A DNA stretch of 64,000 bases from Maribacter polysiphoniae (lineage in GTDB: Bacteria; Bacteroidota; Bacteroidia; Flavobacteriales; Flavobacteriaceae), in contig NZ_QGGQ01000005.1 of NCBI RefSeq assembly GCF_003148665.1, positions 1-64,000 of the forward strand. Direction: 5' to 3'. Numbering within the stretch: the stretch's first letter is position 1; each line of letters begins with the position of its first letter. A program made the position numbers and the translations under genes. Under the pieces are notes generated by a model, which was not told the DNA's origin, searched no databases, and worked only from the letters and a program-made list of their open reading frames with translations. Positions 1 to 64,000 of this stretch are shown piece after piece.

Positions 1-281
1 TTTACAAGTTCCGGTTCAAAGCTGCTCTGCCTGTCCTGGGGCGTATCGATGTCGAAGGTGCCGTAGCCGCTCTTGATCGTCTTCTTGCCCTTGCCGTTGC
101 GTTTGTTGCCCTTGGTCCTTTGAACTTCGTTCAAATGCCCCTCCATCTCGGCCTCAAGGGCCTTTTCGATCACGTTCTTCAGCATTGGGGCGAAAGCACC
201 TCCTTTACCGAAAAGGTTCTTGCCGGACATGAACTGGTCAAGCACCTTCTTTTCGAATTCTGTTTGTTCTTCTTTTCTCAT
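1..281 (-). CDS. IS256-family (Mutator-type) transposase, N-terminal part, cut by the window edge
   Basis: The minus-strand frame from ATG at 281 stays open to the left edge (93 codons). It reads MRKEEQTEFEKKVLDQF at the start, then KNLFGKGGAFAPMLKNVIEK, and ends near DTPQDRQSSFEPELV. This is the classic N-terminal signature of IS256/Mutator DDE transposases, which are usually about 390-410 aa. The catalytic DDE core lies outside the window, so I cannot say whether the element is intact. GC is clearly higher than in the flanking gene, as expected for a recently arrived element. The inverted-repeat end lies just upstream (282-343). Family assignment is from motif recognition and is strong; the exact IS name is not claimed. 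Confidence 0.9.
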   Translation of the reverse strand, partial: MRKEEQTEFEKKVLDQFMSGKNLFGKGGAFAPMLKNVIEKALEAEMEGHLNEVQRTKGNKRNGKGKKTIKSGYGTFDIDTPQDRQSSFEPELV

Positions 282-343
282 GATTCTGTCTGAATAAAAT
301 TAATACTTAAATTTATTTCAGACAGAGTTCAGTTTACACCCTC
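282..343 (-). repeat. IS256-type element end with nested inverted repeats
   Basis: Upstream of the transposase ATG, two arms face each other: CTGTCTGAATAAA (285-297) and TTTATTTCAGACAG (313-326). On the minus strand the outer end begins GAGGGTGTAAACTGAACTC at about 343, which resembles the terminal repeat of flavobacterial IS256 elements. I therefore place the element boundary at about 343, some 20 bp from the stop codon of the next gene. The far end and the target-site duplication are not visible in this window. Confidence 0.65.
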
Positions 344-363
344 AATAATCCATTATTTAAACT

Positions 364-1725
364 TTAGAGAACTTTGATGCATTCTGGGTTTTTCTTAATG
401 TATCCATGTAAGATTCTATTAATATCCCTATTATCTTTCTGCGCTACAATTCCCTCCAAATAATCATTTACCGAAAATGTCTGTTTCTTTTTCTTAAGAT
501 AGCCATACCCTTTGTATAAATTATTCAAAACCAAAACAAAAGAAAACTCTTCTTTCCTTTTCCCTTTCTCCTTAATTACAAAATTATCGGCCTGGAAGCT
601 AACTGATTGTATTGCCTCTTCCACTCTTTTATTATACATTTCAATAGCTTCACTATCTCGGCAAACTCCTTTGCATTTCTTTATTTGATAATCAAAACAA
701 CTACTGACATTTGTTTGTAGATTACAATATTTAGGACATAATTCAAATTGTTCGCATAACCGTTCTAAAAAACTTCTTGCCTCAGAAATGGAATAAAATT
801 TCAGTATCGGACTAGGTGTCAATTCTAGTGTATTCCATGCTAAATGCATAATGCCTTTTTTATCCTTATAGGTAATTAATCCACAACCTAAACTTGTCCG
901 TCTCTGTGCTCTATTATATTTTGGAAGTATGTTTTTTATCTCTGCTGATTCTAAAAGTAATGCTAATAGCTCATTACCAGTTTCCGTATAAGTAATATTG
1001 GCAGTGGCCATGCACATATCTACCTCTTTCTTCTTTTTATCATGGAAATGACTTAATACACGCTTCTTAATATTATTGGATTTGCCGACATAAATAATTT
1101 TTCCCGCTTCATTCCAAAAATAATATACTCCGTGTTTTTCGGATAAATTATCGAAAACCTTTTTAGGTAATAGTGGAGGCAGTGTAGCTCCTCTTGAACT
1201 AGGATTTAGAAAAGAACTAATTACACTATTGGATTCTGCTTTGTCTAGGTTCAATAATTTTTTAAATAGTATTACCGTAGCTTCTGCATCACCTCTAGCG
1301 CGGTGTCTATCTGTATTGGAAATTCCTTCGGAAATACATAAATTACCAAGACTGTATGATTTTTTATTTGGCAATAACTTTCTTGAAAGGCGAATAGTAC
1401 ATAGTTTTTTTCTTCTGTAATCCAATCCTAATTCTTTAAACTCTTTTGCTATAATTCCATAGTCGAAATTAACATTATGGGCTACAAAAATGCAGTTCTC
1501 AGTTATTTCATATATTTTTTTTGCTACTTCATAAAATTTAGGAGATTCTCTAACCATCATATTATCTATGCCGGTGAGACCTATAATTCGTTTAGGAATA
1601 TGGCATTCAGGATTAATAAGCGTAGTAAATTCATCTATAACGTGAATTCCATCAAAAATAAAAATACTTATCTCCGTTATTTTTACTCCTCCATTAGTCT
1701 CTATATCTATGATGGCATATTTCAT
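364..1725 (-). CDS. DEDDh exonuclease fused to GIY-YIG (UvrC N-terminal-like) endonuclease
   Basis: This 453-aa protein has two nuclease modules. Residues ~1-160 are a DnaQ-like 3'-5' exonuclease: AIIDIETNGG gives the DxE pair, HNVNFDYG gives the second Asp, and HRARGDAEAT gives the His/Asp of the DEDDh set. Residues ~190-280 form a GIY-YIG nuclease (GVYYF...IIYVGKSNNIKKRV). A cysteine-rich stretch follows (CEQFELCPKYC, CFDYQIKKCKGVC), which resembles the UvrC cysteine region that coordinates a metal cluster. The architecture matches the exonuclease-Cho/UvrC-like proteins common in Bacteroidota and Actinobacteria, which suggests a role in DNA repair. It is single-gene and unlinked to other repair genes here. 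The stop codon lies about 20 bp from the IS end, so the insertion did not break the gene. Confidence 0.85.
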   Translation of the reverse strand: MKYAIIDIETNGGVKITEISIFIFDGIHVIDEFTTLINPECHIPKRIIGLTGIDNMMVRESPKFYEVAKKIYEITENCIFVAHNVNFDYGIIAKEFKELGLDYRRKKLCTIRLSRKLLPNKKSYSLGNLCISEGISNTDRHRARGDAEATVILFKKLLNLDKAESNSVISSFLNPSSRGATLPPLLPKKVFDNLSEKHGVYYFWNEAGKIIYVGKSNNIKKRVLSHFHDKKKKEVDMCMATANITYTETGNELLALLLESAEIKNILPKYNRAQRRTSLGCGLITYKDKKGIMHLAWNTLELTPSPILKFYSISEARSFLERLCEQFELCPKYCNLQTNVSSCFDYQIKKCKGVCRDSEAIEMYNKRVEEAIQSVSFQADNFVIKEKGKRKEEFSFVLVLNNLYKGYGYLKKKKQTFSVNDYLEGIVAQKDNRDINRILHGYIKKNPECIKVL

Positions 1726-1843
1726 ATTTGCATAACAGCTACACTAATCATGTTTCGGTAAAAATAGAAATATTAATTTTCCCATGCTTCCCTAAAATAT
1801 TTTGCATTTAGGTTTATAATCATCGTTTATTTGAACTTTTATT

Positions 1844-1876
1844 CCCTCCCGATAACTATCGGGATTATCGGGAGGG
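1844..1876. terminator. Strong inverted repeat between two minus-strand genes, probable terminator
   Basis: CCCTCCCGATA (1844-1854) pairs perfectly with TATCGGGAGGG (1866-1876). An alternative inner hairpin is possible, CCCGATA (1848-1854) with TATCGGG (1857-1863). It lies 36 bp beyond the stop of the amidohydrolase gene. There is no long T-tract, so it could also be a dispersed repeat unit of the CCCGATA/TATCGGG type often seen in flavobacteria (from memory). Confidence 0.5.
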
Positions 1877-1912
1877 ACCAGGGCTTTTCATGGGAGGTTT
1901 TGTTGTAGCCGG

Positions 1913-3406
1913 TTATTCCTTGACTTCTAGATCTTCCCTTTTTATGATCTTACCTCCAATAACAACCTTGTCTATAGCATCATATGCTTCAATATCCATT
2001 AAAGGGTTTTTGGCCATCATAAGTAGATTGGCTTTTTTTCCGATAGCCAATGAACCGAGGGAAGAATCTAAATGAAAGGCTTTGGCATTATTAATTGTAG
2101 CGGATGCAAGAATCTTATTTAAAGGCACTTCTGCTTTTTTCATTAATTTAAGTTCCCAATATCCATTATAACCAGGTTGATTGGTATAAATTGGACCAGA
2201 TGGAGTATCTGTGCCAAATAGAATTAGACCGTTATGGTCAGAAAGGTATTTTAAAACTAGCATGGCATGAGCCTGTATATTGCCATAGATTTTATGTACC
2301 TCTTCTACATTGGATTCACCAAAAAGGTCTTTGGCGAACCATTGTGCTTCTTCCGTTTTATACCATTCAAGTAAATTTTTAGGAATCACCTTTTTTAAGG
2401 CAGGCTGATTAATGAATACCGTATCAACCAAAGCGCCCTCTCCTTCAATGACTGTTAAGGTGGGCGTGTAGCCTATTTGTTTTTGAATTTGTAAATCCAA
2501 CGTTTCTTTTATTTCTAATGGAAGCGAGTCCGTTGGTACATCTTTGTATTTTTCCCAGTTCCATAGTCCGTGCGCTAAAATATCTACCCCTACGTCAGTC
2601 AAAAAGGAATGTCCTGCAAGTGAATTTGCGTGAACCGTTAGCACTAGTCCATTTGCGTGTGACTCATTAAGTAACCCAGTCATTATACTTTTGGTTGGCA
2701 AGGGTAAATTGGACATGCGTCCAAAACCTGACTCATAATAAGATTTTACGGCAATAGCCCCGGAATTTTTAATACGCTTAACCACCGCTTTGGGTGTATG
2801 GTCGGCTGGCTTATATTTATCTGGAATATGCTCCGCCTGACTCTCCACGTATATGAAATTTGGCTCAATTTCAAATCGATATTCTTCAGGTGTATAAATC
2901 ATGGGGTAACCATTTGCAATCGCAGCGCCTGAATATCCAACATGATATAAGTCGGGTGTTAATGGTTGTATGTTAAAAGAATTGATTCGTTCATCTGATA
3001 TACCCCCAAGATTAATGATCGTGGTAAAGCCATAGTATAAATAACTTCTAGGCATTTGGTCATTGAATTCTTTAACTAGATCAGGGTACTTTTCCTTATG
3101 GTGTTGAAGCATTCCCTGTACTTCCGTCATATGAACATGACTGTCGATTAACCCTGGGATTATGAATTTTCCAGTTCCGTCGATCTGTTCAAATACTCCG
3201 CTTATACTTGGCTCATTTTTGCCCACATAAACGATTCCATCTTTTTCAATCACTAAATGGCCTATATAAGGGCTGTAAGTGCCATCTTCTGTTGAGATTA
3301 TGGTAACATTCGATATGTATACACCTTCCTTAAGATTCAGTTGTTCATTATTGTCTTGACAAGAGAATAAAAAAGTAGCAAGGAGAATAGTCAGTAAATT
3401 TTTCAT
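1913..3406 (-). CDS. Exported amidohydrolase lipoprotein (imidazolonepropionase-like)
   Basis: This 497-aa protein has a lipoprotein signal (KNLLTILLATFLFSC; lipid-bearing Cys about residue 16). It is a metal-dependent amidohydrolase with a TIM-barrel. GLIDSHVHM carries the HxH metal site after strand 1. VKSYYESG supplies the likely carbamylated or bridging Lys. LTVHANSLAGH and ILAHGLW give the later histidines, and LFGTDTPSG gives the strand-8 Asp. The C-terminal LGSLAIGKKANLLMM is the beta-sandwich typical of the family. The substrate is not predictable: relatives include dipeptidases, imidazolonepropionase-like enzymes and carboxypeptidases. It is monocistronic, probably anchored in the periplasm or outer membrane, and starts at ATG 3406 with the signal peptide immediately after. 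Confidence 0.85.
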   Translation of the reverse strand: MKNLLTILLATFLFSCQDNNEQLNLKEGVYISNVTIISTEDGTYSPYIGHLVIEKDGIVYVGKNEPSISGVFEQIDGTGKFIIPGLIDSHVHMTEVQGMLQHHKEKYPDLVKEFNDQMPRSYLYYGFTTIINLGGISDERINSFNIQPLTPDLYHVGYSGAAIANGYPMIYTPEEYRFEIEPNFIYVESQAEHIPDKYKPADHTPKAVVKRIKNSGAIAVKSYYESGFGRMSNLPLPTKSIMTGLLNESHANGLVLTVHANSLAGHSFLTDVGVDILAHGLWNWEKYKDVPTDSLPLEIKETLDLQIQKQIGYTPTLTVIEGEGALVDTVFINQPALKKVIPKNLLEWYKTEEAQWFAKDLFGESNVEEVHKIYGNIQAHAMLVLKYLSDHNGLILFGTDTPSGPIYTNQPGYNGYWELKLMKKAEVPLNKILASATINNAKAFHLDSSLGSLAIGKKANLLMMAKNPLMDIEAYDAIDKVVIGGKIIKREDLEVKE

Positions 3407-3544
3407 TAATCAACTTCTTTGGTTCTTTAACCGAAGACGATTGTATTTTAAGATTGTTACAGCTATTGGAATTTTCAGGGTAGTATGCTATATTTTGAGT
3501 CATTATTGGCTAAACGTAATAGTCCGTTTGTAAGCTTCCACAGG

Positions 3545-3691
3545 GGCGCCGCAAGTCATGGTCTTGGAACGGCCCAAGCCATGGCCATAAGTCAACGGTT
3601 TGGCGCGTATTCCAGTGTGGGACGTATTTTGAACGGACTGTTTACAGCCCTATTTACGCCTATTATCTTGGCGCTGCTTGGGTTACTATAG
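3545..3691 (+). pseudogene. Decayed C-terminal remnant of an LrgB/CidB-family membrane protein
   Basis: From about 3545 the plus-strand frame encodes GAASHGLGTAQAMAISQ, then FGAYSSVGRILNGLF and TALFTPIILALLGLL, ending at a TAG at 3689-3691. This is the conserved C-terminal end of LrgB/CidB-type proteins (full length about 230 aa; ASHxxGTA motif and last membrane helix). Only about 48 codons are recognisable. Upstream sequence (3407-3544) shows no in-frame continuation and no LrgA partner. The nominal open frame starts at 3485, but its first 20 codons do not look like LrgB. I interpret it as a deletion remnant. The rest of 3407-3818 holds no gene that I can support, only two hairpins. Confidence 0.65.
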
Positions 3692-3720
3692 TAAGGGGTG
3701 TTGTTGGCTCCATGCTATGG

Positions 3721-3743
3721 TTTACCACTTCAAGAGTGGTAAA
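3721..3743. repeat. Short perfect hairpin TTTACCACT/AGTGGTAAA
   Basis: A 9-bp stem (3721-3729 with 3735-3743) with a 5-nt loop is followed on the plus strand by an A-run. It sits between the LrgB remnant and the next minus-strand gene. There is no T-tract in the direction of either neighbour, so a terminator role is uncertain. Confidence 0.3.
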
Positions 3744-3774
3744 AAAAAGGTTGTGCCTATGGTGTATACGTTGT

Positions 3775-3799
3775 TGGCACGAGCAGGATGCTCGCGCCA
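3775..3799. repeat. REP-like hairpin, GC-rich
   Basis: An imperfect palindrome: TGGC-a-CGAGCA, loop GGA, TGCTCG-c-GCCA, with one A/C mismatch in the stem. It is GC-rich and contrasts with the AT-rich surroundings. It resembles small dispersed hairpin (REP-type) units seen in flavobacterial intergenic DNA (from memory). Only this one copy was noticed in the window. Confidence 0.3.
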
Positions 3800-3818
3800 G
3801 CGGGGGATTATTTGATTT

Positions 3819-4526
3819 TTAAACGAGGTGTTTTAGAGAGTTGTTAATTAATGTCCAATTAAAATTTTTTACACTCAGGTCCTGATTTATATTTAAAAAT
3901 CTATCCCTATCTAAATTATAAAGGGTGTAGATTGAAAATTTTTGTCCGTCATTTGTCCGTCCAATAATGTTGTGAACAGTCTTGTCATCGGAATAAGAAT
4001 AGTAGCTTAGTTTTTTCGAATTAAATATACCCCAACTATCCTTGGTTTCGTAGCAAATATGTTGAGTCAATAAATTGAATTCAAAAAAGGTGATTCTTTT
4101 TGGACATTTCATTATAATAATGTTTCGGTTTATTAATTGGAAATTTTCAAAGGCCAGATTACCATTGCAAAATATGTCTAAATAATCCTTAATATATGAT
4201 TCCAGTTTATCTTGAGATGTTTTTGAGATTATATACTTATCCCCAGTTTCAAAATCGAGCTCCATTTTTTTTGTTGATGGATATCTTTCCAGACCATCAC
4301 TTTTTTCATCATATTTGTCCAAGATTTCAAAACCAAAAAAGTTGTCCAAAACATAACCAATTAACCAAATAGGAGTAAAAACCCATGTTCTGGGATGAAA
4401 AAGTTGTGGCTTGGACATATTTATTAGACTTCGTATAATTTCCTTGAAATCTTTGATCAGGGTATACAAAAGTCCAACAAGAAGTAAAACGAAAACTATA
4501 GCAAAAAGATATAATACTATTTCCAC
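3819..4526 (-). CDS. Membrane-anchored hypothetical protein
   Basis: This 235-aa protein starts with GTG (4526). One strong N-terminal membrane helix (VLYLFAIVFVLLLVGLLY, residues ~4-22) is followed by a charged juxtamembrane segment. A second weakly hydrophobic stretch lies near residues 48-66, and a soluble C-terminal domain of about 160 aa follows with no motif I recognise. Base composition is markedly AT-rich compared with the genes to the right, as for the next two genes. The function is unknown. It could be an accessory gene of the same imported pocket. Confidence 0.6.
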   Translation of the reverse strand: MEIVLYLFAIVFVLLLVGLLYTLIKDFKEIIRSLINMSKPQLFHPRTWVFTPIWLIGYVLDNFFGFEILDKYDEKSDGLERYPSTKKMELDFETGDKYIISKTSQDKLESYIKDYLDIFCNGNLAFENFQLINRNIIIMKCPKRITFFEFNLLTQHICYETKDSWGIFNSKKLSYYSYSDDKTVHNIIGRTNDGQKFSIYTLYNLDRDRFLNINQDLSVKNFNWTLINNSLKHLV

Positions 4527-4723
4527 GTTTTTATCTTTAAAAAGTAGTTATATAGTATAGTAACGCATGAATTTTGCTTTCTGTCAAAATATTTGCTAAA
4601 TCCTTTTTTTTCTTTTCCTGTCCAAAGCAACCTCGACCCTTCGGGGCCAAAGATTTTGCGGACTTCATAAAAATGCACAGACCTTTCGTTGTTACCTTAA
4701 ACTTCGTTTTTGTAAGTAGTGCT

Positions 4724-5506
4724 TTAAGCGACTAGAAGGTCCTTATTAGCTCTAGTATCTCTTTCTGACCATAAAATATAACTTGCACTCTTTGACTTTA
4801 AAGCATCAAGGAATTCACTTTTAACTCGCTTCTCTGAGTCATTTATAATAGCAATTGCACGCACATCTTTTTTAGTTGATTTCTCTCGTACGGGTTTAAT
4901 ATCTTCCCAAGAGAATAGAAAAGTGGATAGATTTTGTTTGTTGACTGTATTAAATGATTTAATTACGATTTCTTTACTTTTTTGAGCTATTTGAAAATCA
5001 AAATTAAATTCTAATCCAGTTGCACCCTTAGAGATGAAATCAGGTGTGTATATAATATTTTGAGAGTCAAGATAATTTCTAACGTCTTCTTTGAAAATAG
5101 AAGCAACATTGTTTTTCGATAGCACGTAAAGATCATTTACTTCTATTATAGCTTGTAAAAAATTATGTTTAGACTGAGAAAAATTTTCCAAATTTGTTTC
5201 TACAAGAATTTCATTATTTACACAATTTAAGCCATAGCTTAGAAGAATAGAGTCTAATAATTCCTTTCTTTTTTTTGAACCTTGGATATGAAGACCTTGT
5301 AATTCTAGATTCGCCATTGTTTCGCCATTATCACTCAGGGTTAATTGGTCTCCATGCTTTCTAGCATATATCTCTATTGTGTCATTAAAAGCCCCCAGGA
5401 AAGGAGTGTTAATCAGGAACCAATCGGTTGTAGAGCCTTGCTGGATAAAAGTTTTTTCTCTTAACCACTTATAATAATCATCTACGTATGTGTTAACCCA
5501 ATTCAC
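4724..5506 (-). CDS. DUF1828/DUF1829-type protein
   Basis: This 260-aa protein has an N-terminal half (residues ~30-110) that fits the DUF1828 pattern: a beta-rich segment with IEIYARKHGDQLTLSDNGET followed by NLELQGL. The C-terminal half (~145-255) fits DUF1829 (FISKGATGLEFNFDFQ, EIVIKSFNTVN, FLFSWEDI). Proteins with this pair are scattered in bacterial accessory DNA and phages; their function is not established to my knowledge. The start is GTG at 5506 and overlaps the stop of the upstream gene by 4 bp (GTGA), so the two are translationally coupled. The D...IVIK pattern in the C-terminal part is weakly reminiscent of PD-(D/E)XK folds. That is speculation. Confidence 0.7.
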   Translation of the reverse strand: MNWVNTYVDDYYKWLREKTFIQQGSTTDWFLINTPFLGAFNDTIEIYARKHGDQLTLSDNGETMANLELQGLHIQGSKKRKELLDSILLSYGLNCVNNEILVETNLENFSQSKHNFLQAIIEVNDLYVLSKNNVASIFKEDVRNYLDSQNIIYTPDFISKGATGLEFNFDFQIAQKSKEIVIKSFNTVNKQNLSTFLFSWEDIKPVREKSTKKDVRAIAIINDSEKRVKSEFLDALKSKSASYILWSERDTRANKDLLVA

Positions 5507-6000
5507 AATATTGCTTGTTGAATGTTAATTAGAGATTTAAGATTTATTAACCTTGCGAAATTAGTTATTAAATCAGACAAGTCTGAAGCATCATTTATTT
5601 CTTTGATTGGAAAATCAGTATCCGCTAAGGGAATCGCCCAAGCAAGGGGTTTGTAACCCTCCACAAATACGTGCATATGATGGTCTTCTGGTTCAAACCA
5701 TTTTCCAACGTACGGTATAAGGTCCTCTGGTAGAGTATCCTTGATTCCTGTTGGATTCTGATGAGTTCCTTTAAAATCTATTCGTAGAAGGCCTACAAAA
5801 GTGTTGCTTTCTAAGTGATGAATAGAGGTTTTGAGTATAATTTTTTGGTTAGAAGTCATTTCCACCCAAAAATTTCTTTCAGAGTCTTGATGCGAAACTA
5901 ATTCCAACCGATTCTTTTTGTTTTTTAAATCAATTGTCTGATGAGGGTCAGCCAAGACTTTTTCAAGTTTTATTAAATATTCTGCTTTTTGGTTAGTCAA
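5503..6000 (-). CDS. Partner protein of the DUF1828/1829 gene (DUF6978-like)
   Basis: This 165-aa protein starts with TTG at 6000; no nearby ATG exists before codon ~48. Visible features are an acidic/aromatic C-terminal half with DHHMHVFVEGYKPLAWAIPL and a beta-rich N-terminal half. I recall a family catalogued as DUF6978 that sits beside DUF1828/1829 genes and carries this HMHxYVEGY-like block. That attribution is from memory and not certain. It is first in a two-gene coupled cassette. Co-translation implies a stoichiometric pair such as a complex, a toxin-antitoxin pair, or nuclease and partner. The cassette is AT-rich and lies in a pocket flanked by remnants and unrelated housekeeping-like genes, which suggests horizontal acquisition. 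Confidence 0.6.
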   Translation of the reverse strand: MTNQKAEYLIKLEKVLADPHQTIDLKNKKNRLELVSHQDSERNFWVEMTSNQKIILKTSIHHLESNTFVGLLRIDFKGTHQNPTGIKDTLPEDLIPYVGKWFEPEDHHMHVFVEGYKPLAWAIPLADTDFPIKEINDASDLSDLITNFARLINLKSLINIQQAIL

Positions 6001-6228
6001 TTTTATACTTTTTAATATTACTTAAAACAAAAGGCTAAACGTAACCAGGTACGTTTATTCCATTTTTACTAGTATTAATTTAATGTGTTCTTGATTTTTT
6101 CAAAGTGCTAGTTGCGACAGGTTAACACCCCTAAATTTAAAAAACAAATATTAAATAGAGCTAGTATTCAGGCTTTCAAATAGGGTTTGTTGGCCGTCAT
6201 ATAAATAAAATGTTATGGGCTGGTTGTA

Positions 6229-6591
6229 TTAATCCGTGAATTCTACAATATGTCCCGAAACCGTTACCTTATAAAGTCTTACGAAAGGGAAAAAGGAGTG
6301 TTTGACTTCAACGGTCTCATTAATAATTGCTTTTGAACTGCCAATAATATTAGCATTAGAAAGCATCTTCGCTTTAGCTTCGGCTACTAAAGCTTTTTTC
6401 GATAACCCTCCAATTCCTAGGATATATCTTGTTTGGGCTTCTCCTTGTACACGTTCGATAATTTTGTAGTTCTTTTTAGACAAAACGACTTCTGTGGTAT
6501 GATTGTTCCTGTTTGTCGTTAATCCGTTGTGTGAAGCACAACTTGTAAAAAGAAGTGTTGCTAAGAATATTAAGCTTATTGATTTTTTCAT
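6229..6591 (-). CDS. Small conserved lipoprotein (DUF6567-like)
   Basis: This 120-aa protein has a lipoprotein signal (SLIFLATLLFTSC) and then a compact domain. The domain contains a conserved glycine motif (ILGIGGLSKKALVAEAKA) and INETVEVKHSFFPFVRL. The same arrangement is common in Bacteroidota lipoproteins catalogued, as I recall, as DUF6567. The function is unknown. The alanine-rich helix and the 'NANIIGSSKAIINETVE' block resemble TRL-like or DUF4156-like small envelope lipoproteins. It is monocistronic. The flanking intergenic regions (6001-6228 and 6592-6876) show nothing further that I can support. Confidence 0.7.
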   Translation of the reverse strand: MKKSISLIFLATLLFTSCASHNGLTTNRNNHTTEVVLSKKNYKIIERVQGEAQTRYILGIGGLSKKALVAEAKAKMLSNANIIGSSKAIINETVEVKHSFFPFVRLYKVTVSGHIVEFTD

Positions 6592-6876
6592 TTTTTATTT
6601 GGCTTTTTTGTTTTGCCGTGTTTGGAATAGTGGTAACTGTTACCACATTTAATTTTTTGTAAGTTGGTACTGTATTTCAAGAAGTGTTGTGGAGCATTGG
6701 GGTTTTTTTCTTTTGTTTCATTTTTCAGTTTCGGTTTTTAATCTTGCCCATAACATTTAGACAATATGTTTCAAAATGGATGTTTTGCAATTAGTTTTTT
6801 GCGACTACGATGAATAGTTTTTTGGAGCGTGGTCATTCGATAGAAATGGCTACATTTTCATCCCATTTTACCAGCA

Positions 6877-7602
6877 TTACCCCTCCTCAAAAAAGAACTC
6901 GTGCAATTCTATTAGGCTGCCCCGTTTGATCTGTACCAGGTCTTTGGTGGCTTTTAAGAATATACCAAGGGAGCGTTCGTTGTAGATAAACTTCATGTCA
7001 TCGGAATAGTCCGTTACCACGTACATGTCTCCAGAGAGTTTATAAAAGGGGATGGCCATCTTGCTTTTGACCCGTACCCCTTTGTTGACGATTTTACCTT
7101 GGGTCAATGTTTCCTCGACATGTGTGTTCACCCATTCCCCAGAGGCGACCCGTACGTAGGCGACCATCATTCTCGTCCATTCGGGTTTGTCTATCAAAAA
7201 CCATTTGATCTTATTGAAATCGATACCGTATTCGTTGATCCAACCATGACTGGTAAAACCCAACAACACCTGTTTTTTGCCATCCAATTCCGGATTGTCG
7301 GCGGGTATGAACTCCTGTATTTTAAAGGTAATGACAGAGGTTGAGGACATGTCTTTCAACTTTTTGCCATCAAAATCCAAGGTTTTTAATGAAAAGCTGG
7401 TCATTTCCGGGTTATTGGCCAACAACCATTCGGTAGCGGTAAGTTCTGCCCGTTCCTTCATTTGCTCTACTGCCGCGACGCCAGCGCCTATGGCCGCCAA
7501 AGCGCCGACAGCGCCTGCGACCACGGCACCATTGTCTTGGGCATGGCTGTGTTTAGGTAGCATTAGGGATATAATCGTCAGTAATGTGATCAGTTTTTTC
7601 AT
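6877..7602 (-). CDS. Exported hypothetical protein
   Basis: I place the start at ATG 7602, which gives a normal Sec signal (KKLITLLTIISLMLPKHSHA, cleavage near AQD) and a 241-aa precursor. A start seven codons upstream would add MLQLYIP before the signal and is less likely. After the signal comes a glycine/alanine-rich segment (GAVVAGAVGALAAIGAGVAA), which could form a membrane-active or amphipathic helix. An all-beta-looking domain of about 180 residues rich in W/K/D follows. It has no recognised family. It lies 24 bp downstream of a small lipoprotein gene and is probably co-transcribed with it. Confidence 0.65.
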   Translation of the reverse strand: MKKLITLLTIISLMLPKHSHAQDNGAVVAGAVGALAAIGAGVAAVEQMKERAELTATEWLLANNPEMTSFSLKTLDFDGKKLKDMSSTSVITFKIQEFIPADNPELDGKKQVLLGFTSHGWINEYGIDFNKIKWFLIDKPEWTRMMVAYVRVASGEWVNTHVEETLTQGKIVNKGVRVKSKMAIPFYKLSGDMYVVTDYSDDMKFIYNERSLGIFLKATKDLVQIKRGSLIELHEFFFEEG

Positions 7603-7626
7603 AGGTATATATAATTGTAACATCGG

Positions 7627-7938
7627 TTAATGGTAGGGGTAATTGCGGCGTCTGTCGTGCCGATCGCCCAGTTCACTTTTTCGTTTTCGGTCCTGTTCGG
7701 CCTGCCATTTTTTACCGTGCTCCAATATTTCGGCGTAGGTCATGGTATCCAAAGGCACCTCCTCGAACTCCAGTCGTACCAACGTACCGGCGAGCAGCAA
7801 GAATGAAGGGGGATCGAGTTCTTCCTTAATCGCTTCCAAATCGGTTTTGTAGCTTTCTTTACTGTAGTTCCGTTGCATTGGGGAAGTACAGGAGAGTAGT
7901 ATGGTAGCGACCCCAACTAAAAGAAGTTGTTTTTTCAT
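7627..7938 (-). CDS. Small lipoprotein with charged tail
   Basis: ATG at 7938 puts a lipobox signal (KKQLLLVGVATILLSC) at the N-terminus of a 103-aa precursor. The longer frame back to 7977 would put 13 residues before it. The mature part is acidic then strongly basic (KKWQAEQDRKRKSELG, HDRRRNYPYH). The function is unknown. It is the first gene of a two-gene unit with the exported hypothetical protein, whose start is 24 bp beyond its stop. Both belong to the higher-GC block that includes the neighbouring sensor-kinase locus. Confidence 0.6.
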   Translation of the reverse strand: MKKQLLLVGVATILLSCTSPMQRNYSKESYKTDLEAIKEELDPPSFLLLAGTLVRLEFEEVPLDTMTYAEILEHGKKWQAEQDRKRKSELGDRHDRRRNYPYH

Positions 7939-8174
7939 GATGATGGGTTTGTTTTGGAAGCCTAAAAATAGGACCATAAAAAATGGATCCCTTACAGATT
8001 TCCGTAAGGGAATTAAATTTGTTTGTTATAGGATGTCAAATGGGGGATGGGTTTTTTGTCGACTACCCTTAAAAATTGTTGGGGAATAGGTCGTTTCCCG
8101 TTTTCGGTTTAAAAATCGATGACCGCGAAAATCAATAAGATCTAATTAAGCCCAATCTTGCAAGTGGAAAGAAT

Positions 8175-8208
8175 GAATTTAAGGTAAGTATGGCCTTACT
8201 TTAAATTC
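8175..8208 (-). terminator. Hairpin overlapping the response-regulator stop codon
   Basis: Arms 8175-8188 and 8195-8208 pair over 14 bp with one G/T, with a 6-nt loop. The right arm contains the TAA stop of the response regulator (8201-8203). It marks the end of the lipoprotein-kinase-regulator unit. It lacks a clear T-tract, so intrinsic termination is plausible but not certain. Confidence 0.5.
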
Positions 8209-8866
8209 TACCCTGTTTAATGAGTTTGGCGATAAGGTGGTGGGTGTTCTTGGCCCCGAACTCATCGAACAACCGACTTACTTTCTTGTCGATGGTGCTT
8301 TCGCTATTGGGGGAGATGTTCTTTGCCCTGAGTCGGGCCGAAATCTCCTTTTTAGTATAGCCCTCGGAAAGGTCCTTTAAGATCATAAGGTCGTATTTGT
8401 CCATCTCAATGATACTATTGGCGCCGTTCAGATTGATCTGGGGCGAGACATAGGTCCTGTTCTGCCGTACTTCCTGTAGGGCATCGATCAATTCGTTAAG
8501 GCTATTTCGGCCTTTACAGACATAACCGTTTATCTTTTGATCGGTAAACAACGGATTTATTTCCACAGGGTTGTCGACCATGGAGTTGACAATGACCTTG
8601 ACATTGGGGTCTATTCCCCGAACCGCTTCGATAAGGGCCTTGCCCGAGGTTAGCCTGCGGTCTACATGGCTTTCCTTAAAATAGAGGTCCGTAATCAATA
8701 ATTCATACGGTTCCCCATTCATAAAGGCTACCTTAAAGCGGTTGTAGGCCTTATCGCAATACAACTCCTCTTGTATGCTTTCGATATGGAATCGGTTTTC
8801 AAGGGCATCGACAATACCTTTATTGGTGTCTTGGAAATCTTCGGCAATCAGTATTTTTTTGAACAT
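8201..8866 (-). CDS. Response regulator with C-terminal HTH (NarL/LuxR-like)
   Basis: The start at ATG 8866 gives a 221-aa protein; a GTG three codons upstream (8875) is the alternative. The receiver domain (residues ~1-125) has the acidic pocket KILIAEDFQD and phospho-acceptor Asp ~60 in LLITDLYFKE. The C-terminal part (~155-215) has the LuxR-type pattern YDLMILKDLSEGYTKKEIS followed by SESTIDKKVSRLFDEFGAKN. The HTH is somewhat divergent, with an insertion (RLRAKNISPNSEST) between the helices. It lies directly after the sensor kinase (stop 8879), so the two form a cognate pair. A terminator-like hairpin overlaps its stop codon. Confidence 0.88.
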   Translation of the reverse strand: MFKKILIAEDFQDTNKGIVDALENRFHIESIQEELYCDKAYNRFKVAFMNGEPYELLITDLYFKESHVDRRLTSGKALIEAVRGIDPNVKVIVNSMVDNPVEINPLFTDQKINGYVCKGRNSLNELIDALQEVRQNRTYVSPQINLNGANSIIEMDKYDLMILKDLSEGYTKKEISARLRAKNISPNSESTIDKKVSRLFDEFGAKNTHHLIAKLIKQGRI

Positions 8867-8878
8867 GGTCTGCACTTT

Positions 8879-10819
8879 TTAATTCGGAATTTCAATAAGG
8901 GCCCTAAAACCATCGCCCTTATCCGAATCAAAATTAATGGTTCCATTTATAGTTACAATACGCTTTTCCGTAATCCAAAGTCCATTTTTATTTTGTATGG
9001 CCTCTTTGGTGACACCCACCCCATTGTCCTCGTAATCGACCTTCAGTTTTTTCTTGGTTTGCCCAAAATTGATGGAGACCAGGGTGGCCGAACTGTGCTT
9101 CTGCATGTTCGTCATTAGTTCCTGAAGTACTTTGTACAGGGTCTTCTTTGTCAAGGCAGGAATCGTGTCCCAGTTGATTTCCTTGCTTCCCGTAACGATC
9201 AACTTGGTGGTCGTACAATACATGCCCAACATGCCAAAGAGAAATTCCTTAAACCGGGGCCCGGTATCCACATCGTTGATTTTTCGGGAGAAATTCCGGC
9301 TTTGGTTGTACAACACCTCGACAACATCAAGAACCTCATTGGGGTCAGATCCATTCTGCAGCATGAGCATGGCATGGTTCAGTTTTCCCCCAAAATCATC
9401 GTGTAATTTTCTGGAGAGTGCCGCTTCGGTCTCATAGGTGGCTTCCAATACGGCGATCTTGTTCTTTTGTTTTAGGCGATTGGCACGTTGTATAAAATAA
9501 TAGCCCACAAAACCAGCGGCCAATATAACCAGCACCAGACTGGCATAGGAGATGATTTTTTGGTTACGGGCCTTGGCAACCTCCAAGGCACGCTCGGCAT
9601 TTTCCTTTTCCAACCGCAAAATGGATTCTTGTTTTAGGGTATCGTCGTACTTGTATTTGGCAAATTGGGTCTTTACCTTCAGTTCTTGGGCATAGAGACT
9701 GTCTTGCAGAAAAACATAACGATCTCGGAGGGCTACATTATCGGGTGCGAGTTGCATTAAGTGCTTTAGAGCGTCCTTTTCGGCCCTGGGGATATTCAGG
9801 GTTTTCGAGAGTTGGATAAGGGAATCAAAATAGGTTCTGGCCTTGGTATGGTCCACGGTGCTATAGTATTCCCCCAAATGGGTGTAGCTTGCCAATTGCC
9901 CTCTTTGGTCCTTTATTTCCCGGCGTATACGTAAGGGATACAGGAACGCTTCTTCCTGTATGTTTTCGTGTAACGACCATTGGGCAAAAGCGAGATTGTC
10001 GAGGACACGGGCATATTCGTTTTTACTTTTTTGCAATACCGAGTCCCCCGCAATCTCTTGCAACAGGGCAACGGCATCATGGTATTTGTGGTCATCGATA
10101 TAGGTCGTGGCCAAATTGTTTTGGTAGATCAGTCGGTCCCGGTCCGAGTCCGTCATGGCAATGGCCTTACGATGATATTTTATCGCATCTTCGTAATTCA
10201 ATAATTTCCGATGGTCCGTCGCAAGCACATTGTAGGCTGCGGAAACGTATTTGGAATCCTTGCTTGCATCCAAATAGTGCAATGCCTCGGTAATGGTTTC
10301 CTTGCTGCCGAAAAAATCGTTGTGGTTTTTTTGGATGACCGCCATGGAATGCAGTATTTTCCCCACCCTGCTGCTATCGTGTACCCTTTTTTTATAGTTC
10401 TTGGCCTGATTGTAATGGTAGAACGCACTATCGGGCTTATGGGCAAAAAGATCATTGTAGTACGCCATGAGATAATACTGTCGGCCTAGGATGTCGTTGT
10501 CCTCGATCTTTCCGGCATGTTCGATAAGACGACTGTTATAAAACCGGAGACTGTCGTATTCCCCACGTAAAAAATGAAGCAGGTTTTTTTGATATAGGAC
10601 CGAGGAATATAGGGTGTCCCTGTTGCCGTTCCGCAAAAGGCGGTAGGATTTGTTGGCCGCAGTATACCGGGTTTCCAGGGGGGCATTTTTGTCTTTGGAA
10701 ATAGTATAATAAAAATGGACACTATCGTTGGCCACCGCTGTTTTTGAGGCATTGTCCCGGTGATTTTCCGTGCAGGAAACCAACAATGCGATACAAGCTA
10801 AGAACAGAAACCTTTTCAA
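8879..10819 (-). CDS. TPR-type sensor histidine kinase, lipoprotein-like N-terminus, TTG start
   Basis: This 646-aa protein starts at TTG 10819, the only start giving a complete signal (KRFLFLACIALLVSC). The sensory part (~25-400) consists of TPR-like helical repeats in the periplasm. A coiled coil (~395-420) leads to one membrane helix (~422-444). The kinase has a HisKA_3-type dimerisation box with phospho-His ~473 (LSRKLHDDFGGKLNHAM). The HATPase domain has an N-box (ELMTNMQKHSSA) and a G-box (DYEDNGVGV). This is the NarX/DesK-like class common in flavobacteria. It is co-transcribed with the regulator downstream. A 13-bp hairpin and a second AT-rich hairpin lie just upstream, between it and the small lipoprotein gene, and could control its expression. 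Confidence 0.85.
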   Translation of the reverse strand: MKRFLFLACIALLVSCTENHRDNASKTAVANDSVHFYYTISKDKNAPLETRYTAANKSYRLLRNGNRDTLYSSVLYQKNLLHFLRGEYDSLRFYNSRLIEHAGKIEDNDILGRQYYLMAYYNDLFAHKPDSAFYHYNQAKNYKKRVHDSSRVGKILHSMAVIQKNHNDFFGSKETITEALHYLDASKDSKYVSAAYNVLATDHRKLLNYEDAIKYHRKAIAMTDSDRDRLIYQNNLATTYIDDHKYHDAVALLQEIAGDSVLQKSKNEYARVLDNLAFAQWSLHENIQEEAFLYPLRIRREIKDQRGQLASYTHLGEYYSTVDHTKARTYFDSLIQLSKTLNIPRAEKDALKHLMQLAPDNVALRDRYVFLQDSLYAQELKVKTQFAKYKYDDTLKQESILRLEKENAERALEVAKARNQKIISYASLVLVILAAGFVGYYFIQRANRLKQKNKIAVLEATYETEAALSRKLHDDFGGKLNHAMLMLQNGSDPNEVLDVVEVLYNQSRNFSRKINDVDTGPRFKEFLFGMLGMYCTTTKLIVTGSKEINWDTIPALTKKTLYKVLQELMTNMQKHSSATLVSINFGQTKKKLKVDYEDNGVGVTKEAIQNKNGLWITEKRIVTINGTINFDSDKGDGFRALIEIPN

Positions 10820-10822
10820 GAA

Positions 10823-10880
10823 AATACTTTTGCTTTAAAAGTATTCAAAATTGGGCTATACCCCAACGGTATAGCCCAAT
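10823..10880 (-). terminator. Tandem hairpins before the sensor-kinase gene; terminator or attenuator
   Basis: On the minus strand, a perfect 13-bp stem (10850-10862 with 10868-10880, 5-nt loop) follows the stop of the small lipoprotein gene and is succeeded by T-rich DNA. A second AT-rich inverted repeat, AATACTTTT/AAAAGTATT (10823 to about 10845), lies directly before the TTG start of the kinase. Together they may end most transcripts after the lipoprotein and let a fraction through to the kinase. Confidence 0.6.
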
Positions 10881-10896
10881 TAAATAATGATCTCTG

Positions 10897-11055
10897 TTAT
10901 AGTCCTTCCGGTGGTGGTGGCGGAATGTCGCCATCATCGCCTTCAGCGGCCTGCATATTGTAAAGTGCATCCGATTCGGCAACGGAATCGGGCTTACAGG
11001 AAAAGAAGACGGTATTCATGGCGATGACCAGTATGGCTATGAGTATTTTTTTCAT
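10897..11055 (-). CDS. Tiny lipoprotein with acidic, proline-rich tail
   Basis: The start at ATG 11055 gives 52 aa; an upstream in-frame start at 11079 would add eight residues before the signal. The lipobox signal is KKILIAILVIAMNTVFFSC. The mature peptide is only about 32 residues, acidic (EGDDGD), and ends in a run of five prolines followed by EGL. It is the first gene upstream of the TPR sensor kinase and regulator. Its size, abundance-type arrangement (terminator right after it) and position suggest a signalling accessory or target of that system. No function is known to me. Confidence 0.6.
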   Translation of the reverse strand: MKKILIAILVIAMNTVFFSCKPDSVAESDALYNMQAAEGDDGDIPPPPPEGL

Positions 11056-11440
11056 GAGAATTGATTTAAGATTGGACATACCTATGGCTGTCCGAGTTAT
11101 TGTTTCAGTGAATTTTGCGATGATCGATCGCTGTAAACTTTGAAGGGATACCCCTTCTGTGTGGGAAGTGGAAATCGGAATGCGGTAGGATCCAACCTAC
11201 TTCCCAATCGGGCCAAACACTGACCGCATCATCGATTTCCGAACGAATGGGTTTTCTAGAATTGCGATGTTAGCAAAGCATCGCTGTAACCATTCGATGA
11301 ACAAAGTAAATGGAAGGGGGTGGTAGCATTGCAGACAGGTACCCGACTTGTTTTAGACAGTTTTTAGACACCAATGAAACCAACGGGTTGTGGCGTTTTT
11401 TGTGGAAATTTGTCGGTAGGAAATTTGTACTTTTAGGGCG
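11056..11440. other. Divergent intergenic region
   Basis: This 385-bp region separates the minus-strand signalling unit from the plus-strand membrane-anchored protein gene. It must hold both promoters. A TACTTTTA octamer ending about 7 bp before ATG 11441 resembles the flavobacterial -7 element but would leave almost no leader. A short GCGAT/ATCGC inverted repeat lies at 11117-11131. I see no gene here. Confidence 0.4.
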
Positions 11441-12160
11441 ATGGACGAAATTAGGATAGAAGAAATTGTACGCAGGGTATTCGATAAGGCGAAATTCGGA
11501 TGTGTTTCGCATTCCCGATATGCGTTGTCCAAGTATGTAAGCGAGGTTATTGGACTCAGCTCTAGAACCCTGGAAAGGGCCTATGATCGCTATATAAACG
11601 GGGATTTGGAACAGGGTAGTCCAAACGCGGACACTGTCGATTTTTTATGCGGTTATCTAGGCTATGAAAATTATGCCGAATATGTGAGTAAGAATGCCTT
11701 GCCCATCAAGGGATCGGAGGATGGGGCCCCTGGTAAGGGGGGCGTTCAAATGAAATGGATCCTGTACTTGGTCGGTATGACCTTAGTGGTGTTTTTTATT
11801 ACCTCCCTATTTCGGATGAATCAAAAACCGCAATGTATGACGTGGGTCAAGACCCACTATGAGGAAGTCTCGTGCAATACCGAACCATCCATGGTAAACG
11901 GAATGGCCGTGGTGCCCTACGACAAATCGAAAATCATGAACTTTAAGAAGGTTGAGGTGACCATGTCGACCCCATTTTTTTCTGAAATCACCAATCAACC
12001 CCTAATTTGGTACCATAAAACCAAGGAAGGTGAAATCGAGTATTTCACGGCACCTGGACTTCATCCCGTAACCGGGAAAACCCTTGATGAGATTACACCC
12101 TATATGATACAGAAATATGTGCCCATGCATACGAATCATGAGGAATCCTTTTTAAAGTAA
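11441..12160 (+). CDS. Membrane-anchored protein with N-terminal helical (HTH-like) domain
   Basis: This 239-aa protein has residues ~1-80 helical and rich in patterned hydrophobics: GLSSRTLERAYDRYINGD and TVDFLCGYLGYENYAEYV. This resembles a DNA-binding-like domain found at the N-terminus of many flavobacterial regulators. One membrane helix follows (WILYLVGMTLVVFFITSLF, ~105-123), then an extracytoplasmic domain of about 110 aa with two cysteines (QCMTWVKTHYEEVSCN) and a conserved PLIWYHKTKEGEIEYFTAPG block. It is divergent from the lipoprotein/kinase unit. It could be a one-component membrane regulator, but no family name is certain. The next gene converges from the right. Confidence 0.65.
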   Translation: MDEIRIEEIVRRVFDKAKFGCVSHSRYALSKYVSEVIGLSSRTLERAYDRYINGDLEQGSPNADTVDFLCGYLGYENYAEYVSKNALPIKGSEDGAPGKGGVQMKWILYLVGMTLVVFFITSLFRMNQKPQCMTWVKTHYEEVSCNTEPSMVNGMAVVPYDKSKIMNFKKVEVTMSTPFFSEITNQPLIWYHKTKEGEIEYFTAPGLHPVTGKTLDEITPYMIQKYVPMHTNHEESFLK

Positions 12161-12247
12161 GACGCATCCGTAGGTCAAAAGCGCTATAAGACCCTTGGTT
12201 TTTGGAAGGGAATGGGGTGGCCTCCACAACACCGTGATTTTTGGGTG

Positions 12248-14989
12248 CTACCTCTTTTTGGGCACCGCAGTCAATGTTATTTGTGATGCTTTTAATCCAT
12301 CGGATTCCATCTTTACCGTGATTTTTCCGGTTTTCCCGGGAATGGAACGTACAACAACCAAGGCCGAACCATTAAAGGCTTTGCGTTGGGTTGAAGGGAA
12401 TTCCGTCATATCGGTAGGGTCCCCATTATCAGTGGCTATGATTTCCCCTGGCCCTTCAATCCCAAAGGCTATGGGATTATCGGCTGTCGGTACGATCAAA
12501 CCATCGGTATCGGTTAGTTGTATGGTGATAAAGGAGAGGTCCTTTCCATCGGCATTGATTTCATCCCGATCGGCAACAGCGACCATTTGGGCAGGTTCCC
12601 CCGTGGTTTTTACGGTTGCTTCGGACCAAACGCTTCCTTTTTTATAGGCAATCGCCTTTAATTCCCCCGGTTGGTAGATAACATCATCCCATCGCAAACG
12701 ATAGGCATAAGCTGCTTTTTTCTTGCGGCCCAACGATGTTCCATTTAGGAAAAGCTCAACTTCATCCCCTGAGGTAAAAACATGTACAGGGGAGGTCTTG
12801 CCTATGCGGTCGGGCCAATTCCAATGGGGTAATATATGCACCATGGGCAGATCGGGACGCCATCTCGATTGGTATAGGTAATAGCGGTCTTTGGGAAAGC
12901 CTGCCAAATCAATGATCCCATTGTACGAACTCCTTGATTCATAATAGGGGGTGGGTTCGCCGAGGTAATCAAAACCCGTCCATACAAATTCACCGGCGGA
13001 GTAGGGATGCTTGTCCAGGGAGGCAAATACCTTATCGGCACTCGATCCGAAATCAACGGCATAAAGTTCGTAGGCACTGACCTGTCTGATGTTGGAGTCA
13101 CCTCCCATACCATCGCGGATCGGGGAGCTGGTCAAATCGGTTACGGGAAACAAATACACACCGCGACTGCTGGCGGCAGAGGCGGTTTCGCTACTTAGAA
13201 TCACTTTGTTGGGGAATTTTTCGTGAAAGGGTCCGTATTGGGGTTTGGTCTTTATCCGATTGGTTACGGTATCAAAAATGGGGTCTTGCCGAATGCCTTC
13301 CCCCTGGTAGTTGAGACTGATGACATCCATTGCCGTGGGGAACGGCATATCTGATTTTGCCCAATTCATGGCACTGGTCGTTGGCCGGGTGGGGTCCTCG
13401 TCCTTGATGATATCGGATAAGGTTTTGCCTAGGGTAGCACCCTCAATACCGGTATATTGTTCCCCAACCTCGTTGCCGTAACTCCATATCACAATGGAAG
13501 GGTGGTTTTTATCGCGGCGTACCATGGCACGGGCATCGGCTTCGTACCAGTCGGGGAAAATCAAATGGAAATCGTGGGGTGTCTTCTTTCTCTTCCAGGA
13601 ATCGAACACTTCATCAATCACCAAAAAACCCATTTTATCGGTTAATTCCAGCAGCTCAGGGGCAGGCGGATTGTGGGCCATTCTGATGGCGTTGACACCC
13701 ATTTCCTTTAAAATGTGGAGTTTACGTGTTGCGGCACTGACATTAAAGGCAGCGCCGAGGGCCCCTAGGTCGTGATGCTCATTGACCCCTTGTAGCTTGA
13801 TTAATTCGTTATTGACCAAAATCCCTTGATTGGGGTCAAATTTTATGTCCCTAATGCCGAAATCCGTTTTATAGGTGTCAATGCCTACCCCGTTTTGGGA
13901 GACATGGGTAATGGCCCTGTAAAGATGGGGTGTCTGTGTAGGTGGAGGTCCCCAAAGTCTTGGGTTTTCCAGGGTTGTAGCCGTGTTCAACGTTGCAGTG
14001 TTTCCGGCTGGAATCTTGGTGGTTACTTTTTCCGTGGCAGCTGTTTGCAACCCGATGGTTCCATTGTTGATGGGATAGATCTTTGTGATGGTCTCAATTT
14101 CAGTATCGGAATCTGATCGGTTCACTACATGGACTTTAATTCCGATTTGGGCCGAGGCTTTGGACACCTTTGAAGTGGTGACGGTAGTTCCCCAGTGGGC
14201 AACATGCACCTTGTTGGTTTTGGTCAGCCATACATTGCGATATAGGCCACCGCCAGGATACCAACGGGCAGAGTGGTTGGGGTTGTCCAAGCGTATGGCC
14301 AACTGATTGATGCCTTCAAAATTGATATGGGGTGTTAGGTCTAATCGAAAGGAGTTATAACCATAGGGCCACCCGCCCACCAAATACCCGTTTAACCAGA
14401 CCATGGCATAGGACATGGCCCCGTCAATGTCTAGATAAATAACTTTGTCTTGCTCGGTTTTAGAAATATTGATTTGTCTTCTGTACCAGGCAATGCCGTT
14501 ACTGGGCAAACGCCCCATACCACCACCGACGTCAGGGTTAGGGCCTTCTTGGAACGGCCCTGCAATCGCCCAATCGTGGGGCAGGGTTACGTTTTCCCAT
14601 CCGCTGTCATCATAACTCGATTGCACCAAGGGGAAATCGCTACCTGGGTGCCCCTCGGGACGTACATGATGTTTCAATGGGTCTTTTATATAAGGATTGG
14701 CTGTGGGTAGAATATAAGGTTTTAAGGCTTTCTTGGAGGCTTTGAGTTGCTCTGCTTCCGTTGCAGGTGTGTCCGCCGCTTTGGTATCATCCACCGTTAG
14801 AATTTCAGGACGGACATCATAAAACATGCTATCCGCAACCTCTGGGGATCCATATTTCATAAACTTCCAACCCTCATTGATTGAAATGCGCTCCCGGGTA
14901 GGGGATTCCTGTTCCCTACAGGAGAAAAATAAACCGAATAGTAGTACAAAGGGTAAGATCCTTCGTGCTGATAAATAGGTAAAGCTCAT
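12248..14989 (-). CDS. GH2-family glycosidase, exported lipoprotein (probable beta-galactosidase)
   Basis: The start at ATG 14989 puts a lipoprotein signal (RRILPFVLLFGLFFSC) at the front of a 913-aa protein; the longer frame to 15082 lacks this logic. The domains are the GH2 jelly roll (WENVTLPHDWA; WYPGGGLYRNVWL), an immunoglobulin-like domain, and a TIM barrel with GVNAIRMAHNPP. The acid/base Glu ~507 is in WSYGNEVGEQ and the nucleophile Glu ~601 in VILSSETASA; EFVWTGFDYLGEPTPY follows. C-terminal DUF4982-like and Ig-like domains complete it. A roughly 70-residue insertion precedes the jelly roll. Beta-galactosidase is the commonest activity; beta-glucuronidase or others are possible. It is the second gene after the SASA esterase (gap 117 bp). 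The linked galK/galT genes favour a galactoside substrate. Confidence 0.85.
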   Translation of the reverse strand: MSFTYLSARRILPFVLLFGLFFSCREQESPTRERISINEGWKFMKYGSPEVADSMFYDVRPEILTVDDTKAADTPATEAEQLKASKKALKPYILPTANPYIKDPLKHHVRPEGHPGSDFPLVQSSYDDSGWENVTLPHDWAIAGPFQEGPNPDVGGGMGRLPSNGIAWYRRQINISKTEQDKVIYLDIDGAMSYAMVWLNGYLVGGWPYGYNSFRLDLTPHINFEGINQLAIRLDNPNHSARWYPGGGLYRNVWLTKTNKVHVAHWGTTVTTSKVSKASAQIGIKVHVVNRSDSDTEIETITKIYPINNGTIGLQTAATEKVTTKIPAGNTATLNTATTLENPRLWGPPPTQTPHLYRAITHVSQNGVGIDTYKTDFGIRDIKFDPNQGILVNNELIKLQGVNEHHDLGALGAAFNVSAATRKLHILKEMGVNAIRMAHNPPAPELLELTDKMGFLVIDEVFDSWKRKKTPHDFHLIFPDWYEADARAMVRRDKNHPSIVIWSYGNEVGEQYTGIEGATLGKTLSDIIKDEDPTRPTTSAMNWAKSDMPFPTAMDVISLNYQGEGIRQDPIFDTVTNRIKTKPQYGPFHEKFPNKVILSSETASAASSRGVYLFPVTDLTSSPIRDGMGGDSNIRQVSAYELYAVDFGSSADKVFASLDKHPYSAGEFVWTGFDYLGEPTPYYESRSSYNGIIDLAGFPKDRYYLYQSRWRPDLPMVHILPHWNWPDRIGKTSPVHVFTSGDEVELFLNGTSLGRKKKAAYAYRLRWDDVIYQPGELKAIAYKKGSVWSEATVKTTGEPAQMVAVADRDEINADGKDLSFITIQLTDTDGLIVPTADNPIAFGIEGPGEIIATDNGDPTDMTEFPSTQRKAFNGSALVVVRSIPGKTGKITVKMESDGLKASQITLTAVPKKR

Positions 14990-15023
14990 GGTTATATGCA
15001 ATTTAGCACTTGATTTTTTAACT

Positions 15024-15035
15024 AAAACCGGTTTT
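15024..15035. promoter_or_regulatory. Perfect palindrome AAAACCGGTTTT upstream of the GH2 gene
   Basis: A 12-bp perfect palindrome lies 35 bp before the GH2 start codon, inside the SASA-GH2 gap. It shares the central CG and AT-rich arms of the locus palindromes at 17190, 24294 and 40876, but its arms differ (AAAA/TTTT instead of GCAA/TTGC). It could be a weak operator variant or chance. Confidence 0.3.
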
Positions 15036-15106
15036 CTCCCGTGGCTGGAATAGGTTGCATGGGACTTTCGGTCCCCATCCAATAAAAGGGGGCTACGCCT
15101 TCAAAA

Positions 15107-17056
15107 TCATTGATCAAAGGTGTATTTTACCCCTTTTGTGGTCAAATCCCAGGTATCGGTTCTAAATGGCGCCGCCGGGAATTTTTCCTTATTGTATAAA
15201 TTGCCTTCACCGGCATCATCGGCCCATCCATACCGTACGGCAACAGGTTTCAAAACGGCCTCGGAGGAAACGATCACCTTATCGTCTTTAATGTATGCCT
15301 TTGCATAATGGAATACCCTATCAGGCCCTGCAACCTCAAAACCTTTGAGGTAGCCATATTTATCAGGCGTCATCAGTCCGCTGCCATTGGTGTCGAAGGA
15401 AAGGATGATGTGTTGGTCCTTTACGGCCATGCCCTTATAGGTCGGTCCCTGGAATACAACATCCTTTTGGTATACGTTGTGTAAGGCTATGGCCGCCAAC
15501 CGAAGTCCCACATCCTGTTTGTTTTTCGGATGGATATCCTTGGCATTGCCAATATCGGTGGTAACACACATACCGGTATGGGCGACCTCCAATGTTTTTG
15601 TTTGGGCCTCCCTGAGTTCTGCCCATGTGCTTCCACTATTGCTGTTTCCTTTAAACTCATCAAAGCTGGAGAGTTGAACGAAATAAAAAGGAAAATCACC
15701 CTGGTCCCATTTTTTTCTCCAATCGTTTATCATTAAGGGGAATGCTTTCGTGTATTGTTCGGCCCGGCTGACATTGGATTCCCCCTGATACCATAAGACG
15801 CCTTGGAAGGCATAAGGGATCAAAGGGTTGATCATGGCATCGAATAAAAGGGAGGGATAAGTATTTGGGGAGATACTACTTTTTATATCCACCACGTTGA
15901 ATTTCCACGGACCCGATAGTGGAACGGTGGAGTATTTTAATGTAAGTTTTAGGTTTGAGGGATCTCCCCATATACCACCCCCACCCGTACGGTCGGTAAT
16001 ACGTATGGCAATGGTGTTTTGTCCTTCCTTGAGTACTTGCGCGGGAATTTCATACGTTCTAGACACATCATAACCGTCCGTGGTGCCTACTTCAATACCA
16101 TTGATATAGGTCACATCCTGATCGTCGATTTGAGCCAGTTCCAAAAGGGCACCATGTTGGGCGTCCTCTGGGGATAGTAGAACGGACTTACGCATCCAGA
16201 CAGTGCCATCCAATCCACTTAATTGTTGGTTTTCCCATAATTCGGGGGCGTTCATTTCGGGCCAACCCGTATCATTGAAGGTCGGTTCCTTATACGATGT
16301 TTCGTTAATACGGTCTACCGATACACCTTGTAATTCCTGTACTTTATCCTTTAAGGATTGCATTTTGGATGCCATGAGAAGGTCCATGTCTACATTGGGC
16401 ATGTCAGCAATCATCTCCTTAAACTCCCTACTGTTTTGAAAGGCTTCCCTACTGATCCATGTCTCTACGCAAGTGCCTCCCCAAGAACTGTTGATAATGC
16501 CGATGGGGATTTTTAGTTCGGCATATAATTTCTTGGCAAAGAAATAACCCACAGCCGTAAAATCGCCTACTGTATTGGAGTTGCATACGTCCCAGTGACC
16601 GCCCTTTAAATTGGATTGGGGTGTTGAGGCCACATCCTTTTCAACCAAAAACTGGCGTATCATCGGAAAGTCGGCATCATTGATTTCCTTTTTGGCATCC
16701 ATGGCCCGGGCAACAGTGAATTCCATATTGGATTGTCCGCTGCAGAGCCATACTTCACCGACCAGGACATCGGTTAGGACAATGGTGTTTTTGCCTTTGA
16801 TCGATAGGGTATAAGGGCCTCCGGCTATCTCGGGTTTCATATGTACCGACCATTTTCCGTTTTTATCGGCCTTGGTCTTTATCGTTTGTCCATGGAATCG
16901 GATTTCGACTTTCTCGTGCGCATCGGCCCACCCCCATACGGGAATGGGTTTGTCTCTTTGCAATACCATGCCATTATCGAACAACAAAGGCATTTGAACA
17001 TTGGCATTGGCATATAGGCCAAAGGCTAGAAGGAGGATTATGAATTGTTTTTTCAT
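15107..17056 (-). CDS. SASA-type carbohydrate esterase (sialate O-acetylesterase family), copy 1
   Basis: The start at ATG 17056 gives a 649-aa exported protein (KKQFIILLLAFGLYANA signal). The family is SGNH-fold O-acetylesterases named after sialate 9-O-acetylesterase. The Ser block is VWLCSGQSNMEF, a middle block is GVLWYQGESNVSRAEQY, and the late His is in DIHPKNKQDVGLRLA. A jelly-roll domain (residues ~290-390; YINGIEVGTTDGYDVSRTYE) is inserted between the two halves. This layout matches the CE20-type xylan acetylesterase from a xyloglucan locus that I recall from the literature. In this locus the likely role is deacetylating a xylan-type glycan. It is first in a unit with GH2, divergent from lacI. 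A paralogue lies at 19958-21919. Confidence 0.82.
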   Translation of the reverse strand: MKKQFIILLLAFGLYANANVQMPLLFDNGMVLQRDKPIPVWGWADAHEKVEIRFHGQTIKTKADKNGKWSVHMKPEIAGGPYTLSIKGKNTIVLTDVLVGEVWLCSGQSNMEFTVARAMDAKKEINDADFPMIRQFLVEKDVASTPQSNLKGGHWDVCNSNTVGDFTAVGYFFAKKLYAELKIPIGIINSSWGGTCVETWISREAFQNSREFKEMIADMPNVDMDLLMASKMQSLKDKVQELQGVSVDRINETSYKEPTFNDTGWPEMNAPELWENQQLSGLDGTVWMRKSVLLSPEDAQHGALLELAQIDDQDVTYINGIEVGTTDGYDVSRTYEIPAQVLKEGQNTIAIRITDRTGGGGIWGDPSNLKLTLKYSTVPLSGPWKFNVVDIKSSISPNTYPSLLFDAMINPLIPYAFQGVLWYQGESNVSRAEQYTKAFPLMINDWRKKWDQGDFPFYFVQLSSFDEFKGNSNSGSTWAELREAQTKTLEVAHTGMCVTTDIGNAKDIHPKNKQDVGLRLAAIALHNVYQKDVVFQGPTYKGMAVKDQHIILSFDTNGSGLMTPDKYGYLKGFEVAGPDRVFHYAKAYIKDDKVIVSSEAVLKPVAVRYGWADDAGEGNLYNKEKFPAAPFRTDTWDLTTKGVKYTFDQ

Positions 17057-17437
17057 GTGATTGGTTTTTATAATGCTAAATATGATGTTCAATGTATTGT
17101 AAGAATCTGCACGCCCTTTGGTGTTCCGTCTCTATTGGACTATACGTCCATCATTTTCAACCCTCTCGGGCATTATGTAAATTTATAACGCAATCGGTTG
17201 CTTGTCCTTTTAAATTTTTTTACCTTATGAAATGGAAATCCATCGCCATGCATAAACGGTAATCGAAATCCAGCCCTGTCTTTTAAAGTTAAAAAGGCGT
17301 TTAAAGTTAAAAATATAATTTGTTTTAAAGCTGTATATTTGGATTTTACTTTAATCATTTAGGGCTTGGTTTTGAATCGAAGAAGAATGACTTTCCAAAG
17401 AAAATACTGCATTGCCTAAATTGAATTATTGAATACG
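17057..17437. other. Divergent promoter region between the esterase and lacI
   Basis: This 381-bp AT-rich intergenic region carries the palindrome at 17190-17201 and must contain the promoters of the SASA-GH2 unit and of lacI. No clear TAnnTTTG element could be placed with confidence. No other gene is visible. Confidence 0.5.
17190..17201. promoter_or_regulatory. Candidate LacI-family operator (GCAATCGGTTGC)
   Basis: This is a 12-bp palindromic element with arms GCAA/TTGC around a central CG. Its reverse complement, GCAACCGATTGC, is exactly the element at 24294-24305, and its 10-bp core CAACCGATTG recurs at 40877-40886. It lies between the divergent esterase and lacI genes, a typical place for autoregulation and operon control. 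Palindromes with a central CG are standard for LacI-family binding sites. Confidence 0.65.
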
Positions 17438-18469
17438 ATGAAAAAGCCTAAAAAAGAAGTTACCATATATGATATTGCCGAAAAACTGGGTCTAGCCACA
17501 TCAACAATTTCGAGGGCACTGAAAGATCACCATAGTATTGGCAAGAAAACTACCGAAAAAGTAAAAAAAGCTGCCGAGGAAATGGGGTTCCGTCCCAATA
17601 TCATGGCCGCTAGTTTGCGAAACAAAAAAACGAATACGATCGGTGTTCTGATCCCTAGGATCAATAGGCCATTTATGGCTTCATTGGTTAGTGGTATCGA
17701 AGGGACCTTACAGAAAAAAGGTTATAATGTGATCATCATCCAATCCAACGATTCTTATGGGAATGAGGTGGAGATGATGAAAGTCCTCTATAACAATAGG
17801 GTGAGTGGGGTTATTTGTTCGGTAGCCATGGAAACAAAGGAAAATGACCATTTTCAGCAGTTTATAGAGAAAGGTGTTCCGATAATTTTTGTGGATAGGA
17901 CGCCCAAGGATATTGCTTGTACCCATATCACCATTGATAATTATGCGGCGGGCTACCAGGCCACCGAACATCTTATAGAACAAGGGTGTAAACGCATCGC
18001 CCATTTTTCGGGATCGAAATTCAGAATGGTGTACAGTGAACGGGAAAGAGGGTATGTAGATGCCTTAAAGCATCACGGTTTAAAGGTTGATACCGATTTG
18101 ATAATACCCTTTAAAACCTTGAGTTACGAGGAAGCCGAAACGGTCACCAGTGACTTGCTAGACTCCAAAAATCCACCAGATGGTATTTTTGCCTCCAATG
18201 ATACCACCGCTGTGGCTGCGATCCAAGAGGCCAAGAAAAAAAATGTGAAAATCCCTGAAGATCTGGCGGTCATCGGATTTAACAACGACCCCATATCGAA
18301 AATCGTTGATCCCGCATTGTCAACGATAGACCACCCCGCTTTTAAAATGGGGGAAACGGCGGCAGAGAAAATCCTAAGTCAGTTACAAACCACGGTGAAC
18401 AACGATTTGAAGGAGTTCACGGTATTGAATACCGAATTGATCATACGGGAATCCTCAAAACGCAAATAA
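17438..18469 (+). CDS. LacI-family transcriptional regulator of the glycan locus
   Basis: I choose ATG at 17438; a TTG three codons upstream is possible. The 343-aa protein has an N-terminal LacI HTH (DIAEKLGLATSTISRAL, then HHSIGKKTTEKVKKAAEEMG) and a hinge helix (RPNIMAASLRNKKTNTIGVL). A periplasmic-binding-protein-like sensor domain follows (residues ~60-340; GVIC, VDRTPKDIACTHITIDN, DGIFASNDTTAVAAIQ, VIGFNNDPISKIVDPALSTI). Its ligand is likely a sugar or uronate released from the target glycan. It lies in the middle of the locus, divergent from the esterase-GH2 unit and convergent with DUF1593. The palindromes at 17190, 24294, 40876 and 41190 are its candidate operators. There is no hybrid two-component regulator or anti-sigma system in the locus. 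Confidence 0.9.
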   Translation: MKKPKKEVTIYDIAEKLGLATSTISRALKDHHSIGKKTTEKVKKAAEEMGFRPNIMAASLRNKKTNTIGVLIPRINRPFMASLVSGIEGTLQKKGYNVIIIQSNDSYGNEVEMMKVLYNNRVSGVICSVAMETKENDHFQQFIEKGVPIIFVDRTPKDIACTHITIDNYAAGYQATEHLIEQGCKRIAHFSGSKFRMVYSERERGYVDALKHHGLKVDTDLIIPFKTLSYEEAETVTSDLLDSKNPPDGIFASNDTTAVAAIQEAKKKNVKIPEDLAVIGFNNDPISKIVDPALSTIDHPAFKMGETAAEKILSQLQTTVNNDLKEFTVLNTELIIRESSKRK

Positions 18470-18496
18470 AACCACCTTATCTTTTTAAAAGACCTG

Positions 18497-19930
18497 TTAT
18501 TTAGGTACAATGGTCACAATGATCCTTTTGTATCGCGTAAGGGCCGGAGTGCCTTTATCGGTCAGTTTAAGGATAAAATGCGCGGTCTCTTTCTTGTCCA
18601 CTACAGGAGCTGTGATATACGCTCCATGCGCGTTTTCCGCCCCATTGATCTTTATTTCTTTCTTATAAGATCCAGCCTCGGGATAATTGAACCACAGAAA
18701 ACTGAGATTGTCCCCATCGGGATCGGTTGACTGACTGGCATCCAAACCAAAACCTTCGCCGGATTTTACGGTGATATGTTCGGGATGGCTTAGTACAGGT
18801 ACCGGTGCATGGTTGGCTTCGTTGTACGAACTTAGGCACCAATCCATACGTGCGGCAAAATCATTCTGGAAGTCCTCCCGCCAGCGGGCAAGGGTTATCT
18901 TGAAATCGTTGAATGTAACGGTATCCTTCTTTACGGCCCTACCGTATGCGCTGGGGATATATGGGGTATAGCGATCGTTGGCATTCGTCCATATTTCCCG
19001 GGTCTCCGGTGCAATTGGGACAATGGAGCCCCCTTTTTTTGTCTTTGAGAAATCGGGTTTATACAATTCGTATCGCCCTCCCCAAGCACCCCAATCCGGA
19101 TGTTCCGGACTGTTGAGCCCGTTCGGTATCAAGGATAGGAATGAAGGTGTGTCACCTTCAACACCCCATGAAACATCGGGATATTCAGCCCCTAGGGGGC
19201 CATGACCCTGTTGTATGTTCTCGGCTATCCAGGTGTTGGTGATTACGTCATTGTTCAAGCCTTTGAAGAAGCTATTGATGCCCGTCCATGTCGCGCTGGC
19301 ATAATGATCGCCCGGACTCACAACAAAGAAGAGATCGGGAAAATTGTCACGAATCCAAATACCACTGTCGTCCTGATCGGAAATGGTGTAAACCCTTAGT
19401 TTTGAGATCAGTTTTTTGGCTTGTTTTTTAGACTTTGTTTTTTGGATCTTGTAAAGCGATTGTGCTAGGGTGTTTACACCGCCCCAAGTCGATATCCATA
19501 GGGGGCGATCATCATCTTCCTCTAGGATTTTAATGATCCAATCAGACCCTTCTGAATCCTGACCTTTGCCAACGCCGAGCATGCCATATTTGGGTAAGCC
19601 ACTTTTTACCAGGGAAAGGAGTTCTTTCTCCGACGGAAATCCCGTTTCGTGTTTTTCAAGGTTGGGTTGTACTTTTCCGTAAGCGTGTATGACCTTTTCA
19701 ATGAATTGTGGGTCAACACTTGTTTTGTGCCAACAGGAGGTCGTGGCGACCATCCCTTTGATATCCATTTGGTTCGAATACAATAATAAGCGCACAAACG
19801 ATTGGGTGTCATCGGGGTCAGCCTCGATATCTGAAAGTATAATGACCCTGCTTTTCTGATGGGTCTGGGCTGTAAGCGATTGTAGACAGGACAATCCTAT
19901 GATTGTGGCAAAAACGAAAAGAATTCTCAT
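18497..19930 (-). CDS. DUF1593/Sde182-like exported protein (nucleoside-hydrolase-like fold)
   Basis: This 477-aa protein has a Sec signal (ILFVFATIIGLSCLQSLTA). Residues ~25-300 form a DUF1593 domain related to nucleoside hydrolases: the Asp cluster SDIEADPDDTQSF resembles the ribohydrolase metal site, and DRPLWISTWGGVNTLAQ and VYTISDQDDSGIWI are typical. The C-terminal ~100 residues are an Ig-like domain (FGLDASQSTDPDGDNLSFLW). Relatives include Sde182, described as cellulose-binding in Saccharophagus. The enzymatic role is not settled; N- or O-glycoside hydrolysis of a modified sugar is plausible. It is the third gene of the GH3-SASA-DUF1593 unit (gap 27 bp), convergent with lacI. Confidence 0.82.
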   Translation of the reverse strand: MRILFVFATIIGLSCLQSLTAQTHQKSRVIILSDIEADPDDTQSFVRLLLYSNQMDIKGMVATTSCWHKTSVDPQFIEKVIHAYGKVQPNLEKHETGFPSEKELLSLVKSGLPKYGMLGVGKGQDSEGSDWIIKILEEDDDRPLWISTWGGVNTLAQSLYKIQKTKSKKQAKKLISKLRVYTISDQDDSGIWIRDNFPDLFFVVSPGDHYASATWTGINSFFKGLNNDVITNTWIAENIQQGHGPLGAEYPDVSWGVEGDTPSFLSLIPNGLNSPEHPDWGAWGGRYELYKPDFSKTKKGGSIVPIAPETREIWTNANDRYTPYIPSAYGRAVKKDTVTFNDFKITLARWREDFQNDFAARMDWCLSSYNEANHAPVPVLSHPEHITVKSGEGFGLDASQSTDPDGDNLSFLWFNYPEAGSYKKEIKINGAENAHGAYITAPVVDKKETAHFILKLTDKGTPALTRYKRIIVTIVPK

Positions 19931-19957
19931 GATTTTGATATTGGTTTTACTATTTAC

Positions 19958-21919
19958 TTATTGTTCCTCAATGCGAAAAGGCGATGCCGGCAAACCTTCC
20001 TTGTTATATAAATTCGGATTGTCCGGATTGTCCGCCCAAGCATAACGTACGTACTTCGGTTTGGGAATGTCATCACTCCATACAACGACCTTATCCCCTT
20101 CTATTTTGGCCTTTGCCCAAATAAATTGCCTGTCTTCACCGGCGATGGCGAATTCACCCAAGGCTTCGTTGTCATTCGTGGTTAACCCACTGCCGGTATG
20201 ATCGAAGGAAATGATCACCTTGTTCCCTTTTATTTCATGTTCCCGGTACAAAGGACCCGAATATACAAGGTCTTCGTTATAGGCTAGTTTTAATCCGGCT
20301 AGCGCCATGCGCTCCCCGACATCCTTTTTATTGTCTGGGTGGATATCGTTCCATTCCCCTAAATCGATATTGACCGTCATGGCCGTGTTGGGAACCGAAA
20401 GCGCCTTGAATTGTGATTCCCTCAGCTCGGCCCAACCACTTTCACAAGGCAAGTACGATACCTCCATGAAATTGGGAAGCTGTGCATAGATAAAGGGTAG
20501 GTCAGGGGTATCGAAGGCCTGTCGCCAACTCCCTATCAAAGCGTGCATATACCCTGCGTATTTTTCGGGTTGTCCGGCATTACTTTCTCCCTGATACCAG
20601 AGAATGCCTTTTAGGGGGAATTGCGTAAAGGGGGCGACCATGGCATTGAATAGGGCAGTAGGTTCATTCTGTGGGTTTATTTTTCGAATAGCAGTGTCCT
20701 CGGATTTTTTTGAAGAGGTTGATCCTTGGGGTTTGAATACCTCCCCAACTTTATAATCCCAATACCCTTTGAGGTCGACCGTATCCTTGTCGGTGAAAAT
20801 ACAGTAGGGTTTTACGGTGACAAAACCACCTTTGTGATTATAGTTGGTAACCCGTATCACAAACGTATTTTTACCGGCTTTCAGAAGGTTTTCAGGAACG
20901 GTATAACGTCTTTGTGGATATTGATAGGTCGTTTTTCCGACCATTGTGCCATTAATGTACAGCTCATCCGCATCAACGATACGTCCCAGAAAAACACGTG
21001 CTTTTTTCCCTGCCATGGATGGGGGAATCTCGATTTCCCTGCGGTACCAGACCACGCCATTCAGGTCTTTGATGCCTTGGTCTTCCCAATATCCTGGAAT
21101 ATTGATTTTTCGCCAGTTTTTGGGTGTAAAGGTTAGGTCGTACCAAGTTTTTTTCCCGCTTAAGCCCTTATCCAAAGGGGTTGGGGATGATTCCTCATCC
21201 TGCTTTGGGAATGCTCTTTTTTGACGATTGACAAAGGCCGTATCCTTATTTTCCACAATTATTTTCTGGATATTGGGGTAGGACTTGAATCCCTCTTCAG
21301 CGATCCAGGCTTCAATGGGTGTGCCCCCGACACTGGCGTTGATCAACCCAATCGGGATATGGTATTTTTCATATATTTTTTTGGCAAAAAAGTAGGCAAC
21401 TGCCGAGAAAGGCCGTACTTCCTCACCAACGGCCTTTTGCCAATTCCCGCCTTCCAAATCATCCTGAACCCCCGATATACTGGTTGCCCTAGGTACTGCG
21501 TAATGCCGTATCCCTGGATAATTGGCCGTCTTTATTTCATCGGCATATCGCACATCATGGATATTCAATTGATGTACCATGTTCGATTGCCCAGAGCACA
21601 ACCAAACATCACCGATCAGGATGTCCTTGATTTCGATACGGTTCTTGCCGGAAACGATCATGGTATATGGGCCACCAGCCTTCATTTTGGGCAATTTCAA
21701 ATTCCATGTGCCATCATTCGTAGCCTTGGTCTTGTATTGCCGGTTGTTGAAATGAACGGTTACTTTTTCATTGGGACTGGCCCAACCCCATACAGGAATC
21801 TTTGTATCCCTTTGTAATACAACGCCGTCACTTATTAATTTAGGGAGTTTAACCTGGGCAATTAGCGTATGGGATAGTAAGAATGCCAATGCGACAATTA
21901 AAACCTGTAATCTGTTCAT
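19958..21919 (-). CDS. SASA-type carbohydrate esterase (sialate O-acetylesterase family), copy 2
   Basis: This 653-aa protein has signal QVLIVALAFLLSHTLIAQ. It has the same architecture as the copy at 15107-17056: an N-terminal beta domain (LPKLISDGVVLQRDTKIPVW), the Ser block VWLCSGQSNMVH, an inserted jelly roll (ADELYINGTMVGKTTYQYPQ), GILWYQGESNAGQPEKY, and the late His in NDIHPDNKKDVGERMA. The two copies are clearly paralogous but well diverged in the insert and substrate-facing loops, so different acetyl positions or substrates are likely. It is the middle gene of the GH3-SASA-DUF1593 operon, with only a 10-bp gap from GH3. Acetylxylan-type esterase is the contextual guess. Confidence 0.82.
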   Translation of the reverse strand: MNRLQVLIVALAFLLSHTLIAQVKLPKLISDGVVLQRDTKIPVWGWASPNEKVTVHFNNRQYKTKATNDGTWNLKLPKMKAGGPYTMIVSGKNRIEIKDILIGDVWLCSGQSNMVHQLNIHDVRYADEIKTANYPGIRHYAVPRATSISGVQDDLEGGNWQKAVGEEVRPFSAVAYFFAKKIYEKYHIPIGLINASVGGTPIEAWIAEEGFKSYPNIQKIIVENKDTAFVNRQKRAFPKQDEESSPTPLDKGLSGKKTWYDLTFTPKNWRKINIPGYWEDQGIKDLNGVVWYRREIEIPPSMAGKKARVFLGRIVDADELYINGTMVGKTTYQYPQRRYTVPENLLKAGKNTFVIRVTNYNHKGGFVTVKPYCIFTDKDTVDLKGYWDYKVGEVFKPQGSTSSKKSEDTAIRKINPQNEPTALFNAMVAPFTQFPLKGILWYQGESNAGQPEKYAGYMHALIGSWRQAFDTPDLPFIYAQLPNFMEVSYLPCESGWAELRESQFKALSVPNTAMTVNIDLGEWNDIHPDNKKDVGERMALAGLKLAYNEDLVYSGPLYREHEIKGNKVIISFDHTGSGLTTNDNEALGEFAIAGEDRQFIWAKAKIEGDKVVVWSDDIPKPKYVRYAWADNPDNPNLYNKEGLPASPFRIEEQ

Positions 21920-21929
21920 TGTACTATAA

Positions 21930-24200
21930 TTAGTTTATGGTAATTGTTGTTTTGTCCATTGTTGGGGCACCCAATTCAGAACTTCGTTTCATCGGACTTG
22001 AACCGCCGATGTATATGTTGAACTCACCCGATTCTATACTTCGCGAACCGTCATTGTGAACGATCTTGAAATCTTCCGGGGTCAATTCAAATGTCAGGTT
22101 CGTAGCGATACCGGGTGCCAATGTGATTCGCTTGGTACGTACAAGTTGAAAATTGGGAACGGCGACCGTTGCTTCCATATCCGATACGTATACCTGAACC
22201 ACTTCATCGGATGCTACGTTGCCTGAATTGGTAACCTTGACCTCGACAGTAAGGTTTTCTGTTTTGGCGATTGAAGGGGACGACGCTTTTATGCCATCAT
22301 AGTTGAATGTTGTATAGCTTAAGCCAAATCCGAACGGGTACATGGGATCCTCATCCATATATTTATACGTTCTTCCCTTCATGGAATAATCATCAAAAGC
22401 AGGTATCTGGTCCAAGGATTTAGGGAATGTAATAGGGAGTCTTCCTGAAGGGGATATCTTTCCGAAAAGAATATCCGCAACCGCCGTACCTCCCTCTTCA
22501 CCGGGGTACCAGGCAAATAGGACAGCATCGGACAAAGCCTCCACTTCTTGAAGGTTTATGGGACTTCCGCTTGTTATTACCGTTACGATCGGCTTTTTGT
22601 CCTCAGGATTTTTGTCCGCTCTTTCCCTTAATTCCCTTAAATATGCAATTTGGTTCTCTGGCAGGTCATAATCCAATCTATCTCCGGCGGTATTGGAATC
22701 CAAGGAATCCCCCTCTTCACCCTCGATTTGACTGGAGACTCCCAAGACCACTATGGTGACATCACTGTTCCCTGCATGTCCGGTAGCATAATTAATGGGG
22801 TTTATCGATGGTTTATTGAGCATGGCCCCCAGGCGATACTGCAATTGACTGGTCGGACGTATTGCGGCGCTGATACCTTCTAGGATGGTCACCATATTGG
22901 GGTTGACACCATAATAATTACCTAAAAGTATTTCCACACTGGCGGCATTGGGGCCTGTTACGAAATATTTTGAAAGATCGTTTCGTAAAGGCAGCACACC
23001 ATTATTTTTTAAAAGCACCATGCTTTTTTGGGCGACTTCCTTGGACAAGGCCCTATGGGCTTCGCTATTGACCACATCAAATGGGATGTTATCATAAGGA
23101 TTGCTTCCTTTGGGATCGAACAAGCCCAGTTTAAACCTTGTTTTCAATACGATGGCCAATTGCGCATCAATGTCCGCTTCGGTTATCAATCCTTCCTTAA
23201 CGGCATCACCCAAAGAGGAATAGGTACTTCCGCAGTTAAGGCTGATACCGCTTTTTATGGCCAAGGCGGCGGCTTCGGCGGGTGTTTTAACCCGGCCATG
23301 CCCCCCTTCGTTGGGTTGTTTGTATAAATCGACCAAAGCACCACAATCGGTAAGGACATGTCCTTTAAAATTCCATTCATTCCGTAAAACATCGGTAATG
23401 AGATAGTTGTTCGAACAACAAGGCTCACCGTTTGTACTGTTATAAGCGCACATGACTGCTTCAACATCCACATCGACCAATGCCTTAAAGGCTGGCAGAT
23501 ACGTTTCCCATAAATCCTTTGGACCCACTTCCGCATTGAATTGATGCCTCATTTTTTCCGGACCACTGTGTACGGCGAAATGTTTGGCACAGGCAGCGGT
23601 TTTTAAATAATCCGGGTTGTCACCCTGTAGCCCTTTTACAAAGGCTTGTCCTAAAATAGCCGTCAAATAGGGGTCTTCCCCGTATGTTTCTTGGCCGCGC
23701 CCCCATCTAGGGTCCCTAAAGATATTGATGTTAGGGGTCCAAAAGGTTAATCCATTATATTGTATGTTGTATCCTTTTTCGTTCGTGGCATTGTATATGG
23801 CCCTTGCTTCATCAGAAATGGCCGAAGACACCCTATAGGCCAAATCGGCATCAAAAGTGGCCCCTAGGCCAATGGCTTGTGGAAAGACCGTTGCGGCCGT
23901 AGAACGGCCCACACCATGAAGGGCTTCATTCCAATAGTCGTATGCGGGAATGTCCAAGCGTTTGATTTCCGGCGTGCCATTCATCATTTGGCCGATCTTT
24001 TCTTCAAGCGTTAATCTTGACAGTAAATCCTGTACCCGTTCATCCAAGGAAAGCGAAGTGTTACGAAAGGCCAGTGTGTCACTTTGTTGAACACCTAAGT
24101 TGGGGGTTGTTACCGAGGGATCGTTCTTTTTGTTCCCACAAGCGCCCATACCTAGAATGAGCAAGGCATAAAACACGGTTTTTACGATTCGTTTTTTCAT
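21930..24200 (-). CDS. GH3-family glycosidase, lipoprotein (probable beta-xylosidase)
   Basis: This 756-aa protein has a lipobox (LILGMGAC, Cys ~21). It is GH3 with two catalytic domains: an N-terminal barrel with NEALHGVGRSTAATVFPQAI, NINIFRDPRWGRGQET and CAKHFAVHSG, and nucleophile Asp ~285 in GHVLTDCGALVDLY. The alpha/beta sandwich holds SMVLLKNNGVLPL. A C-terminal fibronectin-III-like domain follows (VQVYVSDMEATV). The 'EALHG...ATVFPQ' pattern is that of the xylosidase/arabinofuranosidase branch rather than the glucosidase branch. It is first gene of a three-gene unit, divergent from GH67, with the candidate LacI operator 94 bp upstream. It would release xylose from oligosaccharides freed of glucuronate and acetyl groups. 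Confidence 0.88.
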   Translation of the reverse strand: MKKRIVKTVFYALLILGMGACGNKKNDPSVTTPNLGVQQSDTLAFRNTSLSLDERVQDLLSRLTLEEKIGQMMNGTPEIKRLDIPAYDYWNEALHGVGRSTAATVFPQAIGLGATFDADLAYRVSSAISDEARAIYNATNEKGYNIQYNGLTFWTPNINIFRDPRWGRGQETYGEDPYLTAILGQAFVKGLQGDNPDYLKTAACAKHFAVHSGPEKMRHQFNAEVGPKDLWETYLPAFKALVDVDVEAVMCAYNSTNGEPCCSNNYLITDVLRNEWNFKGHVLTDCGALVDLYKQPNEGGHGRVKTPAEAAALAIKSGISLNCGSTYSSLGDAVKEGLITEADIDAQLAIVLKTRFKLGLFDPKGSNPYDNIPFDVVNSEAHRALSKEVAQKSMVLLKNNGVLPLRNDLSKYFVTGPNAASVEILLGNYYGVNPNMVTILEGISAAIRPTSQLQYRLGAMLNKPSINPINYATGHAGNSDVTIVVLGVSSQIEGEEGDSLDSNTAGDRLDYDLPENQIAYLRELRERADKNPEDKKPIVTVITSGSPINLQEVEALSDAVLFAWYPGEEGGTAVADILFGKISPSGRLPITFPKSLDQIPAFDDYSMKGRTYKYMDEDPMYPFGFGLSYTTFNYDGIKASSPSIAKTENLTVEVKVTNSGNVASDEVVQVYVSDMEATVAVPNFQLVRTKRITLAPGIATNLTFELTPEDFKIVHNDGSRSIESGEFNIYIGGSSPMKRSSELGAPTMDKTTITIN

Positions 24201-24293
24201 AATTGTTGGTTGTTTTGGTTACGTTGTAATTAGCGTTTATAAAGTTAATTCACTCAAATATTTTTAATTTTAAATGGATTGTCATAGTTTTAC

Positions 24294-24305
24294 GCAACCG
24301 ATTGC
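24294..24305. promoter_or_regulatory. Candidate LacI-family operator (GCAACCGATTGC)
   Basis: This is the exact reverse complement of the element at 17190-17201, in the 223-bp intergenic region between the divergent GH3 and GH67 genes. One site here could control both the GH3 and the GH67 operons. I could not place a convincing -7 element at the spacing seen for susC. Confidence 0.65.
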
Positions 24306-24423
24306 AAATTATGTAATATTTCTTATTTCCACAATTATTATGGAAAATATTATGAAATAATCATTTATGATCTGAATTAGTTTAGAATTGGTAATAGGTG
24401 TAAAATTAGCTGAATTGAGTCTT

Positions 24424-26595
24424 ATGAAGAAATTAGATTTTAGAAAGTATTGTGTCGTATCGCTATTCCTACTTGTATCAGGCTTAAATACCTATGCCAA
24501 TGATGGTTATAAATTGTGGTTGCAGTATCGTCTGATAGGGGACGAGGCCTTGCGACAATCGTATCAATCGAATATACAGGAGGTGGTTCCGCTAGGGGAT
24601 TCCAAAACCATTGAAATCGCCTTGCATGAACTGCAGGTGGGGTTAAAGGGCATGTTGGGGCCAGGGTATTTGTCCGTCGACAGGGAATCTATAAAAAACA
24701 GTCTGGTTTTCGGACGAAAGGAAAATCTACCCCAAACGATCATCGGTTTCTTTGATAAGGGGTACCATCAAATAAACGAGGAAGGTTTTATCATTAGATC
24801 CATTACTGTAAAAGGGAAGAAACAGCTTGTGATCACGGGAAAAACCGATGTGGGCGTCTTATATGGGGTGCATCATTTTTTAAGGTTGTTACAGACAAAT
24901 CAAGCCATTGGGGAACTGAACATCGTGGAATCCCCAAAACTGAAGGTCAGGGTACTGAATCATTGGGATAATCTGGATCGAACCGTGGAAAGGGGGTATT
25001 CCGGTGGCTCCATTTGGGATTGGCACCGCTTACCCGATTATATCGACCAACGGTATATCGATTATGCACGGGCCAATGCATCCATAGGGATCAATGGAAC
25101 CGTTTTAACGAATGTGAATGCCAATGCACTCATTTTAACCCCACAGTATATAGAAAAAGTAAAGGCCTTGGCCGATGTGTTTCGGCCCTACGGCATCAGG
25201 GTGTACCTTACGGCCCGGTTTTCGGCCCCTATGGAGATTGGTGGACTGAAAACGGCGGACCCCTTGGATGCCGGGGTTATTTCCTGGTGGAAGGGGAAAG
25301 CAGCGCGTATTTATGCTGAAATTCCCGATTTTGGCGGATTTTTGGTAAAGGCAAATTCCGAAGGACAACCAGGACCCCAAAATTATGGGAGAAATCACGT
25401 TGATGGGGCCAATATGTTGGCCGATGCCGTAGCCCCCTTTGGAGGGATTATTATGTGGAGGGCCTTTGTATATGCCGAAAATTCATCGGATGATAGGGCC
25501 AAGGAAGCTTATTCCGAATTTGTCCCGTATGATGGTCAGTTTAAGGATAATGTGCTTGTGCAAGTAAAAAATGGTCCCATCGATTTCCAACCTCGGGAGC
25601 CTTTTCACCCCATGTTCGGGGCCATGCCCAAAACGCCTTTAATGATCGAGTTTCAAATCACACAGGAGTATTTAGGTTGTAGTACACATTCCGTGTTTCT
25701 TTCCACCCTGTTTGAGGAGGTGTTAGAATCGGATACGTACAGAAAAGGTAAAGGTTCTACGGTAGCCAAGGTTATTGATGGGTCACTATCTAATAAGAAA
25801 TTAACGGGAATGGCCGGAGTGAGCAATATCGGTACGGATAGAAACTGGACCGGGAATGTGTTTTTACAGGCCAATTGGTATAGCTTTGGCCGTTTGGCAT
25901 GGAACCCGTATATGAAATCCGCCGACATAGCGGACGAATGGATAAGAGCTACTTTTTCCAATGACAAGGCCTTTGTGCAGCCCGTAAAAGCCTTTATGCT
26001 GCAATCAAGGGAAGCCACGGTAAATTATATGACGCCATTGGGCTTACACCATATTATGGCGGCAGGGCACCATTATGGCCCGGGACCATGGGTCGATATT
26101 TTCGAGAGGGCGGAATGGAACTCGGTTTATTTTCATAAGGCCGACACTTTGGGTGTTGGATTTGATAGAAGTACTACAGGAAGCAATGCCGTAGGCCAAT
26201 ATGCCCCTGAAGTGGCCCGTATGTTCAATGATATCAATACCTGTCCGGAAGAATATTTATTGTGGTTCCACCATGTACCTTGGAATTATAGGTTAAAGAA
26301 CGGGCAATCGCTCTGGAATGGGATGGCATTAAAATACCAAGAGGGTGTTGATACGGTGGCGGCTATGGTCAAAACATGGAGTAGCCTAGAGGGTTATGTG
26401 GATTCCCAACGTTTTAACGAAATGAAAATGTTATTGGACATTCAATATAAAGAGGCAAAATGGTGGCGGGATTCCTGCTTGTTGTATTTTCAGCGATTTT
26501 CCAAAATGGAATTGCCTGAAGGGGTTGAAAAACCAACCCGGACATTGGAATATTTTCAATCCCTGGAGTTTCCTTTTGCACCAGGACATCACTAA
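24424..26595 (+). CDS. GH67 alpha-glucuronidase, exported
   Basis: ATG at 24424 gives a 723-aa precursor with a Sec signal (FRKYCVVSLFLLVSGLNTYA); the frame opens 12 codons earlier but without a signal at its start. GH67 removes (4-O-methyl)glucuronic acid from the non-reducing terminal xylose of short xylo-oligosaccharides. Catalytic positions fit the Cellvibrio enzyme by spacing: acid Glu ~313 in VKANSEGQPGPQNYG, Asp ~387 in NGPIDFQPREPFHP, Glu ~415 in EFQITQEYLG. GLHHIMAAGHHYGPGPWVD and WFHHVPWNY are also characteristic. It is first gene of GH67-SDR-uxuA-GH115, so the released uronate is processed by the next two genes. Confidence 0.92.
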   Translation: MKKLDFRKYCVVSLFLLVSGLNTYANDGYKLWLQYRLIGDEALRQSYQSNIQEVVPLGDSKTIEIALHELQVGLKGMLGPGYLSVDRESIKNSLVFGRKENLPQTIIGFFDKGYHQINEEGFIIRSITVKGKKQLVITGKTDVGVLYGVHHFLRLLQTNQAIGELNIVESPKLKVRVLNHWDNLDRTVERGYSGGSIWDWHRLPDYIDQRYIDYARANASIGINGTVLTNVNANALILTPQYIEKVKALADVFRPYGIRVYLTARFSAPMEIGGLKTADPLDAGVISWWKGKAARIYAEIPDFGGFLVKANSEGQPGPQNYGRNHVDGANMLADAVAPFGGIIMWRAFVYAENSSDDRAKEAYSEFVPYDGQFKDNVLVQVKNGPIDFQPREPFHPMFGAMPKTPLMIEFQITQEYLGCSTHSVFLSTLFEEVLESDTYRKGKGSTVAKVIDGSLSNKKLTGMAGVSNIGTDRNWTGNVFLQANWYSFGRLAWNPYMKSADIADEWIRATFSNDKAFVQPVKAFMLQSREATVNYMTPLGLHHIMAAGHHYGPGPWVDIFERAEWNSVYFHKADTLGVGFDRSTTGSNAVGQYAPEVARMFNDINTCPEEYLLWFHHVPWNYRLKNGQSLWNGMALKYQEGVDTVAAMVKTWSSLEGYVDSQRFNEMKMLLDIQYKEAKWWRDSCLLYFQRFSKMELPEGVEKPTRTLEYFQSLEFPFAPGHH

Positions 26596-26631
26596 AAAAT
26601 AAAGTTTACAATAGAATAATTTATAGAATAG

Positions 26632-27366
26632 ATGGGTAAAACAGCAATAGTCACCGGAGGAGGTTCTGGTTTAGGTTTTGCAACTGCAACAAAATTTTGC
26701 AAGAATGGTATTAAGACGTATATCGTTGGTATGAATGAGGAACAAACTAAGGAAGCTTGTATTGAACTTGGTAAGAACGCCGTTCCTGTAATTTTCGATT
26801 TGACACATCTGGAAGGTATTCCTGCGATGATCCAGGAAATAGCCAAGGATGGTGCCATAGACATATTGGTGAACAACGCGGGTATTAATATGAAGAAGGA
26901 ATTCATTGATGTAACCGATGAGGAGTTTTTTAAAATCATCCAATTGAATGTCCTAAGCATTTTTGCCGTAAGCAGGGAGGTGGTCAAAGTGATGAAGGAG
27001 CATGAAGGGGGATGTATCGTTAATATTAGCTCTATGGCTTCCCAGTACGGTATTCCAAAAGTAATCGCCTATACCGCAAGTAAGGGCGCCATTGAGGCAA
27101 TGACCAGGGCCATGGCCGTTGATTTGGCAAAATATGGTGTACGGGTGAATTGTGTGGCTCCTGGATTTATAAAAACCAAAATGTCAGAGAAGGCATTCAG
27201 TGATGAACCCCAAAGGAGGGATAAAGTACTGGATAGGACACCGATGGGCATTTTAGGGACCCCATGCGATATTGCGGATGCCGTCTATTTTTATGCCAAT
27301 AACGAATCAAAATTTGTTACCGGTACCATACTTCCCGTTGATGGGGGGAATAGTATCGGATTCTAA
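26632..27366 (+). CDS. SDR-family oxidoreductase, probable fructuronate (mannonate) reductase
   Basis: This 244-aa classical short-chain dehydrogenase has the cofactor motif VTGGGSGLGFA, the NNAG motif (LVNNAGINM), catalytic Ser (NISSMASQYG), and Tyr/Lys in AYTASKGAIEA. The C-terminal VTGTILPVDGG is typical. On sequence alone it could be any sugar or keto-acid SDR (KduD, gluconate 5-dehydrogenase type). Its position between alpha-glucuronidase and mannonate dehydratase, with a gap of 11 bp to uxuA, points to the D-fructuronate to D-mannonate step, replacing the unrelated UxuB. This role is inferred from context. It is cytoplasmic. There is no glucuronate isomerase (uxaC) in the window. Confidence 0.8.
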   Translation: MGKTAIVTGGGSGLGFATATKFCKNGIKTYIVGMNEEQTKEACIELGKNAVPVIFDLTHLEGIPAMIQEIAKDGAIDILVNNAGINMKKEFIDVTDEEFFKIIQLNVLSIFAVSREVVKVMKEHEGGCIVNISSMASQYGIPKVIAYTASKGAIEAMTRAMAVDLAKYGVRVNCVAPGFIKTKMSEKAFSDEPQRRDKVLDRTPMGILGTPCDIADAVYFYANNESKFVTGTILPVDGGNSIGF

Positions 27367-27377
27367 ATAGCGGAAAA

Positions 27378-28559
27378 ATGAAACACATGCAACAAACAAT
27401 GCGCTGGTTTGGTCCTAATGACGCTATTTCCCTAACGGATATTCGGCAATGTGGTGTTTCAGGAATCGTAACGGCCTTACATGAAATCCCTGTTGGCGAT
27501 ATTTGGACGGTAGATGCGATTCAAGAACGCCAACAGACCATAAGGAATGCGGGTATGGAATGGACGGTTGTCGAGAGCCTGCCTGTGCACGAAGACATTA
27601 AAAAAGCCAATGGGGCAAGTTTAAGGTATATCGAAAATTATAAGATCAGCTTAAACAACTTGGCGGCTTGTGGCATTAAGGTGGTGACCTACAACTTTAT
27701 GCCCATTTTGGATTGGGTGCGTACCGATCATGCATTTAAGAATCCCGATGGCAGTAAAGCGTTGCGCTTTGATCAAGTTGCTTTTAACTACTTTGATCTC
27801 TTTTTGTTAAAAAGACCCGGGGTTGAAAACGATTATTCCGATGAGGAAAAACAAATGGCCCTTGACTACGGAAATACCCTTTCACAAGCGGATAAGGATT
27901 TGTTGTTTAAAAATGTACTTCTTGGGTTGCCAGGCAGTAAAGTGAATTTTACAAGGGATCAAATTTTGGCATTGCTCGAAAATTACAAGGACATTGACAA
28001 CCATGCGCTAAGGACCAACTTAATCCATTTTTTGTCCGAAGTTGCCCCAGTTGCCGAGGCGTTGGGTATAAAACTGGCCATCCACCCAGACGACCCACCA
28101 TTTTCGGTTATGGGACTGCCTAGGGTTGTTAGTACCCAGAAGGATTTAAATCGTATTTTTAATGCTGTCCCCTTGAATGCGAACGGACTTTGTTATTGTA
28201 CAGGCTCTTTGGGTGCGGAACCCCATAATGACCTGGAACAGATCATTGATGACCATGGGGGGCGAATTCATTTTTTACACCTAAGAAACGTGAAAAGGGA
28301 TTCCAAGGATATTTTTAGGGAGGCCGAACATCTCAATGGGGACAATCCGATTGAAAGCATCATGGAAAAATTGGTGATACTGATGCAAAAAAGGAATGTT
28401 GCCTTGCCGCTTCGCCCCGATCATGGATTTCTACATACCATGGAGGAAGGAAAAGAACAATACCCCGGCTATTCCTTAGTGGGAAGACTTAAAGGGCTTG
28501 CTGAATTGAGAGGTTTGGAAATGGGGATTCAATATAGATTGAAACACACGCAAAATTAG
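27378..28559 (+). CDS. uxuA: Mannonate dehydratase
   Basis: This 393-aa protein dehydrates D-mannonate to 2-keto-3-deoxygluconate. The family pattern is clear: TMRWFGPNDAISLTDIRQCG near the N-terminus, VVESLPVHEDIK, YNFMPILDWVRTDH, then the metal-site region LAIHPDDPPFSVMGLPRVV, CYCTGSLGAEPHNDL, IHFLHLRNVKRD, and RPDHGFLHTM. Length is normal for the family. It lies 11 bp after the SDR gene and 14 bp before GH115, so the operon couples extracellular removal of glucuronate to its cytoplasmic catabolism. KDG kinase and KDPG aldolase are not in the window and must be elsewhere. A start at the Met three codons later is also possible. Confidence 0.95.
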   Translation: MKHMQQTMRWFGPNDAISLTDIRQCGVSGIVTALHEIPVGDIWTVDAIQERQQTIRNAGMEWTVVESLPVHEDIKKANGASLRYIENYKISLNNLAACGIKVVTYNFMPILDWVRTDHAFKNPDGSKALRFDQVAFNYFDLFLLKRPGVENDYSDEEKQMALDYGNTLSQADKDLLFKNVLLGLPGSKVNFTRDQILALLENYKDIDNHALRTNLIHFLSEVAPVAEALGIKLAIHPDDPPFSVMGLPRVVSTQKDLNRIFNAVPLNANGLCYCTGSLGAEPHNDLEQIIDDHGGRIHFLHLRNVKRDSKDIFREAEHLNGDNPIESIMEKLVILMQKRNVALPLRPDHGFLHTMEEGKEQYPGYSLVGRLKGLAELRGLEMGIQYRLKHTQN

Positions 28560-28573
28560 ATTGAAAACTACAA

Positions 28574-31471
28574 ATGATGGCTTTAAAAAATACATGGATT
28601 TCCGTCTCGGCATTCTTACTACTGGTTGTAACACTAGGTAATGCCCAAACCATTGATTCCCAAAAATATGTGACCAACACAGCTTCCTCGGAACGTTTTC
28701 CATTGGCGTCCAACGGAAAGGTAGCATCAATAGTGGTCGATCAAGATGATTTTCCAGGGGTAGTACGTGTTGCCGGCCATCTTCAGAATGACCTTCAAAA
28801 AGTCACTGGTATTCTGCCTAATGTCTTTAACGGTATGGCACAAACCGAAGATTATTTGGTCATTATCGGGACATTGGGAAAATGCGCTATCATCGATCAA
28901 TGGGCAAAAGAAGGTAAAATAGATGCCGCCCGACTTCAGGGAAAACGGGAAAAATTCACCACCCAAATTGTTGACAATCCTAAGGCCGGTGTGCAAAAAG
29001 CCTTGGTTATTGCCGGTTCGGACAAACGGGGAACCATTTATGGCATATATGACCTTTCCTCCCAAATTGGGGTCTCACCCTGGTATTTTTGGGCAGACGT
29101 TCCTGTTCGAAGGCAATCGGAATTACACGTGCTTCCGGGTGTGCACACCTTAGGGGAGCCTAAAGTCAAGTATAGGGGGTTCTTTATCAATGACGAGGCA
29201 CCTGCATTGACAGGGTGGGTCTATGAACGCTATGGGGACTTTAATGCCAAATTCTACGAAAAGGTTTTTGAACTTATTCTTAGGATGAAGGGGAATTATT
29301 TGTGGCCGGCCATGTGGCCCCCAAGAAAGTTTAATGTGGATGATCCCCAAAATGCCATTTTAGCGGATGAATACGGCATTGTTATGGGAACATCCCACCA
29401 CGAACCTTTAACACGTGCCCATGCTGAATGGAATAAGTCGTTAGGGAAATGGGACTATGCTTCCAATGCCAAAGGATTACAGGAATTCTGGAAAGGCGGT
29501 ATGGAACGTATGGGGGATAAGGAGACCCTTGTGACCATTGGAATGCGCGGTGATGGTGATGAGGCTTTAAGTGAGGAAACGGCAACGGATCTACTGGAAA
29601 CGATCGTCAAAGACCAGCGAAAGATCATTGCTGAGGTTACCGGGAAACCCGCAGAGGAAACACCCCAGATATGGGCGCTATATAAAGAGGTCCAGGATTA
29701 TTATGATAAGGGAATGCGGGTGCCAGACGATGTAACATTACTACTTTGTGATGATAACTGGGGAAACCTCAGAAAACTTCCGGGGTTGGATGATGCACCG
29801 CGTAAAGGCGGATATGGTATTTATTATCATTTCGATTATGTGGGTGGTCCCAGAAATTATAAATGGTTGAACACCAATCAAATTGAACGTACCTGGGAGC
29901 AGATGCACCTAGCTTATGAACATGGGGTGGATAAGGTCTGGATCGTAAATGTGGGGGATATCAAACCCATGGAATTCCCAATACAATTCTTCTTTGACTA
30001 TGCTTGGGACCCTGATCGATGGAATGCCGATAACCTACAGGATTATTACCGTATTTGGGCAAATGATGTATTCGGGGGAATTGAGACCGATGCTATTGCC
30101 GATATCATGAAAAAATACACCAAATACAATGCAAGACGAAAGCATGAGTTGATCGATCCCTCGACCTATAGTTTAATCGATTATAATGAGGCCGATGCCA
30201 TTGTGGAAAATTACAATGCACTTGGAAGGAAAGCACAAGGCATATACGATCAACTTCCCGAGGAATATAAGGATGCCTATTACCAGTTAGTGCTTTTTCA
30301 GGTTTTGGCAAGTGCCAATCTCAACGAACTTTACGTAGCAGCTGCCAAGAATAATTGGTATGCCGAACAGGGTAGGGCATTGACAAATGAGTATGCGAAT
30401 AAGGTAAAAGCGTTGTTTGATAAGGATATGGAACTGACCGACTATTACCATAATGAAATGGCGGATGGTAAATGGAACCACATGATGTCACAAACCCATA
30501 TCGGTTATAAAATTTGGCAAGAACCGAAAACCAATGCGATTCCAGAGACCAAGACAATTGACATACCCAAAACATCGGATATGGGTGTGGCTGTGGAAGG
30601 TTCTAAAGAATGGTGGCCAAATGCATCCGATGAAGCGATTCTGCCCACTTTTACTTCCTTTGAAAACAACACTTTTTATGTCGATGTCTTTAATCGGGGA
30701 ACTGAGCCTTTCAGTTATAAAATCAAGTCCAAATCGGATTGGATTGTCTTTTCCCAAACAAAGGGTAGTATTGATAAACAGCAAAGGATAGAAGTAAACA
30801 TAGACTGGGAAAAAGCACCAAAGGGAACCAACAAAACATTCTTTACGGTAAAGGCGAATAAAAGATCCATCCCGGTTTATGTGCAAACAAATAATCTGGA
30901 TATCGATGGAGTGAAGGGTTTTATGGAAAGTAATGGTTTTATAGCTATCGATGCGGATCATTTTTCAACTCCCTATGAGCCTGAACCTTTCTCGTGGAAA
31001 GTGGTCGATAATTTAGGTAAGACCGGGTCGTCCATAATTTCGTTGCCCATTAAAAAAGGAAGGGTTGCTTTAAGTGAAACCTCCCCTAGGGTGTCTTATG
31101 ACGTGCACTTTAGGACGAAGGGAAAAGTGAAGGTGCATATGCTGTTTTCACCGACCATCAATTATGCCACACGGGAAGGTATGTATTATGGCCTGTCCTT
31201 CGATGGGGAAGATCCCGTGCGTATCAATTACGATTCGGATCCTGATATTTTCAATTATAACGGGAAGGTCCCCAGCAATTGGCATGCGAATGTCGCTGAT
31301 AACATTAAAGTGATTACCACGGAATTTAAAATCAATGAAACCGGTAACCATACTTTGAATTACTTTAGGGTTGATGAAGGTTTGGTGCTTCAAAGGATCA
31401 TTATAGAAACAGAGAACAGTCAATTGAAAGAGACTTATTTAGGTCCACCAGAAAGTTTCAGGGTCCATTAA
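28574..31471 (+). CDS. GH115 alpha-glucuronidase, exported
   Basis: This 965-aa protein has a Sec signal (TWISVSAFLLLVVTLGNAQ). GH115 enzymes remove (4-O-methyl)glucuronic acid from internal and terminal xyloses of polymeric glucuronoxylan, so they complement GH67. Family landmarks are the N-terminal DUF-like domain, GTIYGIYDLSSQIGVSPWYF (with WADVPV following), YRGFFINDEAPALTGWV, LRMKGNYLWPAMWPPRKF, MGTSHHEPLTRAHAEW, GMRGDGDEALSEE and LLCDDNWGNLRKLP. Two C-terminal beta domains (~700-965) complete the multi-domain fold. I cannot place the catalytic residues with certainty. It is the last gene of the GH67 operon (14-bp gap after uxuA). Confidence 0.92.
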   Translation: MMALKNTWISVSAFLLLVVTLGNAQTIDSQKYVTNTASSERFPLASNGKVASIVVDQDDFPGVVRVAGHLQNDLQKVTGILPNVFNGMAQTEDYLVIIGTLGKCAIIDQWAKEGKIDAARLQGKREKFTTQIVDNPKAGVQKALVIAGSDKRGTIYGIYDLSSQIGVSPWYFWADVPVRRQSELHVLPGVHTLGEPKVKYRGFFINDEAPALTGWVYERYGDFNAKFYEKVFELILRMKGNYLWPAMWPPRKFNVDDPQNAILADEYGIVMGTSHHEPLTRAHAEWNKSLGKWDYASNAKGLQEFWKGGMERMGDKETLVTIGMRGDGDEALSEETATDLLETIVKDQRKIIAEVTGKPAEETPQIWALYKEVQDYYDKGMRVPDDVTLLLCDDNWGNLRKLPGLDDAPRKGGYGIYYHFDYVGGPRNYKWLNTNQIERTWEQMHLAYEHGVDKVWIVNVGDIKPMEFPIQFFFDYAWDPDRWNADNLQDYYRIWANDVFGGIETDAIADIMKKYTKYNARRKHELIDPSTYSLIDYNEADAIVENYNALGRKAQGIYDQLPEEYKDAYYQLVLFQVLASANLNELYVAAAKNNWYAEQGRALTNEYANKVKALFDKDMELTDYYHNEMADGKWNHMMSQTHIGYKIWQEPKTNAIPETKTIDIPKTSDMGVAVEGSKEWWPNASDEAILPTFTSFENNTFYVDVFNRGTEPFSYKIKSKSDWIVFSQTKGSIDKQQRIEVNIDWEKAPKGTNKTFFTVKANKRSIPVYVQTNNLDIDGVKGFMESNGFIAIDADHFSTPYEPEPFSWKVVDNLGKTGSSIISLPIKKGRVALSETSPRVSYDVHFRTKGKVKVHMLFSPTINYATREGMYYGLSFDGEDPVRINYDSDPDIFNYNGKVPSNWHANVADNIKVITTEFKINETGNHTLNYFRVDEGLVLQRIIIETENSQLKETYLGPPESFRVH

Positions 31472-31539
31472 GGCTATTATAGGTTGGGAGCCTATAAAAA
31501 CACACAGGAATACAAACAGCACTCTAAAACCCACTTATT

Positions 31540-33189
31540 TTGAATAAGAAAACAATATTTAAAATTATTGCTATTTTACTTCCCTTGTTTCTGATTCTAA
31601 TTTTAGAATTGATGCTGAGGTTTTTTGGATACGGTGATACTTACCGGCTTTTCAATAAAGTCACTTCAGAAAACAATACGGAGTATCTGGTCATGAATTC
31701 CAGTATTTCCAAAAAATATTTTAAGCATACAGGCTTCCATTCCGATAATCAATCGGACTTGTTTCTCAAGAAAAAAACCAACAATACCTTTAGGGTTTTT
31801 GTCCAAGGTGCGTCAACGGTAGTTGGGTTTCCATTTTACAAAAACGGTTCTTTTCCTCGAATGCTAAAACATAGACTGGCCTTAACCTTTCCGGATAAGA
31901 ATATTGAAATAGTAAACACGGGAATTACGGCTGTTAATTCATATACCCTGTGGGATTTATCCGAAAAAATAATAGAACAGGAGCCCGATCTTGTCATCAT
32001 CTATGCAGGACACAATGAATACTATGGGGCATTGGGTGTAGGGTCCACGGTTTCTATCGGTAATTATCCATCCTTGGTAAGGACTTATTTAAAGTTGAAG
32101 GATTCACGCTTTTTTCAATTATTGGAAAATGGGTATTCCATGGTTTTTAAATCAAAGGCAAAAACAAACTATACCGTTGAGGAAACAACCTTAATGGAGG
32201 TAATGGCCAAGGAACAGCAAATCCCTATGGACTCCGAGGTATATAATGCCGGGATCGATCAATTTAAAGACAATCTTGATAAAATCCTGAAAAGATATCA
32301 AGACAATGGCATTCCCGTGATTATTTCCACTGTTGTGTCAAACGAAAGGGATATCAAACCCTTCATAAGTGCTGATTTGGATGAAGATGGATTTGAAGAA
32401 GCATTGAAAAACAATAGAACAGAAGTTTATAAAATTGCAAATGAAAATGCCCTTGCGGCCTATAAATTGGGACAATTTTATAGGAACCAACAACAAGATT
32501 CAGCATGCAAGTACTTTCATATGGCAAAGGAATTGGATTTTCTTAGGTTTCGGGCTCCGGAGAAAATCAATGATGTAATTATTGAATCATCACAAAGGGA
32601 AGGTGTTTATCTGGTAGATGCCAAGAAAGCATTGCGTGCACATTCCAACAGTGGTTTTATCGATAATGGATTGCTGACCGAGCATGTACATCCAAATGTA
32701 AAAGGTAATTTTATTTTAGCCGATGCTTTTTATAACAAAATCAAAGAACTGCAATTACTGGATAATTGGGATAATTTCATTGCTTATGAGGAAGCAATCA
32801 ATGATATTCCCATAACACGTATAGATTCCATTAAAGGGAAGTTGATCATAGATGATTTAAAACAATCATGGCCATACAATTTGAAAATGTCAGGAACCAA
32901 TCCGGTTGCACTGTATAATTCAATCAAAAGTCCGACCTACGAAGAGAGGAAGGCGATTGACCTCTATGCGGGCAGGGAAAAATGGCAGGATGTTATGCGG
33001 GAAGCTTACCATACATACGAACGTGATGGTGATTTTGAGAATGCCCTTAAAGTGGCGCAATCTTTAATTTCTGAATTTCCCGAGCAACCAAAAGTATATG
33101 AAATGGCGGGGAATATTTGCTTGAAAATGAATAGGGTTGCTTATGCGGATTATTATTTTGAAAAAGGGAATCAACTTAAAAGAAAATAA
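31540..33189 (+). CDS. Membrane-anchored SGNH-hydrolase-like protein with TPR-like tail
   Basis: This 549-aa protein starts at TTG 31540, which alone places a complete N-terminal membrane helix (TIFKIIAILLPLFLILILEL) correctly. The SGNH/GDSL core (~85-400) has a Ser block FRVFVQGASTVVGFP (GAS instead of GDS), a Gly-His-Asn block VIIYAGHNEYYG, and a late His in LLTEHVHPNVKGN. The C-terminal ~90 residues look like TPR helices (FENALKVAQSLI, KVYEMAGNICLKMNRVAYAD). It may be an O-acyl esterase or transferase acting outside the membrane. It converges exactly end-to-end with the SxtJ-like gene (no gap), and proteins of this type often travel with the carbamoyltransferase/SxtJ/DUF5989 set, so I read it as part of that cassette rather than of the xylan operon. 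Confidence 0.75.
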   Translation: MNKKTIFKIIAILLPLFLILILELMLRFFGYGDTYRLFNKVTSENNTEYLVMNSSISKKYFKHTGFHSDNQSDLFLKKKTNNTFRVFVQGASTVVGFPFYKNGSFPRMLKHRLALTFPDKNIEIVNTGITAVNSYTLWDLSEKIIEQEPDLVIIYAGHNEYYGALGVGSTVSIGNYPSLVRTYLKLKDSRFFQLLENGYSMVFKSKAKTNYTVEETTLMEVMAKEQQIPMDSEVYNAGIDQFKDNLDKILKRYQDNGIPVIISTVVSNERDIKPFISADLDEDGFEEALKNNRTEVYKIANENALAAYKLGQFYRNQQQDSACKYFHMAKELDFLRFRAPEKINDVIIESSQREGVYLVDAKKALRAHSNSGFIDNGLLTEHVHPNVKGNFILADAFYNKIKELQLLDNWDNFIAYEEAINDIPITRIDSIKGKLIIDDLKQSWPYNLKMSGTNPVALYNSIKSPTYEERKAIDLYAGREKWQDVMREAYHTYERDGDFENALKVAQSLISEFPEQPKVYEMAGNICLKMNRVAYADYYFEKGNQLKRK

Positions 33190-33549
33190 CTACCAAGGGT
33201 TTTTGATATCCTCTTTGGTGAATACATGGTTTCTCTTTTGAAAATAGGAATTTGATTTTTCCTTTTTGAGGATTTGATTTGCACCGAACAGTCGTTGAAA
33301 AAATGATAATGGAACCAAGAAAAGATAAAAACAAATGAACAGTAAGGCATGGTTCATTACCAATCCAAGATAATTGGAGAAAGTGTGCCAAATTTTAGCT
33401 ATGGCTAAAGCAATTTTCATCGAGATCAACGGAGTGATCAAGAATCCCATGGAAAGGTAAATAAGCCACTCGGTATGGAATAAAACATAAAAAACCAGTG
33501 GTGCCAACGCTAAAACGACAAGGGTCTCTAAGACTTTTTCTTTTTTCAT
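33190..33549 (-). CDS. SxtJ-like small membrane protein
   Basis: I place the start at ATG 33549, giving 119 aa; a longer frame to 33651 would overlap the DUF5989-like gene fully. Several membrane helices are visible (LETLVVLALAPLVFYVLF, IYLSMGFLITPLISMKIALA, YLGLVMNHALLFICFYLFLV). The C-terminal tail is basic and ends SNSYFQKRNHVFTKEDIKNPW. This tail, ending in NPW, and the size match the 'SxtJ family membrane protein' found beside carbamoyltransferases (recalled from memory). Its start ATG overlaps the stop of the upstream DUF5989-like gene by one base (TAATG), so they are translationally coupled. It is possibly a membrane scaffold for carbamoylated or acylated product export or modification. 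Confidence 0.75.
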   Translation of the reverse strand: MKKEKVLETLVVLALAPLVFYVLFHTEWLIYLSMGFLITPLISMKIALAIAKIWHTFSNYLGLVMNHALLFICFYLFLVPLSFFQRLFGANQILKKEKSNSYFQKRNHVFTKEDIKNPW

Positions 33550-33698
33550 TAGAATAAACTGTAAATAAATGGCGCCAAGGCAGAGCCATTGGTTAAGAAT
33601 ATCAAACCACCCAAAATCACGAAAATTAAAATCAATGGGATTAACCACCATTTTTTACGTTCCTTCAAAAAAAGGAAAAACTCTCTAATAAATTCCAT
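33549..33698 (-). CDS. DUF5989-like 49-aa membrane protein
   Basis: This short gene begins at ATG 33698, immediately after the carbamoyltransferase stop (33699-33701), and ends with TAA at 33549-33551. It encodes 49 aa starting MEFIREFFLFLKERKKWW, followed by one membrane helix (LIPLILIFVILGGLIFL) and ending TNGSALAPFIYSLF. This is the characteristic pattern of the DUF5989 family, small proteins that accompany carbamoyltransferases in many bacteria (from memory). Zero-gap and overlapping junctions on both sides show tight coupling: carbamoyltransferase, DUF5989, then SxtJ. It is easy to miss because of its length. Confidence 0.85.
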   Translation of the reverse strand: MEFIREFFLFLKERKKWWLIPLILIFVILGGLIFLTNGSALAPFIYSLF

Positions 33699-35501
33699 CT
33701 ACTTTACAATTAAATAATTTTCCAAAACCAATATATCAATTCCTGAGTTTATAAAACAACGGTAGGCATTTTCAGGCGTATTGACAATAGGTTCATCCTT
33801 AACATTGAAACTTGTATTGATAAGCACACCGATTCCTGTAAGCTTCTTATAGGTTTGTAGTAAGTTCCAGAACCTAGGGTTCATTTCCTTTTTTACCACT
33901 TGAACCCTTGCGGAATAGTCGATATGGGTAACAGCCGGTAATTTCGATTTAGGGATGTTCCGTTTTTCTTCAAGACTGAGTCCATTGAAATTGCTTGGCA
34001 ATTCATGTCTTAAGGGTTGTTTTACTTGGTTGGTAAACAACATATAATGGGAATGTTTTCCTGGCTCAAAATAAGTGTCATAATCTTCTTCACATACGGC
34101 TGGGGCAAAAGGCCTAAAACTTTCCCTGAATTTGATCTTTAAATTTAGAAGGGACTGCATATCCGTATCAGTGGCATCTGCTAGGATACTTCTATTGCCC
34201 AATGCCCTTGGGCCAAATTCTATTCTTCCATTAAACCAGCCAACCACCTTTTTATTGGCAATATAATCGGCGGTGATGTTCAACAATTCTTCCGTGGATT
34301 CAAAATATTGGAAACTACATTTATTCCTTCGCAGTGTCCTTTCAATCTCAAGATTTGAAAAATTAGGACCCAAAAAATTATCAAAAGGTTGTTTTAAGCC
34401 GGAAAACGATAAATCTGACTCTAGATAATCGGTGATCAGTGCGGCTCCTATGGCGCCACCAGCATCACCAGCGGCAGGTTGAATGTAAATATCCTTAAAA
34501 ATGTTCTGATTGTATAACACCGAATTCGCCACACAATTTAGGGCTACGCCACCTGCCAAACATAAATTGTCGGCATGGGTGACCTGCTTTATATGGGTAA
34601 TCATCCTAACCAAAATTTCTTCTGAGACTTTTTGGGCAGCCAAAGCCAGATCGGCATGCAGCTGTGTCAATTTTTCGACAGGATCTCTTTTTTCAAAACC
34701 AAATAGTTTTTGCCATTTTCTTGGATTTACCATTCGTAAGCCTACGGCATATTCAAAATAGTCCTTGTTTAGCTTAATGGAACCATCTTCCCTTATATCC
34801 AGTAATCTTTCTTTGATCGTTTGTATGAATTGGGTTACTTGTTCCGATTGCATAGTGCCGTATGGTGCAAGCCCCATCATTTTGTATTCCCCTTTATTCA
34901 CTTCAAATCCCAAGAAATAAGTGAATGAAGAATAAAACAAACCTAATGAATCAGGAAAATGTAATTCCCCCAAAACTTTTATTCCTTTTTCGCCACAAGC
35001 GGTACCATACGAGGTTGTGGTCCATTCCCCGACACCATCAACCGTTAAAAAAGCACTTTTTTTAAATGGCGAGGTGTAGAAGGCGCTGGCAACATGGGAT
35101 AAGTGATGCTCTGGGAAGACAATAGGGACTTTCGACAGTTTTCTATCTTCATTTAGTTCTTTCAATCTTTTCCTTATGATCTGCTTTGTGAATAGTTTTT
35201 CCTTAAGCCAAACAGGCATGGCCTTGGCGAATGATTTAAACCCTTTTGGGGCAAAGGCATAATAAGTTTCCAAAAGTCTTTCAAATTTCAGGAAAGGCTT
35301 ATCATAAAACGCAATGATGTCGATATCCTTAAGATTGAACCCAGATTCCCGAAGGCAGTATTTTATGGCTTCCTCAGGAAAGGAAGCGTCATTTTTGATT
35401 CGGGTAAAGCGTTCTTCCTGAGCGGCGTACAAGACTTTTCCGTCTAGAATAATAGCGGCGGCCGAATCGTGATAATATGCGGAAATGCCAAGTACTTTCA
35501 T
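33699..35501 (-). CDS. Carbamoyltransferase (NodU/CmcH/TobZ family)
   Basis: This 600-aa protein transfers a carbamoyl group from carbamoyl phosphate, via carbamoyl-adenylate, to a hydroxyl of an acceptor. The N-terminal Kae1-like domain has VLGISAYYHDSAAAIILDGK, AAQEERFTRIKND, and the metal-binding His pair VFPEHHLSHVASAFY. LCLAGGVALNCVANS and AAGDAGGAIGAAL form the middle. The C-terminal domain has WFNGRIEFGPRALGNRSIL, ESFRPFAPAVCEED and NTSFNVKDEPIVNTPEN. Length is normal. It is first gene of a three-gene coupled unit (followed by DUF5989- and SxtJ-like genes). The acceptor is unknown: a surface glycan, lipid-linked sugar or small metabolite. Its location inside a xylan-type locus is unusual; a link to glycan degradation is only a hypothesis. 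Confidence 0.88.
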   Translation of the reverse strand: MKVLGISAYYHDSAAAIILDGKVLYAAQEERFTRIKNDASFPEEAIKYCLRESGFNLKDIDIIAFYDKPFLKFERLLETYYAFAPKGFKSFAKAMPVWLKEKLFTKQIIRKRLKELNEDRKLSKVPIVFPEHHLSHVASAFYTSPFKKSAFLTVDGVGEWTTTSYGTACGEKGIKVLGELHFPDSLGLFYSSFTYFLGFEVNKGEYKMMGLAPYGTMQSEQVTQFIQTIKERLLDIREDGSIKLNKDYFEYAVGLRMVNPRKWQKLFGFEKRDPVEKLTQLHADLALAAQKVSEEILVRMITHIKQVTHADNLCLAGGVALNCVANSVLYNQNIFKDIYIQPAAGDAGGAIGAALITDYLESDLSFSGLKQPFDNFLGPNFSNLEIERTLRRNKCSFQYFESTEELLNITADYIANKKVVGWFNGRIEFGPRALGNRSILADATDTDMQSLLNLKIKFRESFRPFAPAVCEEDYDTYFEPGKHSHYMLFTNQVKQPLRHELPSNFNGLSLEEKRNIPKSKLPAVTHIDYSARVQVVKKEMNPRFWNLLQTYKKLTGIGVLINTSFNVKDEPIVNTPENAYRCFINSGIDILVLENYLIVK

Positions 35502-35591
35502 TTAGGTTAGGGTGTTCTTTTTCGTTGATGCAACTTATTCACATTTAAAAATACATATCTGCGACGTCTTATTGGAATTAAATCAATAAAT

Positions 35592-35626
35592 AAAAAGGTT
35601 GTCTAATATTTCAAGACAACCTTTTT
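35592..35626. terminator. Bidirectional intrinsic terminator after susD
   Basis: A perfect 13-bp stem (35592-35604 AAAAAGGTTGTCT with 35614-35626) has a 9-nt loop and A/T tracts on both sides. It ends the susC-susD transcript on the minus strand, before the start of the carbamoyltransferase gene (35501). Confidence 0.85.
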
Positions 35627-35703
35627 AAATAAACTAAACTAACTCAACTTGTCACATAATACCGAATGTCCACAAAACGTATTATGTTGTATTTTATGAT
35701 CGA

Positions 35704-37626
35704 TTAGTAGCCAGGATTTTGATAAGCTGTTTTTTCAGCATCGGTCATATCCAAACCATCTATTTGAGATTGGGGTATCGGTCTTAAATAATGAAACGGT
35801 TGAATGGTCCTGGTGGTTGTCACTGGACTATGGTCTGAAGCATCATTACCTGCAATTTCATAAGAAGCCGCATATTCAGCCCATTTTTGGGTACGCACCA
35901 AATCAAACCATCGAATGCCTTCACCAAAGTACTCTCGTGAGCGCTCGGCTAGCACATAGTCAATATCAATAACATTCGGAGTGGCAGCTACCATTGCAGC
36001 ACTATTATCCTCAATTCGTTCTACCTGTTCGCCATTATCAAAGCGCCATTTACCTGCACGCGCACGGATAACATTGATCAAATCACGGGCAGTATAACTT
36101 CCTGATGCACCTTTTACGGCTGCTTCAGCCGCTACTAAGTAGAATTCGGAAAACTTAGCAATTGGGAAAGGACGTGTTATAGCCCCATTTGGAGAACCTA
36201 ATTCAGTTGCAACATCATGGTCGGTACGATAGGTTCCTATTTTCCATAACCCTGGGTAGAATCTTCTATTTATTTCATTTAGGTTTATAACATAATCAGA
36301 TCTTCCGGCTACTTCCCCGCCGCCAAGATTACCGCCATTTACACTATAATCAACGCTGGGGTCGTATTCATCCAAGAATGTCATAACAGCATCACCAGGG
36401 GCTATTTGCATACCATTGGCCGCAGTTAAGGTTGGTGTTGTATCACCACCTTTATGCCAGTTTCCCCTATAACTGGTTACAAAAGTTCCGTCGTAACGGG
36501 AATCCAATTCTTTTTCGGCAAACGTTTCTTCAAAAACATTGATGGTTGGGGCCATACGCGTCCAAGGACGGCCATAACTTTGGGCTGCTTCACGCAATAC
36601 GGCTGAAGTGCCGTCAACACTGATACTTGTATAATTTGAGGTTACCATCCAAGCAGCGGTATTGGCACTACCTCCCGTACTACTCCATCCTAAACTGGCT
36701 TCATTGTAAATTTCACTTTCCTCGGTACGATCGGCATACAACATCATTTCGCTATGACGGTCATTGGAACCTTCATGAACATCATAAAAATAATCAAGTA
36801 ACTTATAAGGTCCTGGATTATCAATACCCTCAACAGCCAGATTATAAGCTTGCTGATAGTAATAGGTAGCCCCATTGCCATCAGGGTCTGTTCTATTGGT
36901 ATCTGGATACGTAGGAATGTTGTTGGGATTCTCTAGCCACCAGGCATACGTCAAATACGCTTTTGCCAAATGTAATCGGGCTACATTCTTGGTGGCGGAA
37001 CCTGTTAAACGGGGAGAATCGGGTAGATTATTGACGGCATCAATCAAATCTGGAAATATGGCTTTGGTATATACCTCTGGTACTGTATTACGTACTGAAG
37101 CCCTAACTGCGGAATTATTGAATGCCAATTCCCCAGAACCTAGATCCAATGGTACTCCACCATAGGTTTGAACTAATAGGAAGTAGTAAAATGCCCGGAA
37201 AAATCTGGCCTCGGCGATTACAGAATCATCCAGGCCTACAGCAGCGGCATTTTCAATGATCCCACTAGCTGTGTTGATGGCAGGGAAGCACGTATTCCAA
37301 GCAATACTAGTCGTATAGGTGTCTGGTATTATTTGGCCTTCACCAGATAAGTCCGCATCCTTAAAGTTATTATCTGCACTTTGTGCAAAGGCATACTCAT
37401 CTGTTCCCGTTTCTAGGGAGTTGTAATAATATGCTTGTCCATATAAGTATCTTAAATGTTCATACAAATAGGTTAAACCTCCTTCAACACCAAGTTCGGT
37501 TTGAAAGAAATCCGGCGTGAATACACCCCTTGTTTCCTCTTCCAATATATCTTTTGTACAAGAGCCTATTAACAACGCAATAGAAAGAATTGCTATTGAT
37601 ATAGATTTTATTTTAATTTTTCTCAT
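35704..37626 (-). CDS. SusD/RagB-family glycan-binding lipoprotein
   Basis: This 640-aa protein has a lipobox (SIALLIGSC, Cys ~23). SusD-type surface lipoproteins bind oligosaccharides over the SusC channel. TPR-like helices and family blocks are seen: ETRGVFTPDFFQTELGVEGG near the N-terminus, RFFRAFYYFLLVQTYGGVPL, LHLAKAYLTYAWWL, FPIAKFSEFYLVAAEAAVKG, LINVIRARAG, and YVLAERSREYFGEGIRWFDL. The C-terminal HYLRPIPQSQID is typical. It is directly downstream of susC (9-bp gap) and followed by a strong terminator. Specificity cannot be read from sequence, but the locus enzymes point to glucuronate-substituted xylan-like oligosaccharides. Confidence 0.95.
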   Translation of the reverse strand: MRKIKIKSISIAILSIALLIGSCTKDILEEETRGVFTPDFFQTELGVEGGLTYLYEHLRYLYGQAYYYNSLETGTDEYAFAQSADNNFKDADLSGEGQIIPDTYTTSIAWNTCFPAINTASGIIENAAAVGLDDSVIAEARFFRAFYYFLLVQTYGGVPLDLGSGELAFNNSAVRASVRNTVPEVYTKAIFPDLIDAVNNLPDSPRLTGSATKNVARLHLAKAYLTYAWWLENPNNIPTYPDTNRTDPDGNGATYYYQQAYNLAVEGIDNPGPYKLLDYFYDVHEGSNDRHSEMMLYADRTEESEIYNEASLGWSSTGGSANTAAWMVTSNYTSISVDGTSAVLREAAQSYGRPWTRMAPTINVFEETFAEKELDSRYDGTFVTSYRGNWHKGGDTTPTLTAANGMQIAPGDAVMTFLDEYDPSVDYSVNGGNLGGGEVAGRSDYVINLNEINRRFYPGLWKIGTYRTDHDVATELGSPNGAITRPFPIAKFSEFYLVAAEAAVKGASGSYTARDLINVIRARAGKWRFDNGEQVERIEDNSAAMVAATPNVIDIDYVLAERSREYFGEGIRWFDLVRTQKWAEYAASYEIAGNDASDHSPVTTTRTIQPFHYLRPIPQSQIDGLDMTDAEKTAYQNPGY

Positions 37627-37635
37627 TACGATTTT

Positions 37636-40600
37636 TTAAAATGTTATGTTTAGTCCTATCATATAATTCCTTGTTGTAGGAGCATTAGCCCCAACTGTTG
37701 GAATCCCGTCGGAGATATTGGTTGTATTTACGGCAACGTTTTGACGATTTCCATTGGAATCGACTCCAGAGTTGGTTTCTGGATCTAAACCGGATTCCCT
37801 GTTAAATGATGAAAACATTACAAATGGGTTCTGTGCCGTTGCATAGATACGAAGTCGTTGAACCCCAATGTCTTTTATGAATTTTTGGTTAAAATTATAT
37901 CCCAATGTAATGGCGCGTATCTTTAGGTATGAGCCATCAAAATAGCCTAACGTACTGCCGTATTTAGGATTGTCACCACTTTGTATACCTCCTGGGGCAG
38001 GATATCTGGCATTTGTATTATCCGGTGTCCAATAATCTACATCCACATTGTTTCTTCTCCCGGTCAGTAGATTAACATACCCATTGGAAGAATGCAATGT
38101 ACTTACGATTGTACCGCCACTTTGGAAAGTACCGACCATGCTTAAATCGATATCCTTATAGGCCAAACGTGTGTTGAATCCACCTTGAAAATCCGGGGTG
38201 GGATCTTGTATGACCCTATCATCGGAATTTATTGATCTTGTGGGTGATCCATCGGCATTATAGTCTCCGGTATACTTAACCTTAACCATACCTACATTGC
38301 CTCCTGGCTCATAATCCTGCAGATATTGAAAATCTGGATCGGATTCATTCCAAAGTCCCAATCTTTCGTAATCATAGATGACATTGATAGGTGAACCAAC
38401 AAACCAAAGTTGTCCAACATTTTCATCCTCTCCGGTAGCCAAGGAAACGATTTCGTTTTTATTGGAGTAAAGGTTGATCCCAGCATCCCATGTTAGACCA
38501 TCCGGGTTATCCAGAATAGTGGCATTAAGGGCTACTTCAATACCTTTGTTCTCGGTTTCACCAATATTGCTGGTTACACTACTTACCCCTGATGATGCGG
38601 GAAGACTAAGGTCATATAATATATCGTTGGTTTTGGTGACATAGTATTCTACCGTACCGGATAATCGATTGTTGAACAATCCAAAATCAAGACCATAGTT
38701 AAAGGTTTGTGAAAACTCCCATCCTAATTTTGAATTCGGTAATTCACTTACATAATAACCTGTGGCAAATGTGCTGCCATAGTTGTAGTTTACCGTAGAT
38801 AACCTTCCTTGTGTTGAATAAGGGTCAATCGCTTGATTTGAGGTTTCACCATAACCTACACGTAGTTTTAATTGGTTAATGGATTCTTGCGTTTCCATAA
38901 ATGATTCATTGGCTATATTCCATCCAACGGAAACGGCAGGGTAGGTAACCCATTCATGGCCTTTGGCCAATCTTGATGAACCATCGGAACGCAATGTCCC
39001 TGTTATTAAATAGCGGTCATCATATTGGTACATGACCCTAGCCATGTATGATAGTAATCCAGTAGCGGAATAATCCGTTTTATAATTAGTAATATCCTCA
39101 GAAAGGGCAGAATCTAAATTGTACCATAAGGAATTTTCATCTGGAATATTTCGAACCTGCAAATAGGAACTGTCATAATTGGTTTCTTGGGATGAGAACA
39201 AGCCCACAAAATTAACCCTGTGTTTATCTGCGAATGTTCGATCGAAGAGTAATTGGTTTTCTATAATATAATCCCTTGTGATGGATGTGCCATAACTGGC
39301 AGATGACGGATTACTTTCGTTATAGCTAAATACGCCTTCGCCTGTAAAATTGCCATCCCTGCTTGAACGGAAGTTCAAACCAACATTAATTCGGTATTTT
39401 AATCCTTCAACCCATGGTATTTTAACCTCACCGTAGATATTATTATAGGTACCAAAATCCAATTCCTCATTTTTTTTGCCGTCCCCGATTCGGCTAAGCT
39501 CGTTTCTAGTGGGAATCCAACTGTCATCAGCTATGGTTTGAAGGCGAACGGACTCAAGGAAATTCCCAGTATCATCATACGGACTTAAAAGAGGTGATGC
39601 GGCCAAGGCATCATAAATACCGACAATACTAGAGGTTTTGTTGAAGTTTGTTACTGAATTAATTCCAAATCGGAACAATTCACCCACTTCTTGATCAACT
39701 TGGGCACGTATTGAATATCTCTGAAAGGAATCTCCCGGTATAACGGAAGTTTCCTTAAAATATCCCATTCCAATATTATAGGTTCCTTTTTCCGTACCTC
39801 CTTGGACACTGACATCATGCGAGGTTTGGAGTCCTGTTCCAAACAGGAGGTCTTGCCAATCCGTATCATTGGCCAAATCTTCATCACCACCAATGGCGTA
39901 AAGAGGTGTCCCACCATTATTGGCTGCGACGTCAGCACGTAGTTGGGTAACTTGGGCTGCATTCATCATTGGAAACTTGGAAAAAACTTCCTTGGTCGCG
40001 TAGTACGAATTATAAGTGAATTTGGCCTTTTGGCCTTTTTTACCACTCTTCGTTGTAATGATAATTACACCATTGGCACCTCTGGAACCGTAAATTGCGG
40101 TAGCGGAAGCATCTTTTAAAATGTCTAGACTTTCGATATCATTTTGATTGATATCACTAAGTCCGCCAGAAAAAGGAATGCCGTTAAGAACGATTAGGGG
40201 GTCGTTACTTCCAGAAAGGGAGCGTGTACCACGAATACGAATGGTTGGGGCAGCCCCAGGCCTTGTACTGGTGGTCGAAATATTGACACCCGCTGCACGT
40301 CCTTGAAGGGCCTGCTGGAAGTTACTTGCCTGCACTTCCTGTAAGTCATCGGCTTTAATGGAAACCACTGACCCTGTCACTGATTCCTTCCGTTGGGTAC
40401 CATAACCAATGACTACAACCTCTTCCAATGCATTTTCATTGGTTTCCAGTACTACATTGATTGTGTTTTGGTTATTAACTGAAACTTCCAAGGTTTTATA
40501 GCCGATATAGCTAAAAACCAATATACCATCGGACGGTACATTGCTGAGGACATAATTGCCATCAAAATCCGTGGCCGCACCATTCTGGGTGCCCTTGAGA

Positions 40601-40752
40601 ACAACATTGGCACCTGGAATCGGACCATCGGTATCTGATACAGTTCCAGATACCGTTACTTGGGCGTTTACCCCAGCAAAGAACAAAAGAAGTAAGACCG
40701 TGGCCCACTTCGTTTTACTGTATTTGCTTTTGAAAAATAAAAAATTCATCAT
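37636..40752 (-). CDS. SusC/RagA-family TonB-dependent outer-membrane transporter
   Basis: This 1038-aa protein has a signal peptide (WATVLLLLFFAGVNAQ), a carboxypeptidase-regulatory-like N-terminal domain (~32-110; VSGTVSDTDGPIPGANVVLK), a TonB-box-like segment (EEVVVIGYGTQRKESVTGSV), a plug with LQEVQASNFQQALQGRAAGV and IYGSRGANGVIIITTKSG, and a 22-strand barrel ending in YMIGLNITF. It imports oligosaccharides with its SusD partner, energised by TonB. The start is ATG 40752 or 40749. The promoter appears to be at 40849-40856 with a candidate LacI operator overlapping the -33 region, so derepression by an inducer sugar is plausible. Confidence 0.95.
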   Translation of the reverse strand: MMNFLFFKSKYSKTKWATVLLLLFFAGVNAQVTVSGTVSDTDGPIPGANVVLKGTQNGAATDFDGNYVLSNVPSDGILVFSYIGYKTLEVSVNNQNTINVVLETNENALEEVVVIGYGTQRKESVTGSVVSIKADDLQEVQASNFQQALQGRAAGVNISTTSTRPGAAPTIRIRGTRSLSGSNDPLIVLNGIPFSGGLSDINQNDIESLDILKDASATAIYGSRGANGVIIITTKSGKKGQKAKFTYNSYYATKEVFSKFPMMNAAQVTQLRADVAANNGGTPLYAIGGDEDLANDTDWQDLLFGTGLQTSHDVSVQGGTEKGTYNIGMGYFKETSVIPGDSFQRYSIRAQVDQEVGELFRFGINSVTNFNKTSSIVGIYDALAASPLLSPYDDTGNFLESVRLQTIADDSWIPTRNELSRIGDGKKNEELDFGTYNNIYGEVKIPWVEGLKYRINVGLNFRSSRDGNFTGEGVFSYNESNPSSASYGTSITRDYIIENQLLFDRTFADKHRVNFVGLFSSQETNYDSSYLQVRNIPDENSLWYNLDSALSEDITNYKTDYSATGLLSYMARVMYQYDDRYLITGTLRSDGSSRLAKGHEWVTYPAVSVGWNIANESFMETQESINQLKLRVGYGETSNQAIDPYSTQGRLSTVNYNYGSTFATGYYVSELPNSKLGWEFSQTFNYGLDFGLFNNRLSGTVEYYVTKTNDILYDLSLPASSGVSSVTSNIGETENKGIEVALNATILDNPDGLTWDAGINLYSNKNEIVSLATGEDENVGQLWFVGSPINVIYDYERLGLWNESDPDFQYLQDYEPGGNVGMVKVKYTGDYNADGSPTRSINSDDRVIQDPTPDFQGGFNTRLAYKDIDLSMVGTFQSGGTIVSTLHSSNGYVNLLTGRRNNVDVDYWTPDNTNARYPAPGGIQSGDNPKYGSTLGYFDGSYLKIRAITLGYNFNQKFIKDIGVQRLRIYATAQNPFVMFSSFNRESGLDPETNSGVDSNGNRQNVAVNTTNISDGIPTVGANAPTTRNYMIGLNITF

Positions 40753-40848
40753 ATTGATTAAGGTTAGAAATAAAATTGAGTTAATAATGAGTGTTTGATT
40801 CGTTACTTGATATCTGTTCTATATTATCTGTAAAGTGTGTTATATTAC

Positions 40849-40887
40849 CAAAAGTATAAAATACATTTTTATTAAACAACCGATTGT
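40849..40887 (-). promoter_or_regulatory. susC promoter with overlapping candidate LacI operator
   Basis: On the minus strand the octamer TACTTTTG (40849-40856) matches the Bacteroidota -7 consensus TAnnTTTG. Twenty bases upstream, a TTG (40877-40879) serves as -33 element inside the palindrome ACAACCGATTGT (40876-40887). The palindrome core CAACCGATTG is identical to that at 24294 and, reverse-complemented, at 17190. A bound repressor would block the -33 element. Confidence 0.65.
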
Positions 40888-41189
40888 GTTAATAATTTAT
40901 TAAAATCAAAATTAAGCCTTTGCAAAACATCTTTTAGGTTCGAAGTAAACCGTGTGTTTTTATTTCGCTGAACGCGTGTATTTGTTGAAGTGGTATTGTT
41001 TTGGAATGTGGGGTGATTTAAAAAATAAGGTAATCATAAAGCAATGTAAAATAGTAATATAAGGGTGAATCGTGAAATACTTCGGTGGTGATTGGGGTTC
41101 TTTTATGGAATTTTAATTTCTCGATTTGGGCTTTGTGTTTAAATTGTGCTACTGTTCCGTCTAAAATATTTTTAGTGTTTATTTCAATA

Positions 41190-41201
41190 ACAAACGGTTG
41201 T
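41190..41201. promoter_or_regulatory. Variant candidate LacI operator (ACAAACGGTTGT)
   Basis: The arms ACAA/TTGT are the same as at 40876-40887, and the centre is ACGG instead of CCGA. It lies about 310 bp further upstream of susC. It may act as an auxiliary site; the evidence is the shared palindrome only. Confidence 0.45.
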
Positions 41202-41376
41202 TTTAAAATGTCTTTAAATGAGGGGAATCAACAAATAGTCGTGGTATATGAATCTGTGGTGCCCAATATATGGTGTATACATGTTTTGTGCTTCCCTTGC
41301 CTCGGATACCCTTAGATAGTATCCTTTATCTTTGGAAGCAGCTTGTGATGGAAGAAAACAGTAACCCTAGGAACGT

Positions 41377-41408
41377 AAAAAAGTCCCTAAATAATTAGGG
41401 ACTTTTTT
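41377..41408. terminator. Bidirectional intrinsic terminator after galT
   Basis: A perfect 14-bp stem (41377-41390 with 41395-41408), a loop ATAA and A6/T6 tracts on both sides. On the minus strand it follows the galT stop (41501) by about 90 bp and ends the galK-galT transcript. Confidence 0.88.
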
Positions 41409-41500
41409 TATGGTGAATGCGGGAATGATCAAGGTCAAAGGTCGTATCCTATCCATTGTGGCCCCCATGCATTTGCATAGTGGGATGGTCTATCCCTAAG

Positions 41501-42541
41501 CTACTGCTTCGAATAATGTACGTCTGAAAGGGCCTTGATAGTATTTGCCGCTTGTTCGGCGGTAATATCCCTTTGGGGGTTCGCAAACATTTCATACCCG
41601 ACCATGAACTTTTTCACCGTTGCGGAACGAAGTAATGGCGGATAGAAAGACATATGAAAATGCCATTCAGGATGTTCCTTACCGTCTGTTGGGGCTTGGT
41701 GTATTCCGGCCGAATAAGGGAATGAGGTTCCAAAAATATTGTCGAGCCGTATGGTGGTTTTTCGCAATATTTCTGCAAATGCCTTTTTCCCATCATTGGA
41801 AAGTTCACCGATATGCCCAATCTTTCTTTTAGGGACAATCATGGTTTCATAAGGCCAGACCGCCCAATAGGGGATTAAGGAGACGAAATGCTCGTTTTCG
41901 AGAATAATACGTTCATCCAATGCCAACTCTTGGATGATATAATCTTCCAAGATGCTGGCTTGGTGTTTCTTCCAGTAAGCCAATAACCTGTCCGATTTTT
42001 TCTGTACCTCTTGGGGAATACTCCGTTGCGCCCATATTTGGCCATGCGGATGTGGATTGCTACATCCCATGATGTCGCCCTTGTTCTCAAAAATCTGAAC
42101 GTGGTTTATCCCATCCATTGCCCCAAGTTCCTTGTACTCTTGTTGCCATAGGGAAATGACATCGGTAATTTCTTCCCTTGACATTAAAGGTAGGGTGAGG
42201 GAGTGGTCCGGGGAAAAGCAAACGACCTTGCAAATGCCCGATTCGGATTCCGCATAGAGCAATCCGTTTTCATATTTTTCTTCCTTTACATCCTTAAGGA
42301 GGGCCGAAAAATCATTGACGAATGAAAAAGGTTTTTTATAATCGGGGTTTACCGCACCGCCCATTCTGCCATTGGTCGGACACAAATAACAATTGGGGTC
42401 GTACTTTGGTTTGGTCTCCATGGATTGTTTCTCGGTCTTACCCTGCCACGGCCTTTTGGTCCTGTGTGGTGAGACCAAGATCCATTCCCCCGTTAAAATA
42501 TTGAACCTTCTATGTGGATTTTCGTTGAATTCAGTAGTCAT
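41501..42541 (-). CDS. galT: Galactose-1-phosphate uridylyltransferase
   Basis: This 346-aa enzyme exchanges UMP between UDP-glucose and galactose-1-phosphate in the Leloir pathway. Landmarks are RRFNILTGEWILVSPHR with RPWQG at the N-terminus, a zinc-site region CYLCPTNGRMGG, and the active-site HxH motif in MGCSNPHPHGQIWAQ (nucleophile His). SLIPYWAVWPYETMIVPKR and PEWHFHMSFYPPLLRS complete the second HIT-like half. Length is normal. It lies 4 bp after galK. A downstream terminator ends the operon. With the GH2 gene in the same locus this suggests galactose is one of the released sugars. Confidence 0.95.
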   Translation of the reverse strand: MTTEFNENPHRRFNILTGEWILVSPHRTKRPWQGKTEKQSMETKPKYDPNCYLCPTNGRMGGAVNPDYKKPFSFVNDFSALLKDVKEEKYENGLLYAESESGICKVVCFSPDHSLTLPLMSREEITDVISLWQQEYKELGAMDGINHVQIFENKGDIMGCSNPHPHGQIWAQRSIPQEVQKKSDRLLAYWKKHQASILEDYIIQELALDERIILENEHFVSLIPYWAVWPYETMIVPKRKIGHIGELSNDGKKAFAEILRKTTIRLDNIFGTSFPYSAGIHQAPTDGKEHPEWHFHMSFYPPLLRSATVKKFMVGYEMFANPQRDITAEQAANTIKALSDVHYSKQ

Positions 42542-42545
42542 AGGT

Positions 42546-43676
42546 TTATTTTAAAATGGATGTTCCTTTACTTGGACTGGCCTCGAACCACGATAATTCA
42601 AGGTTATAGGCCTTTTTATAGGCTTTTGATGCCGCTGCCACAAAATCGTCAAGGGCATCTTCGTGGATTAAATTAATGGTGCAACCGCCAAAACCGCCAC
42701 CCATCATACGGGCTCCCAAGACAGCTTCGTGGTTTTTTGTAAAGTCAACCAGAAAATCAAGTTCCGGGCAACTTACTTCATACAGCGTACTCAATCCTTC
42801 GTGGGTTTCATAGAGCAATTCGCCAACCCGTTTTAGATTATTGGCCTTTAAGGCTTCAACAGCCTCCAAAACCCTCGTTTTTTCTTGAATGACATATGCA
42901 CAGCGATTGTAGACGGTGTCATCGATAGTGTCCTTGATTTCGTTCAACATATCCATAGAGGCATTCCGTAACGATTTTACCTCGGGATGGTTCTTTTGTA
43001 GGGCCGCAACCCCAGCTTCACATTGGGTCCTTCTCTTATTGTATTCCCCAGACACCAGGTTATGGGAAACATTGGTGTTCAGGAGTAGGATTTTGTAGGG
43101 TTGTATTTGAATGGGGATATAGGAATACTCCAAGGACTCGCAATCCAATAGGATCACATGTCCTTCCTTACTCATTACCGAGGCAAATTGATCCATAATG
43201 CCACATTTGGTGCCCGCATAGGTATGCTCAGCGGCTTGCGATAGCTCCACGATATCCATTCGGCTGAGCCCAAGGTCGAACATTTCATTGAGGCCAAAGG
43301 CCAAACCACATTCCAGGGCAGCGGAGGAACTGACTCCCGAACCAATGGGTACGTGACTTTCCAGGACACAATCAAATCCCCTAACCTTATCCGATCGTTT
43401 GGAAATTTCGTTCAGTACACCCAAGATGTAATTTTCCCACTCTACCTTGCTTATTTCAATGGCATCCAACGACAACTCGAAACCGGTATCATAGCCTTTA
43501 CTGTACACATGGCAGATTTTATCCGAGCCGTTTTTTTGAAACTGGAAGGTGATTTTCTTTTCTATGGCCGTGGGGAGTACGAATCCCATATTATAATCGG
43601 TATGTTCCCCGATTATGTTTATCCTGCCCGGTGATTCAATGGTAAGTTCTGGTTTGAAATGGTCTAAAAATTGCAT
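42546..43676 (-). CDS. galK: Galactokinase
   Basis: This 376-aa GHMP-family kinase phosphorylates galactose at C1 with ATP. The galactose/N-terminal signature is SPGRINIIGEHTDYNMGFVL, the phosphate-binding loop is VPIGSGVSSSAALECGLAFG, and the C-terminal motif is GARMMGGGFGGCTINL. KCGIMDQFASVM contains the catalytic Asp. Length matches the family. It is first gene of the galK-galT pair. No galactose mutarotase or epimerase is in the window. I saw no convincing copy of the locus palindrome in its upstream region (43677-43842). Confidence 0.95.
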   Translation of the reverse strand: MQFLDHFKPELTIESPGRINIIGEHTDYNMGFVLPTAIEKKITFQFQKNGSDKICHVYSKGYDTGFELSLDAIEISKVEWENYILGVLNEISKRSDKVRGFDCVLESHVPIGSGVSSSAALECGLAFGLNEMFDLGLSRMDIVELSQAAEHTYAGTKCGIMDQFASVMSKEGHVILLDCESLEYSYIPIQIQPYKILLLNTNVSHNLVSGEYNKRRTQCEAGVAALQKNHPEVKSLRNASMDMLNEIKDTIDDTVYNRCAYVIQEKTRVLEAVEALKANNLKRVGELLYETHEGLSTLYEVSCPELDFLVDFTKNHEAVLGARMMGGGFGGCTINLIHEDALDDFVAAASKAYKKAYNLELSWFEASPSKGTSILK

Positions 43677-43842
43677 GCTTTTACAGTGTTATTTTGAGCG
43701 TTATTCCCTCAGCGTTTTCAACGGTGGTTTTTATGATAATCGAGAGGGATGAAAAATAAACATTAAAGATAGTGATATCGGCTATAGTATGTTTAAGATG
43801 ATTCTAACCAATGCATACTATTTATTAACCTTTAGGTGTTCA

Positions 43843-45057
<1,215 letters not shown>

Positions 45058-45064
45058 CTTGTCT

Positions 45065-45817
45065 TTATTGGGTTGTTAGCGGTTTTTCGAGTGATTTAAG
45101 GGCTTCAGTTTTGGTGTTCCTATGTTCGATCTTGGTATCGGAAAGCACCCGGCCATCCCTTAAATACACCATTCGTTTAGCAAACTGGGCGATATCGGGC
45201 TCATGGGTGATCATCAGAATCGTTTTGCCCTTATTGTTCAATTGGACGAAAAGATCCGCAATTTCGAAACTGGTCGTACTATCCAAGTTTCCGGTAGGTT
45301 CATCGGCCAGTATAAGGGCAGGATTATTGACCAAGGCCCTGGCAATGGCTACCCGTTGTTGTTGTCCACCCGAAAGCTCATTGGTCTTATGGTGGATTCG
45401 GTCGGCCAATCCCACTTGCTCCAGTGCCTTTTTGGCAAGTGCCATAGAATTTGAGAACTGTCCGGTTCTGTCATAGATGAGGGGTAATTCCACATTCTCA
45501 AGGGCCGTAGTACGTGATAATAGGTTGTAACTCTGGAAAATGAAACCGATTTTTTGGTTGCGTATATCGGCCAATTGATTTTTGTTCAACGCATTTACCT
45601 GAATGCCATCCAAATAGTATTCACCCGATGTCGGCCTGTCCAAACAGCCGATAATATGGAGTAATGTTGATTTTCCGGATCCCGAGGCCCCCATGATAGC
45701 CACAAACTCCCCTTCTTCTATAACCAAGTCAATATCGGTGAGGGCACGCACTTCGATTTCGCCGGTGTTGAAGGTGCGACTCAGGTTTTTGGTCTCTATG
45801 ACTTTTTTTGTGGCCAT
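45065..45817 (-). CDS. MacB/LolD-type ABC transporter ATP-binding protein
   Basis: ATG at 45817 gives 250 aa; a TTG three codons upstream also exists. Walker A is GASGSGKSTLLHIIGCLDRP, the Q-loop is FIFQSYNLLSRTTALENVEL, the ABC signature is LSGGQQQRVAIARALVN, and Walker B is ALILADEPTGNLDS, with switch His in MITHEPDIA. The subfamily is the LolD/MacB/FtsE group that drives FtsX-type permeases. It lies 5 bp after the adaptor stop and 7 bp before the permease, so all three are one operon. Confidence 0.93.
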   Translation of the reverse strand: MATKKVIETKNLSRTFNTGEIEVRALTDIDLVIEEGEFVAIMGASGSGKSTLLHIIGCLDRPTSGEYYLDGIQVNALNKNQLADIRNQKIGFIFQSYNLLSRTTALENVELPLIYDRTGQFSNSMALAKKALEQVGLADRIHHKTNELSGGQQQRVAIARALVNNPALILADEPTGNLDSTTSFEIADLFVQLNNKGKTILMITHEPDIAQFAKRMVYLRDGRVLSDTKIEHRNTKTEALKSLEKPLTTQ

Positions 45818-45822
45818 GGCGG

Positions 45823-47040
45823 TCAATTTTTGGTTTTTATGCCATTGATGGCACGGATTCCTTCCTGTAAGGGCGTGTCATCGAGATGACGTTTTATTTC
45901 GGTGTGAAGTCCGGTTTTGATTCCAACCTCAATAAACCTGAAATCCAATTTATCCTTGTCATTCTTAAAAAAGTAACCATCAATGGTCGCAGGCAGGTTT
46001 ATTTTGAAATTGGCCGGCGTAAATAATTCTTCATGGTTTAGGGCCTCAATGAATCCCTGTTGTACGGAATCGGGAAGCACTGTCCCTGCCTTTTGTTCCA
46101 ATACCGGTTTTATCTCTTTCAGCATCGCCTCGGTAGGTCTAAAGCGTAAGGCCGAGTTGTTGATCAATAAGACATCTTGGGCGGCATTTACAATGAATTC
46201 GAGGTTTGCGGTCATGCCGGGTAGGAGTAGTCCTTTTTTATTGTCCACATCAACCACCACTTGGTAATTGACGACATTGTTTATCTCTATGGGTTGTAGT
46301 CGTATTTGACTTACCGATCCATAAAATTCTTTTTCGGGATATGTCTGTACGGTAAATCGAACTGGCATACCATCTTTGATGTAACCGATATCGCTTTCAT
46401 CCATATCGGCCAGGATTTGCATTTTTGAGAGGTCTTCCGCAATGATGAACATGGTGGGGGTAGCAAAGGAAGCAGCTACCGTTTGGCCTTCTTCCACACT
46501 GCGTTCAATCACGGTGCCGTCTATGGGTGAGGTTATATGGGCATAATCCCTACTTACCTCTATATTGTCCACCGCGGCTTCGGCCGCTTTTTTTGTGCTT
46601 AAAGCTTGGTTGTAGGCATATTTGGAATCGGTGAATTCCTTGGTCGAGATCACATTTTTTTCATATAGAACCAAATTTCGTTCGTATTCATCCTTGGCCC
46701 GGGATAATTGGGCTTCACTAACACCCAGATTGGCCTTTGCACTGGCAAGGTTGGTGTTCAGTAACTTAAGGTCCATCTCCGCCAGAATCTGCCCCGCAGT
46801 AACCTGGTCGTTATAATCCACATATATTTTTTTGATGGTGCCCGATATCTGTGTGCCTATTTCCACGGTATTGATGGCTTCAACGGTACCGGTACTCGAT
46901 ACATTGGCCTCTATATTTCCCTTTTCCAAGGTGGTATAGTTATAATCAAGCTTTTTGATATTGATTTTGGGTCTTAAAAACACATAACCTAGCAGGGCGA
47001 TGGCCAAAATCATTAAAACAATCCATTTTGACTTTTTCAT
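45823..47040 (-). CDS. MacA-like periplasmic adaptor (HlyD/RND-type membrane fusion protein)
   Basis: This 405-aa protein has an N-terminal membrane anchor (WIVLMILAIALLGYVFLRP). A biotinyl/lipoyl-like domain follows (VSSTGTVEAINTVEIGTQIS, YVDYNDQVTAGQILAEMDLK), a helical hairpin (~95-155; LASAKANLGVSEAQLSRAKD), the second lipoyl half (AHITSPIDGTVIERSVEEGQ) and a beta-barrel domain (VRFTVQTYPEKEFYGSVSQI). It bridges the ABC permease to a TolC-like channel. It is first gene of the efflux operon. Upstream, a weak TGA-N6-TCA site with a correctly spaced -7-like octamer (47084-47128) suggests it may belong to the stress regulon. Confidence 0.92.
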   Translation of the reverse strand: MKKSKWIVLMILAIALLGYVFLRPKINIKKLDYNYTTLEKGNIEANVSSTGTVEAINTVEIGTQISGTIKKIYVDYNDQVTAGQILAEMDLKLLNTNLASAKANLGVSEAQLSRAKDEYERNLVLYEKNVISTKEFTDSKYAYNQALSTKKAAEAAVDNIEVSRDYAHITSPIDGTVIERSVEEGQTVAASFATPTMFIIAEDLSKMQILADMDESDIGYIKDGMPVRFTVQTYPEKEFYGSVSQIRLQPIEINNVVNYQVVVDVDNKKGLLLPGMTANLEFIVNAAQDVLLINNSALRFRPTEAMLKEIKPVLEQKAGTVLPDSVQQGFIEALNHEELFTPANFKINLPATIDGYFFKNDKDKLDFRFIEVGIKTGLHTEIKRHLDDTPLQEGIRAINGIKTKN

Positions 47041-47083
47041 CTCTTTTGTTTTATCCGAATTCTTGGATATGTTTCTGCACCAT

Positions 47084-47128
47084 TAAAATTAAGGGGTAAT
47101 CTTAATTATTCTTATGACCAAAATCAGT
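47084..47128 (-). promoter_or_regulatory. Weak CRP/FNR-like site and promoter for the efflux operon
   Basis: On the minus strand the site ACTGATTTTGGTCATA (47113-47128) keeps the TGA-N6-TCA core; the flanks are imperfect. Its centre is 29.5 bp from the first base of TAATTTTA (47084-47091), a TAnnTTTG-like octamer with one mismatch. The predicted start of transcription is about 39 bp before the MacA-like ATG. The support is weaker than at the other sites. Confidence 0.4.
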
Positions 47129-47295
47129 ACGATGGCTTTTGGGTGGAAAATAGGGGTATATGTAAGGTAAGTTGTCTTGTGATTTGCAAATAATTGATAA
47201 TAAGTATCTTAAACAACAAAATATAATAAAGGGTAAGTTGGCCCCATGGTAAATTCGTCAATGGATTTGTGAAGGATTCCCTAAAATGCCCAGGT

Positions 47296-47340
47296 AATGA
47301 CCTAGGTCATTTCGTAAGGTTGTAACCCCAATTAATTTAG
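47296..47340 (+). promoter_or_regulatory. CRP/FNR-like operator and promoter of hsp20
   Basis: AATGACCTAGGTCATT (47296-47311) is a perfect 16-bp palindrome. TAATTTAG (47333-47340), a one-mismatch version of TAnnTTTG, starts 29.5 bp from its centre. This places the palindrome at about -41.5, the class II activator position of CRP/FNR-family proteins. The octamer is repeated identically at the same spacing at 55387-55394. Confidence 0.7.
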
Positions 47341-47381
47341 CGGCGTAATTAAAGGATTGTTTAACCTAAAAACACATTGTA

Positions 47382-47846
47382 ATGTCACTTGTAAAATTTA
47401 AAAAAAGACCTTTTGGAGATCTTGTAAGTCAGGATTTTTTCGACATGGATGATTTTTTTGACAATCGTTCCTGGGTGAGGAATATGTTACCCGATACCTT
47501 CTGGAATGGTAAAACCACAGAACCAGCGTTAAACATTAAGGAGACCGATGACAAATTCGAAATTGAACTTGCCGCCCCTGGTTTCGCTAAAAAAGATTTT
47601 AATATAACGATTGATGATGGATGCTTGAACATCTCTGCTGAAAAAACAAAATCAGAAGAGGAAAAAGAGGATGATTATACACGTAGGGAATTTAGTTATA
47701 ATGCCTTTGAACGTTCATTGCAATTACCAAAAACCGTTAAGGAAGAGGCTATCAAAGCCAAGTATAACGATGGTATATTGAAATTTGACCTTGTTAAAAA
47801 AGAGGAAGCCAAGAAAAAACCACCCAAAGTGGTAGAGATCGCTTAG
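47382..47846 (+). CDS. Small heat-shock protein (Hsp20/alpha-crystallin family)
   Basis: This 154-aa ATP-independent chaperone holds unfolding proteins. The alpha-crystallin domain occupies ~45-140: KFEIELAAPGFAKKDFNITI, LNISAEK, and the closing motif EEAIKAKYNDGILKFDL, with basic C-terminal tail KKPPKVVEIA bearing the I/V-x-I-like anchor. The N-terminal part is short and Phe-rich (FKKRPFGDLVSQDFFDMDDF), typical of bacterial sHSPs. It has its own promoter with a perfect palindromic operator. The P-type ATPase gene follows 114 bp downstream on the same strand. Confidence 0.95.
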   Translation: MSLVKFKKRPFGDLVSQDFFDMDDFFDNRSWVRNMLPDTFWNGKTTEPALNIKETDDKFEIELAAPGFAKKDFNITIDDGCLNISAEKTKSEEEKEDDYTRREFSYNAFERSLQLPKTVKEEAIKAKYNDGILKFDLVKKEEAKKKPPKVVEIA

Positions 47847-47960
47847 AGATAAAGATCCGAGAATAAAATGCCCATTTGCCACAACCGAAAATATGTCCAT
47901 GTGATTAGGTTTGGCCTAAGGGCATTTTCTCATTAAAGAATAATTGTTCAGTATAGGATT

Positions 47961-50603
47961 ATGGTTCAAGAACCTTTCACAATATCTTCCGGTGAATTTT
48001 TGGATCTTATGGGTGTTGTTCCTGATCAAGGACGCTCCCTTGACGAAGCCCGATTACTTCTTAAACAATATGGGTATAATCAAATACCCCAATACAAACC
48101 CAAAAGCAGAAGTCGAATTCTGGCAGATCAGCTATTTGACCCCATAGTATATATTCTTGCCGTAGCCGCAGTATTGGCCTTTGTCTTTGGTGATGTCATG
48201 GAGGCGTTGGCCATAGTATCGGTATTACTGATATCCATAAGTATCGGTTTTTTTATGGAGTTGAAAGCAGTTCGTTCCCTAGAGGCTTTGCGTAAATTGG
48301 GAGAGGTAAAAACCACAGTGGTACGTTCCGGAAAGAAACAGATCGTTCGTGCAGCGGAAATAGTGCCCGGTGATATCATTTGCTTACAAAGGGGCGATGT
48401 TGTACCTGCCGATGGACGATTGTTTTCTGTGGATAACCTATCCATAAAAGAGTCCGCCTTAACCGGCGAAAGTATTCCTGTCTTTAAAAATGATGATATA
48501 CTGCCCGCCAATACCTCCTTAACGGAACGAACCAATATGATCTATAGGGGGACTACGGTTCTTACGGGTTTTGGAAAAGCCATTATTTCCACAACAGGGA
48601 AAAATACAGAGCTTGGAAGGATCCAACAGATGGGTGTAAATGCGGAAAAGGAAAGAACCCCGCTTGAAACTAAATTGAACCAATTGGGCAAAAGGTTGAT
48701 ATGGCTGACCCTTGTACTTACCTTTCTTATTGTTTTGATAGGCTGCTTTAGGGGTAAGGAACTTCTTTTTATGATTGAGACAGGGGTGGCACTTGCCGTG
48801 GCCTCGATTCCTGAAGGTTTACCCATTGTTGCTACCATTGCTTTGGCCCAAGGGATGTATAGATTGTCCAAAAAGGATGTGATCATAAAAAAACTGGAGG
48901 CCGTTCAGACCTTAGGTGCTACCGATGTCATATTTACCGACAAGACAGGTACATTGACCGAAGACAAAATGAAAGTATATAATCTTGCTTCTTCGAAAGG
49001 GGAGGTGTTGGATGTAGAGGGGGGAGACTTTAAACGTAGGGTAAAGCATGATCCCGTATTAAATAGAATGATCCAGGCTTCCATTCTCTGCAATAATATT
49101 GATGTTAATGTCGATAATCCCACGGGTGATTCCATTGAAATGGCTTTGATTGGTTTTGCCCGAGGGCTAGGCTATGATGTCAACGCCATAAAGGGTGAAT
49201 ATCCCGAATATTTGGAGCTTCCCTTCAATGCAAATCGAAAATTAATGGCCACCGTACATCATAATGGTGATTTCGTGGTCTATGCAAAAGGGGCTTTTGA
49301 GAGTTTGATTTCCCATTGCCGATATTACCAAGATGAAAACGAAAAGAAACCTTTCGGAAATACGGAAGAATGGTATGAAAAAATTGATTCCTTGGCAGCC
49401 CAGGGTTTGCGTATTCTGGCTTTTGCCTATAAGGAAACGGAAAAAGCCCCTACAGAAGATACTATTTTGGACCAACTTGTGTTTTTGGGCATTATCGGTT
49501 TTTTGGATCCAGCAAGGAAAGATGTAAAGGCAACCCTTGATGTTTATAAAAAAGCAGGTATAAAAGTGGTGATGGTTACGGGTGACCACCCAAGCACGTC
49601 AAAAAAAATCGCACAGGAAGTAGGTTTGCTTGAGGCAAATGCGTCCCCTACTAAAATCATTAGGGGAAATAATATAGGTTTGGAGAACAGTCAGAATAAA
49701 GAGCGTGTCCAAAGATTGTTGAATGCCACGATCTTTGCGCGGGTATCACCGGAACAAAAATTGAATCTCGTTTCTTTTTATCAACAGAACGGCCATATCG
49801 TAGGAATGATCGGGGATGGTATCAACGATGTTCCTGCCTTAAAGAAAGCGGACATAGGAATTGCCATGGGGATTCGGGGAACAGAGGCAGCACGGGAGGT
49901 AGCCGATGTTATCCTTAAGAATGACAAGTTTACGGCCATAGAACTTGCCATTAATCAAGGAAGGGTCATTTTTCAGAATATTCGCCAATTTGTGGTATAT
50001 CTTTTGTCTTGTAATTTGGCGGAAATCCTATCTGTTGGTTTCGCTGCATTACTGAATCTACCGTCACCTCTGTTGCCTCTACAGATCCTTTTTTTGAATT
50101 TGGTCACCGATATCTTTCCCGCCCTGGCCCTAGGTCTAGGAAAAGGGGAATCAGATATTATGGATCAACCACCTAAAAATCCTAAAGCACCGATCATAAA
50201 CCGAATTCAATGGTATGCTATCATCATTTATGGGTTCAGTATTTGTGCTTCGGTTATGGGTATGGTGGCATATGCGCATTTTGTACTTCGATTGGAGCCG
50301 ATTATCATTAATAATTTGGCTTTCTATACACTGGTTTTGGCACAACTTCTAAATGTTTTCAATATGCCTAAAAGCCATGGGTCATTCTTCGTGAATGAGG
50401 TTACAAGGAACCCTTGGGTATGGGGCGCTATTTTATTGTCAATCGCAATTACGGGCTTGGCCTATCTTATAGCGCCAATAGCGGAAGCCCTTTCTTTAAA
50501 AAATCTGTCGGGCGAGACTTTTACAATAGTCCTAGTGTTCGCTTTGGGGTCCCTGTTACTTGCGCAGTTATTGAAAAGGCTTTTAGCCTTTAAGGTTTCT
50601 TAA
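47961..50603 (+). CDS. P-type ATPase, P-II (Ca2+-type) cation pump
   Basis: This 880-aa protein has an N-terminal cation-ATPase domain, two helices, an A-domain with LTGES (~167-171), and M4 motif SIPEGLPIVATIAL, the Ca2+-pump-like PEGLP. The phosphorylated Asp is ~327 in DVIFTDKTGTLTED, the P-domain has GMIGDGINDVPALKKADIGI, and a C-terminal cluster of six helices follows. Similar pumps export Ca2+ or Mn2+; the exact ion is not certain. It is downstream of hsp20 and could be read through from its promoter; a loose inverted repeat (47865-47928) lies between them. The companion pump at 58339-60849 is a different subtype (PEEIP). Confidence 0.9.
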   Translation: MVQEPFTISSGEFLDLMGVVPDQGRSLDEARLLLKQYGYNQIPQYKPKSRSRILADQLFDPIVYILAVAAVLAFVFGDVMEALAIVSVLLISISIGFFMELKAVRSLEALRKLGEVKTTVVRSGKKQIVRAAEIVPGDIICLQRGDVVPADGRLFSVDNLSIKESALTGESIPVFKNDDILPANTSLTERTNMIYRGTTVLTGFGKAIISTTGKNTELGRIQQMGVNAEKERTPLETKLNQLGKRLIWLTLVLTFLIVLIGCFRGKELLFMIETGVALAVASIPEGLPIVATIALAQGMYRLSKKDVIIKKLEAVQTLGATDVIFTDKTGTLTEDKMKVYNLASSKGEVLDVEGGDFKRRVKHDPVLNRMIQASILCNNIDVNVDNPTGDSIEMALIGFARGLGYDVNAIKGEYPEYLELPFNANRKLMATVHHNGDFVVYAKGAFESLISHCRYYQDENEKKPFGNTEEWYEKIDSLAAQGLRILAFAYKETEKAPTEDTILDQLVFLGIIGFLDPARKDVKATLDVYKKAGIKVVMVTGDHPSTSKKIAQEVGLLEANASPTKIIRGNNIGLENSQNKERVQRLLNATIFARVSPEQKLNLVSFYQQNGHIVGMIGDGINDVPALKKADIGIAMGIRGTEAAREVADVILKNDKFTAIELAINQGRVIFQNIRQFVVYLLSCNLAEILSVGFAALLNLPSPLLPLQILFLNLVTDIFPALALGLGKGESDIMDQPPKNPKAPIINRIQWYAIIIYGFSICASVMGMVAYAHFVLRLEPIIINNLAFYTLVLAQLLNVFNMPKSHGSFFVNEVTRNPWVWGAILLSIAITGLAYLIAPIAEALSLKNLSGETFTIVLVFALGSLLLAQLLKRLLAFKVS

Positions 50604-50646
50604 TCCAAATACAATCAAAGGTAGTGGGGGAATGATAAATAAGGCA

Positions 50647-51717
50647 TCAATAATTATCCGCAATATTCTGTAGTCGTTCCTTGTCAAGGAGTATTATTCT
50701 TCGGGCATGACCCATGGTTATAAGTTTTTCCTCCTTGAATTCGGAGAGGGTCCGTATGGCTGTTTCCGTAGCCGTACCGATCATACCGGCAAAGTCTTCC
50801 CGGGGAATATCCAGACCCTCGTAATAGGAGTCTTTAATGATACCTTTCTTATGAAGGGTCAATAGAGCCTTGGCGACACGTTGTCGTACGGAGGAATAGG
50901 CCATGTTCACCAATTGGTCCTGAACTTCGATAAGATTGCTGGAAATGATTTCCATAAATTTTTGGGAGACACCCTTCTTGTCATTGATAAGATGTATAAA
51001 ATCGGATTTCGGAATAGCGTATGCCTCGGTATCGTCGAGTGCAATGGCGGTCTCCAGATAGGTTCCCTTGGGGTTCAACAGCGAAAGTTGCCCTATGAAA
51101 TCACCGGCCTTGTAGATGCCGGTCACGAATTCTTTTCCCGATTCTGTTGACTTGTACGTCTTGACTGTTCCGTTTTCAATGAAATATAGGGTATGGGCAC
51201 CATCCTCCTCCCTAAAAATAAAATCCTTCTTGTCATATAATTTAGGATGGTATTCCTTTTCAATATGCTCTAGGTTGAGGTAGTTGTAGGCATCATGAAA
51301 AAAATCATTGATGCCCTTCATGCTCTTTGAAAATTCCTTTCGAAGAAAATCGTTCTTTTTGACCCGGGTTTGGATGGCTTCGAGCAGTTCGTGTTCCTCA
51401 AAGGGTTTTGTCAGATAATCGTCTGCCCCAAGGTTCATTCCTTTTCTGAAATCCGTTCTTTCTGTTTTGGCGGTTAAAAAAATGAAGGGTATCCCTAGTG
51501 TTTCGGGGTTGTTGCTTAATTCTTCCAGCACGGCGTAACCATCCTTTATTGGCATCATGATATCGCAGAGGATGAGGTCGGGTAAATAACGTTTTGCCTT
51601 TTCTATACCAATGAGTCCATTTTCAGCGGTCACCACTTCGTAATCATGAAGTGCTAATATATCTGCTGTATTCTCACGTACATCTACATGGTCTTCAATC
51701 AATAGGATTTTTTTCAT
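50647..51717 (-). CDS. Response regulator-Crp/FNR fusion (receiver + cNMP-binding fold + HTH)
   Basis: ATG at 51717 gives 356 aa; ten codons upstream another start exists, but the receiver begins MKKILLIEDH. Receiver (~1-120): acidic pair E8/D9, phospho-acceptor D52 (LILCDIMMP), T82, K104 (YLTKPF). A cyclic-nucleotide-binding fold (~150-260; LYFIENGTVKTYKSTESGKE, GDFIGQLSLL) has no visible FNR-type cysteines. The Crp-like HTH (~275-335; DIPREDFAGMIGTATETAIR) keeps Glu318 and Arg322, the residues that in CRP/FNR contact TGA half-sites. It lies 195 bp downstream of the LOV kinase, its probable partner, on the same strand. It is the best candidate to bind the TGA-N6-TCA palindromes in this region. 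Confidence 0.92.
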   Translation of the reverse strand: MKKILLIEDHVDVRENTADILALHDYEVVTAENGLIGIEKAKRYLPDLILCDIMMPIKDGYAVLEELSNNPETLGIPFIFLTAKTERTDFRKGMNLGADDYLTKPFEEHELLEAIQTRVKKNDFLRKEFSKSMKGINDFFHDAYNYLNLEHIEKEYHPKLYDKKDFIFREEDGAHTLYFIENGTVKTYKSTESGKEFVTGIYKAGDFIGQLSLLNPKGTYLETAIALDDTEAYAIPKSDFIHLINDKKGVSQKFMEIISSNLIEVQDQLVNMAYSSVRQRVAKALLTLHKKGIIKDSYYEGLDIPREDFAGMIGTATETAIRTLSEFKEEKLITMGHARRIILLDKERLQNIADNY

Positions 51718-51911
51718 GGCATTTTGTGTAACGTTATTGGTATACATCCTTTTTGTACAGACCTATTTGGGTAAGTCCTCTCTTCTATACACTCCATGGG
51801 TTCCAATGGTGTCCATGGTTTAATTAACGGCCAACGATCAGTATTGCTTCGTTCCCCTTATAGAACGATATGTCCATCTTTATTTGTTTTAAGTCACTTT
51901 TCCTTTTTAAA

Positions 51912-54900
51912 TTATATGTCCTCTGTTTTCTTCGATGCGGGAAAGGAGACCCAAAAGGTTGCCCCCTTGTTTTCTTCACTTTCCAAGCCTATACTGCCCC
52001 CCATAAGTTCGGTGTACTGTTTTACGATATTAAGGCCCAATCCCGTTCCTTGAATGTTCACACTGTTTTTTGCCCTGAAGAACCTTTGGAAAAGTTGGTC
52101 TTGTTCATCTTTGGGAATACCAATGCCTTGATCCGTTACCTTTATCGAAACTGTACGGTTTTCTTTGAGCAGGGTAACCAGGATTTCCTGACCCTCTTGG
52201 GAATATTTAATGGCATTGCTTAAAAGATTGGTTAAGATATGACTCATTAGTTTGAGGTCTAGATACGCTTCAATGCTATTTTCATTTGCAATTACCTTGA
52301 TCTTTTGCCCTCTTTTCCGATTCGATTCAAAGTCCGATATGATTTTTTTGGAGAAGTCTACCAAATCCATTATTTCGGGATTGGGTCGTACCCGACCTTC
52401 TTCCAATTTCCCCAAGGAAAGGAAATCGTTTAGGATTATCACCAAAGCCTTTACGTTGTGTTTGATTTGGGTCACATATTTTTCACGTTTGGCCTCTTTA
52501 CCTGGGGCATTTTGTTTTTCAATGAGGATTGCCGAGGAATGGATTGCACTCAGTGGCGTTCTGAATTCATGGGAAGCCATGGAAATAAAGCGCGATTTCA
52601 ACTCGTTGAGTTCCTGCTCACGTACCAGGGCTTTACGGATTTCAGTCTCTGCCTGTTTTTGTTTGGTGATGTCATTGTAAACAAAAAGGGTCCATTTTAC
52701 CTCATCGTTTCCACCCATTAAAGGGGAGGTGTTTACAGTGTAATATTTATTGTTGAACTGGGTCTCAAAAGATAGATGCTCACCTTTCATGGTGCGTTTT
52801 ATATCATTTTTGACCCTATGGATCCGTTCTTTCTTGAAAACCGTAATGTTATCGATACACCTACCTTCAAAATCGGTTTTATCCATGCCCATTCGCCGCA
52901 TTTCCCCTCCATCTATATAATCGATTTCAAAATCGGCATTAAAGACAATGATGATACCTTTCGGGAAATTTTTGGCTATTGCGGTAAACATTGATTGACT
53001 CTCCAAGGCCCTATTTTCGGCATCTTTGGTTTCCTTGATTTGATCTTCAAGATTAAGGTTGGCCTCGATCATTTTTTGAACGGTGGCCTTTAGTTCATTG
53101 GTACGTTCGTTAACCGTTTGTTCCAGTTCCCGCGTATACTTTTCCAACAGATAATGGCTTTTCGTCAACTGCTCCCGGATCTGATGCTCTTCTATGGCAA
53201 TACCGATCAATTGGTTGAGTTCAAGAATAAAGTCCTTGTCTATCTTTGTAGGTATTCTTTGTTTTTTGCAATAAATACCAAAAATGCCCAAAGCCTTTTG
53301 GTCCGAAGAAAATATGGGATATGACCAACACGATACCAAACCGTGTTTTATCGCAGCATCATGGTAGTCGGCCCATTGTGGATTGGTCGTGATATCCGGG
53401 ATGATCATTTCCTTTTTTAAATAGGCCGCCATGCCACATGGACCCATGTCGGGTCCTAGGGGGGCACCTTCAATAATATTGCAAAATCCTTTCGGTAAAT
53501 TGGGTGCGGCCAATTTGTGGAGTGTTTTCCTCATGGGATCCAATACGAAGATGGAGGCAAAGCAACAGACTAAATGATTTTCCAATACCTCCACTATTTT
53601 TTTGCTGATTTTTTCCAGCGATTTCTGTTTTGCGATCATTTCAAGGATTTGGCGCATCTGGTCCTTGATCTGTAATTCTTTGATACGATCCGTCACATTA
53701 TTCTGTACACCAATAAAATGGGTCAGTTGTTTATGCTTGTTGATGACAGGCGTAATGGTAAGTTCGTTATAGAAGAGGGTACCGTCCTTGCGATAATTCC
53801 GAAGCAAGGTCCGGCTGGTTTTGCGGGTCCTTATGGCTTCGCGAATGATGTCGATACCTTCTTGATCCCGATCACCTTTTTGTAAAAAGCGACAATTCTT
53901 GCCCAAAACCTCACTGCGTTCATATCCCGTTAGTTTGCAAAATGCGTCGTTGCAATAAATAATGGGAAGGTCCTGTTGACGGGCGTCAACAATGATAATA
54001 CTATTCCCGGCAGCTTCCAGCGCACTATTTCGTACATTCAAGACATCCTGGATGGCCTTGGTCTTGGTTACATCCCTTAAAACGCAGAGAAAAGTCTCAT
54101 TTTCAAGGGGCACAAACCGCGTTTCAAAGTCGGTCGGTTTTTGGTTTATGGGTACGGTGATGATCTGTAAGACCGTATTCTTGGTTTCTTCGACCTTTGT
54201 AATGGCCTTTTGAATTTGTACACTTATCTTGGGGGGTAGGATTTCCTTGAAATTCTTCCCGACCAAATCTTCAATAGGGCCAACGATGGGCGAATAATCC
54301 GAAGCATTTACCTGTAAAATACTACCTTTCTTATCATGTATAAAAATCAAATCGGGTAACGCTGCCAGAACGGCTCTGTTCTTAACCTCACTTTCCTTTA
54401 ATTCCCTTTCAGTACTTTTTTTCTCGGTGATATCCCGTACAATGGTTAATAGTTTATGATTGTTGAGGGGGACGGTCCTCGATTCGAAATCGGTTTTTTT
54501 GCCATTGATGTCCAAGGTATACTCCCGAATTTGGATTTTTTGGGTTTCAATGGCTTGGTTATGGGCTTTTAGGATTTTTTTTGATATTTCCGGCGGAACG
54601 ATTTGTTTGATGTTCTTGCCAATGACTTCCTCTTTTGGGACTTGTGCTATGGTGTTTTCCGGGGCATAGAAATCAACAATATCACCAGCAAAGTTTTGAA
54701 TGACCATAATATCGGGCAGTGCGTCTAAAAGGGCTTTGTTCTTAGCTTCTTTGGCTTTTAATGCATATTGCCCTTTTTTTAGGTCGATAGTATCCCTGAC
54801 GTACGCAATGGTTACGGATTCGTCATTGAACATAATGGGACTGAGACTTATTCGTAAGGGAAATTCTGTACCATCTTTTTTTTGTCCCCATAAATCAAGG

Positions 54901-55154
54901 GCCTGATCCATTAATCGTGCTCTAGGGGCTTTGGAATAATCCATGCGTTGTTGTTGATGGATTTCCCTTAGTTCTTTAGGTAATAAAAGCTCGATTTTTT
55001 CATTCAATAGCTCCCCTTTACCATACCCGAACATGGCTTCAACGGCACTATTCGATTTTATTATTTTACCATCTTCGTCCACCACAAGGATACCTTCGAG
55101 GGAAGCATCGAAAATATGTTTGAAAAGGGAGAGGTCTTTGGGGTTGTCTTTCAT
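51912..55154 (-). CDS. Large hybrid-sensing histidine kinase with LOV, PAS and GAF domains
   Basis: This 1080-aa cytoplasmic protein has no membrane segment. In order it has PAS1 (~8-125), PAS2 (~138-245), PAS3 (~255-365), a LOV domain (~375-490), GAF (~505-660), a coiled coil (~660-715) and PAS (~720-835). The kinase core follows: HisKA with phospho-His 862 (FISMASHEFRTPLSAIHSS), N-box with N980 (LTNLLSNAIKYS), VTDQGIGIP and GTGLGLNIV. The LOV domain has the photoactive motif GKNCRFLQ (Cys421), NYRKDGTLFYNE (N453, N463) and FIGVQNNVTDR (Gln484), all expected flavin-binding positions for blue-light photoreceptors. No receiver is fused. It is upstream of the RR-Crp gene on the same strand, and a palindrome (55214) sits at its own promoter, implying autoregulation. 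Confidence 0.93.
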   Translation of the reverse strand: MKDNPKDLSLFKHIFDASLEGILVVDEDGKIIKSNSAVEAMFGYGKGELLNEKIELLLPKELREIHQQQRMDYSKAPRARLMDQALDLWGQKKDGTEFPLRISLSPIMFNDESVTIAYVRDTIDLKKGQYALKAKEAKNKALLDALPDIMVIQNFAGDIVDFYAPENTIAQVPKEEVIGKNIKQIVPPEISKKILKAHNQAIETQKIQIREYTLDINGKKTDFESRTVPLNNHKLLTIVRDITEKKSTERELKESEVKNRAVLAALPDLIFIHDKKGSILQVNASDYSPIVGPIEDLVGKNFKEILPPKISVQIQKAITKVEETKNTVLQIITVPINQKPTDFETRFVPLENETFLCVLRDVTKTKAIQDVLNVRNSALEAAGNSIIIVDARQQDLPIIYCNDAFCKLTGYERSEVLGKNCRFLQKGDRDQEGIDIIREAIRTRKTSRTLLRNYRKDGTLFYNELTITPVINKHKQLTHFIGVQNNVTDRIKELQIKDQMRQILEMIAKQKSLEKISKKIVEVLENHLVCCFASIFVLDPMRKTLHKLAAPNLPKGFCNIIEGAPLGPDMGPCGMAAYLKKEMIIPDITTNPQWADYHDAAIKHGLVSCWSYPIFSSDQKALGIFGIYCKKQRIPTKIDKDFILELNQLIGIAIEEHQIREQLTKSHYLLEKYTRELEQTVNERTNELKATVQKMIEANLNLEDQIKETKDAENRALESQSMFTAIAKNFPKGIIIVFNADFEIDYIDGGEMRRMGMDKTDFEGRCIDNITVFKKERIHRVKNDIKRTMKGEHLSFETQFNNKYYTVNTSPLMGGNDEVKWTLFVYNDITKQKQAETEIRKALVREQELNELKSRFISMASHEFRTPLSAIHSSAILIEKQNAPGKEAKREKYVTQIKHNVKALVIILNDFLSLGKLEEGRVRPNPEIMDLVDFSKKIISDFESNRKRGQKIKVIANENSIEAYLDLKLMSHILTNLLSNAIKYSQEGQEILVTLLKENRTVSIKVTDQGIGIPKDEQDQLFQRFFRAKNSVNIQGTGLGLNIVKQYTELMGGSIGLESEENKGATFWVSFPASKKTEDI

Positions 55155-55184
55155 TATACTTCATTGCTGTTTAATGGCATAAGA

Positions 55185-55229
55185 TAAATTTAACGTAGTT
55201 GTAGGTATTTTCCAATGACTTTAGTCATA
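55185..55229 (-). promoter_or_regulatory. CRP/FNR-like operator and promoter of the LOV kinase
   Basis: AATGACTTTAGTCATA (55214-55229) is a near-perfect palindrome with arms AATGAC/GTCATa. In the minus direction, TAAATTTA (55185-55192) starts 29.5 bp from its centre, a TAnnTTTG-like octamer with one mismatch. The predicted leader to ATG 55154 is about 26 nt. The kinase gene would be under control of its own regulon. Confidence 0.65.
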
Positions 55230-55349
55230 TATATATTGGGAGAAAAAGAATTTTGGACGCCCCATTTAAGGGAGGGGTTATTGGATATAGGGGTATAGGG
55301 AAGGTTGGGCTGTTTTGATCCAAGTAGGAGATGGGGTTTTTGTGGGCCA

Positions 55350-55394
55350 ATTGATGTAGATCATTTACTAGGCTCCATCCTTATGGTAATTTAG
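55350..55394 (+). promoter_or_regulatory. CRP/FNR-like operator and promoter of the gene at 55419
   Basis: ATTGATGTAGATCATT (55350-55365) has one mismatch between arms. TAATTTAG (55387-55394) starts 29.5 bp from its centre, the same octamer at the same distance as before hsp20. The predicted transcription start lies about 20 nt before ATG 55419 and about 50 nt before ATG 55449. Confidence 0.65.
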
Positions 55395-55418
55395 CGAACA
55401 GAGAATAATCCATTACCT

Positions 55419-55901
55419 ATGTATAAGTGTTTTCCTAAGAACAGTCCCATGATATCAAAATTGAAAATAACAGGAAGGCAACATACTTTCTCAGAAACAA
55501 TACCGCAGTTGGAAAATGTAGAAAAGTTTGTTGGTCGTATAGCGGAAAATAGGCTGTATTCGCCATTGACCGTGTTGTTGAAACTGGGACAGTACGATCA
55601 ACAGAAAAGTAAATCAGCTGCATGTAATAAGGGATTTATAAATTATTGGAAGCACTTATTGGGACCGTCTACGGAATTTGGATTGTTTTTTAATGAGGAT
55701 ATTGGCACCATTTTTATTGTGGGCCCCTATTCGGCATTGTTCCTACAGGAAGTCGATGGTAAGAAATTGGGAGCCCTTTCCCAGGGGATCTATGGTATTT
55801 TAAGGGGATTGGGGCTTAGTGACCAAAAAACGTCGGAAGCTATCCGGAAATTGGGGGAAGGCCAGTATCTTCTTTTGGGTAAAGTCTCTAGGGATGATTA
55901 A
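55419..55901 (+). CDS. Conserved hypothetical, possible general-stress protein
   Basis: This protein is 160 aa from ATG 55419, or 150 aa from ATG 55449, where the MISKLKITGRQHTFSETIPQ block begins and which gives a more usual leader length. The C-terminal half is glycine-rich with alternating hydrophobics (IFIVGPYSALFLQEVDGKKL, LSQGIYGILRGLGLSDQKTS), faintly like small stress-associated proteins that carry a glycine-rich 'GPxSALL' segment. I do not recognise the family and do not assign a function. It has its own palindromic operator, so it is predicted to be induced with hsp20 and the kinase. Confidence 0.65.
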   Translation: MYKCFPKNSPMISKLKITGRQHTFSETIPQLENVEKFVGRIAENRLYSPLTVLLKLGQYDQQKSKSAACNKGFINYWKHLLGPSTEFGLFFNEDIGTIFIVGPYSALFLQEVDGKKLGALSQGIYGILRGLGLSDQKTSEAIRKLGEGQYLLLGKVSRDD

Positions 55902-55968
55902 GGGCGCCTTACGGTCAAAGGATTGGATGGCACGTATAGGAAGGGTGAAAGAAAAGGAAGCCCTAGGT

Positions 55969-56856
55969 TCATCCTGAAATCAATTTTGCCATGCTCTTTT
56001 TCGCATCACTTAGAATCACTGCGTTTTTGGTGAAATTTTCCCAAGGGTCGTTCATATGCTTTAATCGATCAGGCACAGTATGGATGTTGAAGGCCTGTGC
56101 GTCCTTTATTTCATACAGTTCCTTCCAGAAAATGGGTGTAGCCACGGGTGCATTTTCCAAAGCCCGAACGGAGTAAGGGCAAACCGCGGTTTGGCCGTAA
56201 GAATTGCGAAGGTAATCCAAGAACAGGCGTCCCTTTCGTTCGTCCTTATGGATTGCTATGGTAAAATCCTCAGGGTGTTTTTCTGCCAGATAAGTCGCGA
56301 CTTTTTTAGCAAAGTCCCGTACTTCATCAAAGTGTTCGACCCGCATTAGGGGTATGGTCAAATGAAGCCCTTTAGAACCGGTGGTCATAACATAGGTAGG
56401 CAGCCCTAATTGTTCAGCCAATAAACTGCGTAGTATTTGCACACCTTTTAGAACTTGCCCGAAATTATGTCCGGAAGGATCAAGGTCGAAAATCAATCGA
56501 TCGGGATAATCGAGCTTATCGATCTTGCTAAGGGAAATATGAAAGGTTATTGTGCCTTGATAGGCCAAATAGGCCAATGTCTCCTTATTGTTGCAAATGA
56601 CGTGGTTTACCCATCCGTCTTTCTTCTTCACCTTTACGGTTTTTATCCATTGGGGAAAGTAATCCGATGCATTCTTCTGAAAAAAACCTTCTTCCGCAAT
56701 ACCGTTTGGAAAACGGTGCAGGGTCAATGGCCTGTCCTTGAGATAGGGTAGTATATGCCCCGCGACGGAATTGTAATAATCGATCAGGTTTCCCTTGGTG
56801 ATTCCCGATATAGGGAAAAGCATCTTTTCACTGTGCTTTATTTGTGACGATGGCAT
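55969..56856 (-). CDS. Stand-alone LigD-type polymerase/primase domain
   Basis: This 295-aa protein is a primase-polymerase (AEP superfamily) equal to the PolDom of the NHEJ ligase LigD, without ligase or phosphoesterase domains. The catalytic Asp pair is in RLIFDLDPSG (D124, D126), the third Asp in LFLDYLRNSY (D214). KGLHLTIPL and the N-terminal DYYNSVAGHILPYLKDRPLT with LHRFPNG are hallmarks. It fills short gaps during end joining, preferentially with ribonucleotides. No Ku gene is in the window. It shares an intergenic region with the palindrome at 57025; a TAATTTTC octamer at 56996-57003 lies at the matching 29.5-bp distance in its direction. Confidence 0.9.
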   Translation of the reverse strand: MPSSQIKHSEKMLFPISGITKGNLIDYYNSVAGHILPYLKDRPLTLHRFPNGIAEEGFFQKNASDYFPQWIKTVKVKKKDGWVNHVICNNKETLAYLAYQGTITFHISLSKIDKLDYPDRLIFDLDPSGHNFGQVLKGVQILRSLLAEQLGLPTYVMTTGSKGLHLTIPLMRVEHFDEVRDFAKKVATYLAEKHPEDFTIAIHKDERKGRLFLDYLRNSYGQTAVCPYSVRALENAPVATPIFWKELYEIKDAQAFNIHTVPDRLKHMNDPWENFTKNAVILSDAKKSMAKLISG

Positions 56857-56995
56857 GATTTTAAAAGTTTGGAATCGTTTGTACTAATGGGTCAATCCTT
56901 GCAATGGGGAATATAAAACAAGACATTTTTATTCACTTCCATTTAAACCATTAACCCGTTGGATATTTTTACTCAAATGAATTTCAAAACATACC

Positions 56996-57069
56996 GAAAA
57001 TTAATGTAATACTTTAAATGCCAAAATGATACAGATCATTTTAGGAACAAGGGTAAGTTTGCATTTTTG
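56996..57069. promoter_or_regulatory. CRP/FNR-like operator with divergent -7-like elements
   Basis: AATGATACAGATCATT (57025-57040) has perfect six-base arms around a 4-bp spacer. In the plus direction CATTTTTG (57062-57069) starts 29.5 bp from its centre; in the minus direction TAATTTTC (56996-57003) does too. Each differs from TAnnTTTG at one position. One site could therefore serve both the 57118 gene and the LigD-type polymerase gene. A perfect TAAGTTTG (57054-57061) also occurs but at other spacing. Confidence 0.6.
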
Positions 57070-57117
57070 TAGGGTGATTAACAACGTAGGATTGAAACCG
57101 TTATAAAATTCAATAGC

Positions 57118-57516
57118 ATGATTACTACAAAATCAAATCCGAAAACGGAATTACTTTTAGGGGCTAGTCTTGATGTTCTTCATCAGGAAAGTCGTGAATG
57201 GATCGATACCATTGCTTTTTGGAAAGACGAAATCAAGTTCTTTTCCAATATTTTGGATAAACGGGAAGCCACACAATCTGAATATGGCAAGATGTTGGAT
57301 TATCTTGAAAAGGTGCATCAAAATCTCTTTAATTATCTATCGGAGGATATAATGAAGCATGAAAAATTACTCTCACGCCTTAATCAAGGGGAAAAGGGTA
57401 TTTCCGATGGGGCATACAGGGATGAGCATAGAAGGTTGGGCGAGAGTATGGTTCTTTTTAAAAATGACTTTAGGGAATTCAAAAAGATGGTCTTCGGTTA
57501 TGCGAAGAAACTTTGA
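57118..57516 (+). CDS. Helical hypothetical protein, paralogue of 62617-63009
   Basis: This 132-aa predicted all-helical, soluble protein has no recognised family. Its first helix carries WIDTIAFWKDEIKFFSNILD, a pattern repeated in the 130-aa protein at 62617-63009 (WKSELAFWEDELKSFTNRLS). The ends of both proteins match loosely too (DFREFKKMVFGYAKKL; DLKKDFFRFLSKYM). A W-x3-AFWxDE(I/L)KxFxN motif can be used to trace the family. It has its own promoter with a palindromic operator, so it is expected to be part of the stress regulon. It converges with exonuclease III. Confidence 0.65.
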   Translation: MITTKSNPKTELLLGASLDVLHQESREWIDTIAFWKDEIKFFSNILDKREATQSEYGKMLDYLEKVHQNLFNYLSEDIMKHEKLLSRLNQGEKGISDGAYRDEHRRLGESMVLFKNDFREFKKMVFGYAKKL

Positions 57517-57542
57517 CCGGAACAACCCACTTGCAAAAAGGC

Positions 57543-58307
57543 CTATAGGTCTATTTCCAACCCGATAGGGCAGTGGTCCGAACCCAATACCTCGGAGTAA
57601 ATAGAGACGGACTTTATTTTGTCTACAAGGGAGGCACTGACCAAAAAATAGTCGATTCGCCAACCTGTATTGCGTTCCCTGGCCTTAAAGCGGTAACTCC
57701 AATACGTATAGGCAATTTCATCAGGGTGCAATTGCCTAAAGGCATCTACAAAACCGGCATTGATAAAATTATCCATACCGTCAATTTCAATCTGCGTATA
57801 ACCCGCGGTTTTGTTGTAATTCGATTTGTCGTTCTTCAAATCCATGGCCTTATGGGCAACATTGAAGTCCCCACAGGCAATGACGGGTTTTTTCTTTTCC
57901 AGATTTTTAAGATAGGCGAGAAAATCAGCATCCCATTTTTTGCGGTAATCCAAGCGGTCCAATTTTTGTCCTGAATTGGGCACATACACATTCACTAAAT
58001 AAAAGTCCTCATATTCCGCACATTGTATTCTGCCTTCGGCATCGTGTTCGGCAATTCCCATATCAAGGAAAACAGCAATGGGTTCACGTTTGCTTAATAT
58101 TGCAGTGCCCGAGTATCCCTTTTTTTCAGCGGAATTGTATGTTCCATGATACCCTTCCATAGATAGCAGGGCTTTTTTTGTTTCGTCGTCTTGGGCCTTT
58201 GTTTCCTGAAGACAGAGAATGTCAGGATTGATTTTTTCAATGGATTCAAAGAAATCCTTTTTGACTACGGCGCGTACTCCGTTCACGTTCCATGAGATGA
58301 TGTTCAT
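57543..58307 (-). CDS. xth: Exodeoxyribonuclease III
   Basis: This 254-aa apurinic/apyrimidinic endonuclease and 3' exonuclease has all family blocks: IISWNVNGVRAV at the start, DILCLQETKAQDDE (catalytic Glu), YVPNSGQKLDRLDYRKKWD, CGDFNVAHKAMDL (Asp/Asn), RNTGWRIDYFLVS, and a final SDHCPIGLEIDL with the His. Length is normal. It is last gene downstream of the P-type ATPase on the same strand (31-bp gap). It fits the repair/stress theme of the region. Confidence 0.95.
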   Translation of the reverse strand: MNIISWNVNGVRAVVKKDFFESIEKINPDILCLQETKAQDDETKKALLSMEGYHGTYNSAEKKGYSGTAILSKREPIAVFLDMGIAEHDAEGRIQCAEYEDFYLVNVYVPNSGQKLDRLDYRKKWDADFLAYLKNLEKKKPVIACGDFNVAHKAMDLKNDKSNYNKTAGYTQIEIDGMDNFINAGFVDAFRQLHPDEIAYTYWSYRFKARERNTGWRIDYFLVSASLVDKIKSVSIYSEVLGSDHCPIGLEIDL

Positions 58308-58338
58308 TGTCTTGGGTTTGTTGTATCAAATATAAGAT

Positions 58339-60849
58339 TTATATATCGTGGGCACCAGTACTTCGCTTATACAGTTTAATAAACTCGTACCAGATTACCG
58401 ATAAAAACCCTACACCCGAACTTAAAAATATTTGGTTTGCATTCAAGGAGGAAAATTCAAAAAACCGGGTTAGGGGAGGTATGAAAAGGAGCATGACAGT
58501 TACGGCAATCGTGACCATGATGATCATAGGAACCAGTGGGTTCCTGTATTTTAGGGTTGTAAGGATGGAATAGTAAAATGATCGATTGACAAGGGTCAAT
58601 ACAATATTGGCCGAGATCAAGGAGACGAATACCATGGTCCTGGTTGTGGCTTCGTCAAAACCGGAATGTATGGCAAGCTGATAGGTAGCCAATGCACCTA
58701 CGGTAATCATTAAACCTTGCAGAACGCTTGTGGCCAGTTCTACCGAATTAAAAAAAGTAGCCGTAAACGGCCGGGGTTTTTCAATCATGGTGTTTTTTTC
58801 CATGGGTTCATTTTCATAAATGATACTACAGGTAGGGCCCATGATCAATTCTAGGAAAATGATATGTACGGGGGTGAATATGTTGGGGAAGGTCCAGCCT
58901 AAAACCAAAGGAAAGAACACTGTCAATATTATCGGGATATGAATGGAGATAATGTACTGAATGGCTTTTTTTAGGTTGGTATAAATACGTCTGCCCATGG
59001 CTATGGCATCCAACATTCGGGATAGGTCGTCCTCGAGCAGGATCACCGAAGCTGCTTCTTTGGCGGTTTCCGTACCTTTTTTACCCATGGCTACCCCGAT
59101 ATGTGCGGCTTTTAGCGCTGGGGCATCGTTAACGCCATCCCCTGTCATGGCCACAATTTCCCCATTGGCTTTAAGGGCATTGATGATTTTCAACTTGGCT
59201 TCAGGGAACATCCGTGTAAATATGTGGTTGGTGTCTACCTGCGCTCGAAGTTGGGTGTCGCTCAAGTGCATTAGGTCCATACCCGAAATACTTTTTCCAG
59301 ATTCCTTAAACCCGATTTCCTTGGCTATGGCAGCCGTGGTAAGCGCATTGTCCCCTGTTACGATCTTGACTTTTATTCCGGCGGAATCGAAACCTTGTAG
59401 CACTGATTCAATATTTTTTTTGGGAGGATCGTAAAAGGCAACGATTCCCTTGAATTCAAAATGAAGATCTTGTTGTTTTCTAGGAAAGGAATTACCAACG
59501 AATTTCGATGTGCCCACACCCAAGATTCGAAATCCTTCCTTGGCAAGTTCGTTAATGGCGGCATTGATATGTTGTATCTGGTTCTCGGAAAGTTTGGAAA
59601 CCGCGATCAAAGCCTCGGCGGCACCTTTGGCCGCAATGATCCGGTCACCATCCTTATTTTCGAAAACATGTGTCATCATAGGTGGTTTGCCACCCAAGGG
59701 GTATTCGTGGACCATGCTATATCCTGGGCGATCATCTTTCGCAGCGATTTTTTTGTACTCTTCATGAAGGGCAATCTCCATGGCATCGAAGGGTATGGGC
59801 TCACTCGCCCACATGGCTGTTGTTACAAGGTCCCTCTCGGCCGAATCCAAAGGCCCTTTGATATCGGTTATCGACTTTGAGGATAATGTCCATAGTTTGG
59901 TCAAAGCCATTTTATTCTCGGTAAGGGTTCCCGTTTTGTCGGAACAGATAACGGTAGCACTCCCTAAAGTCTCGACAGTTTTCATTTGCTTTACGATAAC
60001 GCCCAATTTCATTAACCGATATGAACCCAAGGCCATAAATGTGGTAAAGGCTACAGGGATCTCTTCAGGTAAGATCGACATGGCCAAAGTGAGTGCCTTC
60101 AGCAAGCTGTCCAATATATCCCGGGAATTGTAAAAATTGATACCCCATACGATGACAAAAACAAGGGCACCGACAATGACCATTTTTTTGACAAAGTTGT
60201 TGATTTGGCGTTCAAGGGGGGTCTTTTCTTCCTGTATGCTTTCTAAACTTTTACCTATTTTCCCCAATTCGGTTTTATTGCCAATTGCCGTAACCGTGGC
60301 AATAGCAAGTCCGCTTGCAACCGTAGTGCCCTTGTAAATAGCGTTGTTGTTTTTTTCGGAATCCTTATAGATCGATAGGGACTCCCCGGTAAGCAGTGAT
60401 TCATTGACCGAAAAATCATTGGAATGAACTATGGTGGCATCAGCGGTAATGGTGGTTCCCTCTTCGACCATCAGGCTATCGCCGACAACAACATCCTCAC
60501 TTTTGATCTCAATCACCTTCCCATTGCGAATGACCTTGCACTTGGGTTGGGCATATGATTTTAATTTCTCTAGGGCATTGCGACTTCGCCCATCCTGGTA
60601 TAAGGAAATTGCCGATACCAAGACAATGGCAGAGGCAAGGAAAATACCGTCCCCGAAATCCCCCGATACAAAATAGATTACGGATGCCACCAATAACAAG
60701 AGGACCATAGGTTCTTTGGCCAAACTCTGTAAGGCTTTTAGAACACCAACCTCTTTCTTTCCTTCCAAGGTATTTTTTCCATAAGTGGTCCTCGCCCGGA
60801 GTACTTCCTCGGTAGTCAATCCTTTAATATCGAAATGATCTATTGACAT
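58339..60849 (-). CDS. P-type ATPase, second cation pump (PEEIP subtype)
   Basis: This 836-aa protein has the actuator TGES (LLTGES ~152-157), M4 motif SILPEEIPVAFTTFMAL, phosphorylated Asp ~304 in SDKTGTLTENKM, nucleotide domain, and hinge EIVAMTGDGVNDAPALKAAH. The C-terminal helices include IIFLELIMGPTCSIIYENEP. The PEEIP M4 motif differs from the PEGLP of the pump at 47961-50603, so the transported ion is likely different (Ca2+, Mg2+ or a monovalent ion); sequence alone does not settle it. It is probably in the operon ftsH-hypothetical-ubiB-ATPase-xth, with an 82-bp gap from ubiB. Confidence 0.9.
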   Translation of the reverse strand: MSIDHFDIKGLTTEEVLRARTTYGKNTLEGKKEVGVLKALQSLAKEPMVLLLLVASVIYFVSGDFGDGIFLASAIVLVSAISLYQDGRSRNALEKLKSYAQPKCKVIRNGKVIEIKSEDVVVGDSLMVEEGTTITADATIVHSNDFSVNESLLTGESLSIYKDSEKNNNAIYKGTTVASGLAIATVTAIGNKTELGKIGKSLESIQEEKTPLERQINNFVKKMVIVGALVFVIVWGINFYNSRDILDSLLKALTLAMSILPEEIPVAFTTFMALGSYRLMKLGVIVKQMKTVETLGSATVICSDKTGTLTENKMALTKLWTLSSKSITDIKGPLDSAERDLVTTAMWASEPIPFDAMEIALHEEYKKIAAKDDRPGYSMVHEYPLGGKPPMMTHVFENKDGDRIIAAKGAAEALIAVSKLSENQIQHINAAINELAKEGFRILGVGTSKFVGNSFPRKQQDLHFEFKGIVAFYDPPKKNIESVLQGFDSAGIKVKIVTGDNALTTAAIAKEIGFKESGKSISGMDLMHLSDTQLRAQVDTNHIFTRMFPEAKLKIINALKANGEIVAMTGDGVNDAPALKAAHIGVAMGKKGTETAKEAASVILLEDDLSRMLDAIAMGRRIYTNLKKAIQYIISIHIPIILTVFFPLVLGWTFPNIFTPVHIIFLELIMGPTCSIIYENEPMEKNTMIEKPRPFTATFFNSVELATSVLQGLMITVGALATYQLAIHSGFDEATTRTMVFVSLISANIVLTLVNRSFYYSILTTLKYRNPLVPMIIMVTIAVTVMLLFIPPLTRFFEFSSLNANQIFLSSGVGFLSVIWYEFIKLYKRSTGAHDI

Positions 60850-60931
60850 ATGGACTTTTTGATTTGGTTGGTTATTGGTTAAACAAAGTACGATTAGTAG
60901 CTATGATTTTATAAAAAAAGAGGCCTCATTA

Positions 60932-62614
60932 TTAGAACTGTTTATTTTTAAAAATGGATAGGATTACGACAAAACCTAGAATTGCCGATAGTGTAAAGCC
61001 TATGGCGCCCAATAAGGGAATGCCTTTGATCAAAGGGGGCATTTGGGCCAAAACCAAAATGGAACTACCAATGGATAGGGCTGCGATGATCACGGCAATC
61101 ACCAATCGGTTGATGGCCTTGTTCGATGCTGCCTGGAATTCCTTAAGCCCCTTGTGCTCATGAATTACCACGAGTTTGCCCTCCTTTATTTTTTTAAGGA
61201 TACTGTTAAGATCTTCAGGAAAGTTATCGAGAAGGGTATTGTAGTCCTTTAATCGGGACATGTTTTTTTGAAACAAACGTTTTAAACTATACCTTTTGCG
61301 GGTCAATTTGGCCATATAGGGTTTCAAATTATCCGTTATATTGAATTCGGGATCGAGTTTGAGTCCAACCCCTTCCATAATGATCAGTGCACGGATCAAT
61401 AGGTACAGCTCGTGTGGGAGGATGATGTTGTTTTGGTATAGGATGGCTTTGAATTGGGTGAGCGTAGTACCCAATTTGATATTCCGTATGGAAGTATCGC
61501 TAATGCCTTGAACCAAGGCGTGTAAGTCTTGTTCCAATTTTTGATAATCGGGAATCTCGGATTTTACGGCTATGTTTTCCAAAACAGGAATCAATTTTTT
61601 GATATCCTTTTTTGTAAAGGCGAACAAAAGGTCCCCCAATTGTTCTTTTTGGTTAGGTATAAGGTTGCCCATCATCCCGAAATCGAGAAAGCATATACGA
61701 TCTTGCTCCGGTAGTATGAATATGTTTCCAGGATGTGGGTCGGCATGAAAGAAACCGTGATCCAGGACCTGTTCCAAATAAAGGTCGACGCCCACTTGGC
61801 CCACAGCCTTGCAATCGATGCCCAATGCCGTCAATGATTCTATTTCGGAAATTTTGATGCCATCGATAAACTCCATACAGATGAGGCTGTCCGTTGAATA
61901 TTTACGGTATACTTTGGGAACATACATGACTTCGTTGTCGGTAAAATTCTTGGCAAAGCGTTCCATGTTGTCCATTTCACGTAAAAAATGAAGCTCCTCA
62001 TGAATGCTTTTTTCAAAGGCCGCTACAATTTGCATGGGTTGAAAGGCTTTTGCCTGGGCACTATGTTTCTCGAGACTTTTTGCCACCTGCTTCATTACAT
62101 CGATATCCGCATTGATGGTTTCCATGATATTCGGGCGTTGGATCTTAAGGGCCACCCATGCGCCGTTTAACAATTGGGCCTTGTGTACTTGTGCCAAAGA
62201 GGCGGCCGCAATGGGTTCTGTATCGATGAAAAGAAAACAGTCGTTCGCTTTGATGTTGAGTTCCTGTTCTATGGTATTGACAACATCAAAATTCTTTAAC
62301 TTGGGAACATGGTCCTGTAATTTTTCAAGTTCCTTGATTAACGCAGGGGGTAGCATATCTTCCCGATTGCTGAAAATTTGGCCAAGTTTAATGTAGGTGG
62401 GTCCCAATTCCTCCAAAACCATACGTATTCGCTCATAGGTGGAAAAGGCTATGGCTTTGTCATGATCGGAGTGTTTCCTTACATCCCAGGTTGGAATCAG
62501 GTTTTTGATTCTACTTTGGGCCATAACGTGGTCAAAGCCATATTTGGCCAAGGTGTTAAGAAGCTTCTTATACCTTTTAAGTTTACGGGTTCTAGAGGGG
62601 ATTGCATCGGGCAT
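60932..62614 (-). CDS. UbiB/AarF (ABC1/ADCK) family protein kinase-like protein
   Basis: This 560-aa protein has the N-terminal KxGQ motif in LGPTYIKLGQIFSNREDMLP, an Ala-rich loop (AAASLAQVHKAQL) in place of the usual Gly-rich loop, and catalytic motif GFFHADPHPGNIF with the metal Asp in ICFLDFGMMGN. Two C-terminal membrane helices (NRLVIAVIIAALSIGSSILV; IGFTLSAILGFVVILSIF) anchor it. Family members support quinone biosynthesis and lipid or isoprenoid handling. It starts 2 bp after the stop of the helical protein upstream, so the two are tightly coupled. Linkage to ftsH and cation pumps is unusual for a ubiquinone-type gene and favours a stress-related paralogue. Confidence 0.92.
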   Translation of the reverse strand: MPDAIPSRTRKLKRYKKLLNTLAKYGFDHVMAQSRIKNLIPTWDVRKHSDHDKAIAFSTYERIRMVLEELGPTYIKLGQIFSNREDMLPPALIKELEKLQDHVPKLKNFDVVNTIEQELNIKANDCFLFIDTEPIAAASLAQVHKAQLLNGAWVALKIQRPNIMETINADIDVMKQVAKSLEKHSAQAKAFQPMQIVAAFEKSIHEELHFLREMDNMERFAKNFTDNEVMYVPKVYRKYSTDSLICMEFIDGIKISEIESLTALGIDCKAVGQVGVDLYLEQVLDHGFFHADPHPGNIFILPEQDRICFLDFGMMGNLIPNQKEQLGDLLFAFTKKDIKKLIPVLENIAVKSEIPDYQKLEQDLHALVQGISDTSIRNIKLGTTLTQFKAILYQNNIILPHELYLLIRALIIMEGVGLKLDPEFNITDNLKPYMAKLTRKRYSLKRLFQKNMSRLKDYNTLLDNFPEDLNSILKKIKEGKLVVIHEHKGLKEFQAASNKAINRLVIAVIIAALSIGSSILVLAQMPPLIKGIPLLGAIGFTLSAILGFVVILSIFKNKQF

Positions 62615-62616
62615 TA

Positions 62617-63009
62617 TTACATGTACTTGGATAAAAACCGGAAGAAATCTTTTTTCAAATCGGCATATATCTGTCTTTGTTTTTCCATTTTCAACCTGAA
62701 TTCGTCATGTTTTTTGGCCAAGACGACATCCAGGGATTCTTTTCCTGGTAGGCTATGGCCGGCAATGCTCGCTTCGTGTTCCTCAATAGCCTCCTCAAGG
62801 TCATCGATGACCGCACCGTGCAATACGAATTCATTTTGAAAATGATCCAATTCCTTAAGTACCTCATCGGTTGTCCAACGGGTTACCAATTCACTTAGTC
62901 TGTTGGTGAAGGATTTTAATTCATCTTCCCAAAAAGCCAATTCCGATTTCCAATTTTCATGTTCAAAGTGTAGATTCTCATTGTACACTATTTCTTTGAT
63001 CTTTTCCAT
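62617..63009 (-). CDS. Helical hypothetical protein, paralogue of 57118-57516
   Basis: This 130-aa predicted coiled-coil/all-helical protein is rich in Glu/Lys. It shares the block NWKSELAFWEDELKSFTNRL with the protein at 57118-57516 (WIDTIAFWKDEIKFFSNIL), and a similar basic, aromatic C-terminus. It has no recognised family and no membrane segment or signal. It lies 22 bp after ftsH and 2 bp before ubiB, apparently in one operon. It may be an adaptor for FtsH or the kinase-like protein; this is inference from gene order only. Confidence 0.65.
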   Translation of the reverse strand: MEKIKEIVYNENLHFEHENWKSELAFWEDELKSFTNRLSELVTRWTTDEVLKELDHFQNEFVLHGAVIDDLEEAIEEHEASIAGHSLPGKESLDVVLAKKHDEFRLKMEKQRQIYADLKKDFFRFLSKYM

Positions 63010-63031
63010 TAGGATTATTTTTATGATTTAT

Positions 63032-64000
63032 TCAATTAATTATGATAGGTGCCGTTTTGGGAAGTGGGTCCGGTTTTTGCACCTTTCTTTTCCCTAATAT
63101 TTTCTCAAGGTCTTCGAAGTCGGCAACTTCCTGTTTGAGGAGCAATTGTGCCAGTTTTAGCAATTCGTCTTTGTGTTCGATCAGAATATTTTTGGTTCTT
63201 TCATAGGCGGAATACACTAATTCCTGAACTTCCTTATCAATCAATTCTGCCATATGCTCACTATAGGGTTTACCCAGCATATGTTCGTTCTGTCCTGAAG
63301 AATCATAAAAACTGAGCGGACCTATCTCCTTATCCAACCCGTAATAGGAAACCATGGTGTATGCCTGTTTGGTAACCTTTTCAAGGTCATCCAAAGCGCC
63401 GGACGAAATCTCATTGAATATGACCTCCTCTGCGGCGCGCCCTCCCAATGAGGCACACATTTGATCTATAAATTGCGACTTGGTCACAATCTGTCGTTCT
63501 TCGGGAAGGTACCAGGCAGCACCCAACGATTTCCCCCTTGGGATAATAGAGACCTTTACTAAGGAGGCTACATTTTTTAGGTACCAACTTACCACGGCAT
63601 GTCCAGCCTCATGGTGGGCTACAATCTCTTTTTCCTCGGGGGAAATAATCTTACTCTTTCGTTCCATTCCTCCAATGACACGGTCGCGTGCTTCCATAAA
63701 ATCTTCCTGTCCAACCACGGTTTTTTTATTACGTGCGGCGATGAGCGCGGCTTCATTACAGATATTGGCAATATCGGCACCGGAAAATCCGGGACTTAAT
63801 TTGGCCAACTCATCCACATTGATATTCGGGGAGAGTTTTAGGGGGCGCAGGTGAACCCCGAATATTTCTTTCCGTTCTTCTTTGCTGGGTAGTTCCAAAT
63901 AAATATGGCGGTCAAACCTTCCGGGACGTAAAAGGGCTTTGTCAAGGACATCCGGGCGGTTGGTGGCCGCCAATACGATTACCCCAGTGTTGGGGCCAAA
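63032..64000 (-). CDS. ftsH: ATP-dependent zinc metalloprotease FtsH, C-terminal part (cut by the window edge)
   Basis: The frame is open to the right edge (FGPNTGVIVLAATNRPDVLD is the first readable stretch), so the N-terminal membrane part and Walker A lie outside. AAA+ second region: SRH-type LRPGRFDRHIYLELPS, then helical C-domain FSGADIANICNEAALIAARN. The zinc protease motif is HHEAGHAVVSWYL, with the third ligand Asp in SSGALDDLEKVTKQA. The C-terminal end is divergent (KRKVQKPDPLPKTAPIIIN). FtsH degrades membrane and misfolded proteins. Its linkage to the hypothetical helical protein and ubiB suggests a stress-associated copy rather than the lone housekeeping gene. This can be tested by checking for a second ftsH in the genome. 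Confidence 0.93.
   Translation of the reverse strand, partial: FGPNTGVIVLAATNRPDVLDKALLRPGRFDRHIYLELPSKEERKEIFGVHLRPLKLSPNINVDELAKLSPGFSGADIANICNEAALIAARNKKTVVGQEDFMEARDRVIGGMERKSKIISPEEKEIVAHHEAGHAVVSWYLKNVASLVKVSIIPRGKSLGAAWYLPEERQIVTKSQFIDQMCASLGGRAAEEVIFNEISSGALDDLEKVTKQAYTMVSYYGLDKEIGPLSFYDSSGQNEHMLGKPYSEHMAELIDKEVQELVYSAYERTKNILIEHKDELLKLAQLLLKQEVADFEDLEKILGKRKVQKPDPLPKTAPIIIN

Follow-up and report, generated by a model that had tools for sequence, protein, structure and literature searches.

The window analysed here is a stretch of 64,000 nucleotides from Maribacter polysiphoniae (contig NZ_QGGQ01000005.1, positions 1 to 64,000). Its minus strand carries the gene of a candidate regulator, RR-Crp (50647..51717), in which a receiver domain is fused to a cyclic-nucleotide-binding fold and a Crp-type helix-turn-helix (HTH), and, adjoining it on the same strand, that of a histidine kinase with PAS, LOV and GAF domains (51912..55154). 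Five palindromes of the form TGA-N6-TCA, each paired with an octamer resembling the -7 box, point at genes nearby. The gene for Hsp20 (47382..47846, plus strand; annotated as PF00011) is preceded by palindrome AATGACCTAGGTCATT (47296..47311, plus), which has a CTAG core, and by octamer TAATTTAG (47333..47340, plus); a P-type cation ATPase gene downstream (47961..50603, plus) may belong to the same transcript. Facing the opposite way, the weaker palindrome ACTGATTTTGGTCATA (47113..47128, read on the minus strand; core TTTG) and octamer TAATTTTA (47084..47091, minus) are directed toward an ABC efflux set, which starts with a HlyD-type membrane-fusion protein (45823..47040, minus) and has further members at 45065-45826 and 43843-45057. 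The kinase gene has palindrome TATGACTAAAGTCATT (55214..55229, read on the minus strand; core TAAA) with octamer TAAATTTA (55185..55192, minus). Two plus-strand genes for proteins without a Pfam or NCBIfam match complete the set: a 160-residue protein (55419..55901), with palindrome ATTGATGTAGATCATT (55350..55365, plus; core GTAG) and again octamer TAATTTAG (55387..55394, plus), and a 132-residue protein (57118..57516), with palindrome AATGATACAGATCATT (57025..57040, plus; core ACAG) and octamer CATTTTTG (57062..57069, plus). A possible reverse octamer, TAATTTTC (56996..57003, minus), points toward the gene of a LigD-type primase-polymerase (55969..56856, minus), an uncertain target. Thus, only two of the five sites, 47296 and 55350, have a TA core flanked by C/G.

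Re-reading of the sequence reproduced the five sites of the original prediction with all their sequences, coordinates, orientations and octamers, and the proposed distance of 29.5 bp from palindrome centre to octamer is exact in every case: between each 16-mer and its octamer lie 21 bp, which is equivalent to TGAY-N4-RTCA followed by 23 bp (N23). TGA-N6-TCA occurs 32 times in the window. Its stricter form TGAY-N4-RTCA is found six times outside open reading frames (ORFs) of at least 80 residues, five times with an octamer of at most one mismatch in place and once, at 41424, without. We do not take the bare palindrome as evidence, because genome-wide AWTGAYNNNNRTCAWT (33 places; backwards pattern, 8) shows no enrichment over a variant whose spacer is 5 bp (36 places; backwards, 2). 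The pair of palindrome and octamer, however, is far above chance. With the spacing fixed, TGAYNNNNRTCA-N23-TANNTTTR matched 59 times in the genome and its backwards control once. The exact pattern TGAYNNNNRTCA-N{8,38}-TAWWTTTR matched 43 times in the 5.13-Mb genome, compared to four times for the control; 31 of these matches have the N23 spacing, while the remaining 12 occur singly at 12 different spacings. The stretches examined contain 29 of the 31, 27 outside and two inside ORFs.

For a set independent of the sites, we picked loci of relatives by their RR-Crp protein. In 21 such loci, nearly all from named Flavobacteriaceae and together 389 kb long, there were 73 exact pairs at N23, which are not independent events because locus L043 of one relative is 97% like the window and related genera share history, compared to 0-3 at any other spacing; outward-turned half-sites gave none at N23. 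Eight loci of other Bacteroidota yielded six pairs at N23 and 0-2 elsewhere, and 14 loci matching RR-Crp only in part yielded none at N23, or one when an octamer mismatch was allowed. Nor are hits as frequent in coding DNA as upstream of genes: with zero or one octamer mismatch, 107 of 120 N23 pairs in the 21 loci were not wholly inside ORFs of at least 100 residues, although such ORFs cover 88% of this DNA, compared to 121 of 184 other palindrome readings, a figure that includes opposite-strand readings of the paired palindromes. A gene start on the same strand follows within 1 kb for 97 of the 107 and within 300 bp for 85, the median distance from octamer start to gene start being 45 bp. Across the family, 91 of 100 sampled genomes contain the composite, in up to 59 copies, compared to 39 genomes and at most four copies for the backwards control. 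The initial observation is confirmed and proves larger than first reported; we regard the composite as a real, family-wide promoter code.

An activator of the CRP/FNR family acts from the class II position when its site is centred at -41.5. Published mapping in Flavobacterium psychrophilum (PMC9723704) assigns the TAnnTTTG -7 box to positions -12 to -5, which would place the palindrome centres, including that of the hsp20 site, at -41.5. Given this mapping and the fixed spacing, the class II geometry put forward originally is almost certainly correct. A logo of 119 sites reads A-A-[A/C]-TGAY-n-T-A-n-R-TCAT-T-T, followed by TAnnTTT[G/A]. With L043 left out, 111 of 114 sites have T as their proximal flank, while the distal flank is divided between A-TGA, which mirrors the proximal side (52 sites), and C-TGA (56 sites); this asymmetry might arise because the proximal half overlaps the -33 contact.

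Two readings would deprive these sites of an activating role. AT-rich intergenic DNA could yield palindromes and TAnnTTT octamers freely, and the bare 16-mer is indeed no commoner than the version with a five-base spacer; that a single spacing stands out sharply over flat neighbours, in the genome and again in relatives, leaves this reading a vanishingly small probability and refutes chance for the site set, even though single sites could still be chance. Alternatively, the palindromes could be repressor sites at which bound RR-Crp blocks the promoter. Repressor sites usually vary in position, whereas here the predicted centre at -41.5, the single fixed spacing and the preserved -7 box describe the place of a class II activator, and we consider repression improbable.

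The domain matches of the window RR-Crp (PF00027, 1.5e-20; PF13545, 2.1e-15) assign it to the Crp/Fnr superfamily, and its receiver (PF00072, 6.3e-27) has the residues E8, D9, D52, T82 and K104 of a response regulator. The recognition helix, TATETAIRTLS (50743..50775, minus), contains Glu318 and Arg322, in line with the Glu and Arg that had been proposed to occupy the recognition positions. Both are present in all 49 recognition helices recovered from 59 loci (ten loci gave none), where the recovery pattern itself allowed only Glu or Ser and Arg or Lys at these positions. A TGA-N6-TCA type site matched with recognition Glu and Arg is characteristic of Crp/Fnr proteins, and binding is predicted on this basis. 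CRP has a phosphate-binding cassette with Arg and Ser; segment GQLSLLNPKGTYLETA of RR-Crp contains no Arg where 3h3u, which we take to be the CRP of M. tuberculosis, has GPRTSSA, so that RR-Crp does not qualify as a CRP. Its sequence has a single Cys (residue 51) and hence no Cys cluster for an Fe-S centre, which separates it from FNR. With neither the cAMP-cassette Arg nor more than one Cys, phosphorylation of Asp52 is the likely switch.

Seven proteins of the genome match HTH_Crp_2, six of them over the cut-off. Three are receiver-Crp fusions, namely the window protein, one denoted C18 (57% identical to the window copy) and one denoted C4 (44%), each of which adjoins a histidine kinase on the same strand. 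The genome also has one Fnr-like protein (C5:132985), with a CxxC near its N-terminus and Fnr as its best NCBIfam model, below the model cut-off. An A-T-E-[TS]-x-I-R recognition helix is common to the three RR-Crp proteins and the Fnr-like protein and absent from the other two HTH_Crp_2 proteins over the cut-off. As four proteins share this helix, the assignment of any single site is statistical, and since the genome has two further RR-Crp proteins, one of them of window type, besides the Fnr-like protein, not every site need belong to the RR-Crp of the window. In a tree of 57 RR-Crp rows (61 were tried, 57 had a usable ORF), the window and C18 proteins fall into one supported clade (24 of the 57 rows; 100/98), and the C4 protein into another (24 rows; 96/86).

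The window kinase contains a LOV domain with the cysteine motif GKNCRFLQ (53670..54023, minus; kinase residues about 378-495), and blue-light photoreceptor structures are among the best matches to residues 371-555. Together with PF00512 and PF02518, this motif makes it a LOV histidine kinase with predicted photoactivity. A kinase gene lies just before the RR-Crp gene in 22 of 29 loci of relatives, with gaps of -22 to 194 bp. Of 15 adjacent kinases in window-type relatives, 12 keep the LOV Cys; the motif is absent from the other three, at least one of which is cut by a contig end. The kinase next to the C18 protein, the second of window type, has Phe in place of this Cys. The first PAS domain of the window kinase is nearest to a PAS of a multi-sensor kinase, to DosP and to FixL; a heme-PAS was not adopted as the common sensor of the window-type kinases, as only 6 of 15 in relatives have the FixL-type His, and it fits the C4 branch better. 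In that branch, the single PAS domain of the C4 kinase matches FixL PAS structures best, and the His that presumably serves as heme ligand in FixL is aligned; a His at the same place is found in six of the seven non-window-type kinases read, C4 included (one that starts after the site, in L070, was left out). Based on these counts, 12 of 15 for the LOV Cys, and 6 of 15 versus 6 of 7 for the His, our best guess is that the window branch senses through LOV and the C4 branch through a heme-PAS, both cofactors being predictions. We rate light as the actual input at slightly below an even chance.

Conservation was assessed upstream of the best match in each relative whose gene start was covered, requiring TGA-N6-TCA and an octamer with at most two mismatches. 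For the proposed hsp20 target, a site stands before 12 of 13 best-matching genes. Sites were likewise retained in both HlyD orthologues found, in line with the efflux genes having been suggested as possible targets, in four of seven orthologues of the kinase, and for the two hypothetical proteins in four of four (160 residues) and four of eight (132 residues). LigD-type primase-polymerase, also suggested as a possible target, fared less clearly: the reverse octamer is kept only in L043 among four relatives checked, so that we do not adopt it as a firm target, while the L044 gene carries another site, which is well formed.

To extend the target list, we assigned to each paired site whose octamer has zero or one mismatch the closest gene lying in its direction. 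Targets in the stress clusters comprise Hsp20 (window and L028), universal stress proteins (Usp; L028, L042 and three in L034), YtxH, a DeoC-like aldolase, DUF2267, Band 7, MlaE, enolase, DUF308, a ferritin-like protein, a ClC channel, YflT, a LolA-like protein, an E1 dehydrogenase, PfkB and an M50 peptidase with CBS domains. Downstream of the L028 Usp gene, and on its strand, come a second Usp gene, Pta and acetate kinase; the run may form one transcript. Several of the nearest genes have no Pfam match. The DUF302 and YkuD genes of L028 were dropped as targets because neither has a site with matching octamer directed toward it. Sites with AT-type cores lead to a cytochrome c gene followed by nosZ, to a heavy-metal P-type ATPase, to a molybdopterin oxidoreductase and to a Usp gene. 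In three cases, two of them Usp genes, the octamer falls 8-19 bases inside the longest ORF, and the true start is therefore probably later. Among 60 genes behind sites in 15 window-type loci of relatives, we found HSP20 ten times, YtxH eight times, Usp five times and BON four times, compared to two Usp and no HSP20 or YtxH among the 25 families listed for 60 random genes out of 171 others; this comparison is only indicative, because the control includes the RR-Crp anchor genes, 11 of 242 ORFs longer than 900 residues were left out and 25 families were listed. Overall, dozens of precisely spaced, predicted sites precede stress-survival and respiration genes of this marine flavobacterium.

The inner four bases of the palindrome separate these sites into two classes. 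Their mean C/G count in the protein-picked loci is 1.42 near window-type RR-Crp (95 sites) and 0.52 near the other type (25 sites). The same split appears in the genome itself, with 1.42 for 38 sites (window, L028, L033, L034 and L042) versus 0.24 for 33 sites in the other stretches examined, these groups having been made by hand after the sites were seen. Within the C4 cluster, whose cores are otherwise AT-rich, one Usp gene has a GCTG core. Full-length RR-Crp is present in 33 of 80 family genomes (a 34th match is a receiver only) and the window type in eight; these genomes, including the eight, are related, so that the counts drawn from them are not independent and ignore kinship. The composite has a median of 21 copies in the 33 genomes with RR-Crp and 6 in the 47 without (p 6e-8); restricted to genomes of 2.7 Mb or more, the medians are 21.5 and 10 (p 4e-6). 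TA cores flanked by C/G number 27 in the window-type genomes, where all eight have them, compared to ten in the 72 others (six in 25 genomes with only other RR-Crp, four in 47 without). A core with C/G on the first side only (S-TA-V) occurs 22 times in the eight and four times in the 72, while the control core S-AT-N runs in the opposite direction (4 versus 25), indicating that base composition does not explain the co-occurrence.

The other candidates for reading these sites are proteins of the same family. Genomes without a detected RR-Crp still carry up to 36 composites, suggesting that this geometry also serves other proteins, which are probably Fnr-like. Pursued to its end, this would make the oxygen-sensing Crp/Fnr protein at C5:132985 the binder of all sites, those of the window included, and RR-Crp a mere neighbour. 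The recognition-helix residues it shares with RR-Crp, its best NCBIfam model (Fnr, if below cut-off), the composites in genomes lacking a detected RR-Crp and the AT-core sites before the nosZ operon and the heavy-metal ATPase gene would all fit. Yet C/G-flanked TA cores follow window-type RR-Crp rather than genomes in general, and the inner-base means differ between the two RR-Crp types (1.42 for 95 sites, 0.52 for 25), which renders this reading unlikely. We give considerably more weight to a shared site read by both RR-Crp and the Fnr-like protein, whose core tunes affinity, so that light or PAS signals and oxygen co-regulate most targets. Helix and geometry are shared, and mixed cores exist, such as ACAG (57025), TAAA (55214) and the GCTG core before a Usp gene; that the core classes differ by locus type and genome content speaks against it, and on balance we hold it possible, at somewhat worse than even chances. 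The assignment of the sites to RR-Crp, as originally proposed, finds indirect support in the recognition Glu and Arg, in the C/G-flanked TA core that tracks the window-type clade and in the conserved hsp20 sites; we consider it probable, with binding itself predicted.

The system combines features of several known ones. With class II promoters of E. coli FNR and CRP it shares the TGA-N6-TCA half-sites, the recognition-helix Glu and Arg and, as predicted, the centre at -41.5; here, however, the -7 box is the Bacteroidota TAnnTTTG, a receiver domain takes the place of cAMP or Fe-S control, the proximal flank is nearly fixed as TCAT and the distal flank is A or C. FixL-FixJ-FixK of rhizobia likewise links a PAS kinase, a receiver and a Crp-type output in one chain, and the PAS of the C4 kinase is closest to FixL structures; here, by contrast, receiver and Crp part form one protein, the window-type kinase keeps LOV and the window-type targets are stress genes. 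LovK and the Brucella LOV-HK are blue-light LOV kinases tied to the general stress response through an anti-sigma/PhyR switch; the link between LOV kinase and stress genes is similar, while the output here is a Crp fold. DosR of M. tuberculosis has a LuxR-type DNA-binding domain as its output, and the pfkB-acr cluster is placed under its control. According to PMC8044303, genes for Hsp20 (HspX), universal stress protein, PfkB and cation ATPase are induced together in hypoxia and dormancy, and one study is cited there that lists the pfkB-acr cluster as DosR-independent. The same four families recur in the survival set proposed here; given a Crp HTH and an unrelated site, this is nevertheless no DosR regulon. 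MalR-type homologues, which belong to the Crp/Fnr family and the same order, have been predicted in Flavobacteriales and other MAGs with a matrix from Bacteroides and a proposed role in carbon sensing, according to PMC8510549, whose main text lacks the terms 'palindrom', 'TGA' and 'universal stress' and contains 'response regulator' once. In the titles and abstract beginnings searched, neither an RR-Crp regulon nor the present site was named for flavobacteria; subscription literature lay mostly outside the search, and prior work may exist.

We regard it as probable that these are class II activator sites and that the stress-type ones are served by receiver-Crp fusions. What speaks for this on the sequence level is the fixed composite [A/C]TGAY-N4-RTCATTT ... 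TAnnTTTR with 29.5 bp between centre and -7 box, its placement before genes, its conservation in orthologues and the co-occurrence of core and clade. Most likely, the sites near the window are worked by the receiver-Crp hybrid paired with its blue-light-type sensor kinase, and this LOV-kinase/RR-Crp system runs a dormancy-like regulon. The neighbouring LOV/PAS/GAF kinase would phosphorylate Asp52 of RR-Crp, and it would be this modification, in place of cAMP or an Fe-S cluster, that enables binding by the Crp part. Positioned at -41.5, the dimer would then activate sigma-A RNA polymerase and assume the role of the -33 contact, and the site before the kinase gene would provide positive feedback. 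The output would be a survival set of universal stress proteins, Hsp20, the Usp-Usp-Pta-acetate kinase run, PfkB, enolase, the ferritin-like protein and the P-type ATPase. The Fnr-like protein and the third RR-Crp with its FixL-like kinase would read mostly AT-core versions, including those before the nosZ operon, the heavy-metal ATPase and the molybdopterin oxidoreductase. The main points of the original prediction hold. Added to it here are the set of regulators, the two core types, the connection to LOV and the survival genes.

As a tentative extension, we propose a flavobacterial survival regulon under blue light and partly oxygen, operated through LOV kinase and receiver-Crp, in which two lineages have split one promoter code by the inner four bases alone, CTAG-like cores for light and AT-rich ones for oxygen. 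If this is true, the core split would be an insulation of paralogous regulators by indirect readout, and the family may offer a natural case in which paralogues with the same recognition helix divide their targets by core sequence. The composite is sharp enough for defining a regulon by sequence alone, and with it class II activation at the unusual -7 box of Bacteroidota can be tested directly on promoters. Should the LOV kinase be the input, marine flavobacteria would couple light to a dormancy-like set of genes.

Two genes for P-type cation ATPases lie in the window region, at 47961-50603 and 58339-60849, and the TGA-N6-TCA palindrome at 58585, which falls within the second of them, is without a matching -7-like octamer. 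Unlike the window copy (55969..56856, minus strand), an uncertain target, the LigD-type primase-polymerase gene of Maribacter luteus (L044:4797) carries a well-formed site of its own together with an octamer, TATTTTTA.

The gene for the Fnr-like protein (C5:132985) lies between the genes for a heavy-metal P-type ATPase and a universal stress protein (L036:1526-5771; C5:130-134 kb), and is surrounded by three sites with an AT-rich inner core, whose octamers have no more than one mismatch each. At C5:99124-102212 (L035:15124-18212), a palindrome with an exact octamer on either side precedes the gene for a cytochrome c, another that matches no NCBIfam model, and nosZ, which encodes a Sec-type nitrous-oxide reductase.

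In the histidine kinase beside the second receiver-Crp fusion (C18; L042:4148-7483), the LOV-like motif reads GKNFHFLQ, where Phe replaces the Cys. The aligned span of the receiver-Crp match contains one TAA in each of two relatives (L097 and L102; G007 and G042).

Across the sites of L044-L057, L063, L065-L068 and L071, the proximal, promoter-side flank of the palindrome is almost always TCAT, whereas the distal flank can be CTGA; the palindromic site is asymmetric by build.
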